From the NCBI GenBank assembly GCA_017643395.1, contig JAEPNP010000006.1, positions 62,001 to 126,000 of the forward strand: 64,000 nucleotides of DNA, read 5' to 3'. Every line of letters begins with the position of its first letter. Positions within the stretch are counted from its first letter, which is position 1. The notes under the pieces were generated by a model. It had not been told where the DNA came from and searched no databases. It was given only the letters and a program-made list of their open reading frames with translations. Shown piece by piece: positions 1 to 64,000 of the stretch. This DNA is from Rhodothermales bacterium. Its GTDB lineage: Bacteria > Bacteroidota > Rhodothermia > Rhodothermales > UBA10348. A program made the position numbers and the translations under genes.

Positions 1-652
1 GACCGGCGGCGATGACAATCTGGTCGGCGCGTACCTCGAAGCCATCGCCAACCACGCGGCCTTGATGGACCGCGACCGCACGGTGATTCCTACGCACGAG
101 GGCCCCTGAACGTGCAACGAGTTGGTTGACCAGCTCGAACGGGTCCAGCATGCCACCTGTCTCGGTGAACAGGCCTCCGAGGAATCCGACCGACCCAATG
201 CGGGCATTCAGCGCGTCGGACTCCAGAAAGGAACCCGCAAAACCGTCTTCGCGCATGCGCCCGGCCGACCGGCGCAGGCGTTCTTCCTCGGCACCGTCCC
301 CGGCGACGGTCAGACTGCCGGAGGGCACGAAGCGGAAGGCGGCACCGGGAATCTCGTCAAGCAGGCGATCGCGGTTCTCGTGCGTAAACCGGCGCAGGCG
401 ACGGGCGCGATCCAGTCCATAGAGTTCAATGTCCGTGACGTAGTCAGTAACCGCTCCCTGTAGCAAAAAACCGGCATTCCGGCCGCTGGCGCCCCAGGCC
501 GGCCATCGTGCGTCGAGCACCGTCACGCGCAGCGCAGGCGCGACCCGGCGCAGCCAGAAGGCCGTGGAACACCCCAGAATTCCCGCGCCGACAATGCAGA
601 CGTCCGCCTCCAGCCGGGCCGGTGAAGCTGTATGCCACACGGATCGGGTCAT
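1..652 (-). CDS. FAD-dependent oxidoreductase (DAO family), C-terminus beyond the window edge
   Basis: An uninterrupted minus-strand frame runs from an ATG at 652 off the left edge, so the gene is partial. The N-terminus reads MTRSVWHTASPARLEADVC and continues into a Rossmann FAD-binding loop, VGAGILGCSTAFWLRR (GxGxxG with an alpha helix). A DARWPAWGASGRNAGF segment follows, typical of the DAO family (glycine oxidase, D-amino-acid dehydrogenase, sarcosine oxidase), where this region contacts flavin. Near the edge is a stretch ending VIAAG, the usual second FAD-contact strand. Family knowledge suggests oxidation of an amine or amino acid; the substrate cannot be told. Its ATG overlaps the stop of the reductase gene upstream (ATGA, 649-652), so the two are probably translated together. 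The FAD fold is secure; the subfamily is not. Confidence 0.85.
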   Translation of the reverse strand, partial: MTRSVWHTASPARLEADVCIVGAGILGCSTAFWLRRVAPALRVTVLDARWPAWGASGRNAGFLLQGAVTDYVTDIELYGLDRARRLRRFTHENRDRLLDEIPGAAFRFVPSGSLTVAGDGAEEERLRRSAGRMREDGFAGSFLESDALNARIGSVGFLGGLFTETGGMLDPFELVNQLVARSGALVRRNHRAVAVHQGRVVGDGFEVRADQIVIAAG

Positions 653-1626
653 GCGCACCGAACCACGGTTCGCCCACGCTTCTTGCCGCCGAGTAGCGCC
701 ACGGCCTCTCCATGCACGCCGGCCAGGTCCGTTTCCGCGGCCAGCAGCGCGTACAACTCTCCGTCCATGAGATCACGCAGACGGGACCAGGCCTCCCGCC
801 TCAGGGCATCCGGACACGTATTTGAGTCGATGCCGAGCAGTCCCACACCCCGCAAAATGAACGGAAACACGGTGGTGTTGAGCTCATGCCCCCCTGCCAG
901 CCCGCAGGCGGCGATCGCTCCCCGGGTCATGGTCTGACTGATGAGCGCCTCGAGGGTCGAACCGCCCACGCTGTCCACGGCACCACCCCATCGCCCGGAA
1001 TCCAGCGCACGATGCGCTCCCGAGGCCAGGTCGTCGCGCCCGATGATGCGGGAGGCACCCAACTCCTGGAGGTAACCGGGATCTCCCGAGCCGGTGGATG
1101 CCACGACCTCGTGGCCCAGGCGGGCGAGCAGCGCCACCGATATGCTGCCGACCCCACCGGACGCTCCCGTAACGGCGATGGGCCCATCGGCCACACCATG
1201 CGCTTGTATCGCCATGCAGGCGAGCATGGCGGTGAAGCCGGCGGTGCCGACAATCATCGCCTCGCGAGCCGACATGCCCTCTGGAAGTGGGACCACATGC
1301 TCCGATCTAAGGCAGGCTCTCCCGGCATAGCCACCCCAGCGGTTCTCGCCGAGTCCCCACCCGGTCTGCAGCACCATGTCACCAGGCGCAAACGTCGGGG
1401 ACCGTGATGCCAGCACCCGGCCGGCGAGATCGATCCCCGGGACAAACGGAAACGGTGCACGCACAATGGGGCTTCTGCCGGTCAGGGCCAGGGCATCCTT
1501 GTAGTTGAGGCTCGACCAAAGCACCTCTACGTCCAGATCACCCTCCGGCAGCGAATCCAGCGGCACCTCTCGCAGGTTTACTGCCGGGTTTTTGCCTTTC
1601 TCCTCGATGAACAGTGCTGTTACCAT
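649..1626 (-). CDS. acuI: AcuI/YhdH-type zinc-independent NADPH:quinone / acryloyl-CoA reductase
   Basis: A 325-residue medium-chain dehydrogenase/reductase. I start at the ATG at 1626 (MVTALFIEEKG), because the 24 residues upstream in frame do not resemble the family. Visible features are the N-terminal catalytic segment SSLNYKDALALTGRSP, the FPFVPGIDLAGRVL strand-turn typical of YhdH/AcuI, and the NADP loop TGASGGVGSISVALLA. No zinc-ligand cysteine cluster is present, as expected for this subfamily. Characterised AcuI enzymes reduce acryloyl-CoA to propionyl-CoA; YhdH acts on quinones, so the physiological substrate is inferred. A methylmalonyl-CoA epimerase 54 kb away would fit propionyl-CoA use, but that link is weak. 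Its stop overlaps the start of the FAD oxidoreductase. Confidence 0.85.
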   Translation of the reverse strand: MVTALFIEEKGKNPAVNLREVPLDSLPEGDLDVEVLWSSLNYKDALALTGRSPIVRAPFPFVPGIDLAGRVLASRSPTFAPGDMVLQTGWGLGENRWGGYAGRACLRSEHVVPLPEGMSAREAMIVGTAGFTAMLACMAIQAHGVADGPIAVTGASGGVGSISVALLARLGHEVVASTGSGDPGYLQELGASRIIGRDDLASGAHRALDSGRWGGAVDSVGGSTLEALISQTMTRGAIAACGLAGGHELNTTVFPFILRGVGLLGIDSNTCPDALRREAWSRLRDLMDGELYALLAAETDLAGVHGEAVALLGGKKRGRTVVRCA

Positions 1627-1703
1627 GCTGCAAGATCCGTGCTCTCGGTCATTGCAACCTATGCAGTTCTTGAACGTGCAGTGAAGGATCGGACCCACGA
1701 CGC

Positions 1704-2417
1704 ATGAATCCCCCCGAGCATCGTCCCTCCGTACGGGATCGCAATGAGGCTTACCTGAGCCGCGTCCTGGTAGCGCTCGTCACGGTGCTTCTGACCGGAA
1801 TTGTACTGGTTCGACTTCCGTGGGCGCCAGAAGCGCAGAATCGCGTAGGCTGGCAGGTCATCACGAGCGATGAGGTGATTGCACTGGAAAACGTGCGATT
1901 CGAAGAGGGGCTTTCTGCTGCGCCCGGCATCGTCTTTGAGCAGCCCCAGGAACGGACCGTGGCCCCCGTGATGGCGGATGAGCCGGTGGCCGGAACCGAG
2001 GACGGTGAGGAGGAGGAGGCGGAGGTCGAGTCCGCCGGCGAGCCCCAGCAGAATCGCGTCGAGCGCATGGAGCGGCTGGTGCTCGCGGCCGCCGAGACCA
2101 TGCCCGAGATTCGCGGCGGTCTGGGGGCGTATTACATCAACATCAGGTACCCGCAGAAGGCCATTGATGAGGGCATAGAGGGCCGGCTGGTGCTCGATTT
2201 CATCGTCGAAAAGGACGGCCGGGCCTCGGACATACTGGTCTATCAGTCGCTGCACCCGCTGTGTGACTCCGCCGCCGTACAGGCCCTCCGGCAAACCCTG
2301 TTCATGCCCGGGCGGTCCGGCGGCGAAGCCGTCGCTGTGCGCATGCGGCTGCCGGTCCTGTTCCAGATTGTACCGACGGCCGGCAGCAGCCCCGACAGCG
2401 TCGGCAGTCGCCTGTAG
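1704..2417 (+). CDS. TonB-family energy transducer
   Basis: A 237-residue protein with one N-terminal membrane anchor (about residues 20-38, VLVALVTVLLTGIVLV). An acidic periplasmic linker (GTEDGEEEEAEVES) follows, then a TonB C-terminal domain: YPQKAIDEGIEGRLVLDF, then FIVEKDG and a final stretch carrying the LPVLF strand. TonB proteins couple the ExbB/ExbD proton channel to outer-membrane receptors. The linker is acidic rather than the usual proline/lysine-rich TonB linker; this is common in Bacteroidota-type TonB paralogs. No exbB or exbD is adjacent. It is divergent from the acuI gene and convergent with the next gene, separated by only 3 bp. A second TonB lies at 49204-49974. Confidence 0.88.
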   Translation: MNPPEHRPSVRDRNEAYLSRVLVALVTVLLTGIVLVRLPWAPEAQNRVGWQVITSDEVIALENVRFEEGLSAAPGIVFEQPQERTVAPVMADEPVAGTEDGEEEEAEVESAGEPQQNRVERMERLVLAAAETMPEIRGGLGAYYINIRYPQKAIDEGIEGRLVLDFIVEKDGRASDILVYQSLHPLCDSAAVQALRQTLFMPGRSGGEAVAVRMRLPVLFQIVPTAGSSPDSVGSRL

Positions 2418-2420
2418 CGC

Positions 2421-3554
2421 CTACCAGGTCAGGTCCGGGTTATCCGGAGTTCGGGCCGGCATGGGAAGGTCGCCCAGTTCGATCACGCGACCATCGATCT
2501 CCGCGCGCCACCTCCGGTCGGCGTCGTTGTTCGCTTTCACGAATGTGTACCTCGCGTTGCGCCCGGTGTCGTCGGCCTCCAGTCGCCCGACGAGCTCGTA
2601 CCAGTCTCCGCGGCGGCTGAACCGCCAGTGCAGTTCTACCTCCGCCATGTATCGACCGGTGCCGGCGTCGTACTCCCAATCGTTGACGAACACGTAGGCT
2701 CGTCTTGTGCTGCGTCCGCCGGTAACCTGTTCCAGCACACGCTCCCCCGCCGCCTCAGCCAGCGCCGAGACGTCGGCGACCTGCTCCTCTTCCGTCTTGC
2801 GACTTAGCGTGAGCACCGTGGAGGCGACGGTCAACGGACCGTTCTGGTAGGTGGTCTGCAGCTGGAATTCCACCTCCGCGCGTCCGTATTGCCGGAAGGC
2901 TGAAAGCAGGTAAAAGCGAAAGTCCCGGTACCCGTCGGCCCTGCGCAGGTCAAAACGACCTCCCCCGACCTCCATGGGAACGGTCATGCCCGCATCCTCG
3001 GTCTCCAGCACGCGCACCCTGGCCTCCAGGCGATTCGGGATGGGATCGTCCAGGTTCTCCCAATCGCTGGTCCCGAAGCGTGCCCGCTGGATGCGCGGTT
3101 TGAGCCGATAACGGCCTCGGGCCATGGTCTCGTCCACCGGGAAGTCGATCTCAAGATCCGACTGAATGCGCTTGGGCGATGCATGAATGGCCCGCTGCTC
3201 ACACACCTGACCAGTCTCGAAGACACCGCAGGCCTCGACCAGCACGGGTTCATTCGGCCCGAGCGAGCCGTCCGGCACGAAGACAACCGAGTCCTGCCCC
3301 GTGTACAGGGTGTCATAGCCGGCATCGAACAGTGTCACCTGGACGAACCGCGGTCGTTGGGGGACGGCAGTCATGCGGGCCGGCTCATCAAAATGCAGGA
3401 CCACCAGAAGCGAATCCCAACTGGGTCTCTCCACCTGAAGTGACCGCACATCCGGCAAATTGGGCCCGCAGCCCATCGCCAGTATCAGCAGCGTCAGGCT
3501 AGCGCAGCAGCCCGCGCGCCTCGGCAAGACCAATCGCGGCAATGTGAATCCCAT
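2421..3554 (-). CDS. Predicted lipoprotein of unknown function
   Basis: About 377 residues. I place the start at the ATG at 3554, giving MGFTLPRLVLPRRAG, a hydrophobic segment SLTLLILAMG and a lipobox Cys (LAMGC). This start lies 56 bp inside the 3' end of the upstream NUDIX gene; in-frame TTG codons downstream would shorten the overlap, so the exact start is open. The mature part is rich in beta-strand-like segments (VRVLETEDAGMTVPMEVGGG, VEFQLQTTYQNGPLTVAST) and ends with DLPMPARTPDNPDLTW. I recognise no domain. An outer-membrane or periplasm-facing lipoprotein is the safest reading. It is co-directional with, and probably co-transcribed from, the NUDIX gene. Confidence 0.75.
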   Translation of the reverse strand: MGFTLPRLVLPRRAGCCASLTLLILAMGCGPNLPDVRSLQVERPSWDSLLVVLHFDEPARMTAVPQRPRFVQVTLFDAGYDTLYTGQDSVVFVPDGSLGPNEPVLVEACGVFETGQVCEQRAIHASPKRIQSDLEIDFPVDETMARGRYRLKPRIQRARFGTSDWENLDDPIPNRLEARVRVLETEDAGMTVPMEVGGGRFDLRRADGYRDFRFYLLSAFRQYGRAEVEFQLQTTYQNGPLTVASTVLTLSRKTEEEQVADVSALAEAAGERVLEQVTGGRSTRRAYVFVNDWEYDAGTGRYMAEVELHWRFSRRGDWYELVGRLEADDTGRNARYTFVKANNDADRRWRAEIDGRVIELGDLPMPARTPDNPDLTW

Positions 3555-4053
3555 GGATGATGCGGTTGTCGGCAACGGCCTGTCGAAGTTCGTCCACCTC
3601 AAGGGTGACGAGCCGCAGGTCCTCACCTGCGTCCGGTTGCGGCTCAGCGACCTGTTTTGCTCCGTGTGCAACGTACAGGTGCGCCCAGTTCGTGTGTTTC
3701 GAGGGATCCGGTGCAAAGACTCCGAGATGCGTAAAGGTATCGGCTGCATAACCGGTCTCCTCGAGAAGCTCCCTTCTGGCGCCATCCTCCGGAGATTCTC
3801 CGGGATCGATGGCTCCCGAGGCAAACTCAAGACTCAGACGGTGCACCCCGTACCGGTATTGTTCCACCAGTACGTGCCGACCGTCCTCCCGGATGCAGAT
3901 GGTTGCGGCCCAATCCGGATACTCCAGCACGTGGAACTCGGGCATCTCGGCACCGGACGGCAGTCGCACGTGGTCCATACGCAGGTTCATCCACCGTCTT
4001 CGAAGCACATACGCGCTGCTCAACGTGGTCCAGGCCCTGTCACTTTTTTTCAT
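3499..4053 (-). CDS. NUDIX hydrolase (ADP-ribose pyrophosphatase-like)
   Basis: 184 residues, starting at the ATG at 4053 (MKKSDRAWTTLSSAYVLRR). The upstream in-frame extension is antisense to HPPD and is not real. The NUDIX box is complete: a Gly, five residues, Glu, seven residues, then RELLEETGY (around residues 87-109, GAIDPGESPEDGARRELLEE). The family hydrolyses nucleoside diphosphates linked to another moiety; the N-terminal ADWAATICIREDGRHVLVEQYRYG region resembles ADP-ribose/NDP-sugar pyrophosphatases. The start codon is followed at once by seven A residues on the coding strand, a slippage-prone sequence. The gene is divergent from HPPD across a 204-bp spacer that should hold promoters for both. 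Confidence 0.92.
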   Translation of the reverse strand: MKKSDRAWTTLSSAYVLRRRWMNLRMDHVRLPSGAEMPEFHVLEYPDWAATICIREDGRHVLVEQYRYGVHRLSLEFASGAIDPGESPEDGARRELLEETGYAADTFTHLGVFAPDPSKHTNWAHLYVAHGAKQVAEPQPDAGEDLRLVTLEVDELRQAVADNRIIHGIHIAAIGLAEARGLLR

Positions 4054-4257
4054 ACCGAAGATTGTTTGCCTGAGCCCTCGTGGCGCGGGGGCGCGACGCT
4101 TCCTGTTTGGTTCTAGTGGCGTTTTACCGAATAATGATTGGCTATCGCGCAATACGCTGGCACATGACAAGGCAAAGCGCAGGCTCACCCTGATTTCCGG
4201 CGAAACTTCGCAAGCGCTTCCGCGATCAAAAACCCGCCACAAAACGCCAGAGACCTC

Positions 4258-5394
4258 ATGGCCCATTCTGAGACCCTCGCCGCGCCGGATACGGCCTCCC
4301 AGACCGACTTTCTCCCGATCAACGGGACGGACTATGTAGAGTTCTACGTCGGCAACGCCCGGCAGGCAGCGCACTATTACCAGAACGCGTTCGGCTTCCA
4401 GATTATCGGCTATCGTGGTCTGGAGACCGGCAGTCGGGACAGGACAAGCTTCCTGCTTCAGCAGGACAAGATCCGCTTTGTGCTTACTTCGGCCCTGGAC
4501 CCGAACAGCTTTATCGCCGACCACGTGCGGCGTCATGGTGACGGTATCCGGGACATCGCTCTCTGGGTCGACGATGCCACGTATTCGTTCCAGGCGACCA
4601 CGGAGCGCGGGGCGCGGGCAGTGATGGAGCCGCAGACCCTGAGCGACGAGCACGGCGAAGTGGTCATGGCCTCGATTGCGACCTACGGCGATACGGTGCA
4701 CACGTTTGTCGAGCGCAAGAACTATGCGGGACTGTTCTTGCCGGGATTCAAGGCCTGGGACAACCCATTCTGGAAGCCCAGTCCGGTCGGTCTCAAGTAC
4801 GTCGACCACTGCGTGGGCAACGTCGAACTGGGCGACATGAACACGTACGTGGACTTCTACGCGGACGTGATGGGATTCCGGAACCTGATCTCCTTCGACG
4901 ACAGTGATATCTCGACCGAGTACACGGCGCTGATGTCCAAGGTGATGGCCAGTGGGAACGACCGCATCAAGTTTCCCATCAACGAACCGGCCCATGGACG
5001 CAAGAAGAGCCAGATCGATGAGTATCTCGAGTTCTACGGCGGACCCGGCGTGCAGCACGTGGCCATGGCGACCGACAACATCCTGGAAACCGTCAGCGCC
5101 CTGCGCTCACGGGGCGTGGAGTTCCTGCACGTACCGACCACCTACTACGACGAGCTGCAGGACCGCGTCGGCCGGATTGACGAGAACGTCGCTGAACTCG
5201 GTGAACTCGGCATCCTCGTAGACCGGGATGACGAGGGGTATCTGCTGCAGATCTTTACCAAGCCGGTTCAGGACCGGCCGACCGTGTTCTACGAGATCAT
5301 CCAGCGCAAGGGCGCACGCTCGTTCGGAAAGGGCAACTTCAAGGCCCTGTTCGAGGCCATCGAGCGGGAACAGGAGCTCCGCGGCACGCTCTAG
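4258..5394 (+). CDS. hppD: 4-hydroxyphenylpyruvate dioxygenase
   Basis: 378 residues, a full-length HPPD of the vicinal-oxygen-chelate fold. It converts 4-hydroxyphenylpyruvate and O2 to homogentisate and CO2 in tyrosine catabolism, in the cytoplasm. The N-terminal VOC module starts FLPINGTDYVEFYVGNARQA. The three iron ligands are visible in the C-terminal half: His in VDHCVGNVE, His in GVQHVAMATDN and Glu in FYEIIQRKG, and the C-terminal segment FGKGNFKALFEAIEREQ is characteristic. It begins at the ATG at 4258 after a 204-bp divergent spacer. Homogentisate dioxygenase follows 57 bp downstream, so the pair forms the ring-modification and ring-cleavage steps. Maleylacetoacetate isomerase and fumarylacetoacetase are not in this window. 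Confidence 0.97.
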   Translation: MAHSETLAAPDTASQTDFLPINGTDYVEFYVGNARQAAHYYQNAFGFQIIGYRGLETGSRDRTSFLLQQDKIRFVLTSALDPNSFIADHVRRHGDGIRDIALWVDDATYSFQATTERGARAVMEPQTLSDEHGEVVMASIATYGDTVHTFVERKNYAGLFLPGFKAWDNPFWKPSPVGLKYVDHCVGNVELGDMNTYVDFYADVMGFRNLISFDDSDISTEYTALMSKVMASGNDRIKFPINEPAHGRKKSQIDEYLEFYGGPGVQHVAMATDNILETVSALRSRGVEFLHVPTTYYDELQDRVGRIDENVAELGELGILVDRDDEGYLLQIFTKPVQDRPTVFYEIIQRKGARSFGKGNFKALFEAIEREQELRGTL

Positions 5395-5451
5395 CTCCGG
5401 ACCCTTACGACCTGCCGGCCGTCACAACCCCGGAACTCACCACCCACTGTC

Positions 5452-6639
5452 ATGCCACACTACGTCCGGATGGGGCGCCTTCCCCACAAGCGCCACACAC
5501 AGATGCGCAAGGAAGACGGCACGCTCTTCAGTGAAGAGGTGATCGGTGCCGAGGGCTTCAGCGGCATCTCGTCAATCGCCTACCACCTGCACCCGCCAAC
5601 GTTGGTGGAGCGCACGCTGGACCCGATTCCGTATGACATCGCCTACGCCGATCAGGATTTCCTGGCGCACCGGCATATCCTCGGGCACCAGGTGCCGTCT
5701 GACGGTGCCTGGCTGGAGTCACGGAAGTACATCATGGGCAACAGTGACGTGCGCCTGGCGCTGGCCGGCCCGACCGAAGACATGGGCTACTTCTACCGGA
5801 ATGCCCAGGCCGATGAAATGGTGTACGTGCACGACGGCGAAGGCGAACTGGAGAGTCCCTTCGGCACGGTGGAGTTCCGGCAGGGGGACTATGTGCACAT
5901 CCCGCGCACGATCACCCACCGGTGGCGATTCACCGGCGACAAGCGCCCCAGGCTGCTGATCATCGAGAGTTTCTCCGAGATCCGCTATCCCCGACGCTAC
6001 AAGAACGACATGGGGCAGCTCCTGGAGCACAGCCCGTATTGCGAGCGCGACATACGGCCTCCGACGGATCTCGTCACCCATGACGAGGAAGGCGAGTTCG
6101 AGGTCCGCATCAAGAAGCACGGGTACCTCCACCCCATCGTCTATCGCTACCACCCGTTCGACTTCGTGGGCTGGGACGGCTACATGTATCCATACGCCAT
6201 TTCCATCCACGACTTCGAGCCAATCACGGGCCGCGTGCACCAGCCGCCGCCGGTACATCAGATGTTCGCGGGGCGCAACTTCGTGATCTGCTCGTTTGTG
6301 CCGCGATTGTACGACTACCACCCGAAGGCCATCCCGGCCCCGTACAATCATTCCAACATTGATTCGGACGAGGTGCTGTACTACGCCGAAGGCGACTTCA
6401 TGAGTCGAAGGGGAATCAATCGGGGCTCATTTACGCTGCATCCCGGGGGCATTGCCCATGGACCGCACCCCGGCACGGCGGAAGCGTCCATCGGCAAACG
6501 AGGCACCGAGGAACTGGCCGTGATGGTCGACACGTTCCGCCCCCTCAAGCTCACGCAAGTGGCCCTGGACAACGAGGAAGCCGACTACATGCTCTCCTGG
6601 CAACCCGAGCGTCACGCTCTGCCGACGAACGGACAGTAG
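5452..6639 (+). CDS. hmgA: Homogentisate 1,2-dioxygenase
   Basis: 395 residues, a cupin-fold ring-cleaving dioxygenase that opens homogentisate to maleylacetoacetate. The length is slightly shorter than the proteobacterial or human enzyme, as in Bacteroidota homologs. The iron-site region is clear: PYNHSNIDSDEVLYYAEGDF supplies His and Glu, and GGIAHGPHPG supplies the second His. The putative catalytic histidine region is HQPPPVHQMFAGRNF. The N-terminus has the cupin strand motif LESPFGTVEFRQGDYVHIPR. It follows hppD by 57 bp on the same strand, supporting one transcript. Its 3' end is 21 bp from the convergent ELWxxDGT lipoprotein gene, and no hairpin terminator is visible between them. Confidence 0.96.
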   Translation: MPHYVRMGRLPHKRHTQMRKEDGTLFSEEVIGAEGFSGISSIAYHLHPPTLVERTLDPIPYDIAYADQDFLAHRHILGHQVPSDGAWLESRKYIMGNSDVRLALAGPTEDMGYFYRNAQADEMVYVHDGEGELESPFGTVEFRQGDYVHIPRTITHRWRFTGDKRPRLLIIESFSEIRYPRRYKNDMGQLLEHSPYCERDIRPPTDLVTHDEEGEFEVRIKKHGYLHPIVYRYHPFDFVGWDGYMYPYAISIHDFEPITGRVHQPPPVHQMFAGRNFVICSFVPRLYDYHPKAIPAPYNHSNIDSDEVLYYAEGDFMSRRGINRGSFTLHPGGIAHGPHPGTAEASIGKRGTEELAVMVDTFRPLKLTQVALDNEEADYMLSWQPERHALPTNGQ

Positions 6640-6660
6640 GAGCGATGTAGCCCCGCCTGT

Positions 6661-8025
6661 CTAGCCGGCAGGCTCCGCAGCGGGCTGCTCGGAATCTGCA
6701 GGAAAGGCGGTATGTGTCTTGGACACGCAGTACAACTCCCTGCCGATTCCTTCGGCGGTGGCAGAGAAACACACCCGGTCCGAATCCACCGAGGTAAGGT
6801 CGGCAGGATTCGACCCGACCGGGCCCGGCCAGATGTCGATCACCAGCTCGACGGCCGTGCCATCCGAGCGCCGCAGCTCTGCACCATGCTGCGCGTCACG
6901 CGCGGAAAAGTAGAGCATGTCGTCAAACACACGCAGATTTGCGGGGTCACTGTTGCCCGGACCGACATGCAGGTCAGTCACCAAATACACGTCCCTGCCA
7001 TCGGTTCGGCGGAGTTCGACGCCGTTTGTGGCATCCGTGCCGACGAAATACAGCTCTCCGTTGAAAGCGGTAAACCCGTAGGGGTCTCCGGCTGCCGGAC
7101 CGCTGTTCAGATCGACCAGCATGGTAGGCTCGCCGCCCTCCTCGATTCGCCAGAGTTCATGACCGAATACCCCGTTGGAGGCGGCAAAGTAGAGGGCTCC
7201 TTCCCACACTGCGAAATTGCGGGGATTCGATCCGGGCTCTCCGGGGTTGATGTCCGCGACAAGAGAGATTCCCTGGCCATCGAACGAGAACAGTTCGGTG
7301 CCCACATCCGCGCGATAGGCGTAGAAGTAGAGGGTGCTGCCAAGCTGCGTAAGCTCGCTGGGCCGGGAACCGCTCGGCCCCGGATTCAGGTCCTCCACCA
7401 AACCCGGCGTAGAGCCGTCGGTGCAATAGAGTTCAGTGCCCTCCGCGCCAGTCTGGGCGGTGTAGCACAGTTGCCCTCCAAAAACAGTCAGCTGCGAGGG
7501 GTTGGAACTGCCCGGCCCCACATCCACATCGAAAGCCGGCGAAAACGTGCCGTTCTCGTACTTCCAGAGTTCGAATCCGGTGCTGCCGTCGTTGGCGCGG
7601 AAATAGAGGGCATCGTTCCACTCCATGAAGTCCGTCGGAGAAGACGAATCGGGGCCCGGAAAGATGTCACTGAGCCGCTGCGCCGTTCTGCCGTCGTACT
7701 TCCAGATTTCTCGGCCGTACGCGTCAAGAAGTGCCGTGAAGTACAACTCGCCGTCGTAGATGAAAAAGCGCGAGGGGGCTGCGTTGCCGCTCTCCGGCTC
7801 GATATCGGTGACTCGCTCAAGACCGCTGGAGGTGAGGCGCCAGACCTCGCTGCCGAACTCGCCGTCGTTCGCCTGGAAGTACATGTCGCCTTGCCACATG
7901 ATCAGGTCCTCGGGATTGGAGGCATCCACTCCGGGAAGGATGTCTTGAACCAGACCTGCCGGAGGTGGAGCCGATGGGCTACAGCCAAGGCAAAACAGAA
8001 ACGCGAGGACAACCGCTCGATACAT
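6661..8025 (-). CDS. ELWxxDGT-repeat lipoprotein
   Basis: 454 residues beginning MYRAVVLAFLFCLGCSPS, a short signal peptide with lipobox Cys near residue 15. Almost all of the mature protein is a run of roughly 46-residue units of the form GxELWxxDG, D(I/L)xPGPxGSxP, LYFxAxD. I count about nine, for example GFELWKYENGT, GTELYCTDGST, GTELFSFDGQG, GVELRRTDGRD and GAELRRSDGTA. This repeat family is known as ELWxxDGT and is predicted to form a beta-propeller-like surface; its function is unassigned. The protein ends shortly after a final GRELYCVSK unit with a Pro/Ala-rich tail. It is monocistronic and divergent from the acyl-CoA synthetase. The internal repetition makes it a candidate for copy-number variation between strains. 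Confidence 0.9.
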   Translation of the reverse strand: MYRAVVLAFLFCLGCSPSAPPPAGLVQDILPGVDASNPEDLIMWQGDMYFQANDGEFGSEVWRLTSSGLERVTDIEPESGNAAPSRFFIYDGELYFTALLDAYGREIWKYDGRTAQRLSDIFPGPDSSSPTDFMEWNDALYFRANDGSTGFELWKYENGTFSPAFDVDVGPGSSNPSQLTVFGGQLCYTAQTGAEGTELYCTDGSTPGLVEDLNPGPSGSRPSELTQLGSTLYFYAYRADVGTELFSFDGQGISLVADINPGEPGSNPRNFAVWEGALYFAASNGVFGHELWRIEEGGEPTMLVDLNSGPAAGDPYGFTAFNGELYFVGTDATNGVELRRTDGRDVYLVTDLHVGPGNSDPANLRVFDDMLYFSARDAQHGAELRRSDGTAVELVIDIWPGPVGSNPADLTSVDSDRVCFSATAEGIGRELYCVSKTHTAFPADSEQPAAEPAG

Positions 8026-8092
8026 GTTGGGTCGGGCTTTTTACCGAATTTCGGCGCGGTCAACGCTGAATCCCACGCCAGGTTTGGCGGTT

Positions 8093-8114
8093 GACCTGTC
8101 CCTGGCATCAGGTC
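8093..8114. promoter_or_regulatory. Inverted repeat upstream of the acyl-CoA synthetase gene
   Basis: A perfect 6-bp inverted repeat, GACCTG and CAGGTC, separated by 10 bp, lies in the divergent spacer between the ELWxxDGT lipoprotein and the acyl-CoA synthetase, ending 26 bp before the chosen ATG. TTGACC at 8091-8096 overlaps its left arm. A dimeric repressor site is possible; it could also be chance. No regulator gene is adjacent. Confidence 0.3.
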
Positions 8115-8140
8115 GCTGTTTTTTCGAAACCCCATCGCCC

Positions 8141-10099
8141 ATGAATCCTGCTTCCTACCCCTTCTCCGAGGACATCGCCTGGCATCCGGATCCGGAGGTC
8201 GTAGCCGGAAGCAACCTGACCCGGTTCATGCAGGAGCACGGAATCCCTGATCTGGACACCCTGCAGCAGCGCAGTGTCGAAGACAGGGAATGGTTCTGGC
8301 ACGCTGTGATTCAGGATCTCGGCATCCGGTTCAGAAAACCCTACAGCCGGGTCATGGATGCGGAGGGTGGCCCTGAATTCCCGCGGTGGTGTGTCGGGGG
8401 GCGCATGAACATTGTGGACAGTCTGCTGGACCGATGGATTGAGGACGGGCACGGAGAGCGAGCGGCGCTGCGGTTTGAGGGGGAGGACGGCACCGTCCGG
8501 GTGCTGAGCTATGCAGAATTGAATGCCGAAGTCTGCCGGGTTGCCAATGCTTTGCGCCGGGCCGGCATCGGACCTGGAGATGCCGTCGGGCTCATGATGC
8601 CGATGTGCGTCGAGTTGGCCGCAGCATTCCTTGCTGTAATCAAGGTCGGGGGCATCATACTGCCTCTGTTCTCGGGCTATGGGCCGTCCGCAGTGGCGAC
8701 GCGGCTGAGAGACGCCGAGGCAGCCGCCCTCTTTACGGCGGACGGGTTTCGCCGACGCGGTCGACCGGTCGAGCTGAAGCCGACGGTGGATGAGGCACTG
8801 GGGCACTGCCCGACCGTGCGCACAGTAATCGTTCTGGATCACGCCGGACTGGCTCCTCCCCTTGCCACCGGGCGCGACATCTCCTGGAGCGACTTCGTGG
8901 ACGGCCAACCCGACGAGGCGGAGACCCGGGAGATGGATGCGGAGGACGTGCTGATGGTGATTTACACCAGCGGCACGACGGGACGTCCCAAGGGTGCGGT
9001 GCACACGCACTGCGGGTTTCCCATCAAGGCGGCCCAGGACATGGTGCACGCCATGGACCTGAAGCCCGGGGAGGTTATGTACTGGATGACCGACATGGGC
9101 TGGATGATGGGCCCCTGGCTGGTCTTCGGCGCGCTGGCGGCCGGTGCGACGATGGTGTTCTATGACGGCGCTCCCGACCATCCTGCCCCGGACCGGGTCT
9201 GGGAGGTGGTCTCTCGCCATGGAGTGACCCACCTCGGCCTCAGCCCGGTGCTTGTCCGCGCCCTGGCACCCCACGGCGCGGACCTGCCGGGACGCCATGA
9301 TCTCTCGGCCCTGAGAGCCGTCGGATCCACGGGAAGCCCCTGGGATCCGGATTCATGGCGTTGGCTGTTTCGCAACGTGCTGGAAGCCCGCAAGCCGATC
9401 CTCAACTATTCCGGAGGCACAGAAATCTCCGGGGGTATTGTCTGCGGCAACTTCTTCAGACCGCTCCGGCCCTGCGCGTTCTCGGGACCCGTGCCCGGCA
9501 TGGATGCGGATGTGCTGGACGAGGAAGGCAACCCGGTGCGTGGAGCCGTGGGCGAACTTGCCATTCGCGGTCCGTGGATCGGCATGACGCGCGGATTCTG
9601 GGGGGACCGCGAGCGCTACCTGGACTCGTACTGGAGGCGTTTTCCGGGCATCTGGGTGCACGGTGATTTCGCGGCCATCGACGAGGACGGTCTGTGGTAC
9701 ATCCTCGGCCGAAGCGACGACACGATCAAGGTCGCCGGTAAACGGCTGGGACCCGCTGAGGTCGAGGCCCTGCTGAACGCACACCCGGATGTGGCCGAGA
9801 GCGCAGCGATCGGAGTGCCCCATGAAATCAAGGGGGAAGTTGTGGTCGCGTTCTGCGTGCCCGTTCCGGGTACCGATGGAGGCGAGGCCTTACGAAAGGG
9901 CCTGTATGATCGCCTCACCGCGGAGTTGGGCAAACCCCTGAAGCCGAAGGCCATCTACTTTGTGGACGCGTTGCCGAAAACGCGCAACAGCAAAGTCATG
10001 CGACGTGTGATCCGCGCAGCGCACCTGGATCTCGATCCGGGCGATCTGTCAAGCCTTGAGGATCCGGCCACGCTTGATGCCATCCGGCAGGCCAGATAG
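8141..10099 (+). CDS. Acetyl-CoA synthetase-like AMP-forming acyl-CoA ligase
   Basis: 652 residues from the ATG at 8141 (MNPASYPFSEDIAWHPDPEV); 39 further in-frame residues upstream lack family character. It activates a carboxylic acid through an acyl-adenylate to an acyl-CoA thioester. The P-loop-like core VIYTSGTTGRPKGAVHTH, the A5-type NYSGGTEISGG, the hinge GRSDDTIKVAGKRLGP and the C-terminal lysine motif KTRNSKVMRR are intact. The N-terminal domain (SVEDREWFWHAVIQDLGI) is of the acetyl/acetoacetyl-CoA synthetase kind. The substrate is undetermined. Acetoacetate from tyrosine breakdown is one possibility, given hppD and hmgA just upstream, but the ELWxxDGT gene intervenes. An inverted repeat precedes it at 8093-8114. 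Confidence 0.92.
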   Translation: MNPASYPFSEDIAWHPDPEVVAGSNLTRFMQEHGIPDLDTLQQRSVEDREWFWHAVIQDLGIRFRKPYSRVMDAEGGPEFPRWCVGGRMNIVDSLLDRWIEDGHGERAALRFEGEDGTVRVLSYAELNAEVCRVANALRRAGIGPGDAVGLMMPMCVELAAAFLAVIKVGGIILPLFSGYGPSAVATRLRDAEAAALFTADGFRRRGRPVELKPTVDEALGHCPTVRTVIVLDHAGLAPPLATGRDISWSDFVDGQPDEAETREMDAEDVLMVIYTSGTTGRPKGAVHTHCGFPIKAAQDMVHAMDLKPGEVMYWMTDMGWMMGPWLVFGALAAGATMVFYDGAPDHPAPDRVWEVVSRHGVTHLGLSPVLVRALAPHGADLPGRHDLSALRAVGSTGSPWDPDSWRWLFRNVLEARKPILNYSGGTEISGGIVCGNFFRPLRPCAFSGPVPGMDADVLDEEGNPVRGAVGELAIRGPWIGMTRGFWGDRERYLDSYWRRFPGIWVHGDFAAIDEDGLWYILGRSDDTIKVAGKRLGPAEVEALLNAHPDVAESAAIGVPHEIKGEVVVAFCVPVPGTDGGEALRKGLYDRLTAELGKPLKPKAIYFVDALPKTRNSKVMRRVIRAAHLDLDPGDLSSLEDPATLDAIRQAR

Positions 10100-10226
10100 T
10101 AGACGCCGTGCCCATCGTGCTGGACAATTGGTCCCTGTATTTTTACGCTGCGGAGGCATTTGATGGGTTGCACGCCAACTGGCCCCGAGTTTGTGTAGCG
10201 ATCGGGAAACGCCAACATTGACCCTC

Positions 10227-11339
10227 ATGCGGTACTGCATCGCCCTCATCTCCCTCCTGTCCCTGGCGCCCATGGCGCAGGGTCAGAGCACTCGTATCTC
10301 GGGCCAGGTGACCGAGGCTGGAACCGGGGACCCCCTACCCGGCGCGCACGTCTTCATCGCGGCATCCCAGATCGGGACCGTCACGGACAGTGAGGGCCGG
10401 TACGCGTTGGAAAGCCTGCCTCCGGGGGCACACCGGCTGTACGTATCGATGCTGGGCTTCGAGCCGGTCGCGGTAGACTCCCTGTTCCGCCCGAGGGCCT
10501 ATAACCTGGACTTCCAGCTCCGACAAAAGGTGTTGGAGGTCGGCGAAGTGACCGTCGAGGCGCAGGGCGACCCGAACTGGGCCAGGTACCTGGAGCGGTT
10601 CGAGAACCTGTTCATTGGGGAAACGCCCAATGCCATGGAGACGAAGATTCTCAACCCGGAGGTCCTGGACTTCTCGGAGAAGCTCGGGCGATTCCGGGCG
10701 TACGCTTCGGGCCCGCTGGAAATTGAAAACCGGGCGCTGGGCTACCGCCTGCAGTACTTCCTGAACGATTTCCAGGCTACGGCGGGACGAACGCAGTACG
10801 ACGGCGAACCCCTGTTCACCGAAATCGACTCGGCGTCCGTCCAGGATCGCGAACGATGGGCACGGAAGCGGCAGGAAGCCTTCATGGGGTCTTTCAGGCA
10901 TTTGGTCCTGGCACTCCTGGCGGATCGCTCGGAGCGGCAGGGGTTCAAGCTGTATACCCGCCCCAGCGTGTCGGTCGCCGGGGAGTCACCCCGGGGTCAA
11001 GTGGCCATGCTCCAGGGGGAGCAGCGCTTTCCGATCGACAACCCCGGTTCCCTGTTCAAGCCGGGAGATGCACCGGATGAGTACATCCTGGGCTTCAACG
11101 GTTTCGTGGAGATTGTGTACCTGGGCGAGGTGGAATCGGAAGCGTACCTGAACTGGCAACGGCGTGGAAGGCGCGCAAAGGCCCGCTACCAGACCAGCTG
11201 GATCAATCTGGAGAACGGTCCGACTGTGTTCGATTACAAGGGTGACTTTGTGGACCCGTACGGCGTGACGTTTTACGGCTACCTGGCTTTCGAACGGGTG
11301 GCTGACCAGATGCCGAAAGAGTACCGGCCGGGACGGTGA
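10227..11339 (+). CDS. Exported CarboxypepD_reg-like domain protein, paralog 1
   Basis: 370 residues from the ATG at 10227: MRYCIALISLLSLAPMAQGQ is a signal peptide with a likely cut after AQG. A carboxypeptidase-regulatory-like beta-sandwich follows (about residues 22-105: RISGQVTEAGTGDPLPGAHV, GTVTDSEGRYALESLPPG). The remaining 265 residues are a conserved, unnamed module (NPEVLDFSEKLGRFRAYASG, GFNGFVEIVYLGE, FVDPYGVTFYGYLAFERVAD) shared with the next gene. TonB-receptor-linked surface proteins in Bacteroidota often start with this sandwich, but no beta-barrel is present here. The stop overlaps the GTG start of the paralog by 4 bp (GTGA), so they are coupled. Function unknown; an envelope-associated role is inferred. 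Confidence 0.88.
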   Translation: MRYCIALISLLSLAPMAQGQSTRISGQVTEAGTGDPLPGAHVFIAASQIGTVTDSEGRYALESLPPGAHRLYVSMLGFEPVAVDSLFRPRAYNLDFQLRQKVLEVGEVTVEAQGDPNWARYLERFENLFIGETPNAMETKILNPEVLDFSEKLGRFRAYASGPLEIENRALGYRLQYFLNDFQATAGRTQYDGEPLFTEIDSASVQDRERWARKRQEAFMGSFRHLVLALLADRSERQGFKLYTRPSVSVAGESPRGQVAMLQGEQRFPIDNPGSLFKPGDAPDEYILGFNGFVEIVYLGEVESEAYLNWQRRGRRAKARYQTSWINLENGPTVFDYKGDFVDPYGVTFYGYLAFERVADQMPKEYRPGR

Positions 11340-12466
11340 ATCCGGGCCGCAAGCCCATCGCCCGTCTGGCCCTGCTCACTCTGATGGCGTGTGCTCTTGG
11401 GGTCGTGCCGGAGGCCCGCTGCCAGGACATTTTCGGCGTGGTTACGGACGCCGAGACCGGCGAGCCCTTGCCTGGAGCCCATGTGTTTGTGGCCGGATCC
11501 CTCGCCGGCACAGCGACAGGAACGCACGGGAGATTCGTGCTGGCGGGCCTTCCCTCGGGCTCCCATCGTGTGGTGGCTTCCATGCTCGGTTACGCCCCGG
11601 CGGCCGTCGACACGATGCTGTTCTCGTCGGATCTCGAGGTCAATTTCAGGCTCAACCCCCGTGTGGTTCCGCTGGATGGCCTCGAGGTAGTGGCCCGGAC
11701 GGACGATCGCTGGCAGAAGAACCTGGAACGGTTTACACGCGAGTTTCTGGGCCAATCCCGAACGGCCGGAGCTGCCCGCATCATCAATCCGGAGGTTCTG
11801 GACTTTGATCGCAACTGGTGGGGTCGGCTGCAGGCAACCGCGTCGGCCCCCCTGATCATTGAGAATCGTGACCTGGGGTACCGCACCACCTATCTCCTGA
11901 AGGACTACGATTACACGCCCAGTGTACTTCGATATGACGGGGACCCCGTGTTTGAGGAGCTCGAGCCGCAATCCCGCGAGGAGGCGGAGGCCTGGGCTGC
12001 CCTGCGCGAGCAGGCGTTTCGGGGCAGTTTCCGGCACTTTCTCCTTGCCCTCCTGGCGGACTCGACCAAAGAGCAGGGCTTCCACGTGTACCGGAGACCG
12101 TCGCTGAATGACCCCAATCGCGCATCGATGCGCTTTCCGCTCGCCCCTGAGCGCCTGCTTGGCAAGGCAGACACCGCCGGTGTCATCCTGCGATTCAACG
12201 GATTTGTGGAGATCATCTACGAGCCGGAGCTGGAAGAGCCTGCCTTCCTGAAGAAAATGGGCACCTTTCGAGCCCCGGCCGCGCAAACCTCCTGGATCCG
12301 CCTGTCCGACGGGCCGACGCTCATCGACTGGCTGGGCACGGTCGTCGATCCGTACGGAGTCACCGTCTACGGGTATCTTGCATTTGAGCGGGTGGGCGAT
12401 GAGCTCCCGAAGGAGTACCGCCCTCCCGGTATCCACCTGAAAACGGCACCACCCTCCCCTGACTGA
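11336..12466 (+). CDS. Exported CarboxypepD_reg-like domain protein, paralog 2
   Basis: 376 residues from a GTG at 11336, which overlaps the stop of paralog 1. The signal peptide is MNPGRKPIARLALLTLMAC followed by ALGVVPEARCQ. A CarboxypepD_reg-like sandwich (IFGVVTDAETGEPLPGAHV, GTHGRFVLAGLPSGSHRVV) precedes the same C-terminal module as paralog 1: NPEVLDFDRNWWGRLQATAS, FNGFVEIIYEPE, VDPYGVTVYGYLAFERVGDE. The matching order and spacing of these blocks show a tandem duplication followed by divergence. The CRTAC1 lipoprotein starts 7 bp downstream, so all three are probably one operon. Function is not known. Confidence 0.88.
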   Translation: MNPGRKPIARLALLTLMACALGVVPEARCQDIFGVVTDAETGEPLPGAHVFVAGSLAGTATGTHGRFVLAGLPSGSHRVVASMLGYAPAAVDTMLFSSDLEVNFRLNPRVVPLDGLEVVARTDDRWQKNLERFTREFLGQSRTAGAARIINPEVLDFDRNWWGRLQATASAPLIIENRDLGYRTTYLLKDYDYTPSVLRYDGDPVFEELEPQSREEAEAWAALREQAFRGSFRHFLLALLADSTKEQGFHVYRRPSLNDPNRASMRFPLAPERLLGKADTAGVILRFNGFVEIIYEPELEEPAFLKKMGTFRAPAAQTSWIRLSDGPTLIDWLGTVVDPYGVTVYGYLAFERVGDELPKEYRPPGIHLKTAPPSPD

Positions 12467-12473
12467 TTCCGCC

Positions 12474-15400
12474 ATGACGCCACGGCGCCCTTCCGTTCTG
12501 CTTCTGCTGATTGCGCTTGCTGCCGGATGTGCGCCTGCCGTCCCGGAACCGGGTTCGGAGGAGTATCTGGAGGCGCTCGGTGCCTTCTACGGCGGCGTGG
12601 CAGCGATGCAGATCGGGGATGACCTGCGTGCCCGCGCGCGCCTTGAGGTGGTGACCGAAATCGTACCGTCCGAATCGGCGGCCTGGGCCAACCAGACACT
12701 CCTGGCTTTGCGGCGCGGAGAGACCGACGCCGCCGCTGTGGCAGCGTCGGAGGCCATGGACGGGGCTTCGGATGCACGTGTCGCATTGATTGTCGCCCAC
12801 GCCAGTCTCGCCGTCGGCGACACGGCCTCGGCCGTGGCCCAACTGGAGGGTGTTTCTGCGCATTCCCCCCGCACGCTCGTTCTGCTTGCGCAGCTCCGGC
12901 CTGATGCAGCTGCCGGGCTGCTCGAGCAGGCTTCGGATCTGGCACCCGCCAACACGGCCCTGATGATGGCCAGGGTTAATGCGGGATTGGAGGTTCCGGG
13001 TTTAAGGGGGGCCTTGCTCGAACGGCCTCATCCAGACCCTGACGTTCTGCAGGAGGAGCTCTCCGGGCTCGACGGCAGTTCCGAAGCGACCATGGCCCGG
13101 CTTACCAACGTGCTCATGCGGGCTGACTGGTATCGCGCGGATCTGGACGCGATAGAAAGTCCGCCCGAGCTGGTGGCGCCTCCCCTCGAGACACCCCTGG
13201 CCCTTTCTCCGCCGCCCAACCGGGTGGCCCCGGCCGACCTGCAACTCGTCATGCGGGCTGATCCCATCCCGGTCACCGATGCGGGGTGGACCTGGTCGGC
13301 TCCCGCGTTTGTAGGCGACTCCGAGACTCCTTCCGTGTTGCTCGCCCGCGGCCGCGTGCTCTCGCTTCCCGACGGCACTGAGGTGCGGCTGACGGATGCT
13401 CCCGGTTCAGGGACTGCCGTGCAGGATCTGGATCAGGACTACCTCATGGACCTGGCAGTGGCGGGTCCATCCGGCGTTACCGTGTTCAGGCAGACTCCTG
13501 CAGGCTCATTCACCGAGAGTCAGGGTGCGACTCCCGTGACGACGGCGGCCCGGGGGGTGTGGGCGTTTGATGTGGATATGGAGGGCGACCTCGATCTGCT
13601 CGTCGCCCTGGAGGACGGTGGATTGCGCGTGCTCCAGAACCTGGGAGACGGCACCTTTGTCCTGGATCGACTGGTGGGCGATGTCCTGGTGCGTGACCTA
13701 AAATGGGCGGACCTGGATGCCGACGGCGACCCTGACCTGGCGGTCCTGGCTGACAACGGATCGCTGCAATGGCACGAGAACCTGCGCAACGGGCGCTGGG
13801 CGGCCCCGGAAACGCTCGGTCAGGACGTTGTGGCCGTCGGCCTTGACGACGGCAATGCCGACGGAAGATTCGAGCTTGCCGCGGTCACCGAGCAGGGAGT
13901 GCTGCGACTTTCACCCGGTGAGCAGGCGGAGGCGGCGGTGGTTGAAGGCGCCCTTCCCCCCGGCGTGACGGAGCTCATGCTGGTTGAGTTGGACAACAAC
14001 GGGGCCGTGGACTGGGTGCTTCAGGCTGGAACCAGCGTGCACGTTTACCTCACGGACTCGGACGGCACGCTGCGTGCGCTCGATCCGATTGTCGGATTTA
14101 CGATGGACGGAGCGGCTGCCCTAACCGAGGCCGGTGGCCCGGCGCTGGTAGGGCGAGGTGCGCAGGGCGAGGCCCTGGCGTACCTGCCTGACGGCCTCGC
14201 CGGATATCAGTGGAAACGCATTCGCCCGCGCACGGCCGAGGTTCTCGGAGACCGCAGAATCAACACATTCGCCGTGGGCGGCGAGGTGGAGCTTCGTTCC
14301 GGACTCCTGTATCAGAAGCGGCCGATCGATGGCTTCCTGGTTCACTTCGGCCTCGGAGACAACCTGCTCACCGAAGTAGCCCGCATCACGTGGCCCAACG
14401 GCGACATCCAGGTGGAATTTGATCTGCTGTCGGACGAAACCGTGTTGGCGCAGCAGCGGCTCAAAGGATCATGTCCGTGGGTCTTTGCGGTGGGAACAGA
14501 AGGCGTGGCGACTTTCATCACCGACTTTATCTGGCGCTCGCCGCTGGGCCTGCGGATCAACGCACAGGAAACGGCGGGCATTGCGGCGACCGAGGACAGG
14601 ATCCTGATCCCTGGCTCCGCGCTTGCCGAACGAGACGAATTGTTGGAGGTCCGGATCACCGCGGAGCTGTGGGAGACTCATTTCTTTGACTACGTCGGGC
14701 TGATGGCGGTGGACCACCCCACGGGCACCGAGGTTAGGCTGGACGAGCGGTTCGCATTTCCGCCGCCCGACGGCCGAACGCACCTGTTTGAGGCCATGGG
14801 TCCGATGGCCTCTGTACTGGATGCCCGCGGAAACCCGGCAGACGGCGCGGCCCTGTCGCGTGACGACACCTATGTGCCCGGACCGGAAAGGGCTCGCTAC
14901 CAGGGCATCGCCCATGATCACACCCTGGAGATGGTGCTCCCGGATTCCGCGCCGGCGAATGCAGTGTTCGTAGGCTTTGGATGGGTGCGACCCACGGATA
15001 GCTCCATCAACGTGGCCGTGGACCAGGCCGCCCGCGAGGTGCCGACCAGTCTGCAACTTGAGATTCCCGACGGCCGCGGAGGGTGGTCCACCGTGCGGCG
15101 GGATCTCGGATTCCCGTCAGGCAAGCAAAAAACCGTCATTCTTGAGCTTGCCGACCTGTGGCTGCCCGGTGCGGAGCGGCGCTTTCGCCTGCGCACGAAT
15201 CTGGAGGTCTACTGGGACCAGCTTGGTTGGGCTGCTCCGTCTGGCGATCGGCCAGTGGAACGCATGCTGCCCCTGTCCTCCGCTACCCTGCGATTTCGAG
15301 GATTCTCGCGCGTTGAGGCCGCCGACCGCGTGTCTCCCGAGTTGCCCCAGTACGATCAACTCGTCGCGACACGGCCCATCTGGCGGGACCTGGAGGGCTA

Positions 15401-15758
15401 CCACACACGGTTTGGGGACGTCCTGGAGTTGCTCCGGGCCGTAGAGGATCGATACGTCATCATGAATGCGGGCGATGAACTCGTGCTTCGCTTCGAGGCC
15501 CTGGATCCACCCGCCGATGGATTTACGCGCAACTACGTGTTGGTCGGGGACGGCTGGGTCAAGGACGGCGACCTGAATACCACCTTCTCTACAACCGTCC
15601 TGCCACTCCCCAGCCACGAAACAACCGCATACGACACGCCGCCCCGTGGTCTCGAGCAGGATCCGGTGTATCGCAGGCATCCGGGCGATTGGCAGCGCTA
15701 CCACACCCGATACGTGGCACCGGACCGGTTCAATCGCGCGATGACTGGGCGGGATTAG
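12474..15758 (+). CDS. CRTAC1-family lipoprotein: TPR-like, FG-GAP/VCBS, ASPIC/UnbV and a long C-terminal region
   Basis: 1094 residues. The N-terminus MTPRRPSVLLLLIALAAGC is a lipoprotein signal with lipobox AAGC. Residues about 25-230 are alanine-rich and helical with TPR-like periodicity. From about 280 to 560 there are FG-GAP/VCBS-type repeats (DLDQDYLMDLAVAGP, DMEGDLDLLVALEDGG, DLDADGDPDLAVLADNG), a propeller with Asp-rich metal loops. An ASPIC/UnbV segment follows at about 595-665 (FAVGGEVELRSGLLYQKRP, VHFGLGDNLLTEVARITWPN). The last 420 residues contain YHTRFGDVLELL, DRYVIMNAGDELVLRF and VLVGDGWVKDGDLNT; I believe this tail occurs in long CRTAC1 proteins of other phyla but know no function. 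It is the last gene of the operon with two CarboxypepD_reg-like paralogs; a repeat-filled spacer follows. Confidence 0.9.
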   Translation: MTPRRPSVLLLLIALAAGCAPAVPEPGSEEYLEALGAFYGGVAAMQIGDDLRARARLEVVTEIVPSESAAWANQTLLALRRGETDAAAVAASEAMDGASDARVALIVAHASLAVGDTASAVAQLEGVSAHSPRTLVLLAQLRPDAAAGLLEQASDLAPANTALMMARVNAGLEVPGLRGALLERPHPDPDVLQEELSGLDGSSEATMARLTNVLMRADWYRADLDAIESPPELVAPPLETPLALSPPPNRVAPADLQLVMRADPIPVTDAGWTWSAPAFVGDSETPSVLLARGRVLSLPDGTEVRLTDAPGSGTAVQDLDQDYLMDLAVAGPSGVTVFRQTPAGSFTESQGATPVTTAARGVWAFDVDMEGDLDLLVALEDGGLRVLQNLGDGTFVLDRLVGDVLVRDLKWADLDADGDPDLAVLADNGSLQWHENLRNGRWAAPETLGQDVVAVGLDDGNADGRFELAAVTEQGVLRLSPGEQAEAAVVEGALPPGVTELMLVELDNNGAVDWVLQAGTSVHVYLTDSDGTLRALDPIVGFTMDGAAALTEAGGPALVGRGAQGEALAYLPDGLAGYQWKRIRPRTAEVLGDRRINTFAVGGEVELRSGLLYQKRPIDGFLVHFGLGDNLLTEVARITWPNGDIQVEFDLLSDETVLAQQRLKGSCPWVFAVGTEGVATFITDFIWRSPLGLRINAQETAGIAATEDRILIPGSALAERDELLEVRITAELWETHFFDYVGLMAVDHPTGTEVRLDERFAFPPPDGRTHLFEAMGPMASVLDARGNPADGAALSRDDTYVPGPERARYQGIAHDHTLEMVLPDSAPANAVFVGFGWVRPTDSSINVAVDQAAREVPTSLQLEIPDGRGGWSTVRRDLGFPSGKQKTVILELADLWLPGAERRFRLRTNLEVYWDQLGWAAPSGDRPVERMLPLSSATLRFRGFSRVEAADRVSPELPQYDQLVATRPIWRDLEGYHTRFGDVLELLRAVEDRYVIMNAGDELVLRFEALDPPADGFTRNYVLVGDGWVKDGDLNTTFSTTVLPLPSHETTAYDTPPRGLEQDPVYRRHPGDWQRYHTRYVAPDRFNRAMTGRD

Positions 15759-15844
15759 GGGGCGGCGGTTTGGTGGTTGCGGCGCGGGGCGGCCGGGGCG
15801 GTCGGGGCGGCACGCGGCGGGGCGGACGGGCCTCGCCGCAGCGG

Positions 15845-16268
15845 TGCGGTCGGGGCTGCCCGCGACGGACAGCGCTGCGCCTTGAGTCCCTCGGCCTCAA
15901 ACGTGGAATCGGGCTGGCCGTTTACACTTCGCAGACCTCCGCGCCGACCCCGACATCGAATATGGGTGGGCTTTTACACTCCGGGGGCGTCCGCGCGGCC
16001 TCAAACATGGAATTGGGGTGGGTCTTTCCACTCCCCGTGCTCGGCGAGGGGCGCTCGCCGCTCCGATGCGGTCGGGGCTGCCCGCGACGGACACCGCTGC
16101 GCCTTGAGTCCCTCGGCCTCAAACGTGGAATCGGGCTGGCCGTTTACACTCCGCAGACCTCTGCGCCGACCCCGACATCGAATATGGGTGGGCTTTTACC
16201 CTCGGGGGGCGTCCGCGCGGCCTCAAACATGGAATTGGGGTGGGTCTTTCCACTCCCCGTGCTCGGCG
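15845..16268. repeat. Tandem duplication with 222-bp period
   Basis: Two copies, 15845-16046 and 16067-16268, align over about 202 bp with only scattered differences (offset 222 checked at several anchors, including TGCGGTCGGGG, CCTTGAGTCCC, AAACGTGGAAT and TCCCCGTGCTCGGCG). Each copy carries three versions of a roughly 26-bp element ending TTTACAC or TTTCCAC (15901-15927, 15954-15979, 16006-16031, and the same plus 222). Related elements occur at 48828-48852 and 48879-48904. Confidence 0.92.
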
Positions 16269-16424
16269 CCCGGACTCACGCCGCGGCCACAAGCTCGGCG
16301 CCCGGACTCAAGCCGCGGCCACAGGCTCGGCGCCCAGACTCAAGCCGCGGCCACAGGCTCGGCGCCAGAGAGCTCACGCCGCGGCCACAGGCCGGCACCA
16401 GGGCACCCGCCGCGGCTACAGACC
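16263..16424. repeat. 32-bp minisatellite, about five copies
   Basis: Copies start at 16263, 16295, 16327 and 16359, then a more degenerate copy near 16393. Each begins TCGGCGCC and contains CCGCGGCCACA. The first three are nearly identical; later copies diverge and carry small indels. It directly adjoins the 222-bp duplication and ends just before the yraN 3' end. Confidence 0.88.
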
Positions 16425-16449
16425 CGGCGCCGCCCCCTCCAACCGCCGC

Positions 16450-16842
16450 TCAGAAGGTCCAGAACGCGTTCTCAATGTGGTGAATCTCGGGCTCCTGCCC
16501 GGGCAGCCAGGTGATTGCAACCACGTCGAATCGGGCGGGTGTACGATCCATACGATTCTCGTGCAGCCAGGCGCGTGCCGCGCGGATCAGGTGCTTCCTC
16601 TTCTCCGGCGTTACGGCTTCCTCCGGGTGCCCGAATCCGGTGCCCCGGCGCGTCTTTACTTCCACGAAGACCATGTCGCCGCCGTCCTCCCATCGTTCTC
16701 TGGGCTGAAAGGCGACAATGTCCACCTCCGATCGCTCGAACCGATAGTTGGTGGCCATGATCTGATAGCCCTTGCCCTGCAGGTACTCCTCTGCAATCGC
16801 CTCGCCCTGGCGCCCGGTTTCAACGTGATTGGTCTTGCTCAT
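16450..16842 (-). CDS. yraN: YraN/UPF0102 family nuclease-like protein
   Basis: 130 residues, the normal family length. Typical blocks are visible: GRQGEAIAEEYLQGKGYQI at residues 10-28, RFERSEVDIVAF with the restriction-endonuclease-like acidic residue, and FVEVKTRRGTGFGHPEEAV, the E-x-K core of the PD-(D/E)xK fold. The C-terminal RFDVVAITW is also conserved. Members are Holliday-junction-resolvase-like predicted nucleases with no firmly assigned role. The start at 16842 lies 23 bp inside the 3' end of the GbsR-type regulator on the same strand, so they are co-transcribed. Confidence 0.93.
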   Translation of the reverse strand: MSKTNHVETGRQGEAIAEEYLQGKGYQIMATNYRFERSEVDIVAFQPRERWEDGGDMVFVEVKTRRGTGFGHPEEAVTPEKRKHLIRAARAWLHENRMDRTPARFDVVAITWLPGQEPEIHHIENAFWTF

Positions 16843-17404
16843 CGGAGAGGCCTACTAGTTGGCGCAGCAGTTCCACATTTTGTGCCTGGATGAACGGCAG
16901 GATGGTCTTGGACAGTCCTTCGAACACCTCCATCAGGCGCATCAGATTGTCGAGGCGCTCGCAAAAATGTCGCTCGGCCGGAGACAGATCATCCGGACAG
17001 GGCCCGCTCTCCTGCCCCGTCAACAACTCCCGACACTCCTGAAGCTGTTGCATAACGGGCTGGATCTCCCTGCGCTCGCGCTCGCGGATAATCTGCAGGG
17101 TGATTTCCCACACGTCTTTCTCGGCAATGAAGAAGTCCTTGCGGGATCCTGGAAGGTGCGTTTTGCGCACCAGATTCCAGTTCATCAGCGAGCGCAGATT
17201 CATGTTGGCGTTGCCGCGTGAGATCTGCAACCGCTCCATGATGTGATCGGTGTCGACCGGCTCCTCCTGCGCATACAGGAAGGCGTGGATCTGAGCCATG
17301 GTTCGGTTGATGCCCCAGTTGGAAGCCATTTCACCCCAGAACAGGATGAACTTGTTGAGGGCTTCGCCGTGTCGGGTATCCGTGTCGGACGGGGTTTGCG
17401 CCAT
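16820..17404 (-). CDS. GbsR/MarR-type transcriptional regulator
   Basis: 194 residues from the ATG at 17404 (MAQTPSDTDTRHGEALNKFI). The segment WGINRTMAQIHAFLYAQEEP followed by DHIMERLQISRGNANMNLRS is the winged helix-turn-helix of the GbsR subfamily, and KTHLPGSRKDFFIAEKDVWE gives the wing. The C-terminal half is predicted to be helical (IIRERERREIQPVMQQLQ) and to dimerise. GbsR proteins repress osmoprotectant or envelope genes; the target here cannot be inferred. It faces the SAM hydrolase gene across a 137-bp divergent spacer that may hold its own operator. The yraN start overlaps its 3' end. Confidence 0.9.
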   Translation of the reverse strand: MAQTPSDTDTRHGEALNKFILFWGEMASNWGINRTMAQIHAFLYAQEEPVDTDHIMERLQISRGNANMNLRSLMNWNLVRKTHLPGSRKDFFIAEKDVWEITLQIIRERERREIQPVMQQLQECRELLTGQESGPCPDDLSPAERHFCERLDNLMRLMEVFEGLSKTILPFIQAQNVELLRQLVGLSDEQDQSR

Positions 17405-17541
17405 GCGTTGCAGACGATACGGCCGGTTCCCGGTTCCAGAATGTGCGATGCGCGGACAGCCGGCGAACACGGTTCATGCAGCACCCGAAGCCCTGATCTT
17501 TGCTAACTTCCGCGCTGCTTTCCCGCGCCTCGCTCATCGGC

Positions 17542-18345
17542 ATGCCCGCTCCCAACGGCATCCTCACGCTGCTCACCGACTTTGGTACCCGCGACGCATA
17601 CGTCGCGGCGATGAAGGGCGTGGTCCTGTCTGTTGCCCCGGAGGTGCGGATCGTGGATATCACCCACGACATCCCGCCTCAGGATGTGATGCAGGGGGCG
17701 TTTGTGCTGCGCGACTCTGCTGCACACTTTCCGCCGGGCACCGTACATGTGTCCGTCGTCGACCCGGGCGTCGGTTCTGCCCGCAAGGCCGTGGCAGTCG
17801 GTAAGGCCGGGCAGTACTTCGTGGGTCCCGACAATGGTCTCTTTTCCCTGGTATTGCAGGCCCGGCCGGATGAAGCAGTGGTGCTCGACAACCCCGACTT
17901 CTGGCGTGTACCAGACCCGAGCTCCACGTTCCACGGCCGAGATGTCTTTGCACCGGCCGCGGCCCATCTTGCGGCGGGAATCCCCTTGTCCGAATTGGGA
18001 TCGCCGCTAAGCCAATTGACCCCCCTGCATTGGGCCTTGCCAATTCACGACGAGCAGGGAATTCGGGGCTGGGTGGTCCACGTGGACCGATTCGGGAACT
18101 GCGTCACGAACATCACCCGCGAGGAGTTCATCGGCGGCCGATCCAAGCGGCGCTTCAAGTGCTATGCCGGCACCGTCATCCTGGATGACGTGCAGCCGAC
18201 TTACGCCGCCGTTTCAGGGGGCGACCCACTCCTGCTTTTCAATAGCACTGACCTGCTCGAAATTGCGGTTTCCCGCGGAAACGCTGCCGAACTGTACGGA
18301 CTGCGCACCGGGTCACCCATCAATGTAGTCTTCCTGGATGGCTAA
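17542..18345 (+). CDS. S-adenosyl-L-methionine hydrolase (adenosine-forming), DUF62 family
   Basis: 267 residues from the ATG at 17542 (MPAPNGILTLLTDFGTRDAY). Family markers are the LTDFG start with DAYV, ITHDIPPQDV, VHVSVVDPGVGSARK, VGPDNGLFS and TFHGRDVFAPAAAHLA. In the C-terminal barrel, VDRFGNCVTNI is typical. Characterised DUF62 enzymes use water to cleave SAM to adenosine and methionine; relatives perform halogenation but carry an extra loop, which I do not see. The 3' end overlaps the next gene by 8 bp, so the two are probably co-expressed. No halide or SAM-metabolism gene is adjacent. Confidence 0.93.
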   Translation: MPAPNGILTLLTDFGTRDAYVAAMKGVVLSVAPEVRIVDITHDIPPQDVMQGAFVLRDSAAHFPPGTVHVSVVDPGVGSARKAVAVGKAGQYFVGPDNGLFSLVLQARPDEAVVLDNPDFWRVPDPSSTFHGRDVFAPAAAHLAAGIPLSELGSPLSQLTPLHWALPIHDEQGIRGWVVHVDRFGNCVTNITREEFIGGRSKRRFKCYAGTVILDDVQPTYAAVSGGDPLLLFNSTDLLEIAVSRGNAAELYGLRTGSPINVVFLDG

Positions 18346-19669
18346 GAACGACGCCACGACACGCGTGCCCCACCTGGCGGAGGCGTTCGCCCTCGCACAG
18401 GTCATGACCAACAGTCTGGAGGCGGCCGAATCGCTGGTTGTGGAGGCCTACCGATCGGCCGGAGCGGCTAACCGGTTTGCACTGCTGGGCGCGATGGTTA
18501 CGGCCTCTGGAATGGCCTTTGACGACATCGAACCAGTGCCCCTCGGGGCCGTCGCGACGCCTCCCTCCGGGCCGGCGGCCGCGCCGGCCGACGCCGCGAC
18601 AAGCTCACCCTCCGACGCCGCGACTAGCTCACCCTCCGAGACCGCGACTGGTGCGCCGCCCGACGCCGCGACAAGCTCGCTCTCCGCGACCGCGTCAACC
18701 TCACCCCCCGACGCACCGGTCACCGCATCTCCCCATTCCGATCCATCACAGCCGCAAAGCGACCTCGAACCCGCATCGCTCGTCTCGGCACGCATCAACC
18801 GGGAGCTGCTGCGTGACCGGCTCGCCCGCGCGTATGCGGCCATGGACCAGCGTGACCGCACCGTGACCTTTCTGGCAACCCGTGGCATGCGCGCACCGGA
18901 CGACCTTGGCACCGTTCTGGGCATTCCGGCCCCGAGAGCCGCGCTGTTCCTGGGTGAAGCGGCATCCAGGCTCGCCGCACAGGAGGTCTGCACGGCGGAA
19001 GTTGCCCTGGATGCGCTGGATCTGGACAGATTTCTCGAGCGGCCGGGATCCGAACTGATCCGCAAGACGGCCGGCGCGCTCATGCGTCCCGCGACACGTC
19101 GCAAGCGTCCTCTCCGCACCCGCGTTCCGGCCGTGCTCTCCCTGCTCGCCATCGGCGCGCTGACCGCGGTCGCTGTGACCCAACTCTTCCCGCGACAGGA
19201 AGTCGTCCAGATTCCCCCTCCCGCGGATGCGCTGGAGCGGGCCGCCCAGATTGTGCCCTTCACCGAGGTCGAGCTGGAAACCCGAAGCCGAGAGCAGGCC
19301 GCAGACTGGTTTGACGGTCGTGTGGACTGGGATTTCGCAGTACCCAACATCGTCGGCACGGGCCTGACTGGGGTCGCGTTCCCGGAGATCGCCACGGGTG
19401 TGCGCATCCCGGTCTTCTTCTTCGGGCCGTCCGGGGATCAGCGCGACATCACCATCGGGGTGCTGAACTACGCCATGCTTGGAGCCCGGGCAGACCGCAT
19501 AACGCTTGATCGGGCCACGCTCGACAACCTTGCAACCGGCGGAGCCCCGCGCATGCGGACGTTCGAAGGCCGAACCGCGGTGGCGCTGCGGCACCGGGAC
19601 GACATCTTCCTGGTGGTATCCCGCCAGACGGACGTGGCGCTGCCCGGCCGCGTCTCCTTTCCGGACTGA
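18338..19669 (+). CDS. Membrane protein: ECF-sigma-like N-terminus, repeat linker, TM helix, anti-sigma-like C-terminus
   Basis: 443 residues, starting 8 bp inside the SAM hydrolase gene. Residues 12-42 (LAEAFALAQVMTNSLEAAES and onward, ending EAYRSAG) align by eye with ECF sigma region 2. Residues 85-132 are a Ser/Thr/Ala/Pro linker built on six 24-bp repeats. Residues about 150-215 (LLRDRLARAYAAMDQRDRTV ... LGTVLGIPAPRAALFLGEAA) align with region 4, including a helix-turn-helix-like LGIPAPRA. Then RKRPLRTR leads into one TM segment (VPAVLSLLAIGALTAVAVT). The extracytoplasmic tail (AADWFDGRVDWDFAVPNIVG ... GRTAVALRHRDDIFLVVSRQ) resembles the C-terminal sensor region of membrane anti-sigma factors. 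The similarities are mine and are weak at sequence level; the sigma part is likely degenerate. No separate sigma or anti-sigma gene is adjacent. Confidence 0.7.
   Translation: MAKNDATTRVPHLAEAFALAQVMTNSLEAAESLVVEAYRSAGAANRFALLGAMVTASGMAFDDIEPVPLGAVATPPSGPAAAPADAATSSPSDAATSSPSETATGAPPDAATSSLSATASTSPPDAPVTASPHSDPSQPQSDLEPASLVSARINRELLRDRLARAYAAMDQRDRTVTFLATRGMRAPDDLGTVLGIPAPRAALFLGEAASRLAAQEVCTAEVALDALDLDRFLERPGSELIRKTAGALMRPATRRKRPLRTRVPAVLSLLAIGALTAVAVTQLFPRQEVVQIPPPADALERAAQIVPFTEVELETRSREQAADWFDGRVDWDFAVPNIVGTGLTGVAFPEIATGVRIPVFFFGPSGDQRDITIGVLNYAMLGARADRITLDRATLDNLATGGAPRMRTFEGRTAVALRHRDDIFLVVSRQTDVALPGRVSFPD
18590..18733 (+). repeat. 24-bp in-frame minisatellite (six copies) coding for a Ser/Thr/Ala/Pro linker
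   Basis: Six consecutive 24-bp units beginning at 18590, 18614, 18638, 18662, 18686 and 18710, in frame with the host gene. The first two encode DAATSSPS; later units are divergent (ETATGAPP, DAATSSLS, ATASTSPP, DAPVTASP). The unit is a multiple of three, so gain or loss changes linker length without a frameshift. Confidence 0.9.
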
Positions 19670-19675
19670 CTCAGG

Positions 19676-21058
19676 TCAGGCCGCGGGGATCTCAATCCGG
19701 AAGGTCGAGCCCTCTCCGGGTTTCGAGGCGACGAGCGTAAGCGTGCCGCCGTGGTAATCCTCGACAATGCGCTTTGCCAGGCTCAGTCCGAGCCCCCAAC
19801 CCCGCTTCTTGGTACTGTATCCTGGCTTGAAGACATGGTTGGCGTCCCGCCGATCGATGCCCTTGCCGGTGTCGGCCACATCCACGCGTATGCGATCCTC
19901 AAAGCGCCTGCCCCGAACCTGAATCGCGCCTTTATCGCCCTCAATGGCATCCATGGCGTTCTTGATCAGGTTCTCGATCACCCACTCAAACAACTCGGGA
20001 TTCAGGCTCGCGCGCAGCCCCCGATCAAGATCCGTCGTGAGCTGAATGGCCCGACCTCGAGTCGGGAGTCGGTGGCGCATGTACCCTACAATATTCTCGA
20101 CGACGGGGTCGACAGGCTGCACCTCCAGCTTCGGCAGTGAACCGATGTCGGAGAAGCGTGCCGTCACACGCTCCAGGCGGGCGATGTCCTTTTCAATCTC
20201 TCCAAACGCGGTCTGCTCCTGCTCCCGCCCGACGTCCGGCATGCGCAGAACTTCGAGCCAGCCCATGAGACTGGAGATGGGGGTGCCCAACTGATGCGCA
20301 GCCTCCTTGGCCATCCCCACCCAGAGGCTGGACTGCTCACTACGTCGCACGTAGGAAAAACTGAGGTACCCTACCAGCACGAACAACGCCACAAAGAGCA
20401 ACTGGACGAAGGGAAAACGCCTCAGATCTCGAACCAGCGCACTCTCCCCGTACAGCATGTACTGCACCCACTGGATGGTCTCCCCGGTGGGGGTCCCGTA
20501 GCTCAAGTCGATGCGAATGGGATCATGCTGCGCCATCATGTCCCGTTGCAAGCGAGCCAGGACCGTTGCTGCTCGCGCCGAGTCCGGTGGCGCCATGGCG
20601 GTCAGGCTCGCGCCCTCGATCGGCACGTTGCGCCAACCGATGGCGCTGCCGTCCGTGGAGTCCACGAGGATGTGTGGAATCCCGAAGTCGGGCTCCATGA
20701 AGGCCTCCAGGATGAACGTCAGGTCGTTCACGGGAGGCATACCCTGAGACCATACGACGGCCCGGCGAAGTGTCTCTCGCTGCGTCCTGCTGAGCGGCTG
20801 CCCCGCGGCGTCCATCATTTCGCCCGTTGCCAGCAGACGATTCAGGTCCCGCAGTTCCTGCTCATACGGGTTGATGCCCTGCGCTGCAGCGCGTGGTACC
20901 TGCGCAAGGGCCATCGCCCACAGCTCGATGATGGATTGCTCCCTTTCGCGAAGCTGCTCAGCCAGCGAATTGGTGTACCACAGCGACGCCACCGCAATGG
21001 CGACCGCAAATACGATCAACCCCAGTTTGAGGTTGACCGACATTCTGTATGCCTTCAT
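19676..21058 (-). CDS. Sensor histidine kinase (orphan)
   Basis: 460 residues. Two TM segments (about residues 12-28 and 216-236) enclose a periplasmic sensor domain of about 185 residues with no recognised fold. The H-box is GMAKEAAHQLGTPISSLMGW with phospho-acceptor His near residue 255. The N box ELFEWVIENLIKNAMDAIEG and the G boxes DVADTGKGIDRRD and STKKRGWGLGLSLAKRI complete the ATPase domain. I see no HAMP domain between TM2 and the H-box, only a short connector. No response regulator is adjacent. Downstream the convergent sigma-like gene ends 6 bp away; upstream is purA with a 46-bp gap. Confidence 0.93.
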   Translation of the reverse strand: MKAYRMSVNLKLGLIVFAVAIAVASLWYTNSLAEQLREREQSIIELWAMALAQVPRAAAQGINPYEQELRDLNRLLATGEMMDAAGQPLSRTQRETLRRAVVWSQGMPPVNDLTFILEAFMEPDFGIPHILVDSTDGSAIGWRNVPIEGASLTAMAPPDSARAATVLARLQRDMMAQHDPIRIDLSYGTPTGETIQWVQYMLYGESALVRDLRRFPFVQLLFVALFVLVGYLSFSYVRRSEQSSLWVGMAKEAAHQLGTPISSLMGWLEVLRMPDVGREQEQTAFGEIEKDIARLERVTARFSDIGSLPKLEVQPVDPVVENIVGYMRHRLPTRGRAIQLTTDLDRGLRASLNPELFEWVIENLIKNAMDAIEGDKGAIQVRGRRFEDRIRVDVADTGKGIDRRDANHVFKPGYSTKKRGWGLGLSLAKRIVEDYHGGTLTLVASKPGEGSTFRIEIPAA

Positions 21059-21104
21059 GCAATTGGTCCGTTCGGAGGCTGGCGCCTCCTGTTCGGTAGC
21101 AACG

Positions 21105-22397
21105 TCAGGCGGTGACTCCGTCTATGGCGATGGTCTGGGAGCGCTTGGGTCCGGTCGAGACGTACGAAATGGGCACGTTCAGGTTTTCGGACACAAACTG
21201 GAGGTAGGACCGCGCCGTGTCGGGCAGGTCATCGTACGAAGCGACCTCCGTGATGTCTTCCTGCCACCCAGGCAACTCCTGGTATTCGGGCGATGCGTTC
21301 TGAAGCCCTTCGAGATGGCTCGGGAATCGCGTGTTGACCTTGCCGTCTCCCTGCCGGTAGCGCGTGGCAACCTTTAGCGCGTCAATTCCGGAAAGCACAT
21401 CGAGCTTTGTGATCGCCAACTCGGTGAAGCCGTTGATGCGCGATGTGTAGTTGAGCGCAACGAGGTCCAGCCACCCACACCGCCTGGGGCGGCCGGTAGT
21501 GGCCCCGAACTCGTGGCCGTTCTTGCGAAGCAATTCTCCGGTCGCGTCTTCAAGCTCTGTCGGGAAGGGGCCGTTTCCGACGCGCGTGGTGTACGCCTTC
21601 ACGATGGCGATGACGCGGTTCACTTCGGTCGGCGGAATGCCCAGACCGGTGCACGCCCCTCCCGCAGTCGGATGACTGGACGTCACGAACGGGTACGTCC
21701 CGTGATCCACGTCGAGCAGCGAGCCCTGCGCCCCTTCAGCGAGCACGTGTTTGCCGGCAGCAAGTCCATCGCCCAGGAGTTGGGTGGTATCCGTGACAAA
21801 GGGGTCGATGAGCTGGTCAAACTCGACGTACTCCTCGATGATGGCCTCGACGTCCAGCTCTTCCTCCTTGTACACCTCGCGAAGGATGGCATTCTTCTCC
21901 TGGATGGCCGTGGTCAGCTTGCGACGCAGCACGTCCCGGTCAAGCAGATCAACGACCCGAATGCCCGTCCGGGCGAACTTGTCTACGTAGGCCGGTCCGA
22001 TGCCACGGCCAGTCGTGCCGATGGCACCCGCATCACGAGCCCGCTCACGCACCTGCTCGATGCGCTTGTGGTACGGCATGATCAGGTGGGCATTGTGGGA
22101 GATGAACAGACGACCCTCCACGCGAATGCCCAGCTGACGGATCATGCGAATCTCGTCCATGACGGCCACGGGGTCGATCACCACGCCGTTGCCGATGACG
22201 CACTGCACGCCGTCATGGAAGATGCCGCTCGGCACCAGGTGGAGCACGTGCGTCTCATCACCGATGCAGATCGTGTGGCCGGCGTTGGCCCCACCCTGGT
22301 AGCGCGCTACGATGTCTACTTCCGCGGAAAGCAGGTCGACGAGCTTTCCTTTGCCCTCGTCACCCCACTGGCTTCCGATTACAACCGTTACCGGCAT
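21105..22397 (-). CDS. purA: Adenylosuccinate synthase
   Basis: 430 residues, full length. It joins IMP and aspartate using GTP to make adenylosuccinate in AMP synthesis. The N-terminal P-loop VIGSQWGDEGKGKLVDLLS supplies the catalytic Asp and Lys; NAGHTI, SGIFHDGVQCVIGNGVVIDP, GTTGRGIGPAYVDK, LAEGAQGSLLDVDHGTYPFV and RPRRCGWLDLVALNY are all conserved, as is the C-terminal STGPKRSQTI. A strong hairpin (22476-22505) separates it from the STAS gene upstream on the same strand, so it may have its own promoter in the 135-bp gap. The histidine kinase follows 46 bp downstream. Confidence 0.98.
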   Translation of the reverse strand: MPVTVVIGSQWGDEGKGKLVDLLSAEVDIVARYQGGANAGHTICIGDETHVLHLVPSGIFHDGVQCVIGNGVVIDPVAVMDEIRMIRQLGIRVEGRLFISHNAHLIMPYHKRIEQVRERARDAGAIGTTGRGIGPAYVDKFARTGIRVVDLLDRDVLRRKLTTAIQEKNAILREVYKEEELDVEAIIEEYVEFDQLIDPFVTDTTQLLGDGLAAGKHVLAEGAQGSLLDVDHGTYPFVTSSHPTAGGACTGLGIPPTEVNRVIAIVKAYTTRVGNGPFPTELEDATGELLRKNGHEFGATTGRPRRCGWLDLVALNYTSRINGFTELAITKLDVLSGIDALKVATRYRQGDGKVNTRFPSHLEGLQNASPEYQELPGWQEDITEVASYDDLPDTARSYLQFVSENLNVPISYVSTGPKRSQTIAIDGVTA

Positions 22398-22475
22398 GCT
22401 GCTGACTCTTTTTTGGCGATGGCCGCCTTCCCAACGATTCCCGGCGGGCCGGGGTCCGTACCCCCTTTACACAGG

Positions 22476-22505
22476 AAAGGCGGCGGGTTGGTGCCCGCCG
22501 CCTTT
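22476..22505 (-). terminator. Hairpin terminator after the STAS gene
   Basis: A perfect 12-bp stem (AAAGGCGGCGGG pairing with CCCGCCGCCTTT) with a 6-nt loop lies between the stop of the STAS gene and the start of purA, both on the minus strand. The arms end in a short A/T run, but no long U tract follows. It should end or attenuate the secD-secF-STAS transcript before purA. Confidence 0.75.
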
Positions 22506-22532
22506 CGAAGAACTGGTCCTTTTCTGAGGCGC

Positions 22533-22877
22533 CTACTCTTCCGAATAGCTCTCGACGGCCGCGTCCACGGAATCAAAGTGCTTGAACACCGTGATCAGCT
22601 TGGTAATGACGAGCAGCGACTGGATGCGATCAGCCACATTGGCCAACCTCAGGTCTCCGCCCGCATTACGCATGGTGGTCATGGCACTGATGAGCATTCC
22701 CAGACCACTGGAGTTCATGAACTTGACTTTGCCCAGGTCGGCAACCACGTTGGTCTTGCCAGCCTCTTTGAGCTCGTGCAGGGCATCGTGGAGTTTGGAC
22801 CCGTCAGGTCCGCCCATGACGTTCCCTTTGAGGGTGATGACGACGCAGTTATACCGTTCGTCGACGTTGTAATTCAT
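22533..22877 (-). CDS. STAS-domain protein (anti-sigma factor antagonist-like)
   Basis: 114 residues, one STAS domain. It begins MNYNVDERYNCVVITLKGNV, and the phospho-acceptor loop region is DLGKVKFMNSSGLGMLISAM, where the Ser in NSSGLG is the usual kinase target. The family binds anti-sigma kinases of the SpoIIAB/RsbW type and, when dephosphorylated, frees a sigma factor. No RsbW-like kinase or phosphatase gene is in this window. It lies 38 bp downstream of secF, and the hairpin at 22476-22505 probably ends the transcript after it. Confidence 0.92.
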   Translation of the reverse strand: MNYNVDERYNCVVITLKGNVMGGPDGSKLHDALHELKEAGKTNVVADLGKVKFMNSSGLGMLISAMTTMRNAGGDLRLANVADRIQSLLVITKLITVFKHFDSVDAAVESYSEE

Positions 22878-22915
22878 GCCGGTGTCTGAGGTGGGTGTAG
22901 GCGCTCCTGGTACGA

Positions 22916-23824
22916 TCAGCGGCCTGTATTACCGAGGCGATTCCGGAGTTCGACGACTACCGGGGAGGCCACGAAAATAGAGGAGTACGTACCGATCAGG
23001 ATGCCGATGATCAGCGCAAAAGCGAAGCCGCGGAGGACTTCGCCGCCGAATATAAAGAGGACCGCTACCACGAGCAATGTGGTTCCTGAGGTCACAATCG
23101 TGCGACTGAGCGTCTGATTGATCGATTTGTTGACCATCGAGGTGTAGGCCTCCGTCTTGAAGATCGCTGAGTACTCACGTATTCGGTCGAACACGACCAC
23201 CGTGTCGTTCAGCGAGTAACCGACAATCGTCAGGAAGGCTGCGATGATCGTCTGGTCGATCTGCAGCGAGAAGGGCAGGATGCCCTGCAGCGCCGAGAAC
23301 ACACCGAGTGTGATCGTCACGTCGTGGAACAGTGCAGCCACGGCGCCCAGCCCGAATCGCCATTCAAAGCGGATCAGGATGTAGACGAAGATGACGAGCA
23401 GCGAGCCCAGGATCGAATAAATCGCCCCCCGCTTGAGGTCCTCGGCAAACCGGGGCCCGACGATATCGGTCTTTACGATCACCGGATTCGAATCCGGATA
23501 GAGAGAGCTGAATCCGTCAACGATCTGATTCTGCACTGCCGTGATGCTCTCCGTCGGGAGAGTGCGGACAAGCAGGGCGTCGTCAAACGTCTTGACTTCG
23601 GGCTCAAAGCCGAGCACGCCGCCGAGTCCGACGCGGACCTCGGTCGCATCGAGCGGCGTGGCAGTTTCTACGACGAACTCCATACCGCCCTGGAAGTCGA
23701 TTCCGAGCTCGAGGCCCCGAATCGCGATGCTGGCGATACTTGCCACCAGCAGGATGCCGGAGAGGATATACCCCTTTGTCCGGCTGTCTACGAACTTGTA
23801 GTTCGCGTTTTCAAATATGCGCAT
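22916..23824 (-). CDS. secF: Protein translocase subunit SecF
   Basis: 302 residues with six predicted TM segments. Family features are GLELGIDFQGGMEFVVETAT, the periplasmic loop ending VGPRFAEDLKRGAIYSILG, the VALFHDVTITLGVFS motif, and NDTVVVFDRIREYS, in which the conserved Asp/Arg-rich loop lies. SecDF uses the proton gradient to pull preproteins out on the periplasmic side. It follows secD by 40 bp as a separate gene (not fused). Confidence 0.97.
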   Translation of the reverse strand: MRIFENANYKFVDSRTKGYILSGILLVASIASIAIRGLELGIDFQGGMEFVVETATPLDATEVRVGLGGVLGFEPEVKTFDDALLVRTLPTESITAVQNQIVDGFSSLYPDSNPVIVKTDIVGPRFAEDLKRGAIYSILGSLLVIFVYILIRFEWRFGLGAVAALFHDVTITLGVFSALQGILPFSLQIDQTIIAAFLTIVGYSLNDTVVVFDRIREYSAIFKTEAYTSMVNKSINQTLSRTIVTSGTTLLVVAVLFIFGGEVLRGFAFALIIGILIGTYSSIFVASPVVVELRNRLGNTGR

Positions 23825-23864
23825 GACAGTCTATGTGTCTTGGTGAGGTTGGAACGGTGCCCGA

Positions 23865-25721
23865 TCAGCCGTAGCTGACGGTCATGCGCCGCTCAATCAC
23901 CATGTAGTCGAAGAGGATGCGGGTGAAGACGATGGCCGTGAACATGGATGACAGAATGCCCGCCATCAGTGTCACCGCAAAACCCTGGATGGGGCCGATG
24001 CCGAACGAGTACAGAATCACGCCGACGAAGAACGTCGTGATGTTCGCATCGAAAATGGCCGAGAGCGCCTTCGAGTATCCGCCGGAAATGGAGGCCTTCA
24101 GCGTCCTGCCGGTGTTGCCCTCTTCCCGGATGCGATCAAAAATCAGCACGTTGGCATCGACCGCCATACCAATGGTCAGCACAATACCGGCGATGCCCGG
24201 CAGCGTCAGCGTGGCATTGAACCCGGCAAGGATGCCGAGCACGAAGATCATGTTCAACACCAGAGCCAGGTTGGCCACCATGCCGCCGGTCCGGTAGTAG
24301 AAGATCATGAACAGCGCCACGAGCACCAGGCCGAGAATGACCGAGTTCAGTCCGGCCCGGATCGAGGCCTGACCGAGGCTTGGACCCACACCGCGCTCAG
24401 CGATGATCTCGACCGGCGCAGGCAGAGCACCGGACTTGAGCACCGTGACGATGTCCTGCGCTTCCTCCCTGGAATCCAGACCGGAAATGTTGGAGCGGCC
24501 TCCCGTGATGCGCTGCTCCACGACCGGATAGGAATAGACCACGTTGTCCAGAACGATGGCCACATTGCGGCCGACGTTCGCCCCGGTAAGACGCGCCCAT
24601 GTGCGGGAGCCTTCGGAGTTCATCGTCATCGTGACTTCGGGCACGTTGGTGAACTGGTCGAAGTCCACACGGGCATCCGTAATGGTTTCGCCGCCCAACT
24701 CGACCTCCTGGCGCACGCCGAGCAGGTCGTAGACCTCAAAGCCTTCCTGGGTCGTGCCCATTGGTGCCGACGTGTACATAAGCCGCACGCCCTGAGGCAG
24801 GAAGTCCTGCACGCGGGGGTCGCTCAGGAGCACATTTACGGCGCTGGTGTCCTGCTCGGAGACACGGCCGAAGGTCACGCCCTGCCCAACCGGCTGCATC
24901 ACATCCAGCAGCGAGTTTGTGGGGCCGGCCGGGTCCTGCGCCAGCAGATCCTGCACGCCCAGTGTGGTGTCCGCTGCGGCATCTGCAGCGTCCGTGGAGT
25001 CCACCTCGGGCTCGTAGTACTGGATGATGTTCTGCAGCGCGCGGGTCAGCTCACCCTCATCCGACATGAGCCGGAACTCCAGGCGGGCCGTGCCGCGCAG
25101 CAGACCACGAATTCGCTCCGGGTCGTTGATGCCCGGCAACTCCACAATGATGCGCCGGGTGCCCTGCTTCTGGATGGCCGGTTCTGTCACGCCGTAGCGG
25201 TCCACGCGATCTCGGATGATCTCGATGGCGCGGTTGACCGCATCGGCCGCTTCCGTACGGAGGTAGTCGGCCACCTCCTGGTTCGTGGAACGACGCGTAA
25301 TGCCGGCTCCGTCATTCCGGAAATACCGGGAGAGTCTGGCTTCGGAATCGCGCGCCTCAAATTCCTGGACAAAGGCATCGATGACCGAAACGCCCTCGTC
25401 GTCAGCCCGCTGGCGGGCAACATCGAGAACCTGTTCGAACGCATCGTCCGTGTCCGTGGCCAGTTCCCGAATCAGCGCGTCGACACGGACCTCGAGCGTC
25501 ACGTGCATGCCGCCGAGCAGGTCCAGGCCCAGCTTGAGGGCCTTCTCCCGCACCGTGCGGATGCGCGAATAGTTTTCAGCGTCGTACTCCGCGAGGGCTT
25601 CCTCGGTGAGGGAGTCGCGCTCCTGGTTGATGAAGTAGTTCTGGAACGACGGGTACAGGTAGTAGCCCGACAGTGCCAGAAAGAAACCGATCAGAAAGAT
25701 CTTGAAACCGTTTCCCTGCAT
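23865..25721 (-). CDS. secD: Protein translocase subunit SecD
   Basis: 618 residues, start ATG at 25721 (MQGNGFKIFLIGFFLALSGY), slightly longer than the Escherichia coli protein. It has six TM segments and a large periplasmic region (P1) between TM1 and TM2 containing LGLDLLGGMHVTLEVRVD, DRVDRYGVTEPAIQKQGTRR, VELPGINDPERIRGLLRGTA and EFRLMSD. The C-terminal membrane domain carries AVDANVLIFDRIREEGNTGR, the SecD/RND-type charged loop. An acidic, Thr/Ala-rich insertion (DSTDAADAAADTTLGVQDLL) lies in P1. The 108-bp spacer upstream has two small GC hairpins and could hold the promoter. Confidence 0.97.
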   Translation of the reverse strand: MQGNGFKIFLIGFFLALSGYYLYPSFQNYFINQERDSLTEEALAEYDAENYSRIRTVREKALKLGLDLLGGMHVTLEVRVDALIRELATDTDDAFEQVLDVARQRADDEGVSVIDAFVQEFEARDSEARLSRYFRNDGAGITRRSTNQEVADYLRTEAADAVNRAIEIIRDRVDRYGVTEPAIQKQGTRRIIVELPGINDPERIRGLLRGTARLEFRLMSDEGELTRALQNIIQYYEPEVDSTDAADAAADTTLGVQDLLAQDPAGPTNSLLDVMQPVGQGVTFGRVSEQDTSAVNVLLSDPRVQDFLPQGVRLMYTSAPMGTTQEGFEVYDLLGVRQEVELGGETITDARVDFDQFTNVPEVTMTMNSEGSRTWARLTGANVGRNVAIVLDNVVYSYPVVEQRITGGRSNISGLDSREEAQDIVTVLKSGALPAPVEIIAERGVGPSLGQASIRAGLNSVILGLVLVALFMIFYYRTGGMVANLALVLNMIFVLGILAGFNATLTLPGIAGIVLTIGMAVDANVLIFDRIREEGNTGRTLKASISGGYSKALSAIFDANITTFFVGVILYSFGIGPIQGFAVTLMAGILSSMFTAIVFTRILFDYMVIERRMTVSYG

Positions 25722-25829
25722 GGATCTGGGTTATGCTGGGTGAATGCGTCATGGCCCGCCATCGGCGGGTCCTGGAGTGCGCCAGTGGCGCGAAAATGGC
25801 AGATGCCCGCGACTGCGGACAGGAATCCG

Positions 25830-26345
25830 CTAGGGTCCCAGCGCCTGTATCGAGCTCAGTAGGCCGAATGAGGCCTGGAATTCGGGGGCCGACGGTGCGG
25901 CCGGAGCCTCCAGTGTGTGGCCCGGCGCCCGCGCTCTTTCCCTCGCCTCCAGCACGGCACGCACCGAAGCTGAGAGGGCAGTATTCTCGGCCGAGCGCAC
26001 CCGGGCATCCGCCAGCGGTTCGCGCGGGGAAAGCGAGCGCAGATCCTTCAGGATAAGCGCAAGGAGCTGGTCGGCTGTCTCGATCCGCTCGCCGAACGCA
26101 AGTCCGGCAGCCACTACATCGGCATCACCGGGCAGGCTGCGGACAAAATCACGAACAAAGGACTCCAGCGATCGGTGGCGCTCGCCTGCCGCCTCGTCAA
26201 GCGCGACCTGTAGCCCCGGCTGGCCGTCCAGCGAGGCCTGGTTACCCAACCACGTCGCGTACGCGGACGACGGCTTGGCCGACGTCGCGTTGGCGAGCGG
26301 TAGCACGAGCACGTGCAGCGTGGAAAGCAGCGTCAACCACGCCAT
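25830..26345 (-). CDS. Small exported protein of unknown function
   Basis: 171 residues from the ATG at 26345: MAWLTLLSTLHVLVLPLANA is a signal peptide with likely cleavage near ANA|TSA. The mature part is helical and charged (EAAGERHRSLESFVRDFVRS, GERIETADQLLALILKDLRS, VRAVLEARERARAP) and ends with a Pro/Ala-rich segment. I recognise no family. The much longer in-frame reading upstream runs antisense to ctaA and is not used. It is divergent from ctaA, and the 247-bp spacer holds an AT-rich inverted repeat. Coding status is supported by the signal peptide and frame but not by homology. Confidence 0.6.
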   Translation of the reverse strand: MAWLTLLSTLHVLVLPLANATSAKPSSAYATWLGNQASLDGQPGLQVALDEAAGERHRSLESFVRDFVRSLPGDADVVAAGLAFGERIETADQLLALILKDLRSLSPREPLADARVRSAENTALSASVRAVLEARERARAPGHTLEAPAAPSAPEFQASFGLLSSIQALGP

Positions 26346-26414
26346 GGCGCGGTGGAAAGGCTTACCTGTAAGTCGTCCGTCCGACAACGGAATTGAAGGG
26401 GGTTTGCTGGAGTC

Positions 26415-26439
26415 GGTACAGCACGTCAATATATGTACC
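26415..26439. promoter_or_regulatory. AT-rich inverted repeat in a divergent promoter spacer
   Basis: GGTACA and TGTACC form a perfect 6-bp inverted repeat with a 13-bp AT-rich spacer, between the divergent small exported protein and ctaA. Such a short AT-rich patch in a GC-rich context is a plausible promoter/operator. No regulator is assigned. Confidence 0.3.
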
Positions 26440-26592
26440 AGTCCCGAAATGAGCACATGTGTGCGCAGATGCCGGGGCTTCGTGGGATGGACAGGCTCCC
26501 CGGCCATCGACCGGCGCATTTGGAGGTCTCTTCGCAAACCTTCGGGATACTGTCGGGCGATGCGGAGTGAGAGCAGCCGACCCCCTGATTGC

Positions 26593-27471
26593 ATGCGCGC
26601 ACGATTCCGATTCACGATTGCCGCGATCGCGGCCGCTGTTGGCCTGCTCGCCTGGGGTGCATTCGTCACCTCGATTGATGCCGGGCTGGCCGTGCCCGAC
26701 TGGCCAACCTCGTTCGATTCATACGACCCATTCAACCCGTGGCCGGGTTGGTGGAAGGTCACGCCAATCCTTGCCGAGCACGGTCATCGGCTTGCGGGTG
26801 CGCTGGTTGGCCTGTTCACGCTGGTTCTCGCGTTGTGGACCTGGAGATCGGACGACCGGGCCTGGATGCGACGCCTGGGCATGGCCGCATTGGTGCTGGT
26901 CATATTCCAGGGTGTGCTGGGCGGGCTCAGGGTGGCACTGGTCTCCCTGGACCTTGCGGTCGTGCACGCCTGTGTCGCGCAGCTGTTCTTTGCGACCCTC
27001 GCAGCGATGGCGCTCTTCACTTCGGGACTCTGGCAGAGACCCGGCCCTGCCCCGACCATCAACCTTCCAAAAGCCGGCTGGCTGGCCGCTGGCGCGGTAT
27101 ACGTCCAGATTATTTTGGGTGCTTTGCTGCGTCACCCCGGCACCGGGATAGATCCGCTACTTGCAGGTTTGCACATCAGCTGGGCGTTCGTCGCGCTCTT
27201 TGCCGTGGTGGTCCACGTGAAAGTGCTTCGTTCCGCGTCCGGATTGCGCACTCTTGGAGGCGTCCTGCTGGCCACCGTGGTCGCGCAGGTAGCGTTGGGC
27301 TTTGTTGCCTACTTTGTACTTCTGGATGAGGCGGGCGTGCTGCAGCCCAGCAACCTGCAGGTTGTCGTAAACTCGCTTCACCTCGTCATCGGTGCCGCCC
27401 TGTTCTCGCTCAATGTGGTCGGCGCCCTGGCGTTGGCGCGTGCGCGCCGACTGAGCCCTGTCCCCGCTTGA
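26593..27471 (+). CDS. ctaA: Heme A synthase (COX15/CtaA family)
   Basis: 292 residues from the ATG at 26593 (MRARFRFTIAAIAAAVGLLA); an ATG at 26560 would add 11 residues. There are eight predicted TM segments. Conserved residues are LAVPDWPTSFDS after TM1, ILAEHGHRLAGALVG with a heme-ligand His, VVHACVAQLFFATL, LHISWAFVALFAVVVH and NSLHLVIGAALFSLN, giving the four-His pattern of the family. It oxidises heme O to heme A for aa3-type cytochrome oxidase. The 3' end overlaps the TTG start of ctaB (TTGA, 27468-27471), which couples the two heme-modifying steps. Confidence 0.95.
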   Translation: MRARFRFTIAAIAAAVGLLAWGAFVTSIDAGLAVPDWPTSFDSYDPFNPWPGWWKVTPILAEHGHRLAGALVGLFTLVLALWTWRSDDRAWMRRLGMAALVLVIFQGVLGGLRVALVSLDLAVVHACVAQLFFATLAAMALFTSGLWQRPGPAPTINLPKAGWLAAGAVYVQIILGALLRHPGTGIDPLLAGLHISWAFVALFAVVVHVKVLRSASGLRTLGGVLLATVVAQVALGFVAYFVLLDEAGVLQPSNLQVVVNSLHLVIGAALFSLNVVGALALARARRLSPVPA

Positions 27472-28364
27472 ACGGTTCTACTCCCATACCGGCTTCCGCG
27501 GTCGCGCCGCCCATCTGGCGAGACTATCTGACGCTGACCAAACCAGAAATCTCTTTTCTGGTTGCCATTTCGGCCCTTGCCGGCTTCATGCTTGGCGGAT
27601 CCGCAGCTGTGGACTGGCTGACGCTTATGTGGACGCTGATCGGAGTCACACTCACTTCAGCGGGTGGCTGTGCCCTGAACCACTACCTGGAGCGTGAACT
27701 CGATCTTCAGATGAAGCGCACGGCGTCCCGGCCCCTTCCGGCCGGCCGCATAGCCCCCGGCAGCGCACTGCGGTTCGGTCTGTTTCTGGTTGCCGCCGGC
27801 GTGGGGCTGCTGTGCCCGCTGACCAACCCGCTTACCGGCATTCTGGCAGCGGCAACCGTGGCACTCTACCTGTTTGTGTACACGCCTCTGAAACGCGTGA
27901 GTACCTGGAACACGTTCGTCGGAACGCTCCCCGGTGCGCTCCCTGCGCTCGGCGGATACACGGCGGCCACGGGTACGTTCGGAATGGCCGGATGGGCCTT
28001 CTTCGCCGTTCTGATTTGCTGGCAGCTGCCCCACTTCTACGCGCTGGCCTGGATGTATCGCAGCGACTATGCCCGCGGTGGGCATCAGATGCTGTCGGTT
28101 GCGGCGCCTGACGGACGTTCCCTGCGATTTCAGGTGGTACTCTTTTCGGTGCTCATGGTAGCCGCGTCTCTGGTCCCGTTTCTGATTGACGCAGCGGGGC
28201 TGATCTACGCAGCCGGCGCATTGCTGATCGGCATCTGGTTTTTTGTGCCGGTCGCGCGATTCCACCATCAGATGACAGGCGTCGCTGCACGCGGACTGCT
28301 TAAGGCGACGGTCTACTATATCCCGCTGCTGGTCCTGCTTATCGTCGTAGATCGCCTGGTCTGA
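27468..28364 (+). CDS. ctaB: Protoheme IX farnesyltransferase (heme O synthase)
   Basis: 298 residues from a TTG at 27468 that overlaps the ctaA stop; no ATG is available before the first TM segment. Nine TM segments are predicted. The prenyltransferase Asp motif is NHYLERELDLQMKRTASRPL, and the second acidic region has RSDYARGGHQML. The family adds a farnesyl group to heme B to form heme O, the substrate of CtaA. The gene order ctaA-ctaB matches a heme A operon, but no cytochrome oxidase subunit gene lies in this window. rlmN follows 3 bp downstream. Confidence 0.95.
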   Translation: MNGSTPIPASAVAPPIWRDYLTLTKPEISFLVAISALAGFMLGGSAAVDWLTLMWTLIGVTLTSAGGCALNHYLERELDLQMKRTASRPLPAGRIAPGSALRFGLFLVAAGVGLLCPLTNPLTGILAAATVALYLFVYTPLKRVSTWNTFVGTLPGALPALGGYTAATGTFGMAGWAFFAVLICWQLPHFYALAWMYRSDYARGGHQMLSVAAPDGRSLRFQVVLFSVLMVAASLVPFLIDAAGLIYAAGALLIGIWFFVPVARFHHQMTGVAARGLLKATVYYIPLLVLLIVVDRLV

Positions 28365-28367
28365 GCA

Positions 28368-29450
28368 ATGACTGCTCCGGTGGAACTGACCAGCCTCTCC
28401 CTCGAGGGGATGGAGGCGCTTGTCGCGCGGCTGGGGCAGCCGTCGTATCGAGCGAAGCAGCTCTATCGATGGGTGTACCATAGCGACGCCGCCTCCGTAG
28501 AGGCGATGAGCAATCTGCCCGCGGCACTGCGCAGTGCTTTGGCTTCAGAGACAACGCTTGCGCGCCTTGCGCTCACCCACCGCGTTCAGTCCCGGGACCA
28601 GACCATCAAATTGCTCTTCAGGCTCTCCTCCGGGCGCCATGTGGAGTCTGTGCTGATCCCGGACTTTGCGACCGAAAATGACCGCTATGGAGAAGGTCCC
28701 GCAACCCGCCTTACCGTGTGCGTCTCCAGCCAGGTAGGATGTGCGATGGCGTGTTCCTTTTGCGCCACGGGCCGCATGGGCTTCCACCAGAATCTGACTG
28801 CGGGCGAAATTCTTGAACAGGTGGTCCTGCTGGACGCCCTGGCGCACAAGGAGTTCGGGCGCGGTGTGAGCAACGTGGTCTACATGGGTATGGGCGAGCC
28901 CCTCCAGAACTACCAGGAGGTTGTCCGAAGCGTGCATCTGCTGCGTGACGAGGCCGGCCTGGGGCTCTCCGCTCGTCGGATCACCATCTCCACGGTCGGC
29001 CTGGCGCGGCGGATCAGGCAGCTCGCGGACGATGAGGTCCCGGCCAATCTGGCGATATCGCTGCATGCGCCCGACGACACGAAGCGCTCATCGATCATGC
29101 CCGTCAACCGCGCCGCCAAGACAGACCTGACTGCCCTTCGCGACGCGGTGCGCCACTACGCGTCGACCACTGGAAAACCGGTCACCTACGAGTACTGCAT
29201 GTTCTCCGGATTCAACGACAGCGTGGAGGACGCGCGTAACCTGGCCCGGGTCTGCCGATGGGCCCCTTCCAAGGTCAATCTGATCATGTACAACCCCGTG
29301 CCCGGCCTGGGCTTCGACCGGACGGAAGAGAAAACGTTGAATGCGTTCATCCGGGTGTTGGTCGATGGCGGCGTGCGTGTTACTGTTCGGAGGAGCCGCG
29401 GCCAGGACATTGCCGCCGCGTGCGGACAACTCGCAGCTGAAACCGACTGA
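28368..29450 (+). CDS. rlmN: 23S rRNA (adenine-2503-C2)-methyltransferase RlmN
   Basis: 360 residues, radical SAM methyltransferase for A2503 of 23S rRNA and A37 of tRNA. The radical SAM Cys triad is GCAMACSFCATGRMGF, and other family marks are YMGMGEPLQNYQEVV, RRITISTVGLARRIRQ, PANLAISLHAPDDTKRSSIM, and the C-terminal VRRSRGQDIAAACGQL, which contains the second catalytic Cys. It is 3 bp after ctaB and 3 bp before a small membrane protein gene, all in one transcript. Confidence 0.97.
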   Translation: MTAPVELTSLSLEGMEALVARLGQPSYRAKQLYRWVYHSDAASVEAMSNLPAALRSALASETTLARLALTHRVQSRDQTIKLLFRLSSGRHVESVLIPDFATENDRYGEGPATRLTVCVSSQVGCAMACSFCATGRMGFHQNLTAGEILEQVVLLDALAHKEFGRGVSNVVYMGMGEPLQNYQEVVRSVHLLRDEAGLGLSARRITISTVGLARRIRQLADDEVPANLAISLHAPDDTKRSSIMPVNRAAKTDLTALRDAVRHYASTTGKPVTYEYCMFSGFNDSVEDARNLARVCRWAPSKVNLIMYNPVPGLGFDRTEEKTLNAFIRVLVDGGVRVTVRRSRGQDIAAACGQLAAETD

Positions 29451-29453
29451 TAC

Positions 29454-29657
29454 ATGGCCCGCCCTTCCGGCAACCCACTCACCCGCTGGTTCCTGGGATT
29501 TTTTGGCGCGATGATCGCCGTGGCAATCCTGCCGCGCACGCTGGTATTTATCCTCCGCCGCATGGCCGGCCGAGTCCTGGCCGAGGCGCTGGGCATCGCC
29601 CTGCTCGGGTACCTCGCCGAGCGGTTGCCCGCGCGTCCGCCCGAAGACAGGGCCTAG
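29454..29657 (+). CDS. Small hypothetical membrane protein
   Basis: 67 residues, 3 bp after rlmN. The sequence has a TM-like segment near residues 12-32 (FLGFFGAMIAVAILPRTLV), an amphipathic helix (ILRRMAGRVLAEALGIALL), and a basic Pro-rich end. No family is recognised. The tight position after rlmN argues that it is translated. It ends where the 50-bp tandem repeats of the convergent MFS gene begin. Confidence 0.55.
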   Translation: MARPSGNPLTRWFLGFFGAMIAVAILPRTLVFILRRMAGRVLAEALGIALLGYLAERLPARPPEDRA

Positions 29658-29666
29658 CGGGCGGCC

Positions 29667-29816
29667 TCAAGCACTGCGCCGCGCCCGCAGCGCAAGCGCG
29701 GCGAGCCACGCCTCATTCAGGCACTACGCCGCGCCCGCAGCGCCAGGGCGGCGAGCCACGCCTCATTCAAGCATCGCGCCGCGCCCGCAGCGCAAGTGCG
29801 GCGAGCCACGCCACAC
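29667..29816. repeat. 50-bp tandem repeat, three copies; the third is the 3' end of the MFS gene
   Basis: Copies start at 29667, 29717 and 29767 with exact 50-bp spacing. Read on the minus strand, each copy ends with the codons AWLAALALRARR, then Ser or Asp, Ala and a stop. The third copy is the true end of the MFS coding frame; the first two lie beyond the stop. Copy 1 also has an 8-bp inverted repeat (CGCCGCGC and GCGCGGCG) that may form a hairpin between the convergent genes. Confidence 0.93.
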
Positions 29817-31158
29817 CTCCGCAGGCCGCAATCGCAAGCAGACCCAGTTGGTACCCTTCGCTGCCCGCTACCGAAGCAGCCACGGCTCCGATTCCCGCAC
29901 TCCCGACCAACTGCCCGACGCTGATAAACAGGGTGATGAGTCCCTGGGATACGCCGCGTTCCGAGACACTGGCGGCCGCAAGCAGGATATAGCTCAGTGC
30001 CGGGCCCATGATGCCCGCCAACCCGGCGCCAAAGAGCACGGTACCCACGTAAAACCAGAGCAACTGGTGCCCTTTCCAGGCCAGGAGGCCGATGCCGGCT
30101 ACCAGGATGGCCTGACAGGCCAGCACCACCAGGCGAGAGCCGATCCGGTCCAGGATCCGGCCCGCCACCGGCGAGGCGATAACAATCGAGCCCACAAGCG
30201 GGAGAAGCATGAAGCTCGCGGTGCTGGCTGAGACGCCGAACGCCTCAATGGCCAGTCCCGGCAGAAATATGAATGCGGACTCGCTGAGTCCGGCGGCCCC
30301 GGCCAGCGCTGCTGCAATGATCACCTGTCGATCCCGGAACAGTCCCGGACGCACCACCGGGTCTTCCGCGCGCCGCTCGCGAAGCACAAAGAGGGGCAGG
30401 CCCACCAGAACGAACATGACGGCTCCCCACACCCGCGGATCCTCGAGGCTCTGCGCAAGACGGGCTGCATCGACCCTGTTGACTGCGTAGGCCAGCGAAA
30501 CCAGTACCATTCCCAGCAGGGCAAGACCGGGCCAATCCAACGGTTTTCTGTCGGGCGATGTGGAGGCGGGCAACCTGCGCGCCCCCATGATCATGACCGT
30601 AACCGCCAGAGGCAGATAGGCGACGTAGATGAGCCGCCAATCCACCAGAAGCAGCACGCCGGCCAGGATGGGGCCGATGAGGAATGCGACACCGAACACC
30701 GCTCCAAGAATGCCGAGGGCGCGACCGCGGCGCTCCTTGGGAAATGCGTCTCCGACCACAGCCGAAGCCACAGGGAAGATTCCGGAGGCCCCGAGGCCCT
30801 GCAGGGCGCGACCTACAAGCAGCACCGCGTAGCTGGGTGCAAGCACCACGATCAGCGCGCCGACTGCAAAGAGTCCGACATCGACCAGATAGACCAGGCG
30901 ACGACCATGCCGGTCCGACAGCTTGGTCATCACGGGCACACCCAGCAGGTTGAAGAACACAAACGTGTTGAAGGCCCAGGCCAGCGTGCGTTCGTCCACC
31001 TGGAAGTGGCTTCCGATGGCGGGAAGCGCCGGCCCCAACACGGCGATGTCGAGTGCAGCCAGCAAAACGCCCAGAAAGAGCGTTGGCAGAAGTCCTCGGT
31101 GCTGCTGTGGAGTCATTCGGTGGGGGTCGGCGCCCGAAAATCGCACCTCGCCGGCCAC
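29767..31158 (-). CDS. MFS transporter (DHA2-like drug:H+ antiporter)
   Basis: 463 residues. I choose the GTG at 31158 because it has a good ribosome binding site (AAGGGGG, 7-nt spacing); the ATG at 31116 is the alternative. There are twelve or more TM segments. Loop motif A after TM2 is TKLSDRHGRRLVYLVDVG, and TM5 has the FLIGPILAGVLLL motif C-like segment. DHA2-type transporters export hydrophobic compounds. The C-terminus (GGVAWLAALALRARRDA) is duplicated in the spacer. It is divergent from the GH3 gene; the shared spacer has a 10-bp palindrome. Confidence 0.9.
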   Translation of the reverse strand: MAGEVRFSGADPHRMTPQQHRGLLPTLFLGVLLAALDIAVLGPALPAIGSHFQVDERTLAWAFNTFVFFNLLGVPVMTKLSDRHGRRLVYLVDVGLFAVGALIVVLAPSYAVLLVGRALQGLGASGIFPVASAVVGDAFPKERRGRALGILGAVFGVAFLIGPILAGVLLLVDWRLIYVAYLPLAVTVMIMGARRLPASTSPDRKPLDWPGLALLGMVLVSLAYAVNRVDAARLAQSLEDPRVWGAVMFVLVGLPLFVLRERRAEDPVVRPGLFRDRQVIIAAALAGAAGLSESAFIFLPGLAIEAFGVSASTASFMLLPLVGSIVIASPVAGRILDRIGSRLVVLACQAILVAGIGLLAWKGHQLLWFYVGTVLFGAGLAGIMGPALSYILLAAASVSERGVSQGLITLFISVGQLVGSAGIGAVAASVAGSEGYQLGLLAIAACGGVAWLAALALRARRDA

Positions 31159-31186
31159 GGCACCACCCCCTTCGACAAATCACCAC

Positions 31187-31196
31187 CGTGTACACG
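31187..31196. promoter_or_regulatory. 10-bp perfect palindrome between divergent MFS and GH3 genes
   Basis: CGTGTACACG is a perfect palindrome in the 90-bp spacer between the divergent MFS transporter (GTG at 31158) and the GH3/beta-lactamase lipoprotein (ATG at 31249), 28 bp from the first and 52 bp from the second. It is a plausible operator for a dimeric regulator controlling one or both. Confidence 0.4.
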
Positions 31197-31248
31197 CTAA
31201 TTGGCCCGAAACTGGTGACACCGGTTGCCAGACCACTTAGTTTTGAAC

Positions 31249-34164
31249 ATGCATACTTGTCTCCGGCCCCTCGCTCGATGGGGCGGGCCCCTTGTAGTTG
31301 TCCTTCTCGCCGGCTTTTTGACCGGCTGCTCCGCCGACCCGCCGGGAGTTCCTGAAGAGGATCCGTTTCCGCATCGGATTCGGTTGGATCGCGCCGGTGT
31401 CGCCTGGGCGGAGAGCACGCTGCAGCACATGTCCAGAGAGCAGAAGGTGTCGCAGCTCTTTGCGGTGCCTGCTCCGGGCACGTTCGGATCCACCGACTCC
31501 CCGGAGCACCGACGCGTAGTGGAACTGGTCCGGGACCTGCAGGTCGGCGGCGTCATCTTTTTTCAGGGTACTCCCCACCACCAGGCGGCTTTCGCCAATG
31601 AGATGCAGCGTGAGGCCCCGGTTCCGCTGCTCATTTCCCAGGACATGGAAACCGGCGCGGGCATGCGCCTGACCGGTGCCACACGCCTGCCGTCTGCCAT
31701 GGCGATCGCGGCCACCAGGGATCCTGACCTGGCTTATCTCTCTGGTAGTGCGACCGCGCTTGAGGCCCGTGCCGTCGGCGTGCGACACGTGCTGGCCCCT
31801 GTAGCCGATGTCAACGCAAATGCGGGCAATCCGGTCATCGACATCCGGTCATTCAGTGATCAACCCGGACTGGCCGCGGTCATGGTCGACGCGTTCGTGC
31901 GGGGTCTGCAGGATGGTGGCGTGCTGGCCACGGCCAAACACTTCCCGGGCCATGGCTCCACGAGTCGTGACTCGCATTTCAGCATGCCGGTGCTGACCGT
32001 GGACTATGCCCGGATCGACTCGGTGGACCTGGTGCCCTTTCGGGCTGCGGTTTCAGCCGGGGCAGCGAGCATCATGACCGCGCATGTGGCCTTCCCCAAC
32101 CTGGATGCGGGAAGTCGCCGGCCGGCTACCCTGTCGCCGCCGCTGGTGAACGGTCTGCTGCGCGACTCATTGAACTTTCAGGGCCTCATCGTTTCCGACG
32201 CTCTCAACATGGCCGGAGTGCAGCAGGGTACTCCCGGCACGATCGCGGTGGACGCATTTCGGGCAGGCGTCGACATGCTGATGATGTCGACCAATGTGCG
32301 GGCGGCCAGACGGGCCCTCCTGGCGGCGATCGAGAACGGCACGATCTCCGAATCCGAACTCGACATGCGCGTTCGCCGCATCCTCAGAGCAAAGGCCTCG
32401 GCCGGCCTGCATACTCAGCGATTTGCTCCGCTGGACGATGTGCGGCGCGAGGTGGCCAACGCGGATCAGCGCGCGCTTTCGGCCAGAGTTGCACGCGAGG
32501 GCCTGACGTTGCTCGGCGACACGGCCGCAGCTGGAATCTCAGACCGGCCCGGCACCAATGTCGCGTTCATCGCCGTTTCAGATCGAAGCGACCCGGAGCG
32601 GCATCACCCGCTTCGGGAGATGCTGCGCGATCGGCTGCCCGGCGCTCGCATGGAGACGGTTCTGGTGACTCCTGGTACCGCAACCTCGATGCAGGGGGCC
32701 GTGCGTCGTGCAGTTCGCGCCGCGGACGACGTGGTTGTTGCCGTCTATGCCACAGCTTCGTCATGGCGGTATCGGCGCGAAACGGCGGGGGCGATTCGAC
32801 AGGTGTTCAGGGAGCTGCAGGGCCAAGGGGCACACATCGTTGTGCTCGGCACCCCGTATGTCGCCTCTGCGGCCCCATCGGACGCGCGGGTCTTTTTGAC
32901 CTACGGCGACGGACCGGCCGAGCTTCGTGCGGCTGCCGATGCCGTCTCCAGGAGGGCGGATGTTTCCGGTCGTACGCCGGTCGCTCTTTCGGTGGCGCTA
33001 CCCGTCGGCTCCGGGCAGCGGCTCCAGGCCCGCTATCCCCGCATGGTGGAAGCCGAGGAGGCGGCCATGGTCGGGGCCGAACTGGACCGCATCGAGACCC
33101 TGATGGCCCAGGCGATCGCGGATCGGGCATTTCCAGGAGCCGCCGTGGCAGTCGGTCGCCCTGGCGCGCTGGTCCACACCCGGGGTTACGGAACGTACAC
33201 CTACGATTCGGCGACCGCAGTGACGGAAACCTCGGTCTTTGACCTGGCGTCGCTCACGAAAGTGATCGCGACGACTACCGCCATCATGCAGCTTTACGAA
33301 CAGGGGCGGCTCGATCTGGATCGCCCGGTGATGCACTACGTGCACGATTTCGGGCAGAACGGCAAGGATTCCGTCACAGTGCGGCAGCTGCTTACCCACA
33401 CCGGCGGCCTGATACCCTTTCGGCCTTTCTATCGCCAGGGCATTCGTTCCCGTGGGCGTGTGCTCCAGGCCATATTTGACGAGGAACTGGTCTACGAGCC
33501 TGGCACGGAGTCGAGGTATTCGGACTTCGGACCGATCATACTCGCCGAAATTGTCGAGCGCGTCTCCGGTCGGGGATTCGCCACATACGCCCGGGAGGAG
33601 ATCTTCGAGCCGCTTGGGATGTGGGACACCGGTTTCCGGGCCGTGGGTCGTGGAGCGCGTGGCGACGTCGTGCCGACCGAGGCAGATCGCTACTTCCGAT
33701 ACCGCCTCCTTCAGGGCGAAGTGCACGATGAAACGGCCTGGATCATGGGTGGCGTTGCCGGTCATGCCGGATTGTTCTCGACGGTACAGGATCTGAGCAG
33801 ATTCGCGAATATGATCGTTCGGGATGGACGCATTGGAGATCGACAGTTCCTGCAGCCGGAAACCATCGAACTCTTTACGACCGCCGTAAACCCCGAGCAG
33901 CACTCCCGGGCACTGGGGTGGGACACCAAGAGTCCGGAGCGCTCCTCAGCGGGCAGGTATTTTGGTCCATCCAGCTTTGGGCACACGGGATTCACCGGCA
34001 CGTCCATCTGGTTTGATCCGGACGAAGAACTCTACCTGATCCTGCTTTCGAACCGGGTGTATCCGTCACGACGCAATTCAGGCCATGTGCCTGTCAGGCG
34101 GGCGCTGGCAGACCTTGTGCACGAGACAATCATGGATCCGGACCACACCCACGTTGCGGACTGA
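31249..34164 (+). CDS. GH3 beta-N-acetylhexosaminidase fused to a serine beta-lactamase-like hydrolase, lipoprotein
   Basis: 971 residues from the ATG at 31249 (MHTCLRPLARWGGPLVVVLL, lipobox LTGC). Residues about 45-380 form a GH3 catalytic barrel. The NagZ-type signature KHFPGHG followed by SRDSH near residue 231 supplies the histidine acid/base dyad, and SDALNMAG supplies the Asp nucleophile region. A GH3 C-terminal domain follows to about residue 590. Residues about 600-970 are a penicillin-binding-protein-like hydrolase with SLTK (Ser near residue 668), YSDFGPI in place of YxN, and GHTGFTG in place of KTG. GH3 members of this type remove N-acetylglucosamine from muropeptides; the fusion is a known Bacteroidota arrangement suggesting peptidoglycan recycling or remodelling. 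Confidence 0.94.
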   Translation: MHTCLRPLARWGGPLVVVLLAGFLTGCSADPPGVPEEDPFPHRIRLDRAGVAWAESTLQHMSREQKVSQLFAVPAPGTFGSTDSPEHRRVVELVRDLQVGGVIFFQGTPHHQAAFANEMQREAPVPLLISQDMETGAGMRLTGATRLPSAMAIAATRDPDLAYLSGSATALEARAVGVRHVLAPVADVNANAGNPVIDIRSFSDQPGLAAVMVDAFVRGLQDGGVLATAKHFPGHGSTSRDSHFSMPVLTVDYARIDSVDLVPFRAAVSAGAASIMTAHVAFPNLDAGSRRPATLSPPLVNGLLRDSLNFQGLIVSDALNMAGVQQGTPGTIAVDAFRAGVDMLMMSTNVRAARRALLAAIENGTISESELDMRVRRILRAKASAGLHTQRFAPLDDVRREVANADQRALSARVAREGLTLLGDTAAAGISDRPGTNVAFIAVSDRSDPERHHPLREMLRDRLPGARMETVLVTPGTATSMQGAVRRAVRAADDVVVAVYATASSWRYRRETAGAIRQVFRELQGQGAHIVVLGTPYVASAAPSDARVFLTYGDGPAELRAAADAVSRRADVSGRTPVALSVALPVGSGQRLQARYPRMVEAEEAAMVGAELDRIETLMAQAIADRAFPGAAVAVGRPGALVHTRGYGTYTYDSATAVTETSVFDLASLTKVIATTTAIMQLYEQGRLDLDRPVMHYVHDFGQNGKDSVTVRQLLTHTGGLIPFRPFYRQGIRSRGRVLQAIFDEELVYEPGTESRYSDFGPIILAEIVERVSGRGFATYAREEIFEPLGMWDTGFRAVGRGARGDVVPTEADRYFRYRLLQGEVHDETAWIMGGVAGHAGLFSTVQDLSRFANMIVRDGRIGDRQFLQPETIELFTTAVNPEQHSRALGWDTKSPERSSAGRYFGPSSFGHTGFTGTSIWFDPDEELYLILLSNRVYPSRRNSGHVPVRRALADLVHETIMDPDHTHVAD

Positions 34165-34255
34165 CTGTAAAGAGTGGTGCAATCCACCAGGTCCGGCGGA
34201 ACCTGGATTCGTTCGCCCTGCTTGAAGCGCCACCGAATACGCGAGTCACACAGCC

Positions 34256-34552
34256 ATGCCGACCTACACGTACAGGCGCGAGGACGGATCGACCTTTGAG
34301 ATCGAGCAGCGCATTACCGAAGATGCGCTCACCAACTGCCCCACCACCGGGCAGCCGGTCAAGCGACTCATCACCGGAGGTGCCGGCCTCGTATTCAAGG
34401 GATCCGGCTTTTACCTGACGGACTACGCCCGCAAGGGCTCCGAAGGCTCAAAGAGCGGAGCTGAGGGCAAGTCGGAAGCCAAGTCCAGCTCAGGCAGCGA
34501 CTCCAAACCCGCCTCGAAAGACGCTTCGGCGGGATCAGCGAAGACTGACTGA
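34256..34552 (+). CDS. FmdB-family-like protein with degenerate zinc ribbon
   Basis: 98 residues. The start MPTYTYRREDGSTFEIEQRI is an FmdB-type zinc-ribbon beginning, and CPTTGQPVKRLITGGAGLVF follows as in the second knuckle. FmdB members usually hold zinc with two CxxC pairs; here the first pair is replaced (RREDGS) and the second keeps only one Cys (NCPTTG). A conserved FKGSGFYLTDY follows, then a low-complexity Ser/Lys/Glu tail. It is therefore a degenerate member that may not bind zinc. It follows the GH3 fusion by 91 bp, with a weak 6-bp hairpin at 34187-34206, and is convergent with the GWxTD lipoprotein. Confidence 0.85.
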   Translation: MPTYTYRREDGSTFEIEQRITEDALTNCPTTGQPVKRLITGGAGLVFKGSGFYLTDYARKGSEGSKSGAEGKSEAKSSSGSDSKPASKDASAGSAKTD

Positions 34553-34646
34553 ACGGCGCTGCAGCAATCTGGGGCACGCCCCCGGGCGCGTCTGGCGGGC
34601 CGGACGACTCCTGGACGTGCGTTGCGGGCCTCGCTCGTCCCCCCCT

Positions 34647-36005
34647 TTAGCGGGCCTCGCCTCTGCGCCACCGCTGCACGGCAAGACGCCACTCCCGCTC
34701 CTGCTCCATCGACCTGTTGAGCACGTAGTGGGGCACGTTGAGTTCGTCCGGAAAGCCGCGAACTCGATCAAAAACGAAATAGCGACCCGGGTTGCGCTCG
34801 TCGTAGGAGTAGAACCAGCGCAGCTGGTCGATGGAGTCCTCGACATACAGGGGCGGTCCCATGACCAGGTACACCATACCCCGGTCCGTCTTCCACCCTT
34901 CCTTGAATCCCGAATAGAGCCGGTTGGCCTCCTCGACTCGCGAGTAGTAGTTGGCCAGCGCCCGTCGGGCGAGGATGGGATCGCCGACGGTGCGACCCCA
35001 GAATGCATCAAACGCCTCTTTCCGGGCCGCCGCACTACCTGCCTCCCGGATGGCCTGCATTTCGTCCTCGGTGGCGAGGTAGGTAAGCGCGTCGATCATC
35101 TGATCAAGCCGGGTTATGCGCGGAAAGCCCTCCGGGCGAGTCAGCGCCGAGCGTCCGGCTGCCCGCTCCGGGGAGGCCGGTGGCGTGCACCCCGACCACA
35201 GGCTTAGTTCGACTCGATGGACACCACTCCTGCTGAGCGCCGGGAGTTTCCACGAAAGCACGTGTGACCCCACTCTGACCGGCACCCGCTCCGTCGAAAG
35301 CGTATCCGCTTCAGAGTACAGGGCACCCCGATAGGCTCGTGATCCGTACGATGGGGAGAGCGCGTAGGGCAGTACGGCGACGGACGTGTCGGTCGGCACA
35401 TGCACCAGCGCCCATTCCACACAGCCGTCTCCCAACGCACGTACATGGGCGGTGGCCACCGGGGAGGCGCCACGGGACACGGCCCAGCCGGACACAAGTC
35501 CTCCTGCCAGCCCGAGTCCTATGCGTCCTATGCTCCCCGCGGAGTTCGCCGTTCGCGCAGCAGTTTGACTACGCACGGCGGTGCGACCTGTCGCCCGGTC
35601 TGTCAGGCGAGCCGAGACAACCGCGGTCGCGCCGGCGGCGAGCCCCGACTCCACGGCCAGCCTCTCGAACGAGCGAGTTGGCTCTACGTCCTCGAACACC
35701 AGCGAGTCCTCCACCTCAACCCGGACGCGGTCATCTACGGATATGTGGTAGCGAAACGCGGCCCGAAACGCGCCGTCGTCCCTTCGGCGAAACACCAGTG
35801 TGGCTGGAATAAGGCCCACCACTGCTCGCACGGAATCCTCCGACGTGTGCACCAACTCGAAGTCGAAGTCTGGTACGCCCTCCTCGTAGTACCGTGTCCA
35901 GCCCTCTCCTTCCCCGGTCGACACCAGGCCACCGCTGCATGCGGTGAGCCCGAGCAGGACCACCGCCACCAGCAAGGCAGATCCGGGCACCGGACGGGAC
36001 GACAT
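34647..36005 (-). CDS. GWxTD-domain lipoprotein
   Basis: 452 residues from the ATG at 36005 (MSSRPVPGSALLVAVVLLGL, lipobox LTAC), one base after the tpiA stop. The C-terminal domain has FWGRTVGDPILARRALANYY, then GFKEGWKTDRGMVYLVMGPP, the GWxTD signature, and YVEDSIDQLRWFYSYDERNP. GWxTD proteins are frequent in Bacteroidota, Gemmatimonadota and Acidobacteria and have no assigned function. The N-terminal half is beta-rich without a known fold. It is the last gene of a six-gene minus-strand run that begins with a sugar-phosphate transferase. Confidence 0.9.
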   Translation of the reverse strand: MSSRPVPGSALLVAVVLLGLTACSGGLVSTGEGEGWTRYYEEGVPDFDFELVHTSEDSVRAVVGLIPATLVFRRRDDGAFRAAFRYHISVDDRVRVEVEDSLVFEDVEPTRSFERLAVESGLAAGATAVVSARLTDRATGRTAVRSQTAARTANSAGSIGRIGLGLAGGLVSGWAVSRGASPVATAHVRALGDGCVEWALVHVPTDTSVAVLPYALSPSYGSRAYRGALYSEADTLSTERVPVRVGSHVLSWKLPALSRSGVHRVELSLWSGCTPPASPERAAGRSALTRPEGFPRITRLDQMIDALTYLATEDEMQAIREAGSAAARKEAFDAFWGRTVGDPILARRALANYYSRVEEANRLYSGFKEGWKTDRGMVYLVMGPPLYVEDSIDQLRWFYSYDERNPGRYFVFDRVRGFPDELNVPHYVLNRSMEQEREWRLAVQRWRRGEAR

Positions 36006-36006
36006 T

Positions 36007-36762
36007 TCAGCCCTGCCGGGCCTCGGCTGCTCGAACGATTGCGGCAAAATCCTGCGCGGTCAGGCTGGCTCCACCGATAAGGCCGCCGTCTACATCCTTG
36101 CGGGAGAACAGCTCCTCGGCGTTCCCGGGCTTGACCGACCCGCCGTACAGGATGCGAATGCCGCCACCGACCTTCTCACCAAACTGGGAGACGAGCAGCG
36201 AACGGATATGGCCGTGCATCGCTTCGGCCTGCTCGGGACTTGCGGTTCTTCCCGTGCCAATGGCCCAGACGGGTTCATAGGCTACCACCAGACTGGAATC
36301 CCATTCCACGTTCGCATCGCTCAGCCCCTCCTGAATCTGTCGGGTCACAACCTCATTCTGTCGGCCGGCATCCCGATCCGCAAGCTTCTCCCCGACACAG
36401 ACAATGGGGACCAGTTTGCCCTCCAGGGCCCGATGCACCTTGTGGTTAACGGTCTCATCGGTCTCTCCGAAGTATTCCCGACGCTCGGAATGTCCCAGAA
36501 TCACGTAGTGGCAGCCTACCGAGCGTAGCATGCTGGCAGAAATTGCGCCGGTGAACGCGCCTCGCTGCTCCCAGTGCATATCCTGCGCACCGACGCGAAT
36601 CGTCGAGCCGTGCACCGCCGAAAAGACGGCGTCCAGGCTCAAGAACGGCGGGCAGACCGCCACATCGACGGAGGTCGGGCCGACTGCCGACACCACGGCG
36701 GACGCGAGTTGACGGGCCTCGGTAAGGTCCGTGTTCATTTTCCAGTTTCCGGCGACGAGCAT
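36007..36762 (-). CDS. tpiA: Triosephosphate isomerase
   Basis: 251 residues, normal length. It interconverts dihydroxyacetone phosphate and glyceraldehyde 3-phosphate. The residues needed are present: Asn and Lys in MLVAGNWKMN, His in YVILGHSERREYFGE, the catalytic Glu in VAYEPVWAIGTGRTAS, and the phosphate loop GGIRILYGGSVKPGNA. It sits 8 bp after the TlpA-like lipoprotein gene and 1 bp before the GWxTD lipoprotein start, so it shares their transcript. Confidence 0.98.
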   Translation of the reverse strand: MLVAGNWKMNTDLTEARQLASAVVSAVGPTSVDVAVCPPFLSLDAVFSAVHGSTIRVGAQDMHWEQRGAFTGAISASMLRSVGCHYVILGHSERREYFGETDETVNHKVHRALEGKLVPIVCVGEKLADRDAGRQNEVVTRQIQEGLSDANVEWDSSLVVAYEPVWAIGTGRTASPEQAEAMHGHIRSLLVSQFGEKVGGGIRILYGGSVKPGNAEELFSRKDVDGGLIGGASLTAQDFAAIVRAAEARQG

Positions 36763-36770
36763 GATGCTGA

Positions 36771-38147
36771 TTACTGCTGAGAGGTGAGTGCCCGGAGCAG
36801 CATGGCCAGATCGGCCTCCAGCTCCTCCAGAGCGGCTCCTACGTACTTGCGAACAATGAGACCGTTCGGATCGACAAGGACGCGGGTCGGGATGACATTG
36901 ACGTTGTAGGCGGTTGCCACTTCGCTTTCAGGGCCTTCAGGCGCAAATACGAACCGACCCTGAAAGTCGCGTCCGTCCAGCAAGGCCTCGTTGTAGGCCG
37001 AGTCCGGGTCCACGGAAATGGAGATGGCCTCGAAGATGTTGTCGTCCAGGGCGTTCAACAACGCCTGCCGCCGGCCCAGTTCTTCCTGGAAGAGCGGATG
37101 CGTGGGCGTGAAGAACTCCAGCATGTAAAACTGATCCGCGAGCACCTGTTTGTCCAGCACCTCTCCGTCCACATCGATCAGGGAGAACTCGGGTGCGGGA
37201 AGTCCCGGCAGCAGGTACTCGACCTCATAGATGGCACCCTCAGCCCAACGACTCCAGCTGGACTCGGGATAGGTGGCCTGCAGATCGCGCGCCGCGCTGA
37301 TGGCATCGGCCGATTGGAGACTGTCCATATAGGCCACCACGACCTCGGCCAGCAGGGCCGCATCGTCTTCCTCATCCTCGCCCGTCATGTAGGAACGAAC
37401 GAAGTTGACAGCACCACGCTGACCCTCCATGCGGGCCACCGAACGACGCAGCGCGCGCACAATCTGCACGCGACTTGGATGCGTGTCGAGAATCTCCCGG
37501 GCGCGGCTGACTGCCAGCGAATCCTGCCAGCCTTCCAGCATCACGACCGACTCGGCAGCAGCAACCAGCGCACCGAAGGTCTCCGGGAAGGTCTCATTCA
37601 ACCCCCAGTAGATGGAAGCAGCCTGCTGCACGACGCCTGCCATGTCCGCCTCCGAGTAATCCGGATTGGACTGCACCAGGGTCAGTACCATGCGATTGTA
37701 CTGCGCCTTGGTATTCTTGTAGGCGGTCCAGGCGGCGTTCTCCTGGGAGACAATGCGAACGGGCCGCCCATCCAGGGGAAACCGGGCCGAGACCCGTGTC
37801 GAGTCGCCATCGGCCAGCACCAGTTCCTCAATGGTAAGCGTCTGGCCGGCGCGCGAGATCATCATGGGATAGATCCCGCGGTCGGCAGCGGACACGTCCA
37901 TCGCAAAGTTGCCCTGCACGTCTGTGATTGTCACAGCAAGCGTATCGACGTCGCCGTCAAGGTTCGATGCCACCAGGACCTCAAAGCCACTGTGATCTGC
38001 CAGCGAATCGACGTCGGCCCTGACCGTCAGTTGACCAGACACGTGGGTGGACACCTGCGCGGCGGTGGACTCCCCTCCGCATCCGGCAAAGAGCAGCAGC
38101 GAACAGAGAGCGAGCCCCGAGGGCAGCGCAGCAAAAAGGGGTTTCAT
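36771..38147 (-). CDS. TlpA/thioredoxin-like lipoprotein lacking the CxxC pair
   Basis: 458 residues. The signal is MKPLFAALPSGLALCSLLLF with lipobox FAGC. The middle is helical and repetitive in character; the C-terminal 150 residues have the AhpC/TlpA fold (LPAPEFSLIDVDGEVLDKQV, YMLEFFTPTHPLFQEELGRR, AYNVNVIPTRVLVDPNGLIV). The redox WCxxC is replaced by TPTH, so it should not act as a disulfide exchanger, though the cis-Pro loop VIPT is kept. The N-terminal region resembles the DUF4369-type start of Bacteroidota TlpA-like proteins. Its ATG overlaps the gatB stop (ATGA) and tpiA follows 8 bp later. Confidence 0.85.
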   Translation of the reverse strand: MKPLFAALPSGLALCSLLLFAGCGGESTAAQVSTHVSGQLTVRADVDSLADHSGFEVLVASNLDGDVDTLAVTITDVQGNFAMDVSAADRGIYPMMISRAGQTLTIEELVLADGDSTRVSARFPLDGRPVRIVSQENAAWTAYKNTKAQYNRMVLTLVQSNPDYSEADMAGVVQQAASIYWGLNETFPETFGALVAAAESVVMLEGWQDSLAVSRAREILDTHPSRVQIVRALRRSVARMEGQRGAVNFVRSYMTGEDEEDDAALLAEVVVAYMDSLQSADAISAARDLQATYPESSWSRWAEGAIYEVEYLLPGLPAPEFSLIDVDGEVLDKQVLADQFYMLEFFTPTHPLFQEELGRRQALLNALDDNIFEAISISVDPDSAYNEALLDGRDFQGRFVFAPEGPESEVATAYNVNVIPTRVLVDPNGLIVRKYVGAALEELEADLAMLLRALTSQQ

Positions 38148-39631
38148 TCGGTCGATTCGTTGTCCATGGAGGCCAGCCGCGCTACAAACAGTTCGCGCAC
38201 CAGTTTGGGATCCGGAGACCCGGGGTACGAGCGCATGACCTGGCCAATGAAGAAGCCGATCAGGCCGGCCTTGCCCGACAGGTACATGCGCACGTTGTCC
38301 GGATGGGCGGCCAGCACCTCATCGACATAGGGCTCCAGGGCGCCCGCATCCGACTCCTGCACCAGATTGCGCTCGGCGGCAATGGCCTCCGGATCTCGGC
38401 CATCGTTCAGCATGTGCTCCAGGAGCTCCACCTGTGCCGTTGACGAAATCCGATCTTCCAGACGAAGGGCCACCAACGCGGCCATCCGCTTCGGTTCCAC
38501 GGGGAATGAGGCAAAATCCAGGTGGTGCTCCGCCTGAAGGCGCAGCCCGTCGGTCATGATGACGTTCGATGCGGCCTGTGCCCCGTCTGCCGGGTCACCA
38601 TTCAGCGCGCCTACGACGGCCTCGAAGTAGTCGGAAACGGCCCGTTCTTCGGTCAGCACGGCCGCGTTGTAGGCAGGAACTCCCCAAGAGGCGATGTAGC
38701 GTTCCATGCGTGCATCCGGCAAGGTGGGCAGACTGCGCCTGGCCTCCTCCAGCATGGCGTCCGTCACCACGATCGGGCAGAGGTCCGGGTCGGGGAAATA
38801 GCGGTAGTCGTGCGCTTCCTCCTTGGAGCGCATCGATCGTGTGCGACCGGCGTCCGCATCCCAGAGCAGCGTTTCCTGCACGATCTCCTCCCCGGCCCTG
38901 ACGAGTGAAATCTGCCGGGCGATCTCGTGCTCCAGCGCCCGCTCTACGTTTCGAAAGGAGTTCAGGTTCTTGATTTCGGTCTTGGTGCCCAGTTCGGTCT
39001 GTCCTTGCGGGCGCACAGAAATGTTGGCATCACAGCGGAGGGATCCCTCCTCCATGTTGCCGTCACAAATGCCCAGATAGCGCACCAGTTGGCGAATCTT
39101 GCGAAGGTACAGATACGCCTCTCGTGGTGATCTCAGATCCGGCTCCGAGACGATCTCGATCAGGGGCACCCCACAGCGGTTGTAGTCAAGCAGGGTCGCG
39201 AGCGGATCAACGTCATGCACCGACTTGCCCGCGTCCTCCTCGATATGGATGCGCGTGATTCCGAACGTGCGCTCGTCCCCTTTCGAGTCTCCCTGATCCA
39301 TGACGACGGTCAGGTGTCCGTCTGCGCAGATCGGCGTTTCGAATTGGGAGATCTGGTACCCTTTGGGAAGGTCTGGATAGAAGTAATGCTTTCGTGCCAG
39401 CACGCTGCGCGGGGCGATCTGGCAATTGGTCGCCAGCCCCATGCGAATGGTGTGGGCCACCACCTGTTCATTGAGAACAGGCAACGTGCCCGGGTGCCCA
39501 AGGCTCACCGGGTCGACGTGGTGGTTGGGTTCGGCACCGAAGGCCGCCGAATCCGGGCTGAACGCCTTGGACTCGGTCAGCAGCTGACAGTGGACTTCCA
39601 GGCCGATGACGGCCTCAAACGACTCAGACAT
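38144..39631 (-). CDS. gatB: Asp-tRNA(Asn)/Glu-tRNA(Gln) amidotransferase subunit B
   Basis: 495 residues, full length. It is the tRNA-binding and ATP-using subunit of GatCAB, which converts misacylated Glu-tRNA(Gln) and Asp-tRNA(Asn). Family features are AVIGLEVHCQLLTESKAFSP, YFYPDLPKGYQISQFETPIC, RIHIEEDAGKSVHD, DYNRCGVPLIEIVSEPDLRS, and the C-terminal YqeY-type helical tail ending with RELFVARLASMDN. gatA and gatC are not adjacent. It sits between the E1 fusion (3-bp gap) and the TlpA-like lipoprotein gene (4-bp overlap). Confidence 0.98.
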   Translation of the reverse strand: MSESFEAVIGLEVHCQLLTESKAFSPDSAAFGAEPNHHVDPVSLGHPGTLPVLNEQVVAHTIRMGLATNCQIAPRSVLARKHYFYPDLPKGYQISQFETPICADGHLTVVMDQGDSKGDERTFGITRIHIEEDAGKSVHDVDPLATLLDYNRCGVPLIEIVSEPDLRSPREAYLYLRKIRQLVRYLGICDGNMEEGSLRCDANISVRPQGQTELGTKTEIKNLNSFRNVERALEHEIARQISLVRAGEEIVQETLLWDADAGRTRSMRSKEEAHDYRYFPDPDLCPIVVTDAMLEEARRSLPTLPDARMERYIASWGVPAYNAAVLTEERAVSDYFEAVVGALNGDPADGAQAASNVIMTDGLRLQAEHHLDFASFPVEPKRMAALVALRLEDRISSTAQVELLEHMLNDGRDPEAIAAERNLVQESDAGALEPYVDEVLAAHPDNVRMYLSGKAGLIGFFIGQVMRSYPGSPDPKLVRELFVARLASMDNESTE

Positions 39632-39634
39632 GGG

Positions 39635-41596
39635 TCAAAAAGAAAGCAGGCGCTGCAGGGCGGCGGCCACCCGGGGTCGGGCGCTGTGCACGTCACGCTC
39701 GAGAGCCGCCGCAAAGGGAATCGGAAGGTCTTCCGCGGCCACTCGCATGGGAGGCGCGTCCAGCCAGGTGAACGCCTCCTCGGTGATCTCTGCCGCGATC
39801 TCCGCACCGAAACCAGCGGTTCGGGGCGCTTCATGGACAACCAGCAAGCGACCGGTCTTACGCACGCTTTCCAAAACAGTCTCCCGATCCCAGGGAATCA
39901 GCGTTCTGAGGTCGATGACCTCGACATCCAGGCCATCGGCGGCCTCCAGGGCCCAATCCACGCCGAGACCCCAGGACACAATCGTAGCGGCGCTCCCGGG
40001 GCGCACAACGCCAGCCGTCCCAAGGGCGATGCGCTCGGAGCCGTCCGGGACCGCTCCACGCTTCATGCGGTAGAGCAGCTTGTGCTCAAAGAAGAGCACC
40101 GGGTTGGGTTCGTCGATGGACGCAAGCAACAGGCCCTTGGCCTCGGCAGGTGTAGAGGGAATGACCACCTTCAGACCAGGGGTGTGGCAGAACCAGGCCT
40201 CCATGGACTGGGAGTGGAACGGGCCCGCACCGATCTGGCCGCCGTAGGGTGCCCGAATGGTCACCGGGAGTGCGCCGCCCCATCGGTAGTGTGTGGTCGC
40301 CAGATTGTTTACGATCTGGTTGAACCCGCAGGAAATGAAGTCTGCGTACTGGATTTCGAGGACCGGTCGTAAGCCTGTCAGCGCCAGGCCCATGCACGCG
40401 CCTACGGCACCGCTCTCGATGATCGGCGTGTTGCGCACGCGGTCCGTGCCGAACTCCTCCAGGAACCCCGCCGTGACCTTGAACACGCCGCCGTAGTCGG
40501 CTACGTCCTGTCCCATGAGCAGGACCGAATCGTCCTCACGCATCGCCTCTCGAAGGGCCTCGGAGACGGCATCGATGAAGCGCAGCTCCCTGCTCTCCGT
40601 CGCCGCCCTTCCCGGGCGGTGCCCTCCGGCAGCAAAGAGCGCCGCGCGCTCGACATCTCTGGTGCCGGTGACCTCCGGTTGGGTCAAGGCCCACTCGGCC
40701 ACGGCCTCCACACGTTCCTCCGCCTCGCGGTCGATCTCTGCCCTGCGCTCGGGGCTCAGGTGCTCTCCGAATCGAGCAACCGGATCCTTCGTCTCCCATT
40801 CCGCGATGAGCTCCGAAGGCACGTACTTCACGCCCGAGGCTTCCTCATGGCCGCGCACCCGAAACGTCTTCATTTCCAGCAGTGTCGGTCCGTCGCCCCG
40901 CCGCGCGCGGTCCGCGGCCTCAGACACGGCCTCCATGACGGCCACCAGATCGTTGCCATCCACAGACACACCCGGCATGGCGTAGCCGGAGGCCGCATCG
41001 GCCAGATCCACCACGCGCATGGCCTGTGAGGTCGGAGTAGACAGCCCGTAGCCGTTGTTCTCGATCACGAACAGGACCGGCAAGTCCCACGTGGCGGCGA
41101 GGTTCAACGCCTCATGAAAGTCGCCTTCGCGAGTCGCGCCCTCACCGACCAGCGCGAGCGCCACCGCATCCTCTCCCTGCATGCGTGCGCCCAGGCCCAA
41201 CCCGCATGCCACCGGCAGCATGGCCGCCAGATGCGATATCATGCCGACAATGCGATGGTCCGGTAGACCAAAGTGGAAGGTGCGGTCCCGCCCGTTGGTG
41301 AAGCCGCCTTCCCGCCCCATGAGTTGACAGAAGAGTGGCTCCAGCGGCACTCCCCGGGTGGTCCACATGCCCAGATTGCGGTGCATGGGCAGCAGGTAAT
41401 CGTCCTCCCGCAGTGCCGCGGCACAACCCACCGCGATGGCCTCCTGGCCGAAGCCGGAGAACCACTTGGCGAGACGATTCTGCCTGATGAGCCGGAGCAT
41501 CTTCTGCTCCACGGCACGTGGCAGAGCCAGGGCGCGGTACAGCGCCTCCGTATCAGACGGATCCAACGTTGCGCGTCGCGCGGTCTTCGTGGCCAT
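39635..41596 (-). CDS. 2-oxoacid dehydrogenase E1, alpha and beta subunits fused
   Basis: 653 residues in one frame. Residues about 1-330 form the alpha part: KWFSGFGQEAIAVGCAAALR, SHLAAMLPVACGLGLGARMQ and the ThDP motif GEGATREGDFHEALN ... ENNGYG. Residues about 335-653 form the beta part: SEALREAMREDDSVLLMGQD, VADYGGVFKVTAGF, RVRNTPIIESGAVGACMGLA and FHSQSMEAWFCHTPGLKVVI. The fold and motifs match pyruvate or branched-chain 2-oxoacid E1; fused forms occur in Bacteroidota. E2 and E3 are not in the window. It is 14 bp after the sugar-phosphate transferase and 3 bp before gatB, an unusual set of neighbours that may only reflect transcript sharing. Confidence 0.93.
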   Translation of the reverse strand: MATKTARRATLDPSDTEALYRALALPRAVEQKMLRLIRQNRLAKWFSGFGQEAIAVGCAAALREDDYLLPMHRNLGMWTTRGVPLEPLFCQLMGREGGFTNGRDRTFHFGLPDHRIVGMISHLAAMLPVACGLGLGARMQGEDAVALALVGEGATREGDFHEALNLAATWDLPVLFVIENNGYGLSTPTSQAMRVVDLADAASGYAMPGVSVDGNDLVAVMEAVSEAADRARRGDGPTLLEMKTFRVRGHEEASGVKYVPSELIAEWETKDPVARFGEHLSPERRAEIDREAEERVEAVAEWALTQPEVTGTRDVERAALFAAGGHRPGRAATESRELRFIDAVSEALREAMREDDSVLLMGQDVADYGGVFKVTAGFLEEFGTDRVRNTPIIESGAVGACMGLALTGLRPVLEIQYADFISCGFNQIVNNLATTHYRWGGALPVTIRAPYGGQIGAGPFHSQSMEAWFCHTPGLKVVIPSTPAEAKGLLLASIDEPNPVLFFEHKLLYRMKRGAVPDGSERIALGTAGVVRPGSAATIVSWGLGVDWALEAADGLDVEVIDLRTLIPWDRETVLESVRKTGRLLVVHEAPRTAGFGAEIAAEITEEAFTWLDAPPMRVAAEDLPIPFAAALERDVHSARPRVAAALQRLLSF

Positions 41597-41610
41597 GGAC
41601 GTTCGGGAGC

Positions 41611-43026
41611 CTATTGTCCCGAGCCTTTGAGGGCGGTTGTGATCGTTCTCAGCAGAATCTGCAGGTCACGGCGCAGGCCGAGGTTCTCGATGTAGAACAG
41701 GTCATATTTCACCTTCTGGCGCACGTCGTCCAGCGAGGTATCGTATTTCCATTTGACCTGCGCCCAGCCGGTGATGCCGGGCTTCACGCGGTGACGACGA
41801 TTGTAGAGCGGAATCTCCGCCGCCAGCTTCTCGACAAAATAGGGACGCTCGGGGCGGGGACCCACCAGACTCATGTCTCCTTTGAAAACATTCCAGAACT
41901 GGGGAATCTCGTCGAGGCGGGTCTTGCGCAGCCACCGGCCGACGGCCGTATACCGGGGGTCATCCTCCGTCGCCCAGACCGGGCCGGTCTCTGCCTCCGC
42001 GTCCTGGCGCATCGTACGAAACTTGTACATCGTGAACACCCGGCCCAGCTTGCCCACACGCTGCTGGCGGTAGATGGCCGGGCCGGATGATGTGAGTCGC
42101 ACGGCCAGACCGATCGCCAGCCACACGGGCGCACCAACCACCAACACGATACCCGACGCCACCAGATCAATGAGCCGCTTGGTGCTTTCCTCCCAGGCCG
42201 CCATGGGCTCCGGCATCACCTCGATCAGCGGCAACCCATACATGTGCTCGGTGCGCGCCATGCCGCCAATCACCGAATAGAAGTCGGGGACCAGTTTCAG
42301 CCGCACGGGCTTGCCGTCGCAGAGCCGCAGCACTTCCAGAAGCGGGTCCTGGTCACCGGCACCGAGGGCAATGAGCACGTCCTGCACCTGCAACTCGTCG
42401 ATGAGCCTTGGGAGATCTGCGATGTCGTTTCCCGCCTGCATCACCGATCCGTCCGGTCCCCTGGCAGCGACCCCATCGCCCCCGTGGCTGAGCTGAATGG
42501 CACCTACAATCTCGAGACCCGCCTCGGGGTACGCGGCCACGTCCCGGTAGAGCTGCCCAAGGCGGTCGTCCCACCCCACAACCAGCGCGCGGTGAAGGCC
42601 CTTGCCCCGAAGGATCAGGAATTTCTGTACGGAGCGCACCACAAACCGCCCCAGCGCGACCAGACCGAACACGGCAAACCAGTAGAACACCAGGTTGCTG
42701 CGCGCCGCGTAGGCATCCAGCTGGTCGATGAACAGGAAGAAGAACATGACCAGGATGCCGATCGTCACGACCTTGGCCAGGGAGACGAACTCGTCGAACC
42801 GGCTGGACGCGTACCGCTCCCGATACATGCCGAAAAACAGGAAGACCACCAGCCAGCCCATCGACAGAGCCAGCACCACAATCCACACCAGCGCCGGCAC
42901 GGGCACATTGACCGGGTCCGAGAACCATTCCCATTCGAAACGGGCCTTGTGCCACAGCAGATTGGCCCCCATCAGGGCCAACGCATCCGCGAGAAGGAGG
43001 GCTAGAAGTTCGACTCGGCGCGTCAT
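41611..43026 (-). CDS. Polyprenyl-phosphate sugar-phosphate transferase (WbaP/WcaJ type)
   Basis: 471 residues from the ATG at 43026 (MTRRVELLALLLADALALMG). Four or five N-terminal TM segments and a cytoplasmic Rossmann-like middle (ALVVGWDDRLGQLYRDV) precede a fifth TM (LIDLVASGIVLVVGAPVWLA) and the catalytic domain: YKFRTMRQDAEAE, WLRKTRLDEIPQFWNVFKGD, MSLVGPRPERPYFVEKL, and VKPGITGWAQVKWKYD. It starts exopolysaccharide or O-antigen repeat synthesis by moving a sugar-1-phosphate to undecaprenyl phosphate. It faces a Wzi-like outer-membrane gene across a 71-bp divergent spacer, supporting a polysaccharide context. Confidence 0.95.
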   Translation of the reverse strand: MTRRVELLALLLADALALMGANLLWHKARFEWEWFSDPVNVPVPALVWIVVLALSMGWLVVFLFFGMYRERYASSRFDEFVSLAKVVTIGILVMFFFLFIDQLDAYAARSNLVFYWFAVFGLVALGRFVVRSVQKFLILRGKGLHRALVVGWDDRLGQLYRDVAAYPEAGLEIVGAIQLSHGGDGVAARGPDGSVMQAGNDIADLPRLIDELQVQDVLIALGAGDQDPLLEVLRLCDGKPVRLKLVPDFYSVIGGMARTEHMYGLPLIEVMPEPMAAWEESTKRLIDLVASGIVLVVGAPVWLAIGLAVRLTSSGPAIYRQQRVGKLGRVFTMYKFRTMRQDAEAETGPVWATEDDPRYTAVGRWLRKTRLDEIPQFWNVFKGDMSLVGPRPERPYFVEKLAAEIPLYNRRHRVKPGITGWAQVKWKYDTSLDDVRQKVKYDLFYIENLGLRRDLQILLRTITTALKGSGQ

Positions 43027-43097
43027 GGGACGTCGGCGAAGGTAGGCCCCGGGCGACAAATGACCCAGCGTCGCTTCTGGGCTCGGATGGGGCTACT

Positions 43098-44630
43098 TTG
43101 CAGGGCCGCATCGACCCCAAGCCCTCGCCTGTGTTCCGATTTCTGCCAGCTTTTCTGGTCCTCGCCTGTGCGATGGGCTCTCAGGCGGCCCTGGGACAGG
43201 CATCGCTGTTCATCCCGCTGGATGACCCGGTGTACGAGGACATCCGGCTGGCGCAGACACTCGGGTTGCTGCACGAACTGCACCCCGACCGGCTGCCCTA
43301 CACCGCACTCGAAGTGCGCCGTGCTGCGACAGGAGGCGACCACCCGCTGGTCCAGGCCGTGCTGCACGCCCTCCCCCGGTCCGCCTCAGAGGCAGGAACC
43401 GGCTACACCGGGCGCATGGGTTTGCGTGCCGCCAGCCACCGGCGACTGGACCCGGCTCGCCCGCTGGAGGATGCCGAACTCTATCCGTACCTGGAATCCG
43501 GACTGCATTACCTCGACGGCCGGCTTGTTGCCCGGGCGGCCTTCCGCGCTGACGCCTACTGGGATCGCGATCCGGACGGCCTCGACAGCGTGCTCCGGGC
43601 TTTCATGCGCAACGACCAGAGCTATGTGGGCCTCGCTGGCGATCGGGCTTCGTTGCACCTGGGCCGCATCGCCACCCACTGGGGTCTCCCGGGCGGCAGT
43701 GGACTGCTGGTCAGCGAGAATGCCCGCTCGTTTGATGCCCTGCAGTTCCGGCTCGGCAACGACACCTGGACTCTGACGTCCATGCTTGGCGAACTCGACA
43801 GCATGACCGGAGACGGCCGATTCACCGGGACCGCCGGGGACGATTCGGTGCGCACCGGCTCCGATCGGCGTTGGATGAGCGCGCATCGCCTGGACTGGAC
43901 GCCCTCGCCTCGCTTCACGCTGAGCATTCTCGAGGCAGCATTGTTCTCCGGGCCAAACGCCGGACTATCCCTCAAATACCTGAATCCGACCCAGTTTCTG
44001 GTGCTGGCCGTCGATAATCGACCCAAGAACGAGGAGAACAATGCACTATTGGGCGTGATGATCACGGCTCGCCCCGACGCATGGCTGCTGCATGCCCAGC
44101 TCATGGTGGATGATGTCGACCTTTTTTTTGGCGACGAACCGGCATCGTTCGCGGCAGCGGTGGTGGCAGAGCACAGGGTCAGGCCGCGTCTGGTCATGCG
44201 AGCGCATGCAGAAGCCGTAGCAAGCCGCACCTACAATACGTTCCAGCCTGAGGGTCGCTGGCTGTACCTGCAGCGGGGAATTGCCACGCAGTTCTCGGAC
44301 TATGTGCAGACGCGTCTCGGGGCCGAGTTCTCGAATGCAGCCTTCAATCTCCATATCGAGCCTTACCTGCAGGGTATCTGGCAGGGCGAGCGTGACATTC
44401 GCCAGCCATTCAGGTTCGACGACACGTTCGCCACGCTGTTGGTCGGCACGGTGGAGCGTTCCCTGCGGGCGGCTGTGCGAGTGCGAGCCCGGCGAGATCG
44501 CGGATACCTGATTCTGGACGCCGGCTTCAATCGTATCTCCAATGACCGGCATATCTCCGGCGCGCTCCGCACCCAGCCCGTCATCACGTTCGGCAGCGGC
44601 TGGCGCTGGAACGTCGGACCCGCAAATTGA
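43098..44630 (+). CDS. Capsule assembly Wzi-like outer-membrane beta-barrel
   Basis: 510 residues from a TTG at 43098 with a GGGG ribosome site; a GTG at 43131 (MFRFLPAFLVLACAMGSQA) is an equally credible start. The signal peptide ends near ALGQ. The body has repeated amphipathic strands; family-like blocks are LHLGRIATHWGLPGGSGLL, LDWTPSPRFTLSILEAALFS and LSLKYLNPTQFLVLAV. Wzi proteins bind capsule polysaccharide at the cell surface. A T8 tract lies at 44122-44129 inside the frame (codons CTT TTT TTT). The 3' end overlaps the TTG start of the next gene (TTGA). Confidence 0.85.
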   Translation: MQGRIDPKPSPVFRFLPAFLVLACAMGSQAALGQASLFIPLDDPVYEDIRLAQTLGLLHELHPDRLPYTALEVRRAATGGDHPLVQAVLHALPRSASEAGTGYTGRMGLRAASHRRLDPARPLEDAELYPYLESGLHYLDGRLVARAAFRADAYWDRDPDGLDSVLRAFMRNDQSYVGLAGDRASLHLGRIATHWGLPGGSGLLVSENARSFDALQFRLGNDTWTLTSMLGELDSMTGDGRFTGTAGDDSVRTGSDRRWMSAHRLDWTPSPRFTLSILEAALFSGPNAGLSLKYLNPTQFLVLAVDNRPKNEENNALLGVMITARPDAWLLHAQLMVDDVDLFFGDEPASFAAAVVAEHRVRPRLVMRAHAEAVASRTYNTFQPEGRWLYLQRGIATQFSDYVQTRLGAEFSNAAFNLHIEPYLQGIWQGERDIRQPFRFDDTFATLLVGTVERSLRAAVRVRARRDRGYLILDAGFNRISNDRHISGALRTQPVITFGSGWRWNVGPAN

Positions 44631-45214
44631 AGCCGCTGCCGGAACTGCGCCTCACCATCGTCCTGGGCCTTCTGATCCTGGCGATGGGCCACGTAGCGGA
44701 AGCGCACGGCCAGGCGTTTACGGAGCTCGATGTTGCGGGAGGGCCCGTGGCCGTGGTCTCCTCAGGTGACCTTGCGTCCTGGTGGACCCCTTCACCGGGC
44801 GCAACCGTCTCCGCGGACACCGACTTCTACGGCCTGCGACTGGCGACCGGCCTCCGGTTCGTGCGGTGGCGTGCAGATCGGCGGGTGCCCGATTTCGATG
44901 CGCTGACTGCCTGGGCAGGCGTGTCGAGGCAACTTGTCGAGCTGGGCCCGGTGCAGGCTCGCGCCTCAGGACGGATTGGCAATACACGCATGGCGTTCGA
45001 CGACCGCTCGGAGCCGGGTATCCGGAACGAGAGCGAATTCCTCGCCGGCCTTGGACTGGCGGTGACATACACAGTCGGGCCCCGCCTGGCTGTTGAGCTG
45101 GAATGGGCGGCGGAGCGTGCCTACACGGCCCGGGAAGTCGACCTGCACCTGCTTCACGTGTCCGTGCGACGCAGCCTCGAGATGCCGAGCTGGATGCGGG
45201 ACATCCTCCGGTGA
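44627..45214 (+). CDS. Small outer-membrane barrel-like protein
   Basis: 195 residues from a TTG at 44627 overlapping the Wzi-like stop codon. The signal peptide is in the first 29 residues (LTIVLGLLILAMGHVAEAHG). The mature part alternates hydrophobic and polar residues in segments such as YGLRLATGLRFVRW, LVELGPVQARASGRIGNTR and GLGLAVTYTVGPRLAVELEW, as in an 8-strand porin-like barrel of about 160 residues. No family is recognised. The stop overlaps the ATG of the plug-domain gene (TGATG), so it is translated between two outer-membrane proteins and may belong with them. Confidence 0.75.
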   Translation: MKPLPELRLTIVLGLLILAMGHVAEAHGQAFTELDVAGGPVAVVSSGDLASWWTPSPGATVSADTDFYGLRLATGLRFVRWRADRRVPDFDALTAWAGVSRQLVELGPVQARASGRIGNTRMAFDDRSEPGIRNESEFLAGLGLAVTYTVGPRLAVELEWAAERAYTAREVDLHLLHVSVRRSLEMPSWMRDILR

Positions 45215-47082
45215 TGGTTGCCCAGCGACTGGCGTCGGTGTTCCGCATCGCCTCGACCCTGATTCTGTTGGGGGGATGGGCCGCTCCTGCCTCTGGCCAG
45301 CTTGCCGATACGCTCGACGGCGACACCATCCGTAAACTGGGGCTGGTTCGCCTGGGTGATATCCTGGAGCGATCTGCCCTGTACGCGCCGATTTCTGCCG
45401 ATCCGCTGGCCCGCGATGGGGTAGTCGCCGAGGCGGGCCTGCCCGGCGTGCAGTCCTTCCGAGTCACGCTGGATGGCGTGCCGCTGGAGTCGTGGATGCT
45501 GGGAGTTCCTCACCTGGAGATGCTGCCGGTCTCCGCCTCCCGCATCGAGCACGTGGTGATTGCGGCCCCCGGTGCTACTGGGGCGGATTTCTCCAGCACC
45601 GGCTGGATTCACATTACGACGAAATCGCCCGGCTCACTGCGGGCCAACGCTGTGATCACGGCCGGCAATGAAGTGGGTGATCCGGGTCCCTTCCGCTACA
45701 CCCGGTTCGCCACGCCCAACATTGATCGTCACGGTCCTTCGGCTGACCTCGCGGTGTCGGGATCGAGGGGCGAGGTGGGCCTGCATGGCGGCATCCGTGC
45801 AGATCAGGCCCACTTCACCGACCCCGACATTCTGGACCGGGTGTACGTCCTGTACGATGGGGTCCGGAAACCTCGGGTGACTCTCTTTCGGCCGAGCGCT
45901 GGAGTCAGCTGGCGAGCCCATTCTGCCTCTTTCGCTGCGCTCCGGATGCGGGACCTGCCGTTTTTCGAGCTGATGGGTTCCGAGTTGCCTGCCTCGCGGC
46001 ATGTCGAAGCCGCGCAGGGTGGCGGCCGGTTGGAATCGCCCCTTGGGGCGGTTCATTACGGGTGGCGATGGAGCCGAAGCCGCTTTTTGCCTCGTGAGAG
46101 CCTCGGCGATCTCGAACTGGGGTGGGCCGAGCGCTCCGGCCTGCTCCAGGCCCGGCTGGAGCGTCGGACGGGCACCGTGCGCATCGCCCTTGAGAGGCGC
46201 CGGTTACGCGGGTACGAGCTTGACAACACCGGCGTGCTGACCTTCGGTGGAGAGCGACGGTCTGTCTCGACGCGCGGTTGGCTCCGCCGCTTTGCGGGGC
46301 AACTCAGCCTGGGCTCCGGGATTCGGCCGGGCCTGTTGGCCGAACTGGATTCGGGGCCGTCTCCGCATCGCCTGCAGGTACGAGGCACCTTCCTGGCCAG
46401 CCCTCCGTCCGGGGCTGCGGCGAGTCTTGCCGCCGGCTGGGATTTCCCTGGACCCGGGTCAGGGCAGGCGCTGGAGACCGAACGGGTTTCGGCCCTGCGT
46501 ATGAGTGCGGTGGACGTGAGTTATGTACGTGACCTCGGGGGGCGACGTGCGGGCGCACACGCCTGGCTGCGGCGCATCCACGACGCACCAGCTCCGCTGA
46601 CGCGAATGCAACCGGACTCCCTGTTCCTTGCCCGCTATGCGGGGACATGGACCTTTGGGCAGGACGCTCGGGGCACGCTCGCGGGTCTGCGCATCTGGGG
46701 AAGTGTGCGCGCCGGGGAGCATTTCGCGCAGCGCGTGAGCTACACCGTCATTCTGCCGGCCGGCGGGCAGCCTGCCGTTTCTGATCGGTGGTCCACGATC
46801 CCCCGGACGCGCATTCACTATGCGCTTTCGATGATGCCCGTGCCGCGCGTGCACCTGGAGGTGCTGTTCCGATTTCGATCGTCGGCCGAATGGCCTCACC
46901 TGTCGGATCGGGTGCCGGCTTCCGCCAGACTCGACCTGACGGCGAGCAAGGACCTCTGGGGGGAGCGTGGTGGTGTCTTTGCGAGGGCTCGCAACGTGCT
47001 TCGGTCGCAGTACCGCACGCACCCGGCGGCGCCCGCCGAGGACTTGTTGTTCGAGGTTGGACTGCGCACGCATGTCAGGTAG
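45214..47082 (+). CDS. Plug-domain TonB-dependent-receptor-like protein
   Basis: 622 residues from the ATG at 45214 (MVAQRLASVFRIASTLILLG), short for a TonB-dependent receptor. After the signal peptide, residues about 25-125 form a plug-like domain: LVRLGDILERSALYAPISAD, PGVQSFRVTLDGVPLESWML, SRIEHVVIAAPGATG, FSSTGWIHITTKS. The rest is beta-barrel-like with many paired aromatic/Gly strands, ending with a Leu/Val-rich FEVGLRTHVR. I see no clear TonB box in the first residues. A receptor or a secretion-type plug barrel is likely. It overlaps the barrel gene before it (TGATG) and the methyltransferase start after it (11 bp). Confidence 0.8.
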   Translation: MVAQRLASVFRIASTLILLGGWAAPASGQLADTLDGDTIRKLGLVRLGDILERSALYAPISADPLARDGVVAEAGLPGVQSFRVTLDGVPLESWMLGVPHLEMLPVSASRIEHVVIAAPGATGADFSSTGWIHITTKSPGSLRANAVITAGNEVGDPGPFRYTRFATPNIDRHGPSADLAVSGSRGEVGLHGGIRADQAHFTDPDILDRVYVLYDGVRKPRVTLFRPSAGVSWRAHSASFAALRMRDLPFFELMGSELPASRHVEAAQGGGRLESPLGAVHYGWRWSRSRFLPRESLGDLELGWAERSGLLQARLERRTGTVRIALERRRLRGYELDNTGVLTFGGERRSVSTRGWLRRFAGQLSLGSGIRPGLLAELDSGPSPHRLQVRGTFLASPPSGAAASLAAGWDFPGPGSGQALETERVSALRMSAVDVSYVRDLGGRRAGAHAWLRRIHDAPAPLTRMQPDSLFLARYAGTWTFGQDARGTLAGLRIWGSVRAGEHFAQRVSYTVILPAGGQPAVSDRWSTIPRTRIHYALSMMPVPRVHLEVLFRFRSSAEWPHLSDRVPASARLDLTASKDLWGERGGVFARARNVLRSQYRTHPAAPAEDLLFEVGLRTHVR

Positions 47083-48526
47083 CGCCTTGAATCCGAAGGT
47101 CCTGGACTGCCTGGAGCGGTATCGGGAGATTGTGCCGGACTGGAAGGCGTTCGTCGCGTCCTGTGCCGCGCCGCTACCCCCCTCTGGCTGGTTGCACCCC
47201 GGGCGCCCGCACGGACTGAACTGGATGCGGGAGGACGGCTTCGATGTGGAACCGCTGAGCTGGCGGGCGGGCGGTATCCGGTGGTCCTCCGGACCCGGCA
47301 TGGCCGAGTCCCTGGCCTACAGAGCCGGCCTCTTTCATGTACAGGAGGAGGTGTCCATGGTCCCCGTGGAGATGCTTGCGCCGGTCCCGGGCGAGCGCCT
47401 GCTGGACCTCTGCGCCGCGCCGGGCAACAAGACCGCGGAGCTGGCCACCCAAATGGCCGGGCTGGGCACCGTCGTGGCGAACGACCGCGCAGGCGGCCGC
47501 CTCAACGTGCTTCGCACGACCATCGACCGGCTGGGGCTGCCAAATGTCGCGGTCACAGTGCTCGACGGCAGGAGCGGGCGGTTTCCCTCAGCCTGGTTTG
47601 ATGCCGCCATAGTGGACGTGCCCTGCAGCTGCGAAGGCACCCTCAGGAAGCACCCACGCGCTCCGCTGGCGACCAGTGCCGAGAGCCGCCAGAGACTCGC
47701 TCAGGTTCAGCGTGCGCTGCTGGAGAATGCCTTGCGCGCACTGCGACCCGGAGGTCGGCTTGTCTACTCCACCTGTACGTTTGCGCCGGAAGAGAACGAG
47801 TGCGTCGTGGACCAGGTGCTGCGCACGGTGCCCGGAGTCACCGTGGAGCCGGTTTCACTCTCTGGTCTGGCTTCCAGTCCTGGTCTCACCGAGTGGGGTG
47901 GGCAGGTCCTGCACGCCTCATTGGAACATGCGCTGCGGTTCTGGCCGGGTCAGGTGGATTCGGGGGGATTCTTCGCCGTTCTGCTGAGGAAGGCCGGGGT
48001 GGATGGAGGCGGGACCGGGCGCGGTGAGGCCGGGGCGGACGCCGGCGGGCCGGGAGGTGGTGAGGCCGGGGCACCCGAAACAGGGGATGTACGCTCCATG
48101 CTGGAGTTCGTGCAGACCGAGTTCGGCCTTGCACCGGACTGGTCGAGGGATCTGCGTTTCCAGCTTCGGCCCGGCAAGTCGCTGGACGCTGTTTCGACGG
48201 ACCTCGATGAAGCACCCGGACTGAAGCCCGTGCAGCGGGGTTTCAGTTTCCTTCGTCTGAGCGGGCGCGTTCCGAAGCTGACGACCCAGGCCGCGCTGTG
48301 GCTGGGTTCTCGGCCTACACGGCAGGTGACGACTGTGTCACGGGAGTCACTCTGGGCCTTCCTGAGGGGCGATGCGGTCTCGCCCGGCCCTACTCCTGCA
48401 GGCTTCGGATTCGCTCAGGTGCGCTGCGAGGGGCTGCCCTTCGGAGTAGGGCTCTACAGGCCCGACGACGGTGCGCTGGATAGCCTGTATCCACGCAGCT
48501 GGGGAGGCCTGGGGCGCCCGCGGTGA
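47072..48526 (+). CDS. RsmF-like NOL1/NOP2/Sun rRNA (cytosine-5) methyltransferase
   Basis: 484 residues from the ATG at 47072 (MSGSALNPKVLDCLERYREI). The SAM-binding motif is LLDLCAAPGNKTAELATQM, the first catalytic motif is DVPCSCEGTLRKHPRAP, and the second is YSTCTFAPEENECVVDQV. Like RsmF it has a C-terminal extension after the catalytic domain. A Gly/Ala-rich insertion (about residues 320-350, GGGTGRGEAGADAGGPGGG) sits after the catalytic domain and contains a duplicated GGTGAGGCCGGGGC segment. It starts 11 bp inside the plug-protein gene, an odd place for an rRNA enzyme. RsmB lies 3.6 kb downstream on the other strand. Confidence 0.9.
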   Translation: MSGSALNPKVLDCLERYREIVPDWKAFVASCAAPLPPSGWLHPGRPHGLNWMREDGFDVEPLSWRAGGIRWSSGPGMAESLAYRAGLFHVQEEVSMVPVEMLAPVPGERLLDLCAAPGNKTAELATQMAGLGTVVANDRAGGRLNVLRTTIDRLGLPNVAVTVLDGRSGRFPSAWFDAAIVDVPCSCEGTLRKHPRAPLATSAESRQRLAQVQRALLENALRALRPGGRLVYSTCTFAPEENECVVDQVLRTVPGVTVEPVSLSGLASSPGLTEWGGQVLHASLEHALRFWPGQVDSGGFFAVLLRKAGVDGGGTGRGEAGADAGGPGGGEAGAPETGDVRSMLEFVQTEFGLAPDWSRDLRFQLRPGKSLDAVSTDLDEAPGLKPVQRGFSFLRLSGRVPKLTTQAALWLGSRPTRQVTTVSRESLWAFLRGDAVSPGPTPAGFGFAQVRCEGLPFGVGLYRPDDGALDSLYPRSWGGLGRPR

Positions 48527-48627
48527 GCGGTGTGCGTCCTGGCAGACTGGCTCGACCGCGGTGAGCGAAATGCGCGTGAGCCGTACGCGGGAGGCGTGGC
48601 CTGGCAGGCTGAGGCGGCCGCCGCCGG

Positions 48628-48785
48628 CGAAAGGCGCCCTGGCAGGACTGCCCCGATGGCGGTATGCGGAATCCGTGCCCTCGCGGGCTGAGGCGACCGC
48701 GGCCGGCGCCCTGGCAGGCGGAAGCGACCGCGGCCGTCGAAAGGCGCCCTGGCAGGACTGCCCCGATGGCGGTATGCGGAATCCG
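48628..48785. repeat. 48-bp repeat, two copies 110 bp apart
   Basis: The copies 48628-48675 and 48738-48785 are identical over 48 bp, from CGAAAGGCGCCCTGGC to GCGGAATCCG, with a different 62-bp sequence between them that itself repeats GACCGCGGCCG. Both copies end directly upstream of different sequence, so the duplication looks recent. Confidence 0.92.
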
Positions 48786-48792
48786 GGCGGCG

Positions 48793-48835
48793 ATTTCCAT
48801 GTGCGGTTCACTCGGCGACGCCGCGCACATGGAAT
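48793..48835. repeat. Imperfect inverted repeat with about 14-bp arms
   Basis: ATTTCCATGTGCGG (48793-48806) pairs with CCGCGCACATGGAAT (48821-48835) apart from a 2-base bulge and a single-base difference at the outer end. The right arm is the start of one of the dispersed elements. The structure could form a stem of 12 or more pairs in RNA or in single-stranded DNA. Confidence 0.8.
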
Positions 48836-49203
48836 AAGGGGCCCCTTTACACCTCGCGGCGGCTCGGGATGCCACCGAGGTGGAATGGAGGGGCGGTTTT
48901 ACACCCGGGCCGCCCCCGGAACGCGGATCGGGGTAGCCGCCGGGGCGTCGGGGGCACCCGCCGGAGGGCGGACAGCCTCACCGCCGGGACCCGGGCGCCC
49001 CCGGAGCGCGGCCAGCCTCACCGCCGGGGCCGCCCGCGGAACGCGGGCCGGGGTAGCCGCCGGGGCGCCGGCCTCGCCGCCAGAGCGCGTCGGGGCAGCC
49101 GCCGGGGCGCGGGACAGCCTGCCCGCCGGGACACGGCCGGGCTCACCGCGGGAAAGCGTCCGCGAGCCGGGACCGCCGCGCCATCACGAACGCCCGAACC
49201 CGC

Positions 49204-49974
49204 CTACCGCAGCTGGAAGCGGAAAGTCACCACTCCGGTCTGATCCTCTTGCGGAGCGTTTGGCGGGAGCGGATTGAATCGCCAGTTGAGCAGGGCATTC
49301 ATGACCGCCTGCTCCAGGGCCGGATTGCCCTTAATGAGCGGAATGCGGCGCGTGACGCGACCGGAAGGCGCAACGGTGATGCGCACCCGAATGACGGCGT
49401 TCACCTGCTCGGCGTACGTCGGCAGAATGGTCTGGACCGCCTGGCGGTTCAGGCCCTCAATGGAAAACGGCGCGCGGCGCGTTTCTTCCTGGCCTTCCCC
49501 ATCCTCTCCCTGCTGCGCTTCGCTCGCACCTTCGGGGTCGCCGGATCCGAGCGGGCGGATGGGCTGCGTCGGCGCAGGCTCCTCTGCAGGCTCCTCCTGA
49601 GCGGTCTCGGGCTGACTCACAGGAGCGACGACCTCGGTCTCCGGCTCGTTGATCTGCTCGGGAGTCTCGGCTACGGTCTCGGGGAGGTCGACGGGGCGCG
49701 ATTCTTCGGGGGCGGGCGCGGGGGTGGTTTCCTCCACCGGCGTCTCGGGCTCCGGCTGAGGAGGCACAGGCTCCTGGGTCACCGCCCTGCTTACCGGACG
49801 CCCCTCCGAGAACGCACCGAAGTCCACCTCGATGAAGCCCATCTGAGGCTGCTCTACCGCGCGAACGTTGAGTACTGACAGACCGAACAGCAGCAGCGCA
49901 TGAAGCGCCACGCTTACGATGATGCCGGTCCAGTCGTCACGGTCCATGGGAATGCGCACAGTTTCGATCCGCAA
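49204..49974 (-). CDS. Energy transducer TonB
   Basis: 256 residues. An N-terminal TM anchor (IIVSVALHALLLFGLSVL) precedes a long Pro/Glu-rich linker with repeated PE and AP pairs, then a TonB C-terminal domain: QTILPTYAEQVNAVIRVRIT, VAPSGRVTRRIPLIKGNPAL, ALLNWRFNPLPPNAPQEDQT and FRFQLR at the end. This is a classic TonB with a stretching linker, unlike the acidic version at 1704. It ends a six-gene minus-strand run (CDF, flavoprotein, RsmB, PorV-like, GT2, TonB) with gaps of 9 to 61 bp or overlaps. The spacer past its stop is the repeat region above. Confidence 0.93.
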   Translation of the reverse strand: MRIETVRIPMDRDDWTGIIVSVALHALLLFGLSVLNVRAVEQPQMGFIEVDFGAFSEGRPVSRAVTQEPVPPQPEPETPVEETTPAPAPEESRPVDLPETVAETPEQINEPETEVVAPVSQPETAQEEPAEEPAPTQPIRPLGSGDPEGASEAQQGEDGEGQEETRRAPFSIEGLNRQAVQTILPTYAEQVNAVIRVRITVAPSGRVTRRIPLIKGNPALEQAVMNALLNWRFNPLPPNAPQEDQTGVVTFRFQLR

Positions 49975-49996
49975 CGCATCACGCCGAAATGGTTCC

Positions 49997-50968
49997 TCAG
50001 CCCTCCCGCCGATTGCCCGTGGTCCAGACTTCCCGCACGACGTACCGGGGACGTCCTTTCACCTCCTCGTAGACACGTGCCAGGTACGACCCGACAACCC
50101 CAAGGAAAAAGATCTGCAGCCCGCCGAAGAAGAACCCTACAAACAAGATGGAGGCCCAGCCTGGCACGGTCGAATCCGTGGCCAGTCGGGCGATGAGCAC
50201 CCAGACGAGACCAACCACCGAGAGCGCCGACACGCCGAGACCGATGCGCACGGCAACCCGAAGCGGCCTGCCGGAAAACGAAGCGATCCCGTCGAGGGCA
50301 AGGCGCATGCGATCACGCCATGCGTACTTGCTCTCTCCTCCCATCCGTGGGGCTCGGTCGTACTCGACGCCGATCTGGTTGAACCCGAGCCAGGATACCA
50401 GTCCTCGTACGTATGGCTGCTGCTCGCCAAGCTCACGAAAGGCGTCCAGGACCGGGCGGGAAACGAGTCGAAAGTCTCCGGTATCCAGCGGCGCATCAAC
50501 ATCGGACATGCGCCGGAACACCCGATAGAACGCACGAGCCGTGACCTGTTGGAGGTGGGAGTCCCCATCCCGTTGTCGACGGACGCCATACACGACATCG
50601 TACCCCTCCTGCCAGCGGTCGATCATCTCCCGCACGACCGGAAGTGGATCCTGCAGATCGGCATCCAGGATCACGGCCGCGTCTGCGGTGACAAAGTGCA
50701 TACCGGCGGTGACGGCCAGCTGGTGCCCGAAATTCCGGGAGAAGCGTACCAGCACGTAGCCCGACAGCGACGCGGTGAGCTCCCGAGCCAACCTGGCCGT
50801 GTCGTCGCGGGACCCATCGTCCACGAAGACGACTTCGGTCACTTCCGGGGCCTGGACGCGGAATTGTTCGATCTCCCGCACCAGGTCCGCCAGAATGTCG
50901 GCCTCGTTGTAGAGCGGAATAACAAGCGCTACTGTATTGCGCTCAGGGATTGAAGGCTTCGCGGGCAT
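49997..50968 (-). CDS. Family 2 glycosyltransferase (polyprenyl-phosphate type)
   Basis: 323 residues. The GT-A nucleotide-sugar start is VIPLYNEADILADLVREIEQ with VVFVDDGSRDDTARLARELT. DxD is AAVILDADLQDPLPVVREMI, and the acceptor part is VDAPLDTGDFRLVSRPVLDA. Two C-terminal TM segments (LGVSALSVVGLVWVLIA and ILFVGFFFGGLQIFFLG) place it in the GtrB/DPM1-like group, which charges a lipid carrier with one sugar at the inner membrane. It lies 22 bp before the TonB gene and 32 bp after the PorV-like gene. Confidence 0.94.
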   Translation of the reverse strand: MPAKPSIPERNTVALVIPLYNEADILADLVREIEQFRVQAPEVTEVVFVDDGSRDDTARLARELTASLSGYVLVRFSRNFGHQLAVTAGMHFVTADAAVILDADLQDPLPVVREMIDRWQEGYDVVYGVRRQRDGDSHLQQVTARAFYRVFRRMSDVDAPLDTGDFRLVSRPVLDAFRELGEQQPYVRGLVSWLGFNQIGVEYDRAPRMGGESKYAWRDRMRLALDGIASFSGRPLRVAVRIGLGVSALSVVGLVWVLIARLATDSTVPGWASILFVGFFFGGLQIFFLGVVGSYLARVYEEVKGRPRYVVREVWTTGNRREG

Positions 50969-51000
50969 GCCACAAACTAGGCAACCCGTTCCGGCGGGAC

Positions 51001-52095
51001 TCAGTCCGCGGAGGGCCGGCGATAGGCTTCTTTGCTGAAGCGATACGACAGCGACACCCGGTGCGAGAATCCAAGCGCTGAGGTGAGACCTGCAAAGTCA
51101 CCGAAGCCGTAATCCACCGCGATGCCGCGGAAGGCAAAACCAGCGCCGACCGTAGGAGACATGTCCAGTCCCTCGCCCTGAACCTGACGAATACGGGCCA
51201 GCCCCGCGCGGAGAAAGGCGACTCCTTCGTAGGCGTACTCGGCGCCGAGCCGCGGATGCAGGGAAACGCCCGCCACGTCGATGGCATTGGCATCCTGCCC
51301 GTCAAAAGCCAGATCCAGGTCCGCAGCGAAGGTCAGCGTGCCGGAGGCGGCGGGCGCGGTATGAGCGACCCCGAAGCGTGCAACCGGCAGCACCAACTCG
51401 GAGCCGCCTTCCGGCATTTCGTCGCCGAAGACAGTCTCGAGCTGTTGCAGGTTGTCGCTGTTCACACTCCAGCTCTGCAACATGGTGGTCAAATCCTGCA
51501 GATTGACACCAAACTGCCAGCTCGGTCCGGTCCATTTGGCCGACGCATCGAACGAATAGCCCCAGGCAGAGGCAAAGTCGCCGATGCTGCGGCGAATGAG
51601 TTTGGCTGTCAATCCGATGTCGAGGCGGTCCCGCAGTGTGCGACCGTACCCGACGAAGACCGCGTAATCCGCCGCGGAGAAGGTGGTAATGAAATCGCCA
51701 GGATCCGGCCTCGGCTGATCACGCGCCGGATCCCATGCATCGAGCGTATTCTTGATGTCGTTGACGCCGCTGCGAAAAATGGCCAGAGCCACCGTGGACC
51801 GGTCCGTCAGCGGCATGGCCCCGGCTGCGTAGTCAAACGAAACCGACCCGGAGAACCGCTCTGCGTGCATGTAGGCAACCTGGGGGAATTCCAGGCCCAT
51901 GAGCCCGGCCGCGTTCCAGTAGACCGCGTTGACGTCGTCGGCCAAGGCCACATGGGCACCGCCCATGCCAAGGCTTCGCGCGCCGACTCCGCCGGCAAGA
52001 AAGTCCGCGCCGTATTTGGCCACGCGCTGCCCCAACGCCGGGTGGGCAGCGAAAATCAGCACAGCCAGGAAGGTCAGACGCAGGCGAACGGTCAT
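51001..52095 (-). CDS. PorV/PorQ-family outer-membrane protein
   Basis: 364 residues from the ATG at 52095 (MTVRLRLTFLAVLIFAAHPA). After the signal peptide, KYGADFLAGGVGARSLGMGG, AHVALADDVNAVYWNAAGLM and FPQVAYMHAERFSGSVSFDY show the family's N-terminal pattern. The remainder is a FadL-like 14-strand barrel with IGLTAKLIRRSIGDFAS and a C-terminal LSYRFSKEAYRR. PorV members shuttle type IX secretion cargo at the surface; without other T9SS genes here, that use is inferred. Longer in-frame reading upstream of 52095 has no signal sequence. Gap to rsmB is 61 bp. Confidence 0.9.
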   Translation of the reverse strand: MTVRLRLTFLAVLIFAAHPALGQRVAKYGADFLAGGVGARSLGMGGAHVALADDVNAVYWNAAGLMGLEFPQVAYMHAERFSGSVSFDYAAGAMPLTDRSTVALAIFRSGVNDIKNTLDAWDPARDQPRPDPGDFITTFSAADYAVFVGYGRTLRDRLDIGLTAKLIRRSIGDFASAWGYSFDASAKWTGPSWQFGVNLQDLTTMLQSWSVNSDNLQQLETVFGDEMPEGGSELVLPVARFGVAHTAPAASGTLTFAADLDLAFDGQDANAIDVAGVSLHPRLGAEYAYEGVAFLRAGLARIRQVQGEGLDMSPTVGAGFAFRGIAVDYGFGDFAGLTSALGFSHRVSLSYRFSKEAYRRPSAD

Positions 52096-52156
52096 GAAGC
52101 GGGGTCTTGCGAACTCCGTGCCGGAATGCGGCCCCGCCCGCTTGGTTTCGCCCTCC

Positions 52157-53467
52157 TCAGCCGAGTCGGCGGAATCGTGCCCCGAACGCCCCGTCAATGC
52201 CGTCGCGCTGTGGAAGCGTGGCCAGATGCCCTGCGTCGGTGACCAGCTTGTCCGGCACCGAGTCGAGGGCGCTCTCAGCCTCGAATCCTGCGTGCCTCTC
52301 GAGAAACGCCTCGGCCTGCAGTTCATTTTCCTCCGGGGCGATCGAGCAGGTGGAATACACAAACAGGCCACCCGGACGCACCACGCCGGCGGCGGCATCC
52401 ATAAGCTCCCGCTGAAGCGGGGCCAACTGCGCAAAATCCTCGGGCGATCTGCGCCAACGCAGGTCCGCGCGCCCTGCCAGGACGCCAAGGCCGGTACAGG
52501 GCGCATCGACCAGAACCCGGTCCGCCATTCCCTGGTGCGAGCTTGCCCAGTCGCGGAAGTCCGCGGCGACCCGCTCTATCGGACCCGGCATGTCTTCCAG
52601 CAGCCTCAGCCGGGACGCGGAGGCATCGATGGCAATCAGCCGACCTGAGCGATCCATGCGTTCGATGAGGTACCGACTCTTTCCGCCGGGGGCCGCGCAA
52701 GCGTCGACGATGGTCTCCCCGGCCTGTGCATCCACCAGGCGCACTATAAGGCCCGCGCTCTCGTCCTGCACGACGGCATCGCCGCGCTGGATCCAGCCGG
52801 CGCGCACAAGCGGTTGCAACCGGTCAACCTGGACGTAGTCATCCAACCATCTCGACGATCGCCAGGGCACATGCTCCTCCTCGAGGAATCGCTCCAAATC
52901 TCCCCGCTCCGCGGCCACCCGGACGCTGTACGCAGGCGGCCGGTTATTCCACATCAAGAGCGCCCGCGTGTCGTCAACCCCGAATCGCCGGAGCCAGCGT
53001 TTGACCATCCAGGTCGGATGGGACCACCGCACAGCCAGGGCATCGGCAGATCCGTCGTCCTCAAAGCTCAACCATGGCTTCTTGCGATCCAGTGCCCGCA
53101 ACACGGCGTTAACCAGTTTCCCGGCCCCTGGTCTAACGTGCAGACGCGCCGCCTCTACCGCCTGGTGCACCGCTGCGTGGGGCGCCGTGCCGGCGACTGC
53201 GAGATCGTAGGTGCCCACGCGCAGCAACTCCCGCACGGCCGGTTCGAGCGAGCGGTACTCACCCCGGTAGCAGGTCTCCGCCAGGTGATCCAGCCACCGC
53301 TTCCAGCGAGTGACGTTGCCCACAAACGCTGTGGCTACTCGTTCGACATCCTTTGGCAGTCCGGCGCGGCCAACCAATCCTGCGAAGGCGCCCTCATCCT
53401 GGATACGGATCAGGCGCTCAACCGCTTCGATGCGACCCCGCACGCCGGCGGACGATGATGCGCTCAT
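52157..53467 (-). CDS. rsmB: 16S rRNA (cytosine-967-C5)-methyltransferase RsmB
   Basis: 436 residues. An N-terminal NusB-like helical domain (VERVATAFVGNVTRWKRWLD, YRSLEPAVRELLRVGTYDLA) is followed by the methyltransferase domain: IVDACAAPGGKSRYLIERMD, VLVDAPCTGLGVLAGRADLR and VYSTCSIAPEENELQAEAFL, with the two catalytic Cys residues. It methylates C967 of 16S rRNA. Its ATG overlaps the stop of the flavoprotein gene (ATGA, 53464-53467), coupling the two. The PorV-like gene follows 61 bp downstream. Confidence 0.96.
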   Translation of the reverse strand: MSASSSAGVRGRIEAVERLIRIQDEGAFAGLVGRAGLPKDVERVATAFVGNVTRWKRWLDHLAETCYRGEYRSLEPAVRELLRVGTYDLAVAGTAPHAAVHQAVEAARLHVRPGAGKLVNAVLRALDRKKPWLSFEDDGSADALAVRWSHPTWMVKRWLRRFGVDDTRALLMWNNRPPAYSVRVAAERGDLERFLEEEHVPWRSSRWLDDYVQVDRLQPLVRAGWIQRGDAVVQDESAGLIVRLVDAQAGETIVDACAAPGGKSRYLIERMDRSGRLIAIDASASRLRLLEDMPGPIERVAADFRDWASSHQGMADRVLVDAPCTGLGVLAGRADLRWRRSPEDFAQLAPLQRELMDAAAGVVRPGGLFVYSTCSIAPEENELQAEAFLERHAGFEAESALDSVPDKLVTDAGHLATLPQRDGIDGAFGARFRRLG

Positions 53468-54831
53468 GCGTCGAGCAGTTTCTTGAGGGTTCGCGCGGTC
53501 TTGAGCAGTGGATCCAGACTCGGCGCAACCGGCGGCGTGTACAGCAGATCCTGATCGTACAGGTCCGAAACCGTGGCACTGGAACGCAGGAGAGGTACCA
53601 GGACGTTTGCCCGTAGCGCGGCGCCATCGGCCCCGAGCAGCTGCCCCCCAAGGAGGCGCCCCGACGCACGATCCGCGATCAGGTGCACGTAAATGCGCTC
53701 GGCGCCCGGCATGAGCGAGCTGCGGCTTCGATGGGCACCCGTCGTGCTCACCACATCGAAGCCCGCATCGCGCGCCTCCTGAGCGGTCAAGCCAACCGTG
53801 GCCACCTCGAGTCCCGCCGCCTTCATTCCGTATGCGGCGACCGTGCCGGGGAAACTCGCAGGCCTGGACCGGCCCGAACGTGCCGCATTGCGTCCGGCTA
53901 CGTGACCGGTCCGATAAGCGATCGGTGAAAGGGGTACCCAGGCCGGCTTGTCAGTGACCAGATGCGTGACTTCCACGCCGTCGCCACAGGCCCAAACGGC
54001 CGTGTGGGACGTGCGCATGTGGGCATCCACCGTCAGGGCTCCGGATCGACCCGCCTTGAGTTCCGGCACCAGGCAGGGCCGAGGCCGAGTGCCCGTCGCC
54101 ACGAGAATGCGGTCCGTGCCGATCCGCTCGCCATCGTCCGTTACCACTGCCAGAGGCGCACCAATCGACTGGCGCCGGACGGCCACCGCCCGAGAGCCCC
54201 GAACCCCGATACCCGCCGCCATGAGGGCCCCGGCGAGTACACCGCCCAGCTCCGCATCCAGCCGGTGGGCCAGCGGTCCATGAGGGGCCAGTAGCGTCAC
54301 CCGGTGCCCTGCGACGGCCAGCTGCTCGGCCACTTCGATTCCGATGTACCCTCCTCCGATCACGACCCAGCGATCCGAGTGGCCCTCGGAAACACCCGCG
54401 ACCGTTTCCGCATCCCTCAGCGTGCGAAACGAGTGGATGCCGGGTCCTTCCAGGCCCTCCATGGACGGCCAGGCCACTTCGGCGCCGGTGGCCAGAATCA
54501 GCTTGTCGAATCGTTCCGACGTGGAGTGGCCGCTGGCCTGATCCGTCAGGTCGACGCGTCGTTTTTGAAGGTCCACCGCGTTCGCGCGAGTCAGCGTGCG
54601 CACAACGACGCCGCGGGTCCGCTCCATCTCGGCCGGGGTCAAGACGACCAAATCTTCTGCTCGCCCTACCACGCCGCTGAGCAGCCAGGGCATTTCGCAG
54701 GCTCCGTACGAGATGCGTGGACCCTGCTCGACCAGCAGCACATCTGCGTCGGGGGCCGTGCGTTTGGCCTCTGCAGCTGCTGCCGGACCGGCCGCAACTC
54801 CCCCAATCACGATGATCCTTTGCCTGCTCAT
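53464..54831 (-). CDS. FAD/NAD(P)-linked oxidoreductase (CoA-disulfide reductase/NADH oxidase-like)
   Basis: 455 residues. FAD loop IVIGGVAAGPAAAAEAKRTA at the start, then ISYGACEMPWLLSGVVGRAE with a single redox-type Cys as in CoA-disulfide reductase and NADH oxidase. The NAD loop is VVIGGGYIGIEVAEQLAVAG, and VWACGDGVEVTHLVTDKPAW is the conserved C-terminal FAD contact. The C-terminal dimerisation domain has TVAAYGMKAAGLEVATVGLT. The family reduces CoA disulfides, persulfides or O2; the exact substrate is unknown. Nine bp after the CDF transporter; its stop overlaps rsmB. Confidence 0.9.
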   Translation of the reverse strand: MSRQRIIVIGGVAAGPAAAAEAKRTAPDADVLLVEQGPRISYGACEMPWLLSGVVGRAEDLVVLTPAEMERTRGVVVRTLTRANAVDLQKRRVDLTDQASGHSTSERFDKLILATGAEVAWPSMEGLEGPGIHSFRTLRDAETVAGVSEGHSDRWVVIGGGYIGIEVAEQLAVAGHRVTLLAPHGPLAHRLDAELGGVLAGALMAAGIGVRGSRAVAVRRQSIGAPLAVVTDDGERIGTDRILVATGTRPRPCLVPELKAGRSGALTVDAHMRTSHTAVWACGDGVEVTHLVTDKPAWVPLSPIAYRTGHVAGRNAARSGRSRPASFPGTVAAYGMKAAGLEVATVGLTAQEARDAGFDVVSTTGAHRSRSSLMPGAERIYVHLIADRASGRLLGGQLLGADGAALRANVLVPLLRSSATVSDLYDQDLLYTPPVAPSLDPLLKTARTLKKLLDA

Positions 54832-54840
54832 ACGCGGAAA

Positions 54841-55800
54841 CTAGACCCGGCCGGGCTCCGGCGCTTCGTGTCCGTGAGGGTGGGCGGCGTCGTGCCCTTT
54901 CTCAGGCTCGAAGTGTGGCGTAACCACTACATCCGCGTGCGGGAAGAGGGCGCGCACCTCGCCCTCCACACGACTGCCACGGTAGTGTGCCTCCACGACC
55001 GTCATGGCGTTCGGAAACAGCAGGTGGAATTCTACCCAGACCTGGTTGTGCACGCGCCGGTGCCGCAGTTCATGCCAGCCGTTGACGATACCGCTGGCGA
55101 CTGCCCGGTCCAGCACCGCCTGCAGGGCCCGTTCGTCATCGGGGTCGGCCTGCTCCATCAGTCCGTAGACACTGCGACGCATCAGGCTGCCAGCCGTCCA
55201 GAGGATGTTGATCCCGATCAGAATGGCTGTCACCGGATCAAGCCATACGATGCCGGTCAGCTGGACCAGCCCCACGCCTACGAGAACGCCCAAACTGGTC
55301 CACATGTCCGTCAGAACGTGCCGGCCGTTGGACTCGATTACCAGCGAGTGATGCCGGCGTCCCACCCGGATCAGCGCTACGCCGAGCACCAGATTGACCA
55401 GCATGAGAGCGGCCGTAATGGCCAGTCCGATGCCCAGTTCGTCCAGGGTCGGACCCGCGATCAGGTCGCCGACGGCCGTGTATACAATCACCACGGCCGC
55501 AATCATGATCAGCCCTCCCTCAAACCCGCTCGAGAGGTAGGCAATCTTGCCATGTCCGTAGGGATGCGTGCGGTCCGGTGGACGAACCGCATACCAGACG
55601 CTGAACGCCGCAAAACCGGTGGCGAGCAGATGCACCACCGACTCCATGGCATCCGAAAGGATGGCCGCGCTGCCCGTGATGTACCACGCGCCCAGCTTGC
55701 CGACCAGCATGACCACAGCGACAGCCACACTCGCCGCCATGACGGGACGCTGCAGGTCCCTTGGCGGCTTCTCGCTGAGATGTTCATGAGTCGTGTGCAC
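54841..55800 (-). CDS. Cation diffusion facilitator (CDF) family metal transporter
   Basis: About 319 residues from a GTG at 55800, giving an N-terminus HTTHEHLSEKPPRDLQRPV; an ATG at 55740 would lose part of TM1. Six TM segments: GKLGAWYITGSAAILSDAME carries the Asp of TM2, and RPPDRTHPYGHGKIAYLSSG follows, with the typical HPYGHGK. TM5 has ESNGRHVLTDMWTSLGVLVG. The cytoplasmic domain ends with a His-rich tail (AAHPHGHEAPE). CDF transporters export Zn2+, Mn2+ or Fe2+ in exchange for protons; the metal cannot be told from the sequence. Divergent from the epimerase gene with a 63-bp spacer. Confidence 0.93.
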   Translation of the reverse strand: MHTTHEHLSEKPPRDLQRPVMAASVAVAVVMLVGKLGAWYITGSAAILSDAMESVVHLLATGFAAFSVWYAVRPPDRTHPYGHGKIAYLSSGFEGGLIMIAAVVIVYTAVGDLIAGPTLDELGIGLAITAALMLVNLVLGVALIRVGRRHHSLVIESNGRHVLTDMWTSLGVLVGVGLVQLTGIVWLDPVTAILIGINILWTAGSLMRRSVYGLMEQADPDDERALQAVLDRAVASGIVNGWHELRHRRVHNQVWVEFHLLFPNAMTVVEAHYRGSRVEGEVRALFPHADVVVTPHFEPEKGHDAAHPHGHEAPEPGRV

Positions 55801-55863
55801 ATCGGGGTTAACTTGCAAAGCCCGCTCAGGCCCCCACCCCCGGAAATTCTTGGCTGAAGACGC

Positions 55864-56598
55864 ATGCGACGACTGGAGCACATCGGCATCGCTGTAGCCG
55901 AAGCCGACGCCACCCTCGATATCCTCAAACGCGTGCTGGGCACGGAGCGCTACAAGCAGGAGACCGTGGAGGCTGAAGGGGTAGCCACACACTTCCTGCT
56001 GGCCGGCAGCACCAAGCTGGAACTGCTGGAGTCTCTGGGTTCCGATTCACCCATTGCCGGCTTCCTGGAAAAACGTGGCCCGGGTGTGCATCATCTGGCA
56101 TTCGAGGTGGATGATCTCGATGCCGAGGCCGAGCGCCTCAAAGCGGACGGATTCACCCTGCTGGGCACCGTGCGGCCGGGGGCGGACGGAAAGCGCATCG
56201 TCTTTCTGCATCCTCGAGAAACTGGCAGAATCCTGATCGAACTGTGCGAACAGGCCACCTGGCCGAATCAGGCCTCGGAGACCGGCCCGGTCGTGGTGGT
56301 ACCGGACACATCGGAAAACGCCGCTCTGGCGCATGCGCTCGCAGCGCGCTGTCGCGTACAGCGTTCGGGTCCGGCGCCATGGGCATCGGTACATCCCCCT
56401 GCCGACCTGGCCGGTTCCGGGGTGTGCATCCTAATGGACGATGGGGTCGGGGCCCCCGCGAGCGCCTCACTCACCATCGGCCTAGGCGTCGCCGGGGACG
56501 TGCAGATTCCGAAGCTGCTCTGGAAAGGACTGCCGGACCCGTGGGGCGTGGTGGCAGACCTGGTCATTCAGCACCTAGCGACCGAACGTGCGGCGTAG
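55864..56598 (+). CDS. mce: Methylmalonyl-CoA epimerase with an added C-terminal domain
   Basis: 244 residues. Residues 1-132 are a complete VOC-fold epimerase: LEHIGIAVAEADATLDILKR with the metal-ligand His, VATHFLLAGSTKLELLESLG, GVHHLAFEVDDLDAEAERLK with the second His, and RILIELCEQA with the Glu. It converts the methylmalonyl-CoA epimers in propionate metabolism. The other 110 residues (from about NQASETGPVVVVPDTSENAA to the end) are not part of the family; they look alpha/beta (VQIPKLLWKGLPDPWGVVAD). The length is nearly twice the usual 134-150. Its 3' end overlaps the convergent GH18 gene by 24 bp. Confidence 0.9.
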   Translation: MRRLEHIGIAVAEADATLDILKRVLGTERYKQETVEAEGVATHFLLAGSTKLELLESLGSDSPIAGFLEKRGPGVHHLAFEVDDLDAEAERLKADGFTLLGTVRPGADGKRIVFLHPRETGRILIELCEQATWPNQASETGPVVVVPDTSENAALAHALAARCRVQRSGPAPWASVHPPADLAGSGVCILMDDGVGAPASASLTIGLGVAGDVQIPKLLWKGLPDPWGVVADLVIQHLATERAA

Positions 56599-57645
56599 CC
56601 CAGGCTCCAGCAATCCACCGTCGTAGCCGAGCAGGAAGACGGCCACGCCGCCCAGTCCGCGCTCACGGACAAACCGGTACTTCGCGTCGAGGCTGCGATC
56701 ATCCTCGTACCAACCCTGATACCAGCCGTCGGCGCCCTGGTAGGTGTAGTACGGCGAGTCGGTCGTCGGATCCCGCATCACGCCGTGCGTACGGCCACGG
56801 TCCAGAGCCGAAATCCGGATGAGCGGAAGCAGGTCCGGCGAAACGGTGGCATAGGTGATCGGCACACCCTCCCCTCGCGTTGAGGCTCCCGAAGCAGGAC
56901 CTGTGACCGGCCACTCATACCCGAAATAGGGCACCGCCATTACGATGTCCGCCGGGTCAACGCCGAGAGCAGCGTAGCGGGCTGTGATGCCCTCCCAGGA
57001 TGCACCATTCCATCCCCGCACCGGAGCTACCGGACCGGCCGTTGGAGCGGTCAGCCAGTGCATGTCGTAGCCCTGAACCACCAGATAGTCTGCCGCATCC
57101 GCCAAGGCCACCTCGTCGTACGCCTCGCCGTGATCGAACCCGGGCAGGAAGACGGTCAACTCGGCATCCGGCCGCCAGTCCTTAAGCCGAGCCCGCAGTC
57201 GGCGCACCAGTTGCGTAAATCCGGCCCGTGCGGCCGGTGTGGAAGCCTCGAAGACCTCAAAATTGAGGTGGGCGCCGTCCGCATCGCCCGCGCGAACCAT
57301 TTCCATGACCGTTTCCTCAAGGCGCCCCCGGGCATCCGCACTCCCGAGCACGGACGAAAACACGACCGGGTCGAGGATTGCAAACGTCGGCGCAACCTTG
57401 CCCCCGGCCCCATGAACCGCCTGAATCATGGGCTGCCAGGCATCGGGCCAGCCATGCCGTTCATGCACAGCGCCAGTGCCGTCAACCGAGAACTCGAAGA
57501 ACAGCAGCTTGTCGTACAACTCGAGGTCGTAGTCCTTCCAGCTGTCCTGCATCCACCACGCGTGGTAACCCAAAACTCGCGGCTGCGCGGACACCGCGCT
57601 GCTCAGCACGGCCAGAACCCCAAGCAGGGGCAGGAATCGCCTCAC
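56575..57645 (-). CDS. GH18-family glycoside hydrolase-like exported protein, paralog A
   Basis: 356 residues from a GTG at 57645 that overlaps the stop of paralog B (GTGA). The signal peptide is RRFLPLLGVLAVLSSAVSA. The GH18 pattern is visible: VLGYHAWWMQDSWKDYDLEL, the active-site strand DADGAHLNFEVFE, LVVQGYDMHWLTAPTAGPVA and MAVPYFGYEWPVTG. The catalytic Glu is kept, but position 4 of the DxxDxDxE motif is His and position 6 is Asn rather than Asp. The C-terminus matches GH18 end strands (KYRFVRERGLGGVAVFLLGY). Chitin or peptidoglycan-related substrate is possible, and activity is uncertain. The 3' end overlaps the epimerase gene. Confidence 0.88.
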   Translation of the reverse strand: MRRFLPLLGVLAVLSSAVSAQPRVLGYHAWWMQDSWKDYDLELYDKLLFFEFSVDGTGAVHERHGWPDAWQPMIQAVHGAGGKVAPTFAILDPVVFSSVLGSADARGRLEETVMEMVRAGDADGAHLNFEVFEASTPAARAGFTQLVRRLRARLKDWRPDAELTVFLPGFDHGEAYDEVALADAADYLVVQGYDMHWLTAPTAGPVAPVRGWNGASWEGITARYAALGVDPADIVMAVPYFGYEWPVTGPASGASTRGEGVPITYATVSPDLLPLIRISALDRGRTHGVMRDPTTDSPYYTYQGADGWYQGWYEDDRSLDAKYRFVRERGLGGVAVFLLGYDGGLLEPGLRRTFGR

Positions 57646-58769
57646 GGGGAGACGCCGGTCTGCAACTGCTCGCGAGCCGCCGTCAGGGTGACCAGGAGTT
57701 CGCGATCGCCGTAGGCCAGCGGAAAGATGGCCACACCGGCCAGCCCCTCGCCGGAGGCAAACAGGTATTTCTGGGCGATGGACTCGGCGTCTTCGAACCA
57801 TCCCTGGTGCCAGTCCCCGATGCTGTCCCGGTAGGCGTAGTACGGGGAGCCGGACTCGGCGTCACGCAGTTTTCCGTATTCCGCAGCACGATCCCGCGCG
57901 CTCGGAATGCCCTCAGGGCCTTTCCCGTAAGCGAGGATCGTGCCCGGGCCCGTCGTGCGCGCTCCCGGCAGGTAGTCCATCGTCGGCCACTCGTAGCCGA
58001 AGTAGGGCACGGTAAAGAGCATCTTCTCTGGATCGACTCCGAATCCCAGGAAACGGGTCAGGATGCCGTTCCAGTTGCGACCTGCCCAACCGCTGATGGG
58101 AGCCACGGGGCCGGCCTGGTCACCGTGTTGCCAGTGCAGGTCGTAGGCCTGCACGATGAGTTTGTCGAGATGGGGTGCGATGGCGGCTTCGTCCAGCACA
58201 TCCGCCGGATCTTCCGCGAGCATGTACATGGTGAGTTGTGTGTCCTCGCGACGTTCGCGCATCTCGGCGCGGGCTTCGGCCACCAGATCAGTGACCGCCT
58301 GCCGGATCTCCGGATCCACGCGCTCGAACATCTCGAAGTCCAGGTGCACGCCGTCGGCAGAAACGTCGGTTGCGAGGTTGACGATCTCCTCTTTCAGTGC
58401 CGCTACGGCCGCAGTGTCCGAGAACACGGCGCGATACGTGTCGGGATCCAGGATCGTAACGCTCGGAATGACTTCGGTATCGGTCGCTCTGGCGGTCGCG
58501 ATCAGGGCCTGCCAGCCTTCCGGCCACGCGCGGTCATTCTCAATGCGACCATCCTTTCCGATCTCCAGGGAGAAGAAGTAGATGCCGTCCAGGGCATTGA
58601 AGTCGTAGTCGCGCCAGGCCTCGCCAGACCACCAGGCATGGTACCCCACGACCTCGAGGCGCTGCGGGTCGGAGTCGGGATTGCCCTCACCGAGCACGTC
58701 GGGTTCGGTGATCGTCTGGCATGAAACGCCAAGCACGAGAAACGGCACGAAAAACAGGAGATGTCGCAT
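57642..58769 (-). CDS. GH18-family glycoside hydrolase-like lipoprotein, paralog B
   Basis: 375 residues from the ATG at 58769 (MRHLLFFVPFLVLGVSCQTI, probable lipobox GVSC). GH18 blocks match paralog A in the same order: VVGYHAWWSGEAWRDYDFNA, SADGVHLDFEMFERVDPEIR, LIVQAYDLHWQHGDQAGPVA and FTVPYFGYEWPTMDYLPGAR. The active-site motif keeps Asp at position 6 and the Glu; position 4 is His as in A. B is first in the transcript; its stop overlaps the GTG of A. The two are a tandem duplicate pair with different anchoring (lipid versus cleaved signal). Confidence 0.9.
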   Translation of the reverse strand: MRHLLFFVPFLVLGVSCQTITEPDVLGEGNPDSDPQRLEVVGYHAWWSGEAWRDYDFNALDGIYFFSLEIGKDGRIENDRAWPEGWQALIATARATDTEVIPSVTILDPDTYRAVFSDTAAVAALKEEIVNLATDVSADGVHLDFEMFERVDPEIRQAVTDLVAEARAEMRERREDTQLTMYMLAEDPADVLDEAAIAPHLDKLIVQAYDLHWQHGDQAGPVAPISGWAGRNWNGILTRFLGFGVDPEKMLFTVPYFGYEWPTMDYLPGARTTGPGTILAYGKGPEGIPSARDRAAEYGKLRDAESGSPYYAYRDSIGDWHQGWFEDAESIAQKYLFASGEGLAGVAIFPLAYGDRELLVTLTAAREQLQTGVSP

Positions 58770-58951
58770 GGGAAACGGTCTGCGCGATTCCTGTTGGTTT
58801 CGGCCTTTTGGGGCATGGTCTTAAAGGGTAGTTGGGGGTGATATGCCGGGCCCGTTGGGGTCGCGGTACAGATTTTTTTGCGGCATCGCGTTACACATTG
58901 GCTGGCATGGTCCTCTAGTGGGCATGGAACTCACCCCACCTCTCTCTCATC

Positions 58952-60238
58952 ATGCGACTGACCATCCCCGCAATGGCCGCTCTTGCAGTGGCGGCAGCCG
59001 GCTGTGATTTCAACGGCCCGACCCAGGAACCCCTCTCCAAGCTCCGACACGCACACTTGCTGGAAGACGCCCGGCAGTCCGGCCGCACTGCGGGGAAGCG
59101 CGACAACGCCCTCGGACTCATCGTCTCCATGAAGCCCGGGGCCGTCGTGCGTCGCTACCGGGTGCTGGAACGGTACAAAGTGCTTGAGCGCTATCAGACA
59201 AGCGCACGATTCGAGTATCAGGAAGCATTCTCCGGATTCGCACTCACGATTGAAGACACCACAGGCGGTACCGACTTCTCGGCCATCCTTCGGGCCCTGC
59301 AAGACGATGCAGACATTGCCTGGATGGAGCCGGATTTCGACGTCGAGTCGGTTCCTTCCCTGCCCGAGCATTCACACGCGGGCCAACGCATTCCCTGGAG
59401 TGTGGCGATGGCCGGAGGCCAGGAGAGCAGCGCAATCTCGGGCGATGGGCAGGGTGCTGTCCCTGTGCCCGTCTACGTGCTGGACACCGGTATCAGCAAC
59501 CCGGACCTTAACGTGGTTGAGGCGCTCGACTTTCGTGGCGACCTCATAGCTGATCCGGCCGACCATGACGGCCACGGGACACATGTCGCCGGCATTCTGG
59601 CCGCCGTCGATGACGCCGACGGCCTCGTGGGCATCGCACCCGGCGCGCTGGTTCACAACTACAAGGTGCTCGGAGATGACGGGACCGCGGATGTGTCGGT
59701 CGTTATTGCTGCTGTAGAGCACCTGATAGACCTGCGCCGGACTGATCCGGACCGGCCGATGGTGGTGAACCTTTCCCTGGGCGAATACATCGGCAGCGAA
59801 AGCCCCACCGCCCTTGACGAAGCCGTGGCGACGCTCGCCGCCGCCGGAGCCGTCGTTGTGGTCGCGGCCGGAAATCAGGCAGTCGACGCCTCCCACGTCA
59901 CTCCGGCGCACGTGGCCGATGTCATCACCGTAGGCGCCCACGACGCTGACGGCGTCCTGGCCCCCTACTCCAACTTCGGCTCCGTGATCGATCTGCTGGC
60001 GCCGGGCACCGGCATTGTGTCACTGGCACCATCAGTTTCCGATTCCGGAGCACCGGCCCGCATGACGGGCACCTCGATGGCCGCGCCTCACGTGGCGGGT
60101 GCGGCCGCCCTGTATCTGTGGGCGAACCCCCGGGCGACGCCATCGGAGGTACGCAGTGCGCTGGTCGCCGCGGCTCGACCCGGAATCCGGGTCCACGGCG
60201 GTACCACGGATCGGGCCCTCTATGTCGCCGATTTCTGA
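58952..60238 (+). CDS. Subtilisin-like (S8) serine protease, lipoprotein
   Basis: 428 residues from the ATG at 58952 (MRLTIPAMAALAVAAAGCDF, lipobox AAGC). Residues about 50-130 form an I9-type inhibitor propeptide (GLIVSMKPGAVVRRYRVLER). It carries a local duplication RYRVLE-RYKVLE-RY. The catalytic triad is Asp in VYVLDTGISNPDL, His in DHDGHGTHVAGILAAV and Ser in MTGTSMAAPHVAGAAALYLW; the oxyanion Asn is in VVVAAGNQA. Surface protein turnover is the usual role. It starts 182 bp after the divergent GH18 pair and its 3' end overlaps the convergent NadR-like gene by 19 bp. Confidence 0.95.
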   Translation: MRLTIPAMAALAVAAAGCDFNGPTQEPLSKLRHAHLLEDARQSGRTAGKRDNALGLIVSMKPGAVVRRYRVLERYKVLERYQTSARFEYQEAFSGFALTIEDTTGGTDFSAILRALQDDADIAWMEPDFDVESVPSLPEHSHAGQRIPWSVAMAGGQESSAISGDGQGAVPVPVYVLDTGISNPDLNVVEALDFRGDLIADPADHDGHGTHVAGILAAVDDADGLVGIAPGALVHNYKVLGDDGTADVSVVIAAVEHLIDLRRTDPDRPMVVNLSLGEYIGSESPTALDEAVATLAAAGAVVVVAAGNQAVDASHVTPAHVADVITVGAHDADGVLAPYSNFGSVIDLLAPGTGIVSLAPSVSDSGAPARMTGTSMAAPHVAGAAALYLWANPRATPSEVRSALVAAARPGIRVHGGTTDRALYVADF

Positions 60239-60789
60239 AGCAGGTCGTCTATGGCGGCCAGGGCCGTGGCGAGCCGCTCTTCAAGCGGGCCGCTGAGCTC
60301 GACGACGCAGGCGTCGAACTCAGCGAGCAGGGCCTCCATGCGCGCCTGGATCCGGAGCCGGTCCTGCGCGGACCCGCGCTGGACTGGCTCCGGATCAAAC
60401 GCGAAGTCCGGCTTGCAGACGAGGTACAGGTCGGCGAGGCCCCGGCTGGCTGCGGAACGCAGCCAGCCGGGGCTGGTGGCGTGGTAGTGCTCCGCATAGG
60501 CAAGTGTGGCCAGCAGGTCCGTATCGAGCAGTAGCACGGGGGTGTCCGGAGCGGTCCGGACGGCTGCCAGATGACGCGCCGCGATGGGCGCCACATCAAA
60601 CCGACTCAGCGGCCGGCCCACGGCTTCAACATGCTTTCGCGCTGCCTCTGCCACCCAGGGCCAGCCCCGCTCTGCCGACAGCGCACGTACGAGCGTGGTC
60701 TTCCCGGTGCTCTCTGCGCCCATCGCCACAACCTGGAGCCTTCGTTCCGTATGGAGTCCGGCTTTGCTATCATCCCGCTGAACAGTCAC
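60220..60789 (-). CDS. NadR-like AAA-type ATPase
   Basis: About 189 residues from the GTG at 60789; a TTG at 60804 would add five residues and overlap the divergent SpmA start. The P-loop is VVAMGAESTGKTTLVRALSA and the helix after it is WVAEAARKHVEAVGRPLSRF. LLLDTDLLATLAYAEHYHAT is Walker B-like, and VCKPDFAFDPEPVQ follows as in the C-terminal kinase domain of NadR and relatives. NadR-type domains phosphorylate nicotinamide riboside; without the adenylyltransferase half, the substrate is not certain. The 3' end overlaps the S8 protease gene. Confidence 0.82.
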   Translation of the reverse strand: MTVQRDDSKAGLHTERRLQVVAMGAESTGKTTLVRALSAERGWPWVAEAARKHVEAVGRPLSRFDVAPIAARHLAAVRTAPDTPVLLLDTDLLATLAYAEHYHATSPGWLRSAASRGLADLYLVCKPDFAFDPEPVQRGSAQDRLRIQARMEALLAEFDACVVELSGPLEERLATALAAIDDLLQKSAT

Positions 60790-60796
60790 AGGCGTA

Positions 60797-61756
60797 ATGC
60801 TCAATTACATCTGGGGTGGGCTGATCGGATTCAGTTTCCTGTTCGCCATTGTCAGCGACTTCTCGGACGTGGCACGGGACACCTTCCGCAACGGTGAGCC
60901 CATTCCCCTGCACATCACCTTTCCTCAAGGGTACGACGAAGCTGCGCGAAGCGTGCCCGTCGAGGTCCGATTCCGTGACTTTGCGGGCGCCTATGGCGTC
61001 GAAGCGGAGGATCCGGGCAGCTTTGAAGGGACCCTCATCCAGGCGCGCGAAGGCCGTGAAATCCGCTTTGCCGAGGACGCCACGCTTCCCGAACCGCTTG
61101 CCACCATCCGGCAGTACACCTCGCCAAGAGACAACGACCTCCGCGGTCCCATAACGCTGGGCGATGTCGGCGGCGGCGAAGTCACCGGCACCGTGCGCTT
61201 CCGGGCTGTGCGCTTCACCAAGATGCAGGCCATCGCGGGTGCTGCTTTCGACATGGCCGAGACCGCCGTGAACCTCGCGCTGGGCCTCATCGGTGTCATG
61301 GCGCTTTGGATGGGTCTGATACAGATTGCCGAGAAGTCAGGCATGCTCAACATGGTGGTGCGCGCCACGCAGCCTGCCCTGAAAAGGCTCTTCCCGGACA
61401 TTCCGGAGGGGCATCCCGCATTTGCGATGATTGTGCTGAATCTCTCAGCCAACATGCTCGGTCTGGCCAACGCGGCCACTCCATTGGGCATCAAGGCGAT
61501 GGAGAGCCTGCAGGAGTTGAACCCGGAGAAGGACACGGCAACAGACAGCATGGTCATGCTGCTGGCCATGAACACGGCCAGCGTTCAGATCGTGCCCCCG
61601 GTGCTGCTCGTGGCCATCATGGGGCTGCAAATCAATCAACTGATCTTTGCCATTCTCATTGTAACCGGGATGTCGCTGATCGTGGCCATCACTGCAGCCA
61701 AGCTGCTCGGCAAACGCAAGAAACACCGTGAAACCAATCCGATGAGGCACGCCTGA
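60797..61756 (+). CDS. spmA: Spore maturation protein A family (SpmA) with an N-terminal insertion
   Basis: 319 residues, far longer than the Bacillus protein of about 196. MLNYIWGGLIGFSFLFAIVS is the first TM, as in the family. Then about 120 residues (PIPLHITFPQGYDEAARSVP, EDPGSFEGTLIQAREGREIR, EPLATIRQYTSPRDNDLRGP) form a predicted soluble beta-rich insertion before AVNLALGLIGVMALWMGLIQ, LFPDIPEGHPAFAMIVLNLS, ANMLGLANAATPLGIKAMES and MNTASVQIVPPVLLVAIMGL. The family's nucleoside-recognition-type membrane domain is intact. These genes occur in many non-sporulating Bacteroidota; the role is unknown. The stop overlaps the spmB start (TGATG). Confidence 0.9.
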   Translation: MLNYIWGGLIGFSFLFAIVSDFSDVARDTFRNGEPIPLHITFPQGYDEAARSVPVEVRFRDFAGAYGVEAEDPGSFEGTLIQAREGREIRFAEDATLPEPLATIRQYTSPRDNDLRGPITLGDVGGGEVTGTVRFRAVRFTKMQAIAGAAFDMAETAVNLALGLIGVMALWMGLIQIAEKSGMLNMVVRATQPALKRLFPDIPEGHPAFAMIVLNLSANMLGLANAATPLGIKAMESLQELNPEKDTATDSMVMLLAMNTASVQIVPPVLLVAIMGLQINQLIFAILIVTGMSLIVAITAAKLLGKRKKHRETNPMRHA

Positions 61757-62298
61757 TGGATACCATTCGTGCGTTCATAGAGGTCTTCTCGGTCTTCGTT
61801 CTGCCGCTGCTGATCGTCGGCTTCCCGCTGTACGGCCTTTACAAGAAGGTGCCCGTCTACGAGGAGTTCGTCGAGGGAGCCAAGGGCGGCTTTGAGGTCG
61901 CAGTCACCATTATCCCGTATCTGGTCGCGATTCTGTTCGCCATCGCCATGTTTCGCGCCTCAGGAGCCATGGACTTCATGATCGATGGGCTCCGTGGCGT
62001 CCTCGGACTCATTGGTGTGCCGTCCGAGGTGCTGCCCATGATGATTCTCCGACCATTGACCGGATCCGGATCCGCCGCGATCGTGCTGGACATGATCCAG
62101 CAGTACGGTCAGGACTCCATTCTGGTCAAGATGGCGGCCACCATGTTCGGCTCCACCGAAACCACGTTCTACGTGATTGCCGTTTACTTCGGAGCAGTCA
62201 ATGTCAAGAAGACCCGGCACGCTCTGTCGGCCGGCCTCATCGCCGACATCTTCGCGCTCTTCATGGCGGTGTACGTGGTGCGGCTGCTTTTCGGCTAG
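61756..62298 (+). CDS. spmB: Spore maturation protein B family (SpmB)
   Basis: 180 residues, normal length. Conserved blocks: PLYGLYKKVPVYEEFVEGAK, GGFEVAVTIIPYLVAILFAI, MFRASGAMDFMIDGLRGVLG, VPSEVLPMMILRPLTGSGSA, STETTFYVIAVYFGAVNVKK. Five TM segments are predicted; it is thought to pair with SpmA in the membrane. It starts at the SpmA stop codon (TGATG) and is followed by the hairpin at 62314-62346. Confidence 0.95.
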   Translation: MDTIRAFIEVFSVFVLPLLIVGFPLYGLYKKVPVYEEFVEGAKGGFEVAVTIIPYLVAILFAIAMFRASGAMDFMIDGLRGVLGLIGVPSEVLPMMILRPLTGSGSAAIVLDMIQQYGQDSILVKMAATMFGSTETTFYVIAVYFGAVNVKKTRHALSAGLIADIFALFMAVYVVRLLFG

Positions 62299-62313
62299 CC
62301 CGAAGCCAATAAA

Positions 62314-62346
62314 AAAGGCGGGGCACCACCAGGGCGCCCCGCCTTT
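62314..62346. terminator. Bidirectional hairpin terminator between spmB and the CBM48 gene
   Basis: AAAGGCGGGGC pairs with GCCCCGCCTTT over 11 bp with an 11-nt loop. A run of A residues precedes the first arm and T residues end the second, so on either strand the stem is followed by T residues. It lies between the convergent spmB and CBM48 genes, as expected for a shared intrinsic terminator. Confidence 0.88.
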
Positions 62347-62371
62347 CACCGGTCAAAAGCCGGCTGCGAGC

Positions 62372-62671
62372 CTAGGCCTCGACGACGCAGTTCTCGCCGA
62401 AGTACTCGTTGGCCACGTAGGAGTCGGCCTGCTCATCGTTGAGCCACTTGTCGCCGTCCACTACATAACGAAACTGGAAGGTGTCGCCCGGCTTGACGGA
62501 AACGCCTTTGGTCCAGACGCCCTTCTTCTTGTCGAGCTTCATGGTTCCCTTCTCGGCGTTCCAGTCGTTGAACTCGCCCACGACGGCGGCGCTGTCAGCG
62601 GCCACGTCTGCCGGGAGTTCGAAGGTCACGCGGACCGACTTGCCTTTCGGGCTGATTTTCTTGGAGATCAT
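62372..62671 (-). CDS. Small CBM48 / AMPK-beta-like glycogen-binding domain protein
   Basis: 99 residues from the ATG at 62671 (MISKKISPKGKSVRVTFELP). Visible are VAADSAAVVGEFNDWNAEKG, GTMKLDKKKGVWTKGVSVKP, DTFQFRYVVDGDKWLNDEQA and ADSYVANEYFGENCVVE, the sequence of an early-set Ig-like module that binds glycogen or starch. The single domain is free-standing, without a catalytic partner. A probable glycogen synthase starts at 63973 on the other strand, so a glycogen link is plausible. Upstream in-frame extension to 62734 lacks family character. Confidence 0.9.
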   Translation of the reverse strand: MISKKISPKGKSVRVTFELPADVAADSAAVVGEFNDWNAEKGTMKLDKKKGVWTKGVSVKPGDTFQFRYVVDGDKWLNDEQADSYVANEYFGENCVVEA

Positions 62672-62853
62672 TGTATTGCTTAAGGAAGCTTCTTTTGCTG
62701 AGTTGGAGAAGTGCGGGAGTGATTTCCCCGACACTTGATGCTGAAATCACGCATCGACCAGCCGGATCCTCTTCCCAAATGGAAAAGCGCTTTCGCAACA
62801 AAAGCTTAACATCAAGCGCGCGCCGCCTCCATAAAGCGCTGCGGTGTACGGTG

Positions 62854-63930
62854 TTAAGCGGGTTTTCCGGACGCCGTCATGACCGCCAGTCGCATGGCCT
62901 CCCACTGAAGTCGAACCGCCGTGGACAGTGGCAAGGCCGCTACGGAAAGGGAGCCCAGCACGTCCTCCGCGGCCTCTCCGGCTGCCAGTCTTGCTCGTAG
63001 TTCTGGCTTCTGCCGGTTGAACTCCAGGTAGGCCTCCGGCACACCCGCTCGGAATGAGCCTCCGACCAGAAACAGCGGAAGTTCCGTAACCACACAGAGC
63101 GGGTCACCTCCGAGGGAGCGGGCGTATTCCATGGAACTGTCCCTGAAGCGGGCCGCCGTCTCCGGCTCTCCCCGACTTTCAAAGTAGGTGCGCATGGCCG
63201 CACCCTCCGGGGTGGTGGTATAGCCCGGCTCGATCTGAAAGAAGCCCTTTTCGCCCATGCGATTGTGATCGTGCATGCGCAGTCCCTGCGACGCCGAGGC
63301 CGCCCGAAACCCGTCTCGAAGCACCGCGGCGCGCCATCCCCAATAGCGATCGATGAGCAGCATGGCTCCGTCGGAGAATCCCATGCCGTGCAGGGACATG
63401 TGCAGGTTCAGGGGCGCCGCATACCGCATCGCCCGTGCGACGACCCTGTTCTCAGGGCGCAGGTCAGGGTATCCGAATTCTATGTCCCGGCCTGGCAACT
63501 CCCGCACGGCGTGCATCAGGTACCCGGCGAGGTCGGGCCAGCGGCGTATCCAGGACTGATTGCGGGCCTCCCCGTCGGGGTTTACCTGCGGAATGACGGT
63601 CAATGACCAGGCACCCAGTAGCTCGGACCAGGCATCGGGACGCCGCTCGACATCCATGAGGAGGGCGAGCAAGGTCTCGGGACCAACCGGCTCGTCGGCA
63701 TGTGAACCTGCGATTATGGTGGCCCGAAGAGGGCCCTGGCCAAGACGAACGCCGATGACATCCCGGCCCTCTTCTGACTCGCCAAGCTTCCTGGTGGTGA
63801 ACTCCGAGCAGCCCGTCAGCAGTTCGGTGCGACGTGCCGGCGTAGTGAAGCGGGTCGGATAGTGGTCGAGGGTCGGCAGCACGGTTGGTGAGGTTTCTGT
63901 CAGATGGGGGGCCAGCGCTGGAGCGCACAC
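62854..63930 (-). CDS. M14-family zinc carboxypeptidase-like protein
   Basis: 358 residues from a GTG at 63930. The metal site follows the M14 pattern: His and Glu in IIAGSHADEPVGPETLLALL and the later His in LNLHMSLHGMGFSDGAML. Arg/Asn in VNPDGEARNQSWIRRWPDLA fit the substrate-binding arginine, and Glu in VVTELPLFLVGG is a candidate catalytic residue. M14 enzymes cut C-terminal residues of peptides or peptidoglycan stem peptides. No signal peptide is visible. It is divergent from the probable glycogen synthase with a 42-bp spacer. Confidence 0.85.
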   Translation of the reverse strand: MCAPALAPHLTETSPTVLPTLDHYPTRFTTPARRTELLTGCSEFTTRKLGESEEGRDVIGVRLGQGPLRATIIAGSHADEPVGPETLLALLMDVERRPDAWSELLGAWSLTVIPQVNPDGEARNQSWIRRWPDLAGYLMHAVRELPGRDIEFGYPDLRPENRVVARAMRYAAPLNLHMSLHGMGFSDGAMLLIDRYWGWRAAVLRDGFRAASASQGLRMHDHNRMGEKGFFQIEPGYTTTPEGAAMRTYFESRGEPETAARFRDSSMEYARSLGGDPLCVVTELPLFLVGGSFRAGVPEAYLEFNRQKPELRARLAAGEAAEDVLGSLSVAALPLSTAVRLQWEAMRLAVMTASGKPA

Positions 63931-63972
63931 GCCCTGCGTCTATCTTGAGGTTCGGTCAAGCAGAAAATCGTC

Positions 63973-64000
63973 ATGCGCGTAGCGTTCTGCACCAGTGAGA
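63973..64000 (+). CDS. glgA: Probable glycogen synthase, first codons only
   Basis: The last 28 bp begin ATG CGC GTA GCG TTC TGC ACC AGT GAG, that is MRVAFCTSE, which matches the N-terminus of GlgA (M-V-F-TSE). Only nine residues are visible, so the call rests on this start and on the glycogen-binding protein 1.3 kb upstream. The gene runs past the window. Confidence 0.5.

Follow-up and report, generated by a model that had tools for sequence, protein, structure and literature searches.

A membrane protein of Rhodothermales combining a sigma-derived, probably decayed cytoplasmic part with an anti-sigma-type sensor domain

Gene order and domain layout at the locus

The window, the whole 64,000 nt stretch of Rhodothermales DNA that was analysed, contains a 443 aa ORF (18338..19669, + strand), here called the fusion gene, in which a putative pseudo-sigma part is joined to an anti-sigma-type sensor. 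A SAM hydrolase gene (17500..18345, + strand; Pfam SAM_HAT_N and SAM_HAT_C) lies directly upstream and overlaps it by 8 bp, and a histidine kinase gene (19676..21058, - strand; HATPase_c 1.7e-21) converges on it from the other side. The linkage to the SAM hydrolase pointed out in the initial annotation of this DNA extends to the family: the enzyme gene was found directly upstream on the same strand in 34/34 loci with room for it, overlapping at the chosen starts in 12 of these, and in nine further loci of the order. In this locus count the gap of 735 at L060 is an artefact of a wrong start pick, L053 is without a called family ORF, and L032, L043 and L044 end at the fusion gene. A convergent kinase of the window kinase's family accompanies the fusion gene in 31/37 loci, within 75 bp in 29; six loci gave no kinase call, and at two of these, L031 and L045, the contig runs out.

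The encoded protein starts with a sigma region 2-like domain (residues 10-60; 18365..18517, + strand) without the basic region 2.4, assigned from the family profile against ECF sigmas, from AF2 helices within residues 13-57 and from a residue comparison. A disordered Ser/Thr/Ala/Pro linker (residues 61-145; 18518..18772, + strand; pLDDT mostly below 50) separates it from a sigma region 4-like domain (residues 146-221; 18773..19000, + strand) without the basic recognition helix, for which the assignment draws on AF2 helices within 148-219, a match to SigL region 4 and the residue comparison. A juxtamembrane segment (residues 222-262; 19001..19123, + strand), possibly a remnant of anti-sigma helix 4, leads into a single TM helix (residues 263-283; 19124..19186, + strand). 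Its cytoplasmic N-terminus is predicted from the AF2 model and from the K/R count, which is 8 before and 2 after the helix in the window protein; K/R residues are more numerous before than after the TM helix in 29/37 family members, and the reverse applies to 4/37. The C-terminal sensor domain (residues 298-443; 19229..19666, + strand), predicted to be periplasmic, is common to stand-alone membrane anti-sigma factors and has an RseB/MucB C-terminal-like predicted fold.

Within the linker, 5.3 copies of a 24-bp tandem repeat were found (18588..18714, + strand). Among the three genomes of the genus these repeats are peculiar to the window genome: inspection of alignment A1 by eye showed that they are absent from the two congeners, whose linker is shorter than and different from that of the window protein. 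The suggestion that the repeats tune linker length is therefore unsupported.

The fusion protein belongs to a genuine and old family. A search with the window protein yielded matches in 39/60 related genomes and a profile of the C-terminal domain in 52/60. Over the whole order the sensor domain was detected in 89/114 genomes and in 60/77 of those of good quality, with one match per genome except in G051, which has two on two contigs; it was absent from all f15 genomes listed (16/16). Rhodothermus MAGs and Roseithermus sacchariphilus are among the named records carrying the family. Of the 39 matching genomes, 36 contributed the 37 sequences of alignment A1; G028 was omitted as a near duplicate of G042, G021 because of a contig end and G032 because of a doubtful N-terminal frame. 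At the level of titles and abstract beginnings, no published description of the family was found among the matches listed, subscription literature being mostly outside reach. The labels Rhodothermus-type and Salinibacter-type used below follow our assumption that G042 is Rhodothermus marinus and G038 is Salinibacter ruber.

Sigma ancestry and predicted structure of the N-terminal part

The initial annotation had recognized region-2-like and region-4-like segments in the N-terminal part. Profile support for these was obtained from the family as a whole and not from the single protein: the window protein alone matched no sigma in Pfam, NCBIfam or the PDB, and its E-values for 1000 sequences were 0.062 with the SigH profile and 0.21 with the ECF profile, so that the sigma assignment rests on the family. 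Against the PDB, the family profile matched SigE at 5.8e-6 over profile positions 6-128, and the profile of a second alignment matched SigE (4.9e-7), SigL (5e-7) and SigH (6.5e-7), all of these being the M. tuberculosis proteins. In the window's own genome a separate Pfam search identified 5/6 non-self matches of the N-terminal profile as ECF sigmas; two of these matches are strong (4.1e-9 and 6.9e-7), and three are weak (3.2e-4, 0.019 and 0.025). With the window's genus left out of its construction, a family profile recognized the N-terminal part of the window protein at 3.6e-12, whereas the best of 1000 shuffled sequences reached 0.047, and the family match of this part is therefore beyond chance. 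Moreover, scans of single members with Pfam identified Sigma70_r4_2 in 6/37 (best 1.3e-6), PhyR_sigma2 in 3/37 (best 1.8e-7) and PhyR_sigma-like in 4/37 (best 1.7e-6), and single NCBIfam sigma models matched up to 8/37 members, the best E-value being that of PRK12546 (2.4e-11). By these profiles and by the locus described below, the descent of the N-terminal part from regions 2 and 4 of an ECF sigma is shown.

The AF2 model of the window protein (mean pLDDT 79.2, pTM 0.46) consists of three helices within residues 13-57, a stretch mostly below pLDDT 50 (residues 69-142), four helices within 148-219, the TM helix at 263-283 and an alpha/beta domain at 298-443 with block means of 84-97. These blocks match the domain borders originally drawn from the sequence, which were thus right. 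The top VIA matches of the model were ECF sigmas from anti-sigma complexes, with Z values that are middling by VIA's own note: SigW (5wuq_B) with Z 9.8 over 122 aa at 4.1 A and 5uxx_C with Z 9.5 over 126 aa at 4.7 A. The region 4-like part matched SigL region 4 (3hug_A) with Z 8.2 over 79 aa at 3.7 A. A second member, the Rhodothermus-type homologue L062 (391 aa), was modelled with a mean pLDDT of 89.5; its region-2 part could be superposed on 7qh5_A, 5uxx_A, 4nqw_A and 5wuq_B to within 2.2-2.6 A and on PhyR chains to within 1.9-2.4 A, and the fit of its region 4 to SigL 3hug_A was 3.5 A. Foldseek returned no match at 1e-3 for either model. FixJ-like helix-turn-helix response regulators were also among the region-4 matches (5xt2_A, Z 7.6), and the region-4 structure match alone is therefore not specific. 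The placement of the two sigma-like domains relative to each other differs between the two AF2 models. A compact, SigW/RsiW-like placement predicted for the window protein was set aside because the second model failed to reproduce it, the best-ranked two-domain rows of L062 having an rmsd of about 16 A.

Sensor domain and stand-alone counterparts in the sister group

The single TM helix and the anti-sigma-type outer domain noticed at the outset were both recovered, the former in the AF2 model and the latter as a domain present in RsrA-type anti-sigma factors. The sensor domain is shown to be shared between the window family and stand-alone membrane anti-sigma factors of the sister group, and the fusion protein thus has the TM helix and outer sensor domain of a class I membrane anti-sigma factor. 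Among ten sister-group sensor proteins, zf-HC2 exceeded the Pfam cut-off in two (those of G074 and G126), and the RsrA model TIGR03988 matched nine with E-values no higher than 7.5e-4, none of which reached the model's cut-off; to judge from these domain matches, the sister-group proteins are anti-sigma factors. RsrA is the partner of SigR, the actinobacterial relative of SigH, and the RsrA-type matches fit a partner of the SigH/SigR type. RsrA itself is a soluble protein.

In the window protein itself, no zf-HC2, RsrA or other anti-sigma domain was found by Pfam and NCBIfam searches. In class I anti-sigma factors the fourth helix contacts the RNAP-binding part of region 2 and the first helix the DNA-binding part of region 4, as described in the section of PMC7406223 drawn on here. 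Alignment by hhalign of the part preceding the TM helix with the anti-sigma domain of the relatives was not significant (probability 2, E 0.024), leaving an anti-sigma domain remnant at this position unsupported. The NCBIfam model NF052375 antisigma matched 4/37 members (best 0.0028). A juxtamembrane motif was counted in 21/32 members, the window copy being without it, compared with 5.4 after shuffling; this count is post hoc and involves related sequences, and we treat a derivation of the motif from anti-sigma helix 4 as a lead only.

When the PDB was searched with the sensor profile, nothing credible emerged (best E 0.076). In both AF2 models the sensor resembles the C-terminal domain of RseB (2v42_B; Z 7.5 for the window protein and 7.4 for L062, 92 aa, 3.1 and 3.2 A) and that of MucB (6in9_A; Z 6.9 and 6.6, 92 aa), with RseB and MucB fits of 3.1-3.5 A and Z values that are again middling. 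The likeness thus lies in the predicted fold, whereas the sensor sequence profile has no PDB relative. Both RseB and MucB exist as periplasmic proteins of their own.

In 6/6 sister genomes the N-terminal profile had as its top match a SigH-type sigma, a type that we take to be the one labelled ECF12; the member examined matched TIGR02947 at 7.2e-59, under the model cut-off. In G074 and G126, both of family f16, the next gene downstream of this sigma gene encodes the same sensor domain. In the other four of the six genomes the sigma and sensor genes are not neighbours, being on different contigs or about 0.6 Mb from each other. G082, G100 and G144 possess the stand-alone sigma and gave no sensor match, so that the pairing of sigma and sensor has exceptions. 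A profile of the SigH-type sigma recognized 12/12 sister genomes at 2.2e-100 or better, including G074 and G126, which both supplied sequences to the model, and 0/114 genomes of the order at 1e-32. The best match among 60 genomes of the order was 3.3e-28, a level that corresponds to the second-best sigmas in the sister genomes, and 46/60 reached 1e-25.

The surroundings of the two genes were compared as well. In two sister families, f17 and f18, the stand-alone sigma gene converges on a kinase gene in 12/12 genomes. Searched with the family profile of the window kinase, these kinases reached 387-425 bits, compared with about 1e-19 for other kinases in the sister-group stretches, and four share 36-44% identity with the window kinase. 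No such kinase was found within 14 kb around the sigma/anti-sigma genes of G074 and G126 (f16), and in the sister-group stretches read no SAM hydrolase gene lies beside the sigma or anti-sigma genes. These data show that, in two sister families, the stand-alone sigma has a locus resembling that of the fusion gene, and in our view the fusion gene occupies the position that corresponds to the stand-alone SigH-type sigma gene.

Loss of contact residues and selection on the sigma-like part

The residues by which a sigma grips RNA polymerase and promoter DNA were compared between 36 family members and 24 reference ECFs, with positions numbered on the SigH-type sigma L160. The reference set combined six SigH-type sigmas, 14 sigmas encoded in the window's genome, where four of 18 matches (L069, L081, L084 and L086) were dropped as other sigma types or doubtful frames, and four others from sister genomes. 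The members were 31 of the 37 sequences of A1 together with L153, L154, L156, L157 and L158; L043, L044, L057, L058, L060 and L061 of A1, L144, L151, L152 and the split gene of L155 stayed outside the count, and L032, cut at a contig end, was scored as a gap in region 2. MAFFT was used for these alignments, as hmmalign to the ECF profile had misaligned most members.

The region 2.2 Gln, present in 24/24 ECFs, was retained in 3/36 members, and the Asp of the same region in 3/36 compared with 22/24 ECFs; we take these two residues of the DLVQE stretch to be the core-RNAP contacts of region 2.2. The region 2.4 Asn (22/24 ECFs) occurred in 0/36 members and a basic residue at position 81 (24/24 ECFs) in 2/36. 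Concordant differences appeared in the net charge of regions 2.3-2.4, which ranges from +3 to +8 in the ECFs and from -7 to +2 in the members. The region 4.2 recognition helix has mean charges of +3.7 and +5.3 in the ECFs and -0.4 in the members, with ranges that overlap at +1 to +2, and the recognition-helix column is gapped in 23/36 members. The family thus lacks the region 2.2 contact residues, the basic region 2.3-2.4 and the basic recognition helix of region 4.2. Core positions were largely retained, namely Y/F27 (33/36), A30 (34/36), A40 (32/36), L43 (30/36) and R137 (33/36), and a Gln at position 31 is found in 31/36 members and in 1/24 ECFs. Judged by alignment and model, the sigma part is decayed in a particular manner, its predicted fold persisting without the elements that hold on to RNA polymerase and DNA.

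dN/dS was estimated for eight pairs, of which three had a dS beyond measure in at least one segment; in others dS exceeded 1. The three pairs among three Rhodothermus-type genomes gave 0.13, 0.16 and 0.13 for the sigma-like part and 0.05-0.14 for the sensor, and the Salinibacter-type pair gave 0.27 and 0.29, respectively. In the closest pair, in which changes are few, the values were 0.35 for the sigma-like part and 0.06 for the sensor. Saturation, complete or nearly so, affects the other pairs. Where dS is measurable, the sigma-like part is under purifying selection. The option of a degenerate relic acting as a sensor, raised in the initial annotation, comes closer to these results than its alternative of a self-inhibited sigma, but 'relic' is too weak a word because of this selection.

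The same data bear on a reading in which only the sensor and the TM helix matter, with the sigma-like part decaying slowly as a passenger or spacer. The sensor is indeed the best conserved segment (mean pairwise identity 0.304, region 2 having 0.275 and region 4 having 0.198), and the sigma-like part can be lost, since it is missing in L057 and L061 and a Pro-rich stretch stands in its place in L058 and L060, that is in four of 37 members. With dN/dS well below 1 in the sigma-like part where dS is measurable, with Y/F27, A30, A40 and R137 kept, and with a Gln31 that characterizes the members rather than the ECFs, we regard this reading as unlikely.

Proposed origin and mode of action

We propose, with a probability of roughly 70%, that the fusion protein is a membrane-tethered pseudo-sigma which derives from a SigH-type ECF sigma joined to a membrane anti-sigma factor and which acts via a protein partner. 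The two genes would have been joined with loss of the anti-sigma domain that lay between sigma and sensor. The cytoplasmic domain would retain its helical fold of two domains but no longer the residues needed at core RNAP and at the -10 and -35 elements, and it would not be expected to initiate transcription like an ordinary sigma. We infer both the fusion of a cognate sigma/anti-sigma pair in one event and the output of the pseudo-sigma protein. The conserved outer domain may sense the state of the envelope, the signal may cross via the TM helix to the pseudo-sigma domain, and this domain may bind a protein partner, for which an anti-sigma factor is the simplest candidate, as for PhyR. Since the contact parts for RNA polymerase and DNA appear to be lost, the envelope signal is probably relayed by a non-sigma route. 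Ordinary restraint and release by an anti-sigma factor are both unfitting, because no anti-sigma bundle was found and the surfaces that it would target are eroded.

Known systems share single traits with the proposed pseudo-sigma protein. The sigma-like domain of PhyR, a protein of the general stress response in Alphaproteobacteria, has an ECF structure with degenerated promoter- and RNAP-binding regions, and this fold with degenerated contacts is able to sequester an anti-sigma factor, according to the part of PMC8103513 cited here; this precedent favours signal transfer to a protein-binding pseudo-sigma. The fusion family likewise appears to combine a sigma-like fold with the loss of the residues that contact DNA and RNAP, but PhyR has a receiver domain, whereas a Pfam scan detected none in the window protein, whose sigma-like domain is instead tethered to a membrane sensor of anti-sigma type. 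IutY (ECF243), ECF48, ECF52 and ECF53 resemble the fusion protein in combining a sigma part, a TM helix and an outer domain in a single polypeptide, as far as described in the cited part of PMC8999054; the sigma there is expected to work after proteolysis, whereas that of the fusion family is decayed. The actinobacterial sigma/anti-sigma fusion groups, in the portion of the source used, keep a zinc-finger domain, and none was found in the window protein. SigH/SigR (TIGR02947) and RsrA (TIGR03988) have their likeness in the stand-alone counterparts of the sister genomes, with scores under the cut-offs, and differ from the fusion family, which is without RNAP/DNA contact residues and without an anti-sigma domain.

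The constant position of the SAM hydrolase gene upstream of the fusion gene could also mean that the membrane protein anchors or controls the co-encoded enzyme, its sigma origin being incidental, but conserved adjacency can reflect mere co-expression and the sister-group stretches read have no such gene near the sigma or anti-sigma, and we consider this quite unlikely. An active, self-inhibited membrane sigma, the first option of the initial annotation, from which regulated proteolysis would free a working N-terminal sigma as for IutY of Pseudomonas putida or in the ECF52/SCO4117 proposal, agrees with the order of parts in IutY and ECF48/52/53 (in the cited part of PMC8999054) and with the TM topology, but is very improbable in view of the decay of the sigma part, with its near-complete loss of the region 2.2, region 2.4 and position 81 residues, its altered region 2.3-2.4 charge and its gapped recognition helix, and with no anti-sigma domain found in the window protein.

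Under the pseudo-sigma reading, the conversion of a transcription factor into a different kind of protein is well resolved, with stages that are still visible: the sister genomes keep the sigma, accompanied in two families by a convergent kinase of the same family; two genomes have adjacent sigma and anti-sigma genes; and the order, with 114 genomes searched, has only the fused, decayed form. As a tentative and rather speculative extension, a membrane-anchored sigma mimic might have arisen as the SigH-type sigma of the lineage decayed while fused to its RsrA-type anti-sigma factor, and have spread through the order. The sensor might then govern the exposure of the pseudo-sigma domain, which would titrate the anti-sigma factor of another ECF system; the protein would then be an independent PhyR-like switch outside the Alphaproteobacteria that operates across a membrane. 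If the pseudo-sigma is such a decoy, sigma mimicry would have arisen more than once.

Kinase neighbourhood in the sister genomes and in family f4

In sister genomes, relatives outside the order, the gene for the SigH-type sigma, a stand-alone ECF sigma taken as the counterpart of the fusion gene, keeps as its neighbour a kinase of the same family as the histidine kinase encoded at 19676-21058 of the window. Beside the window kinase itself, no gene for a response regulator was noticed in passing. At three loci of the genome family f4 (L144, L151 and L152), the SAM hydrolase and kinase genes adjoin the gene of a sensor protein, whose N-terminal part is short and distinct from that of the others. 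Inspection of this part by eye suggests that a region-4-like helix-turn-helix may have been retained in the f4 proteins.

Apparent absence of sensor domain and sigma in family f15

A profile search of the order showed that the sensor domain was absent from all 16 of the f15 genomes listed, and the SigH-type sigma gave no match at 1e-32 in any genome of the order searched (0/114). Taken together, these two results indicate that f15 seemingly lacks both the sensor domain and this sigma.

Atypical homologues and a repeat stretch

In the Salinibacter-type genome G048, two reading frames, one sigma-like and one encoding the sensor, occupy the place of the single fusion gene (locus L155, 7153-8435). 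The homologue at 9523-10875 of locus L052 (G032) has an N-terminal part unlike that of the family, probably read there in a shifted frame. Within the window, the stretch 15821-16431 consists of two direct repeats of 222 bp (94% alike) and, after them, a 42-bp unit repeated four times; it lies between an ORF ending at 15758 and an opposite-strand ORF at 16450-16842.
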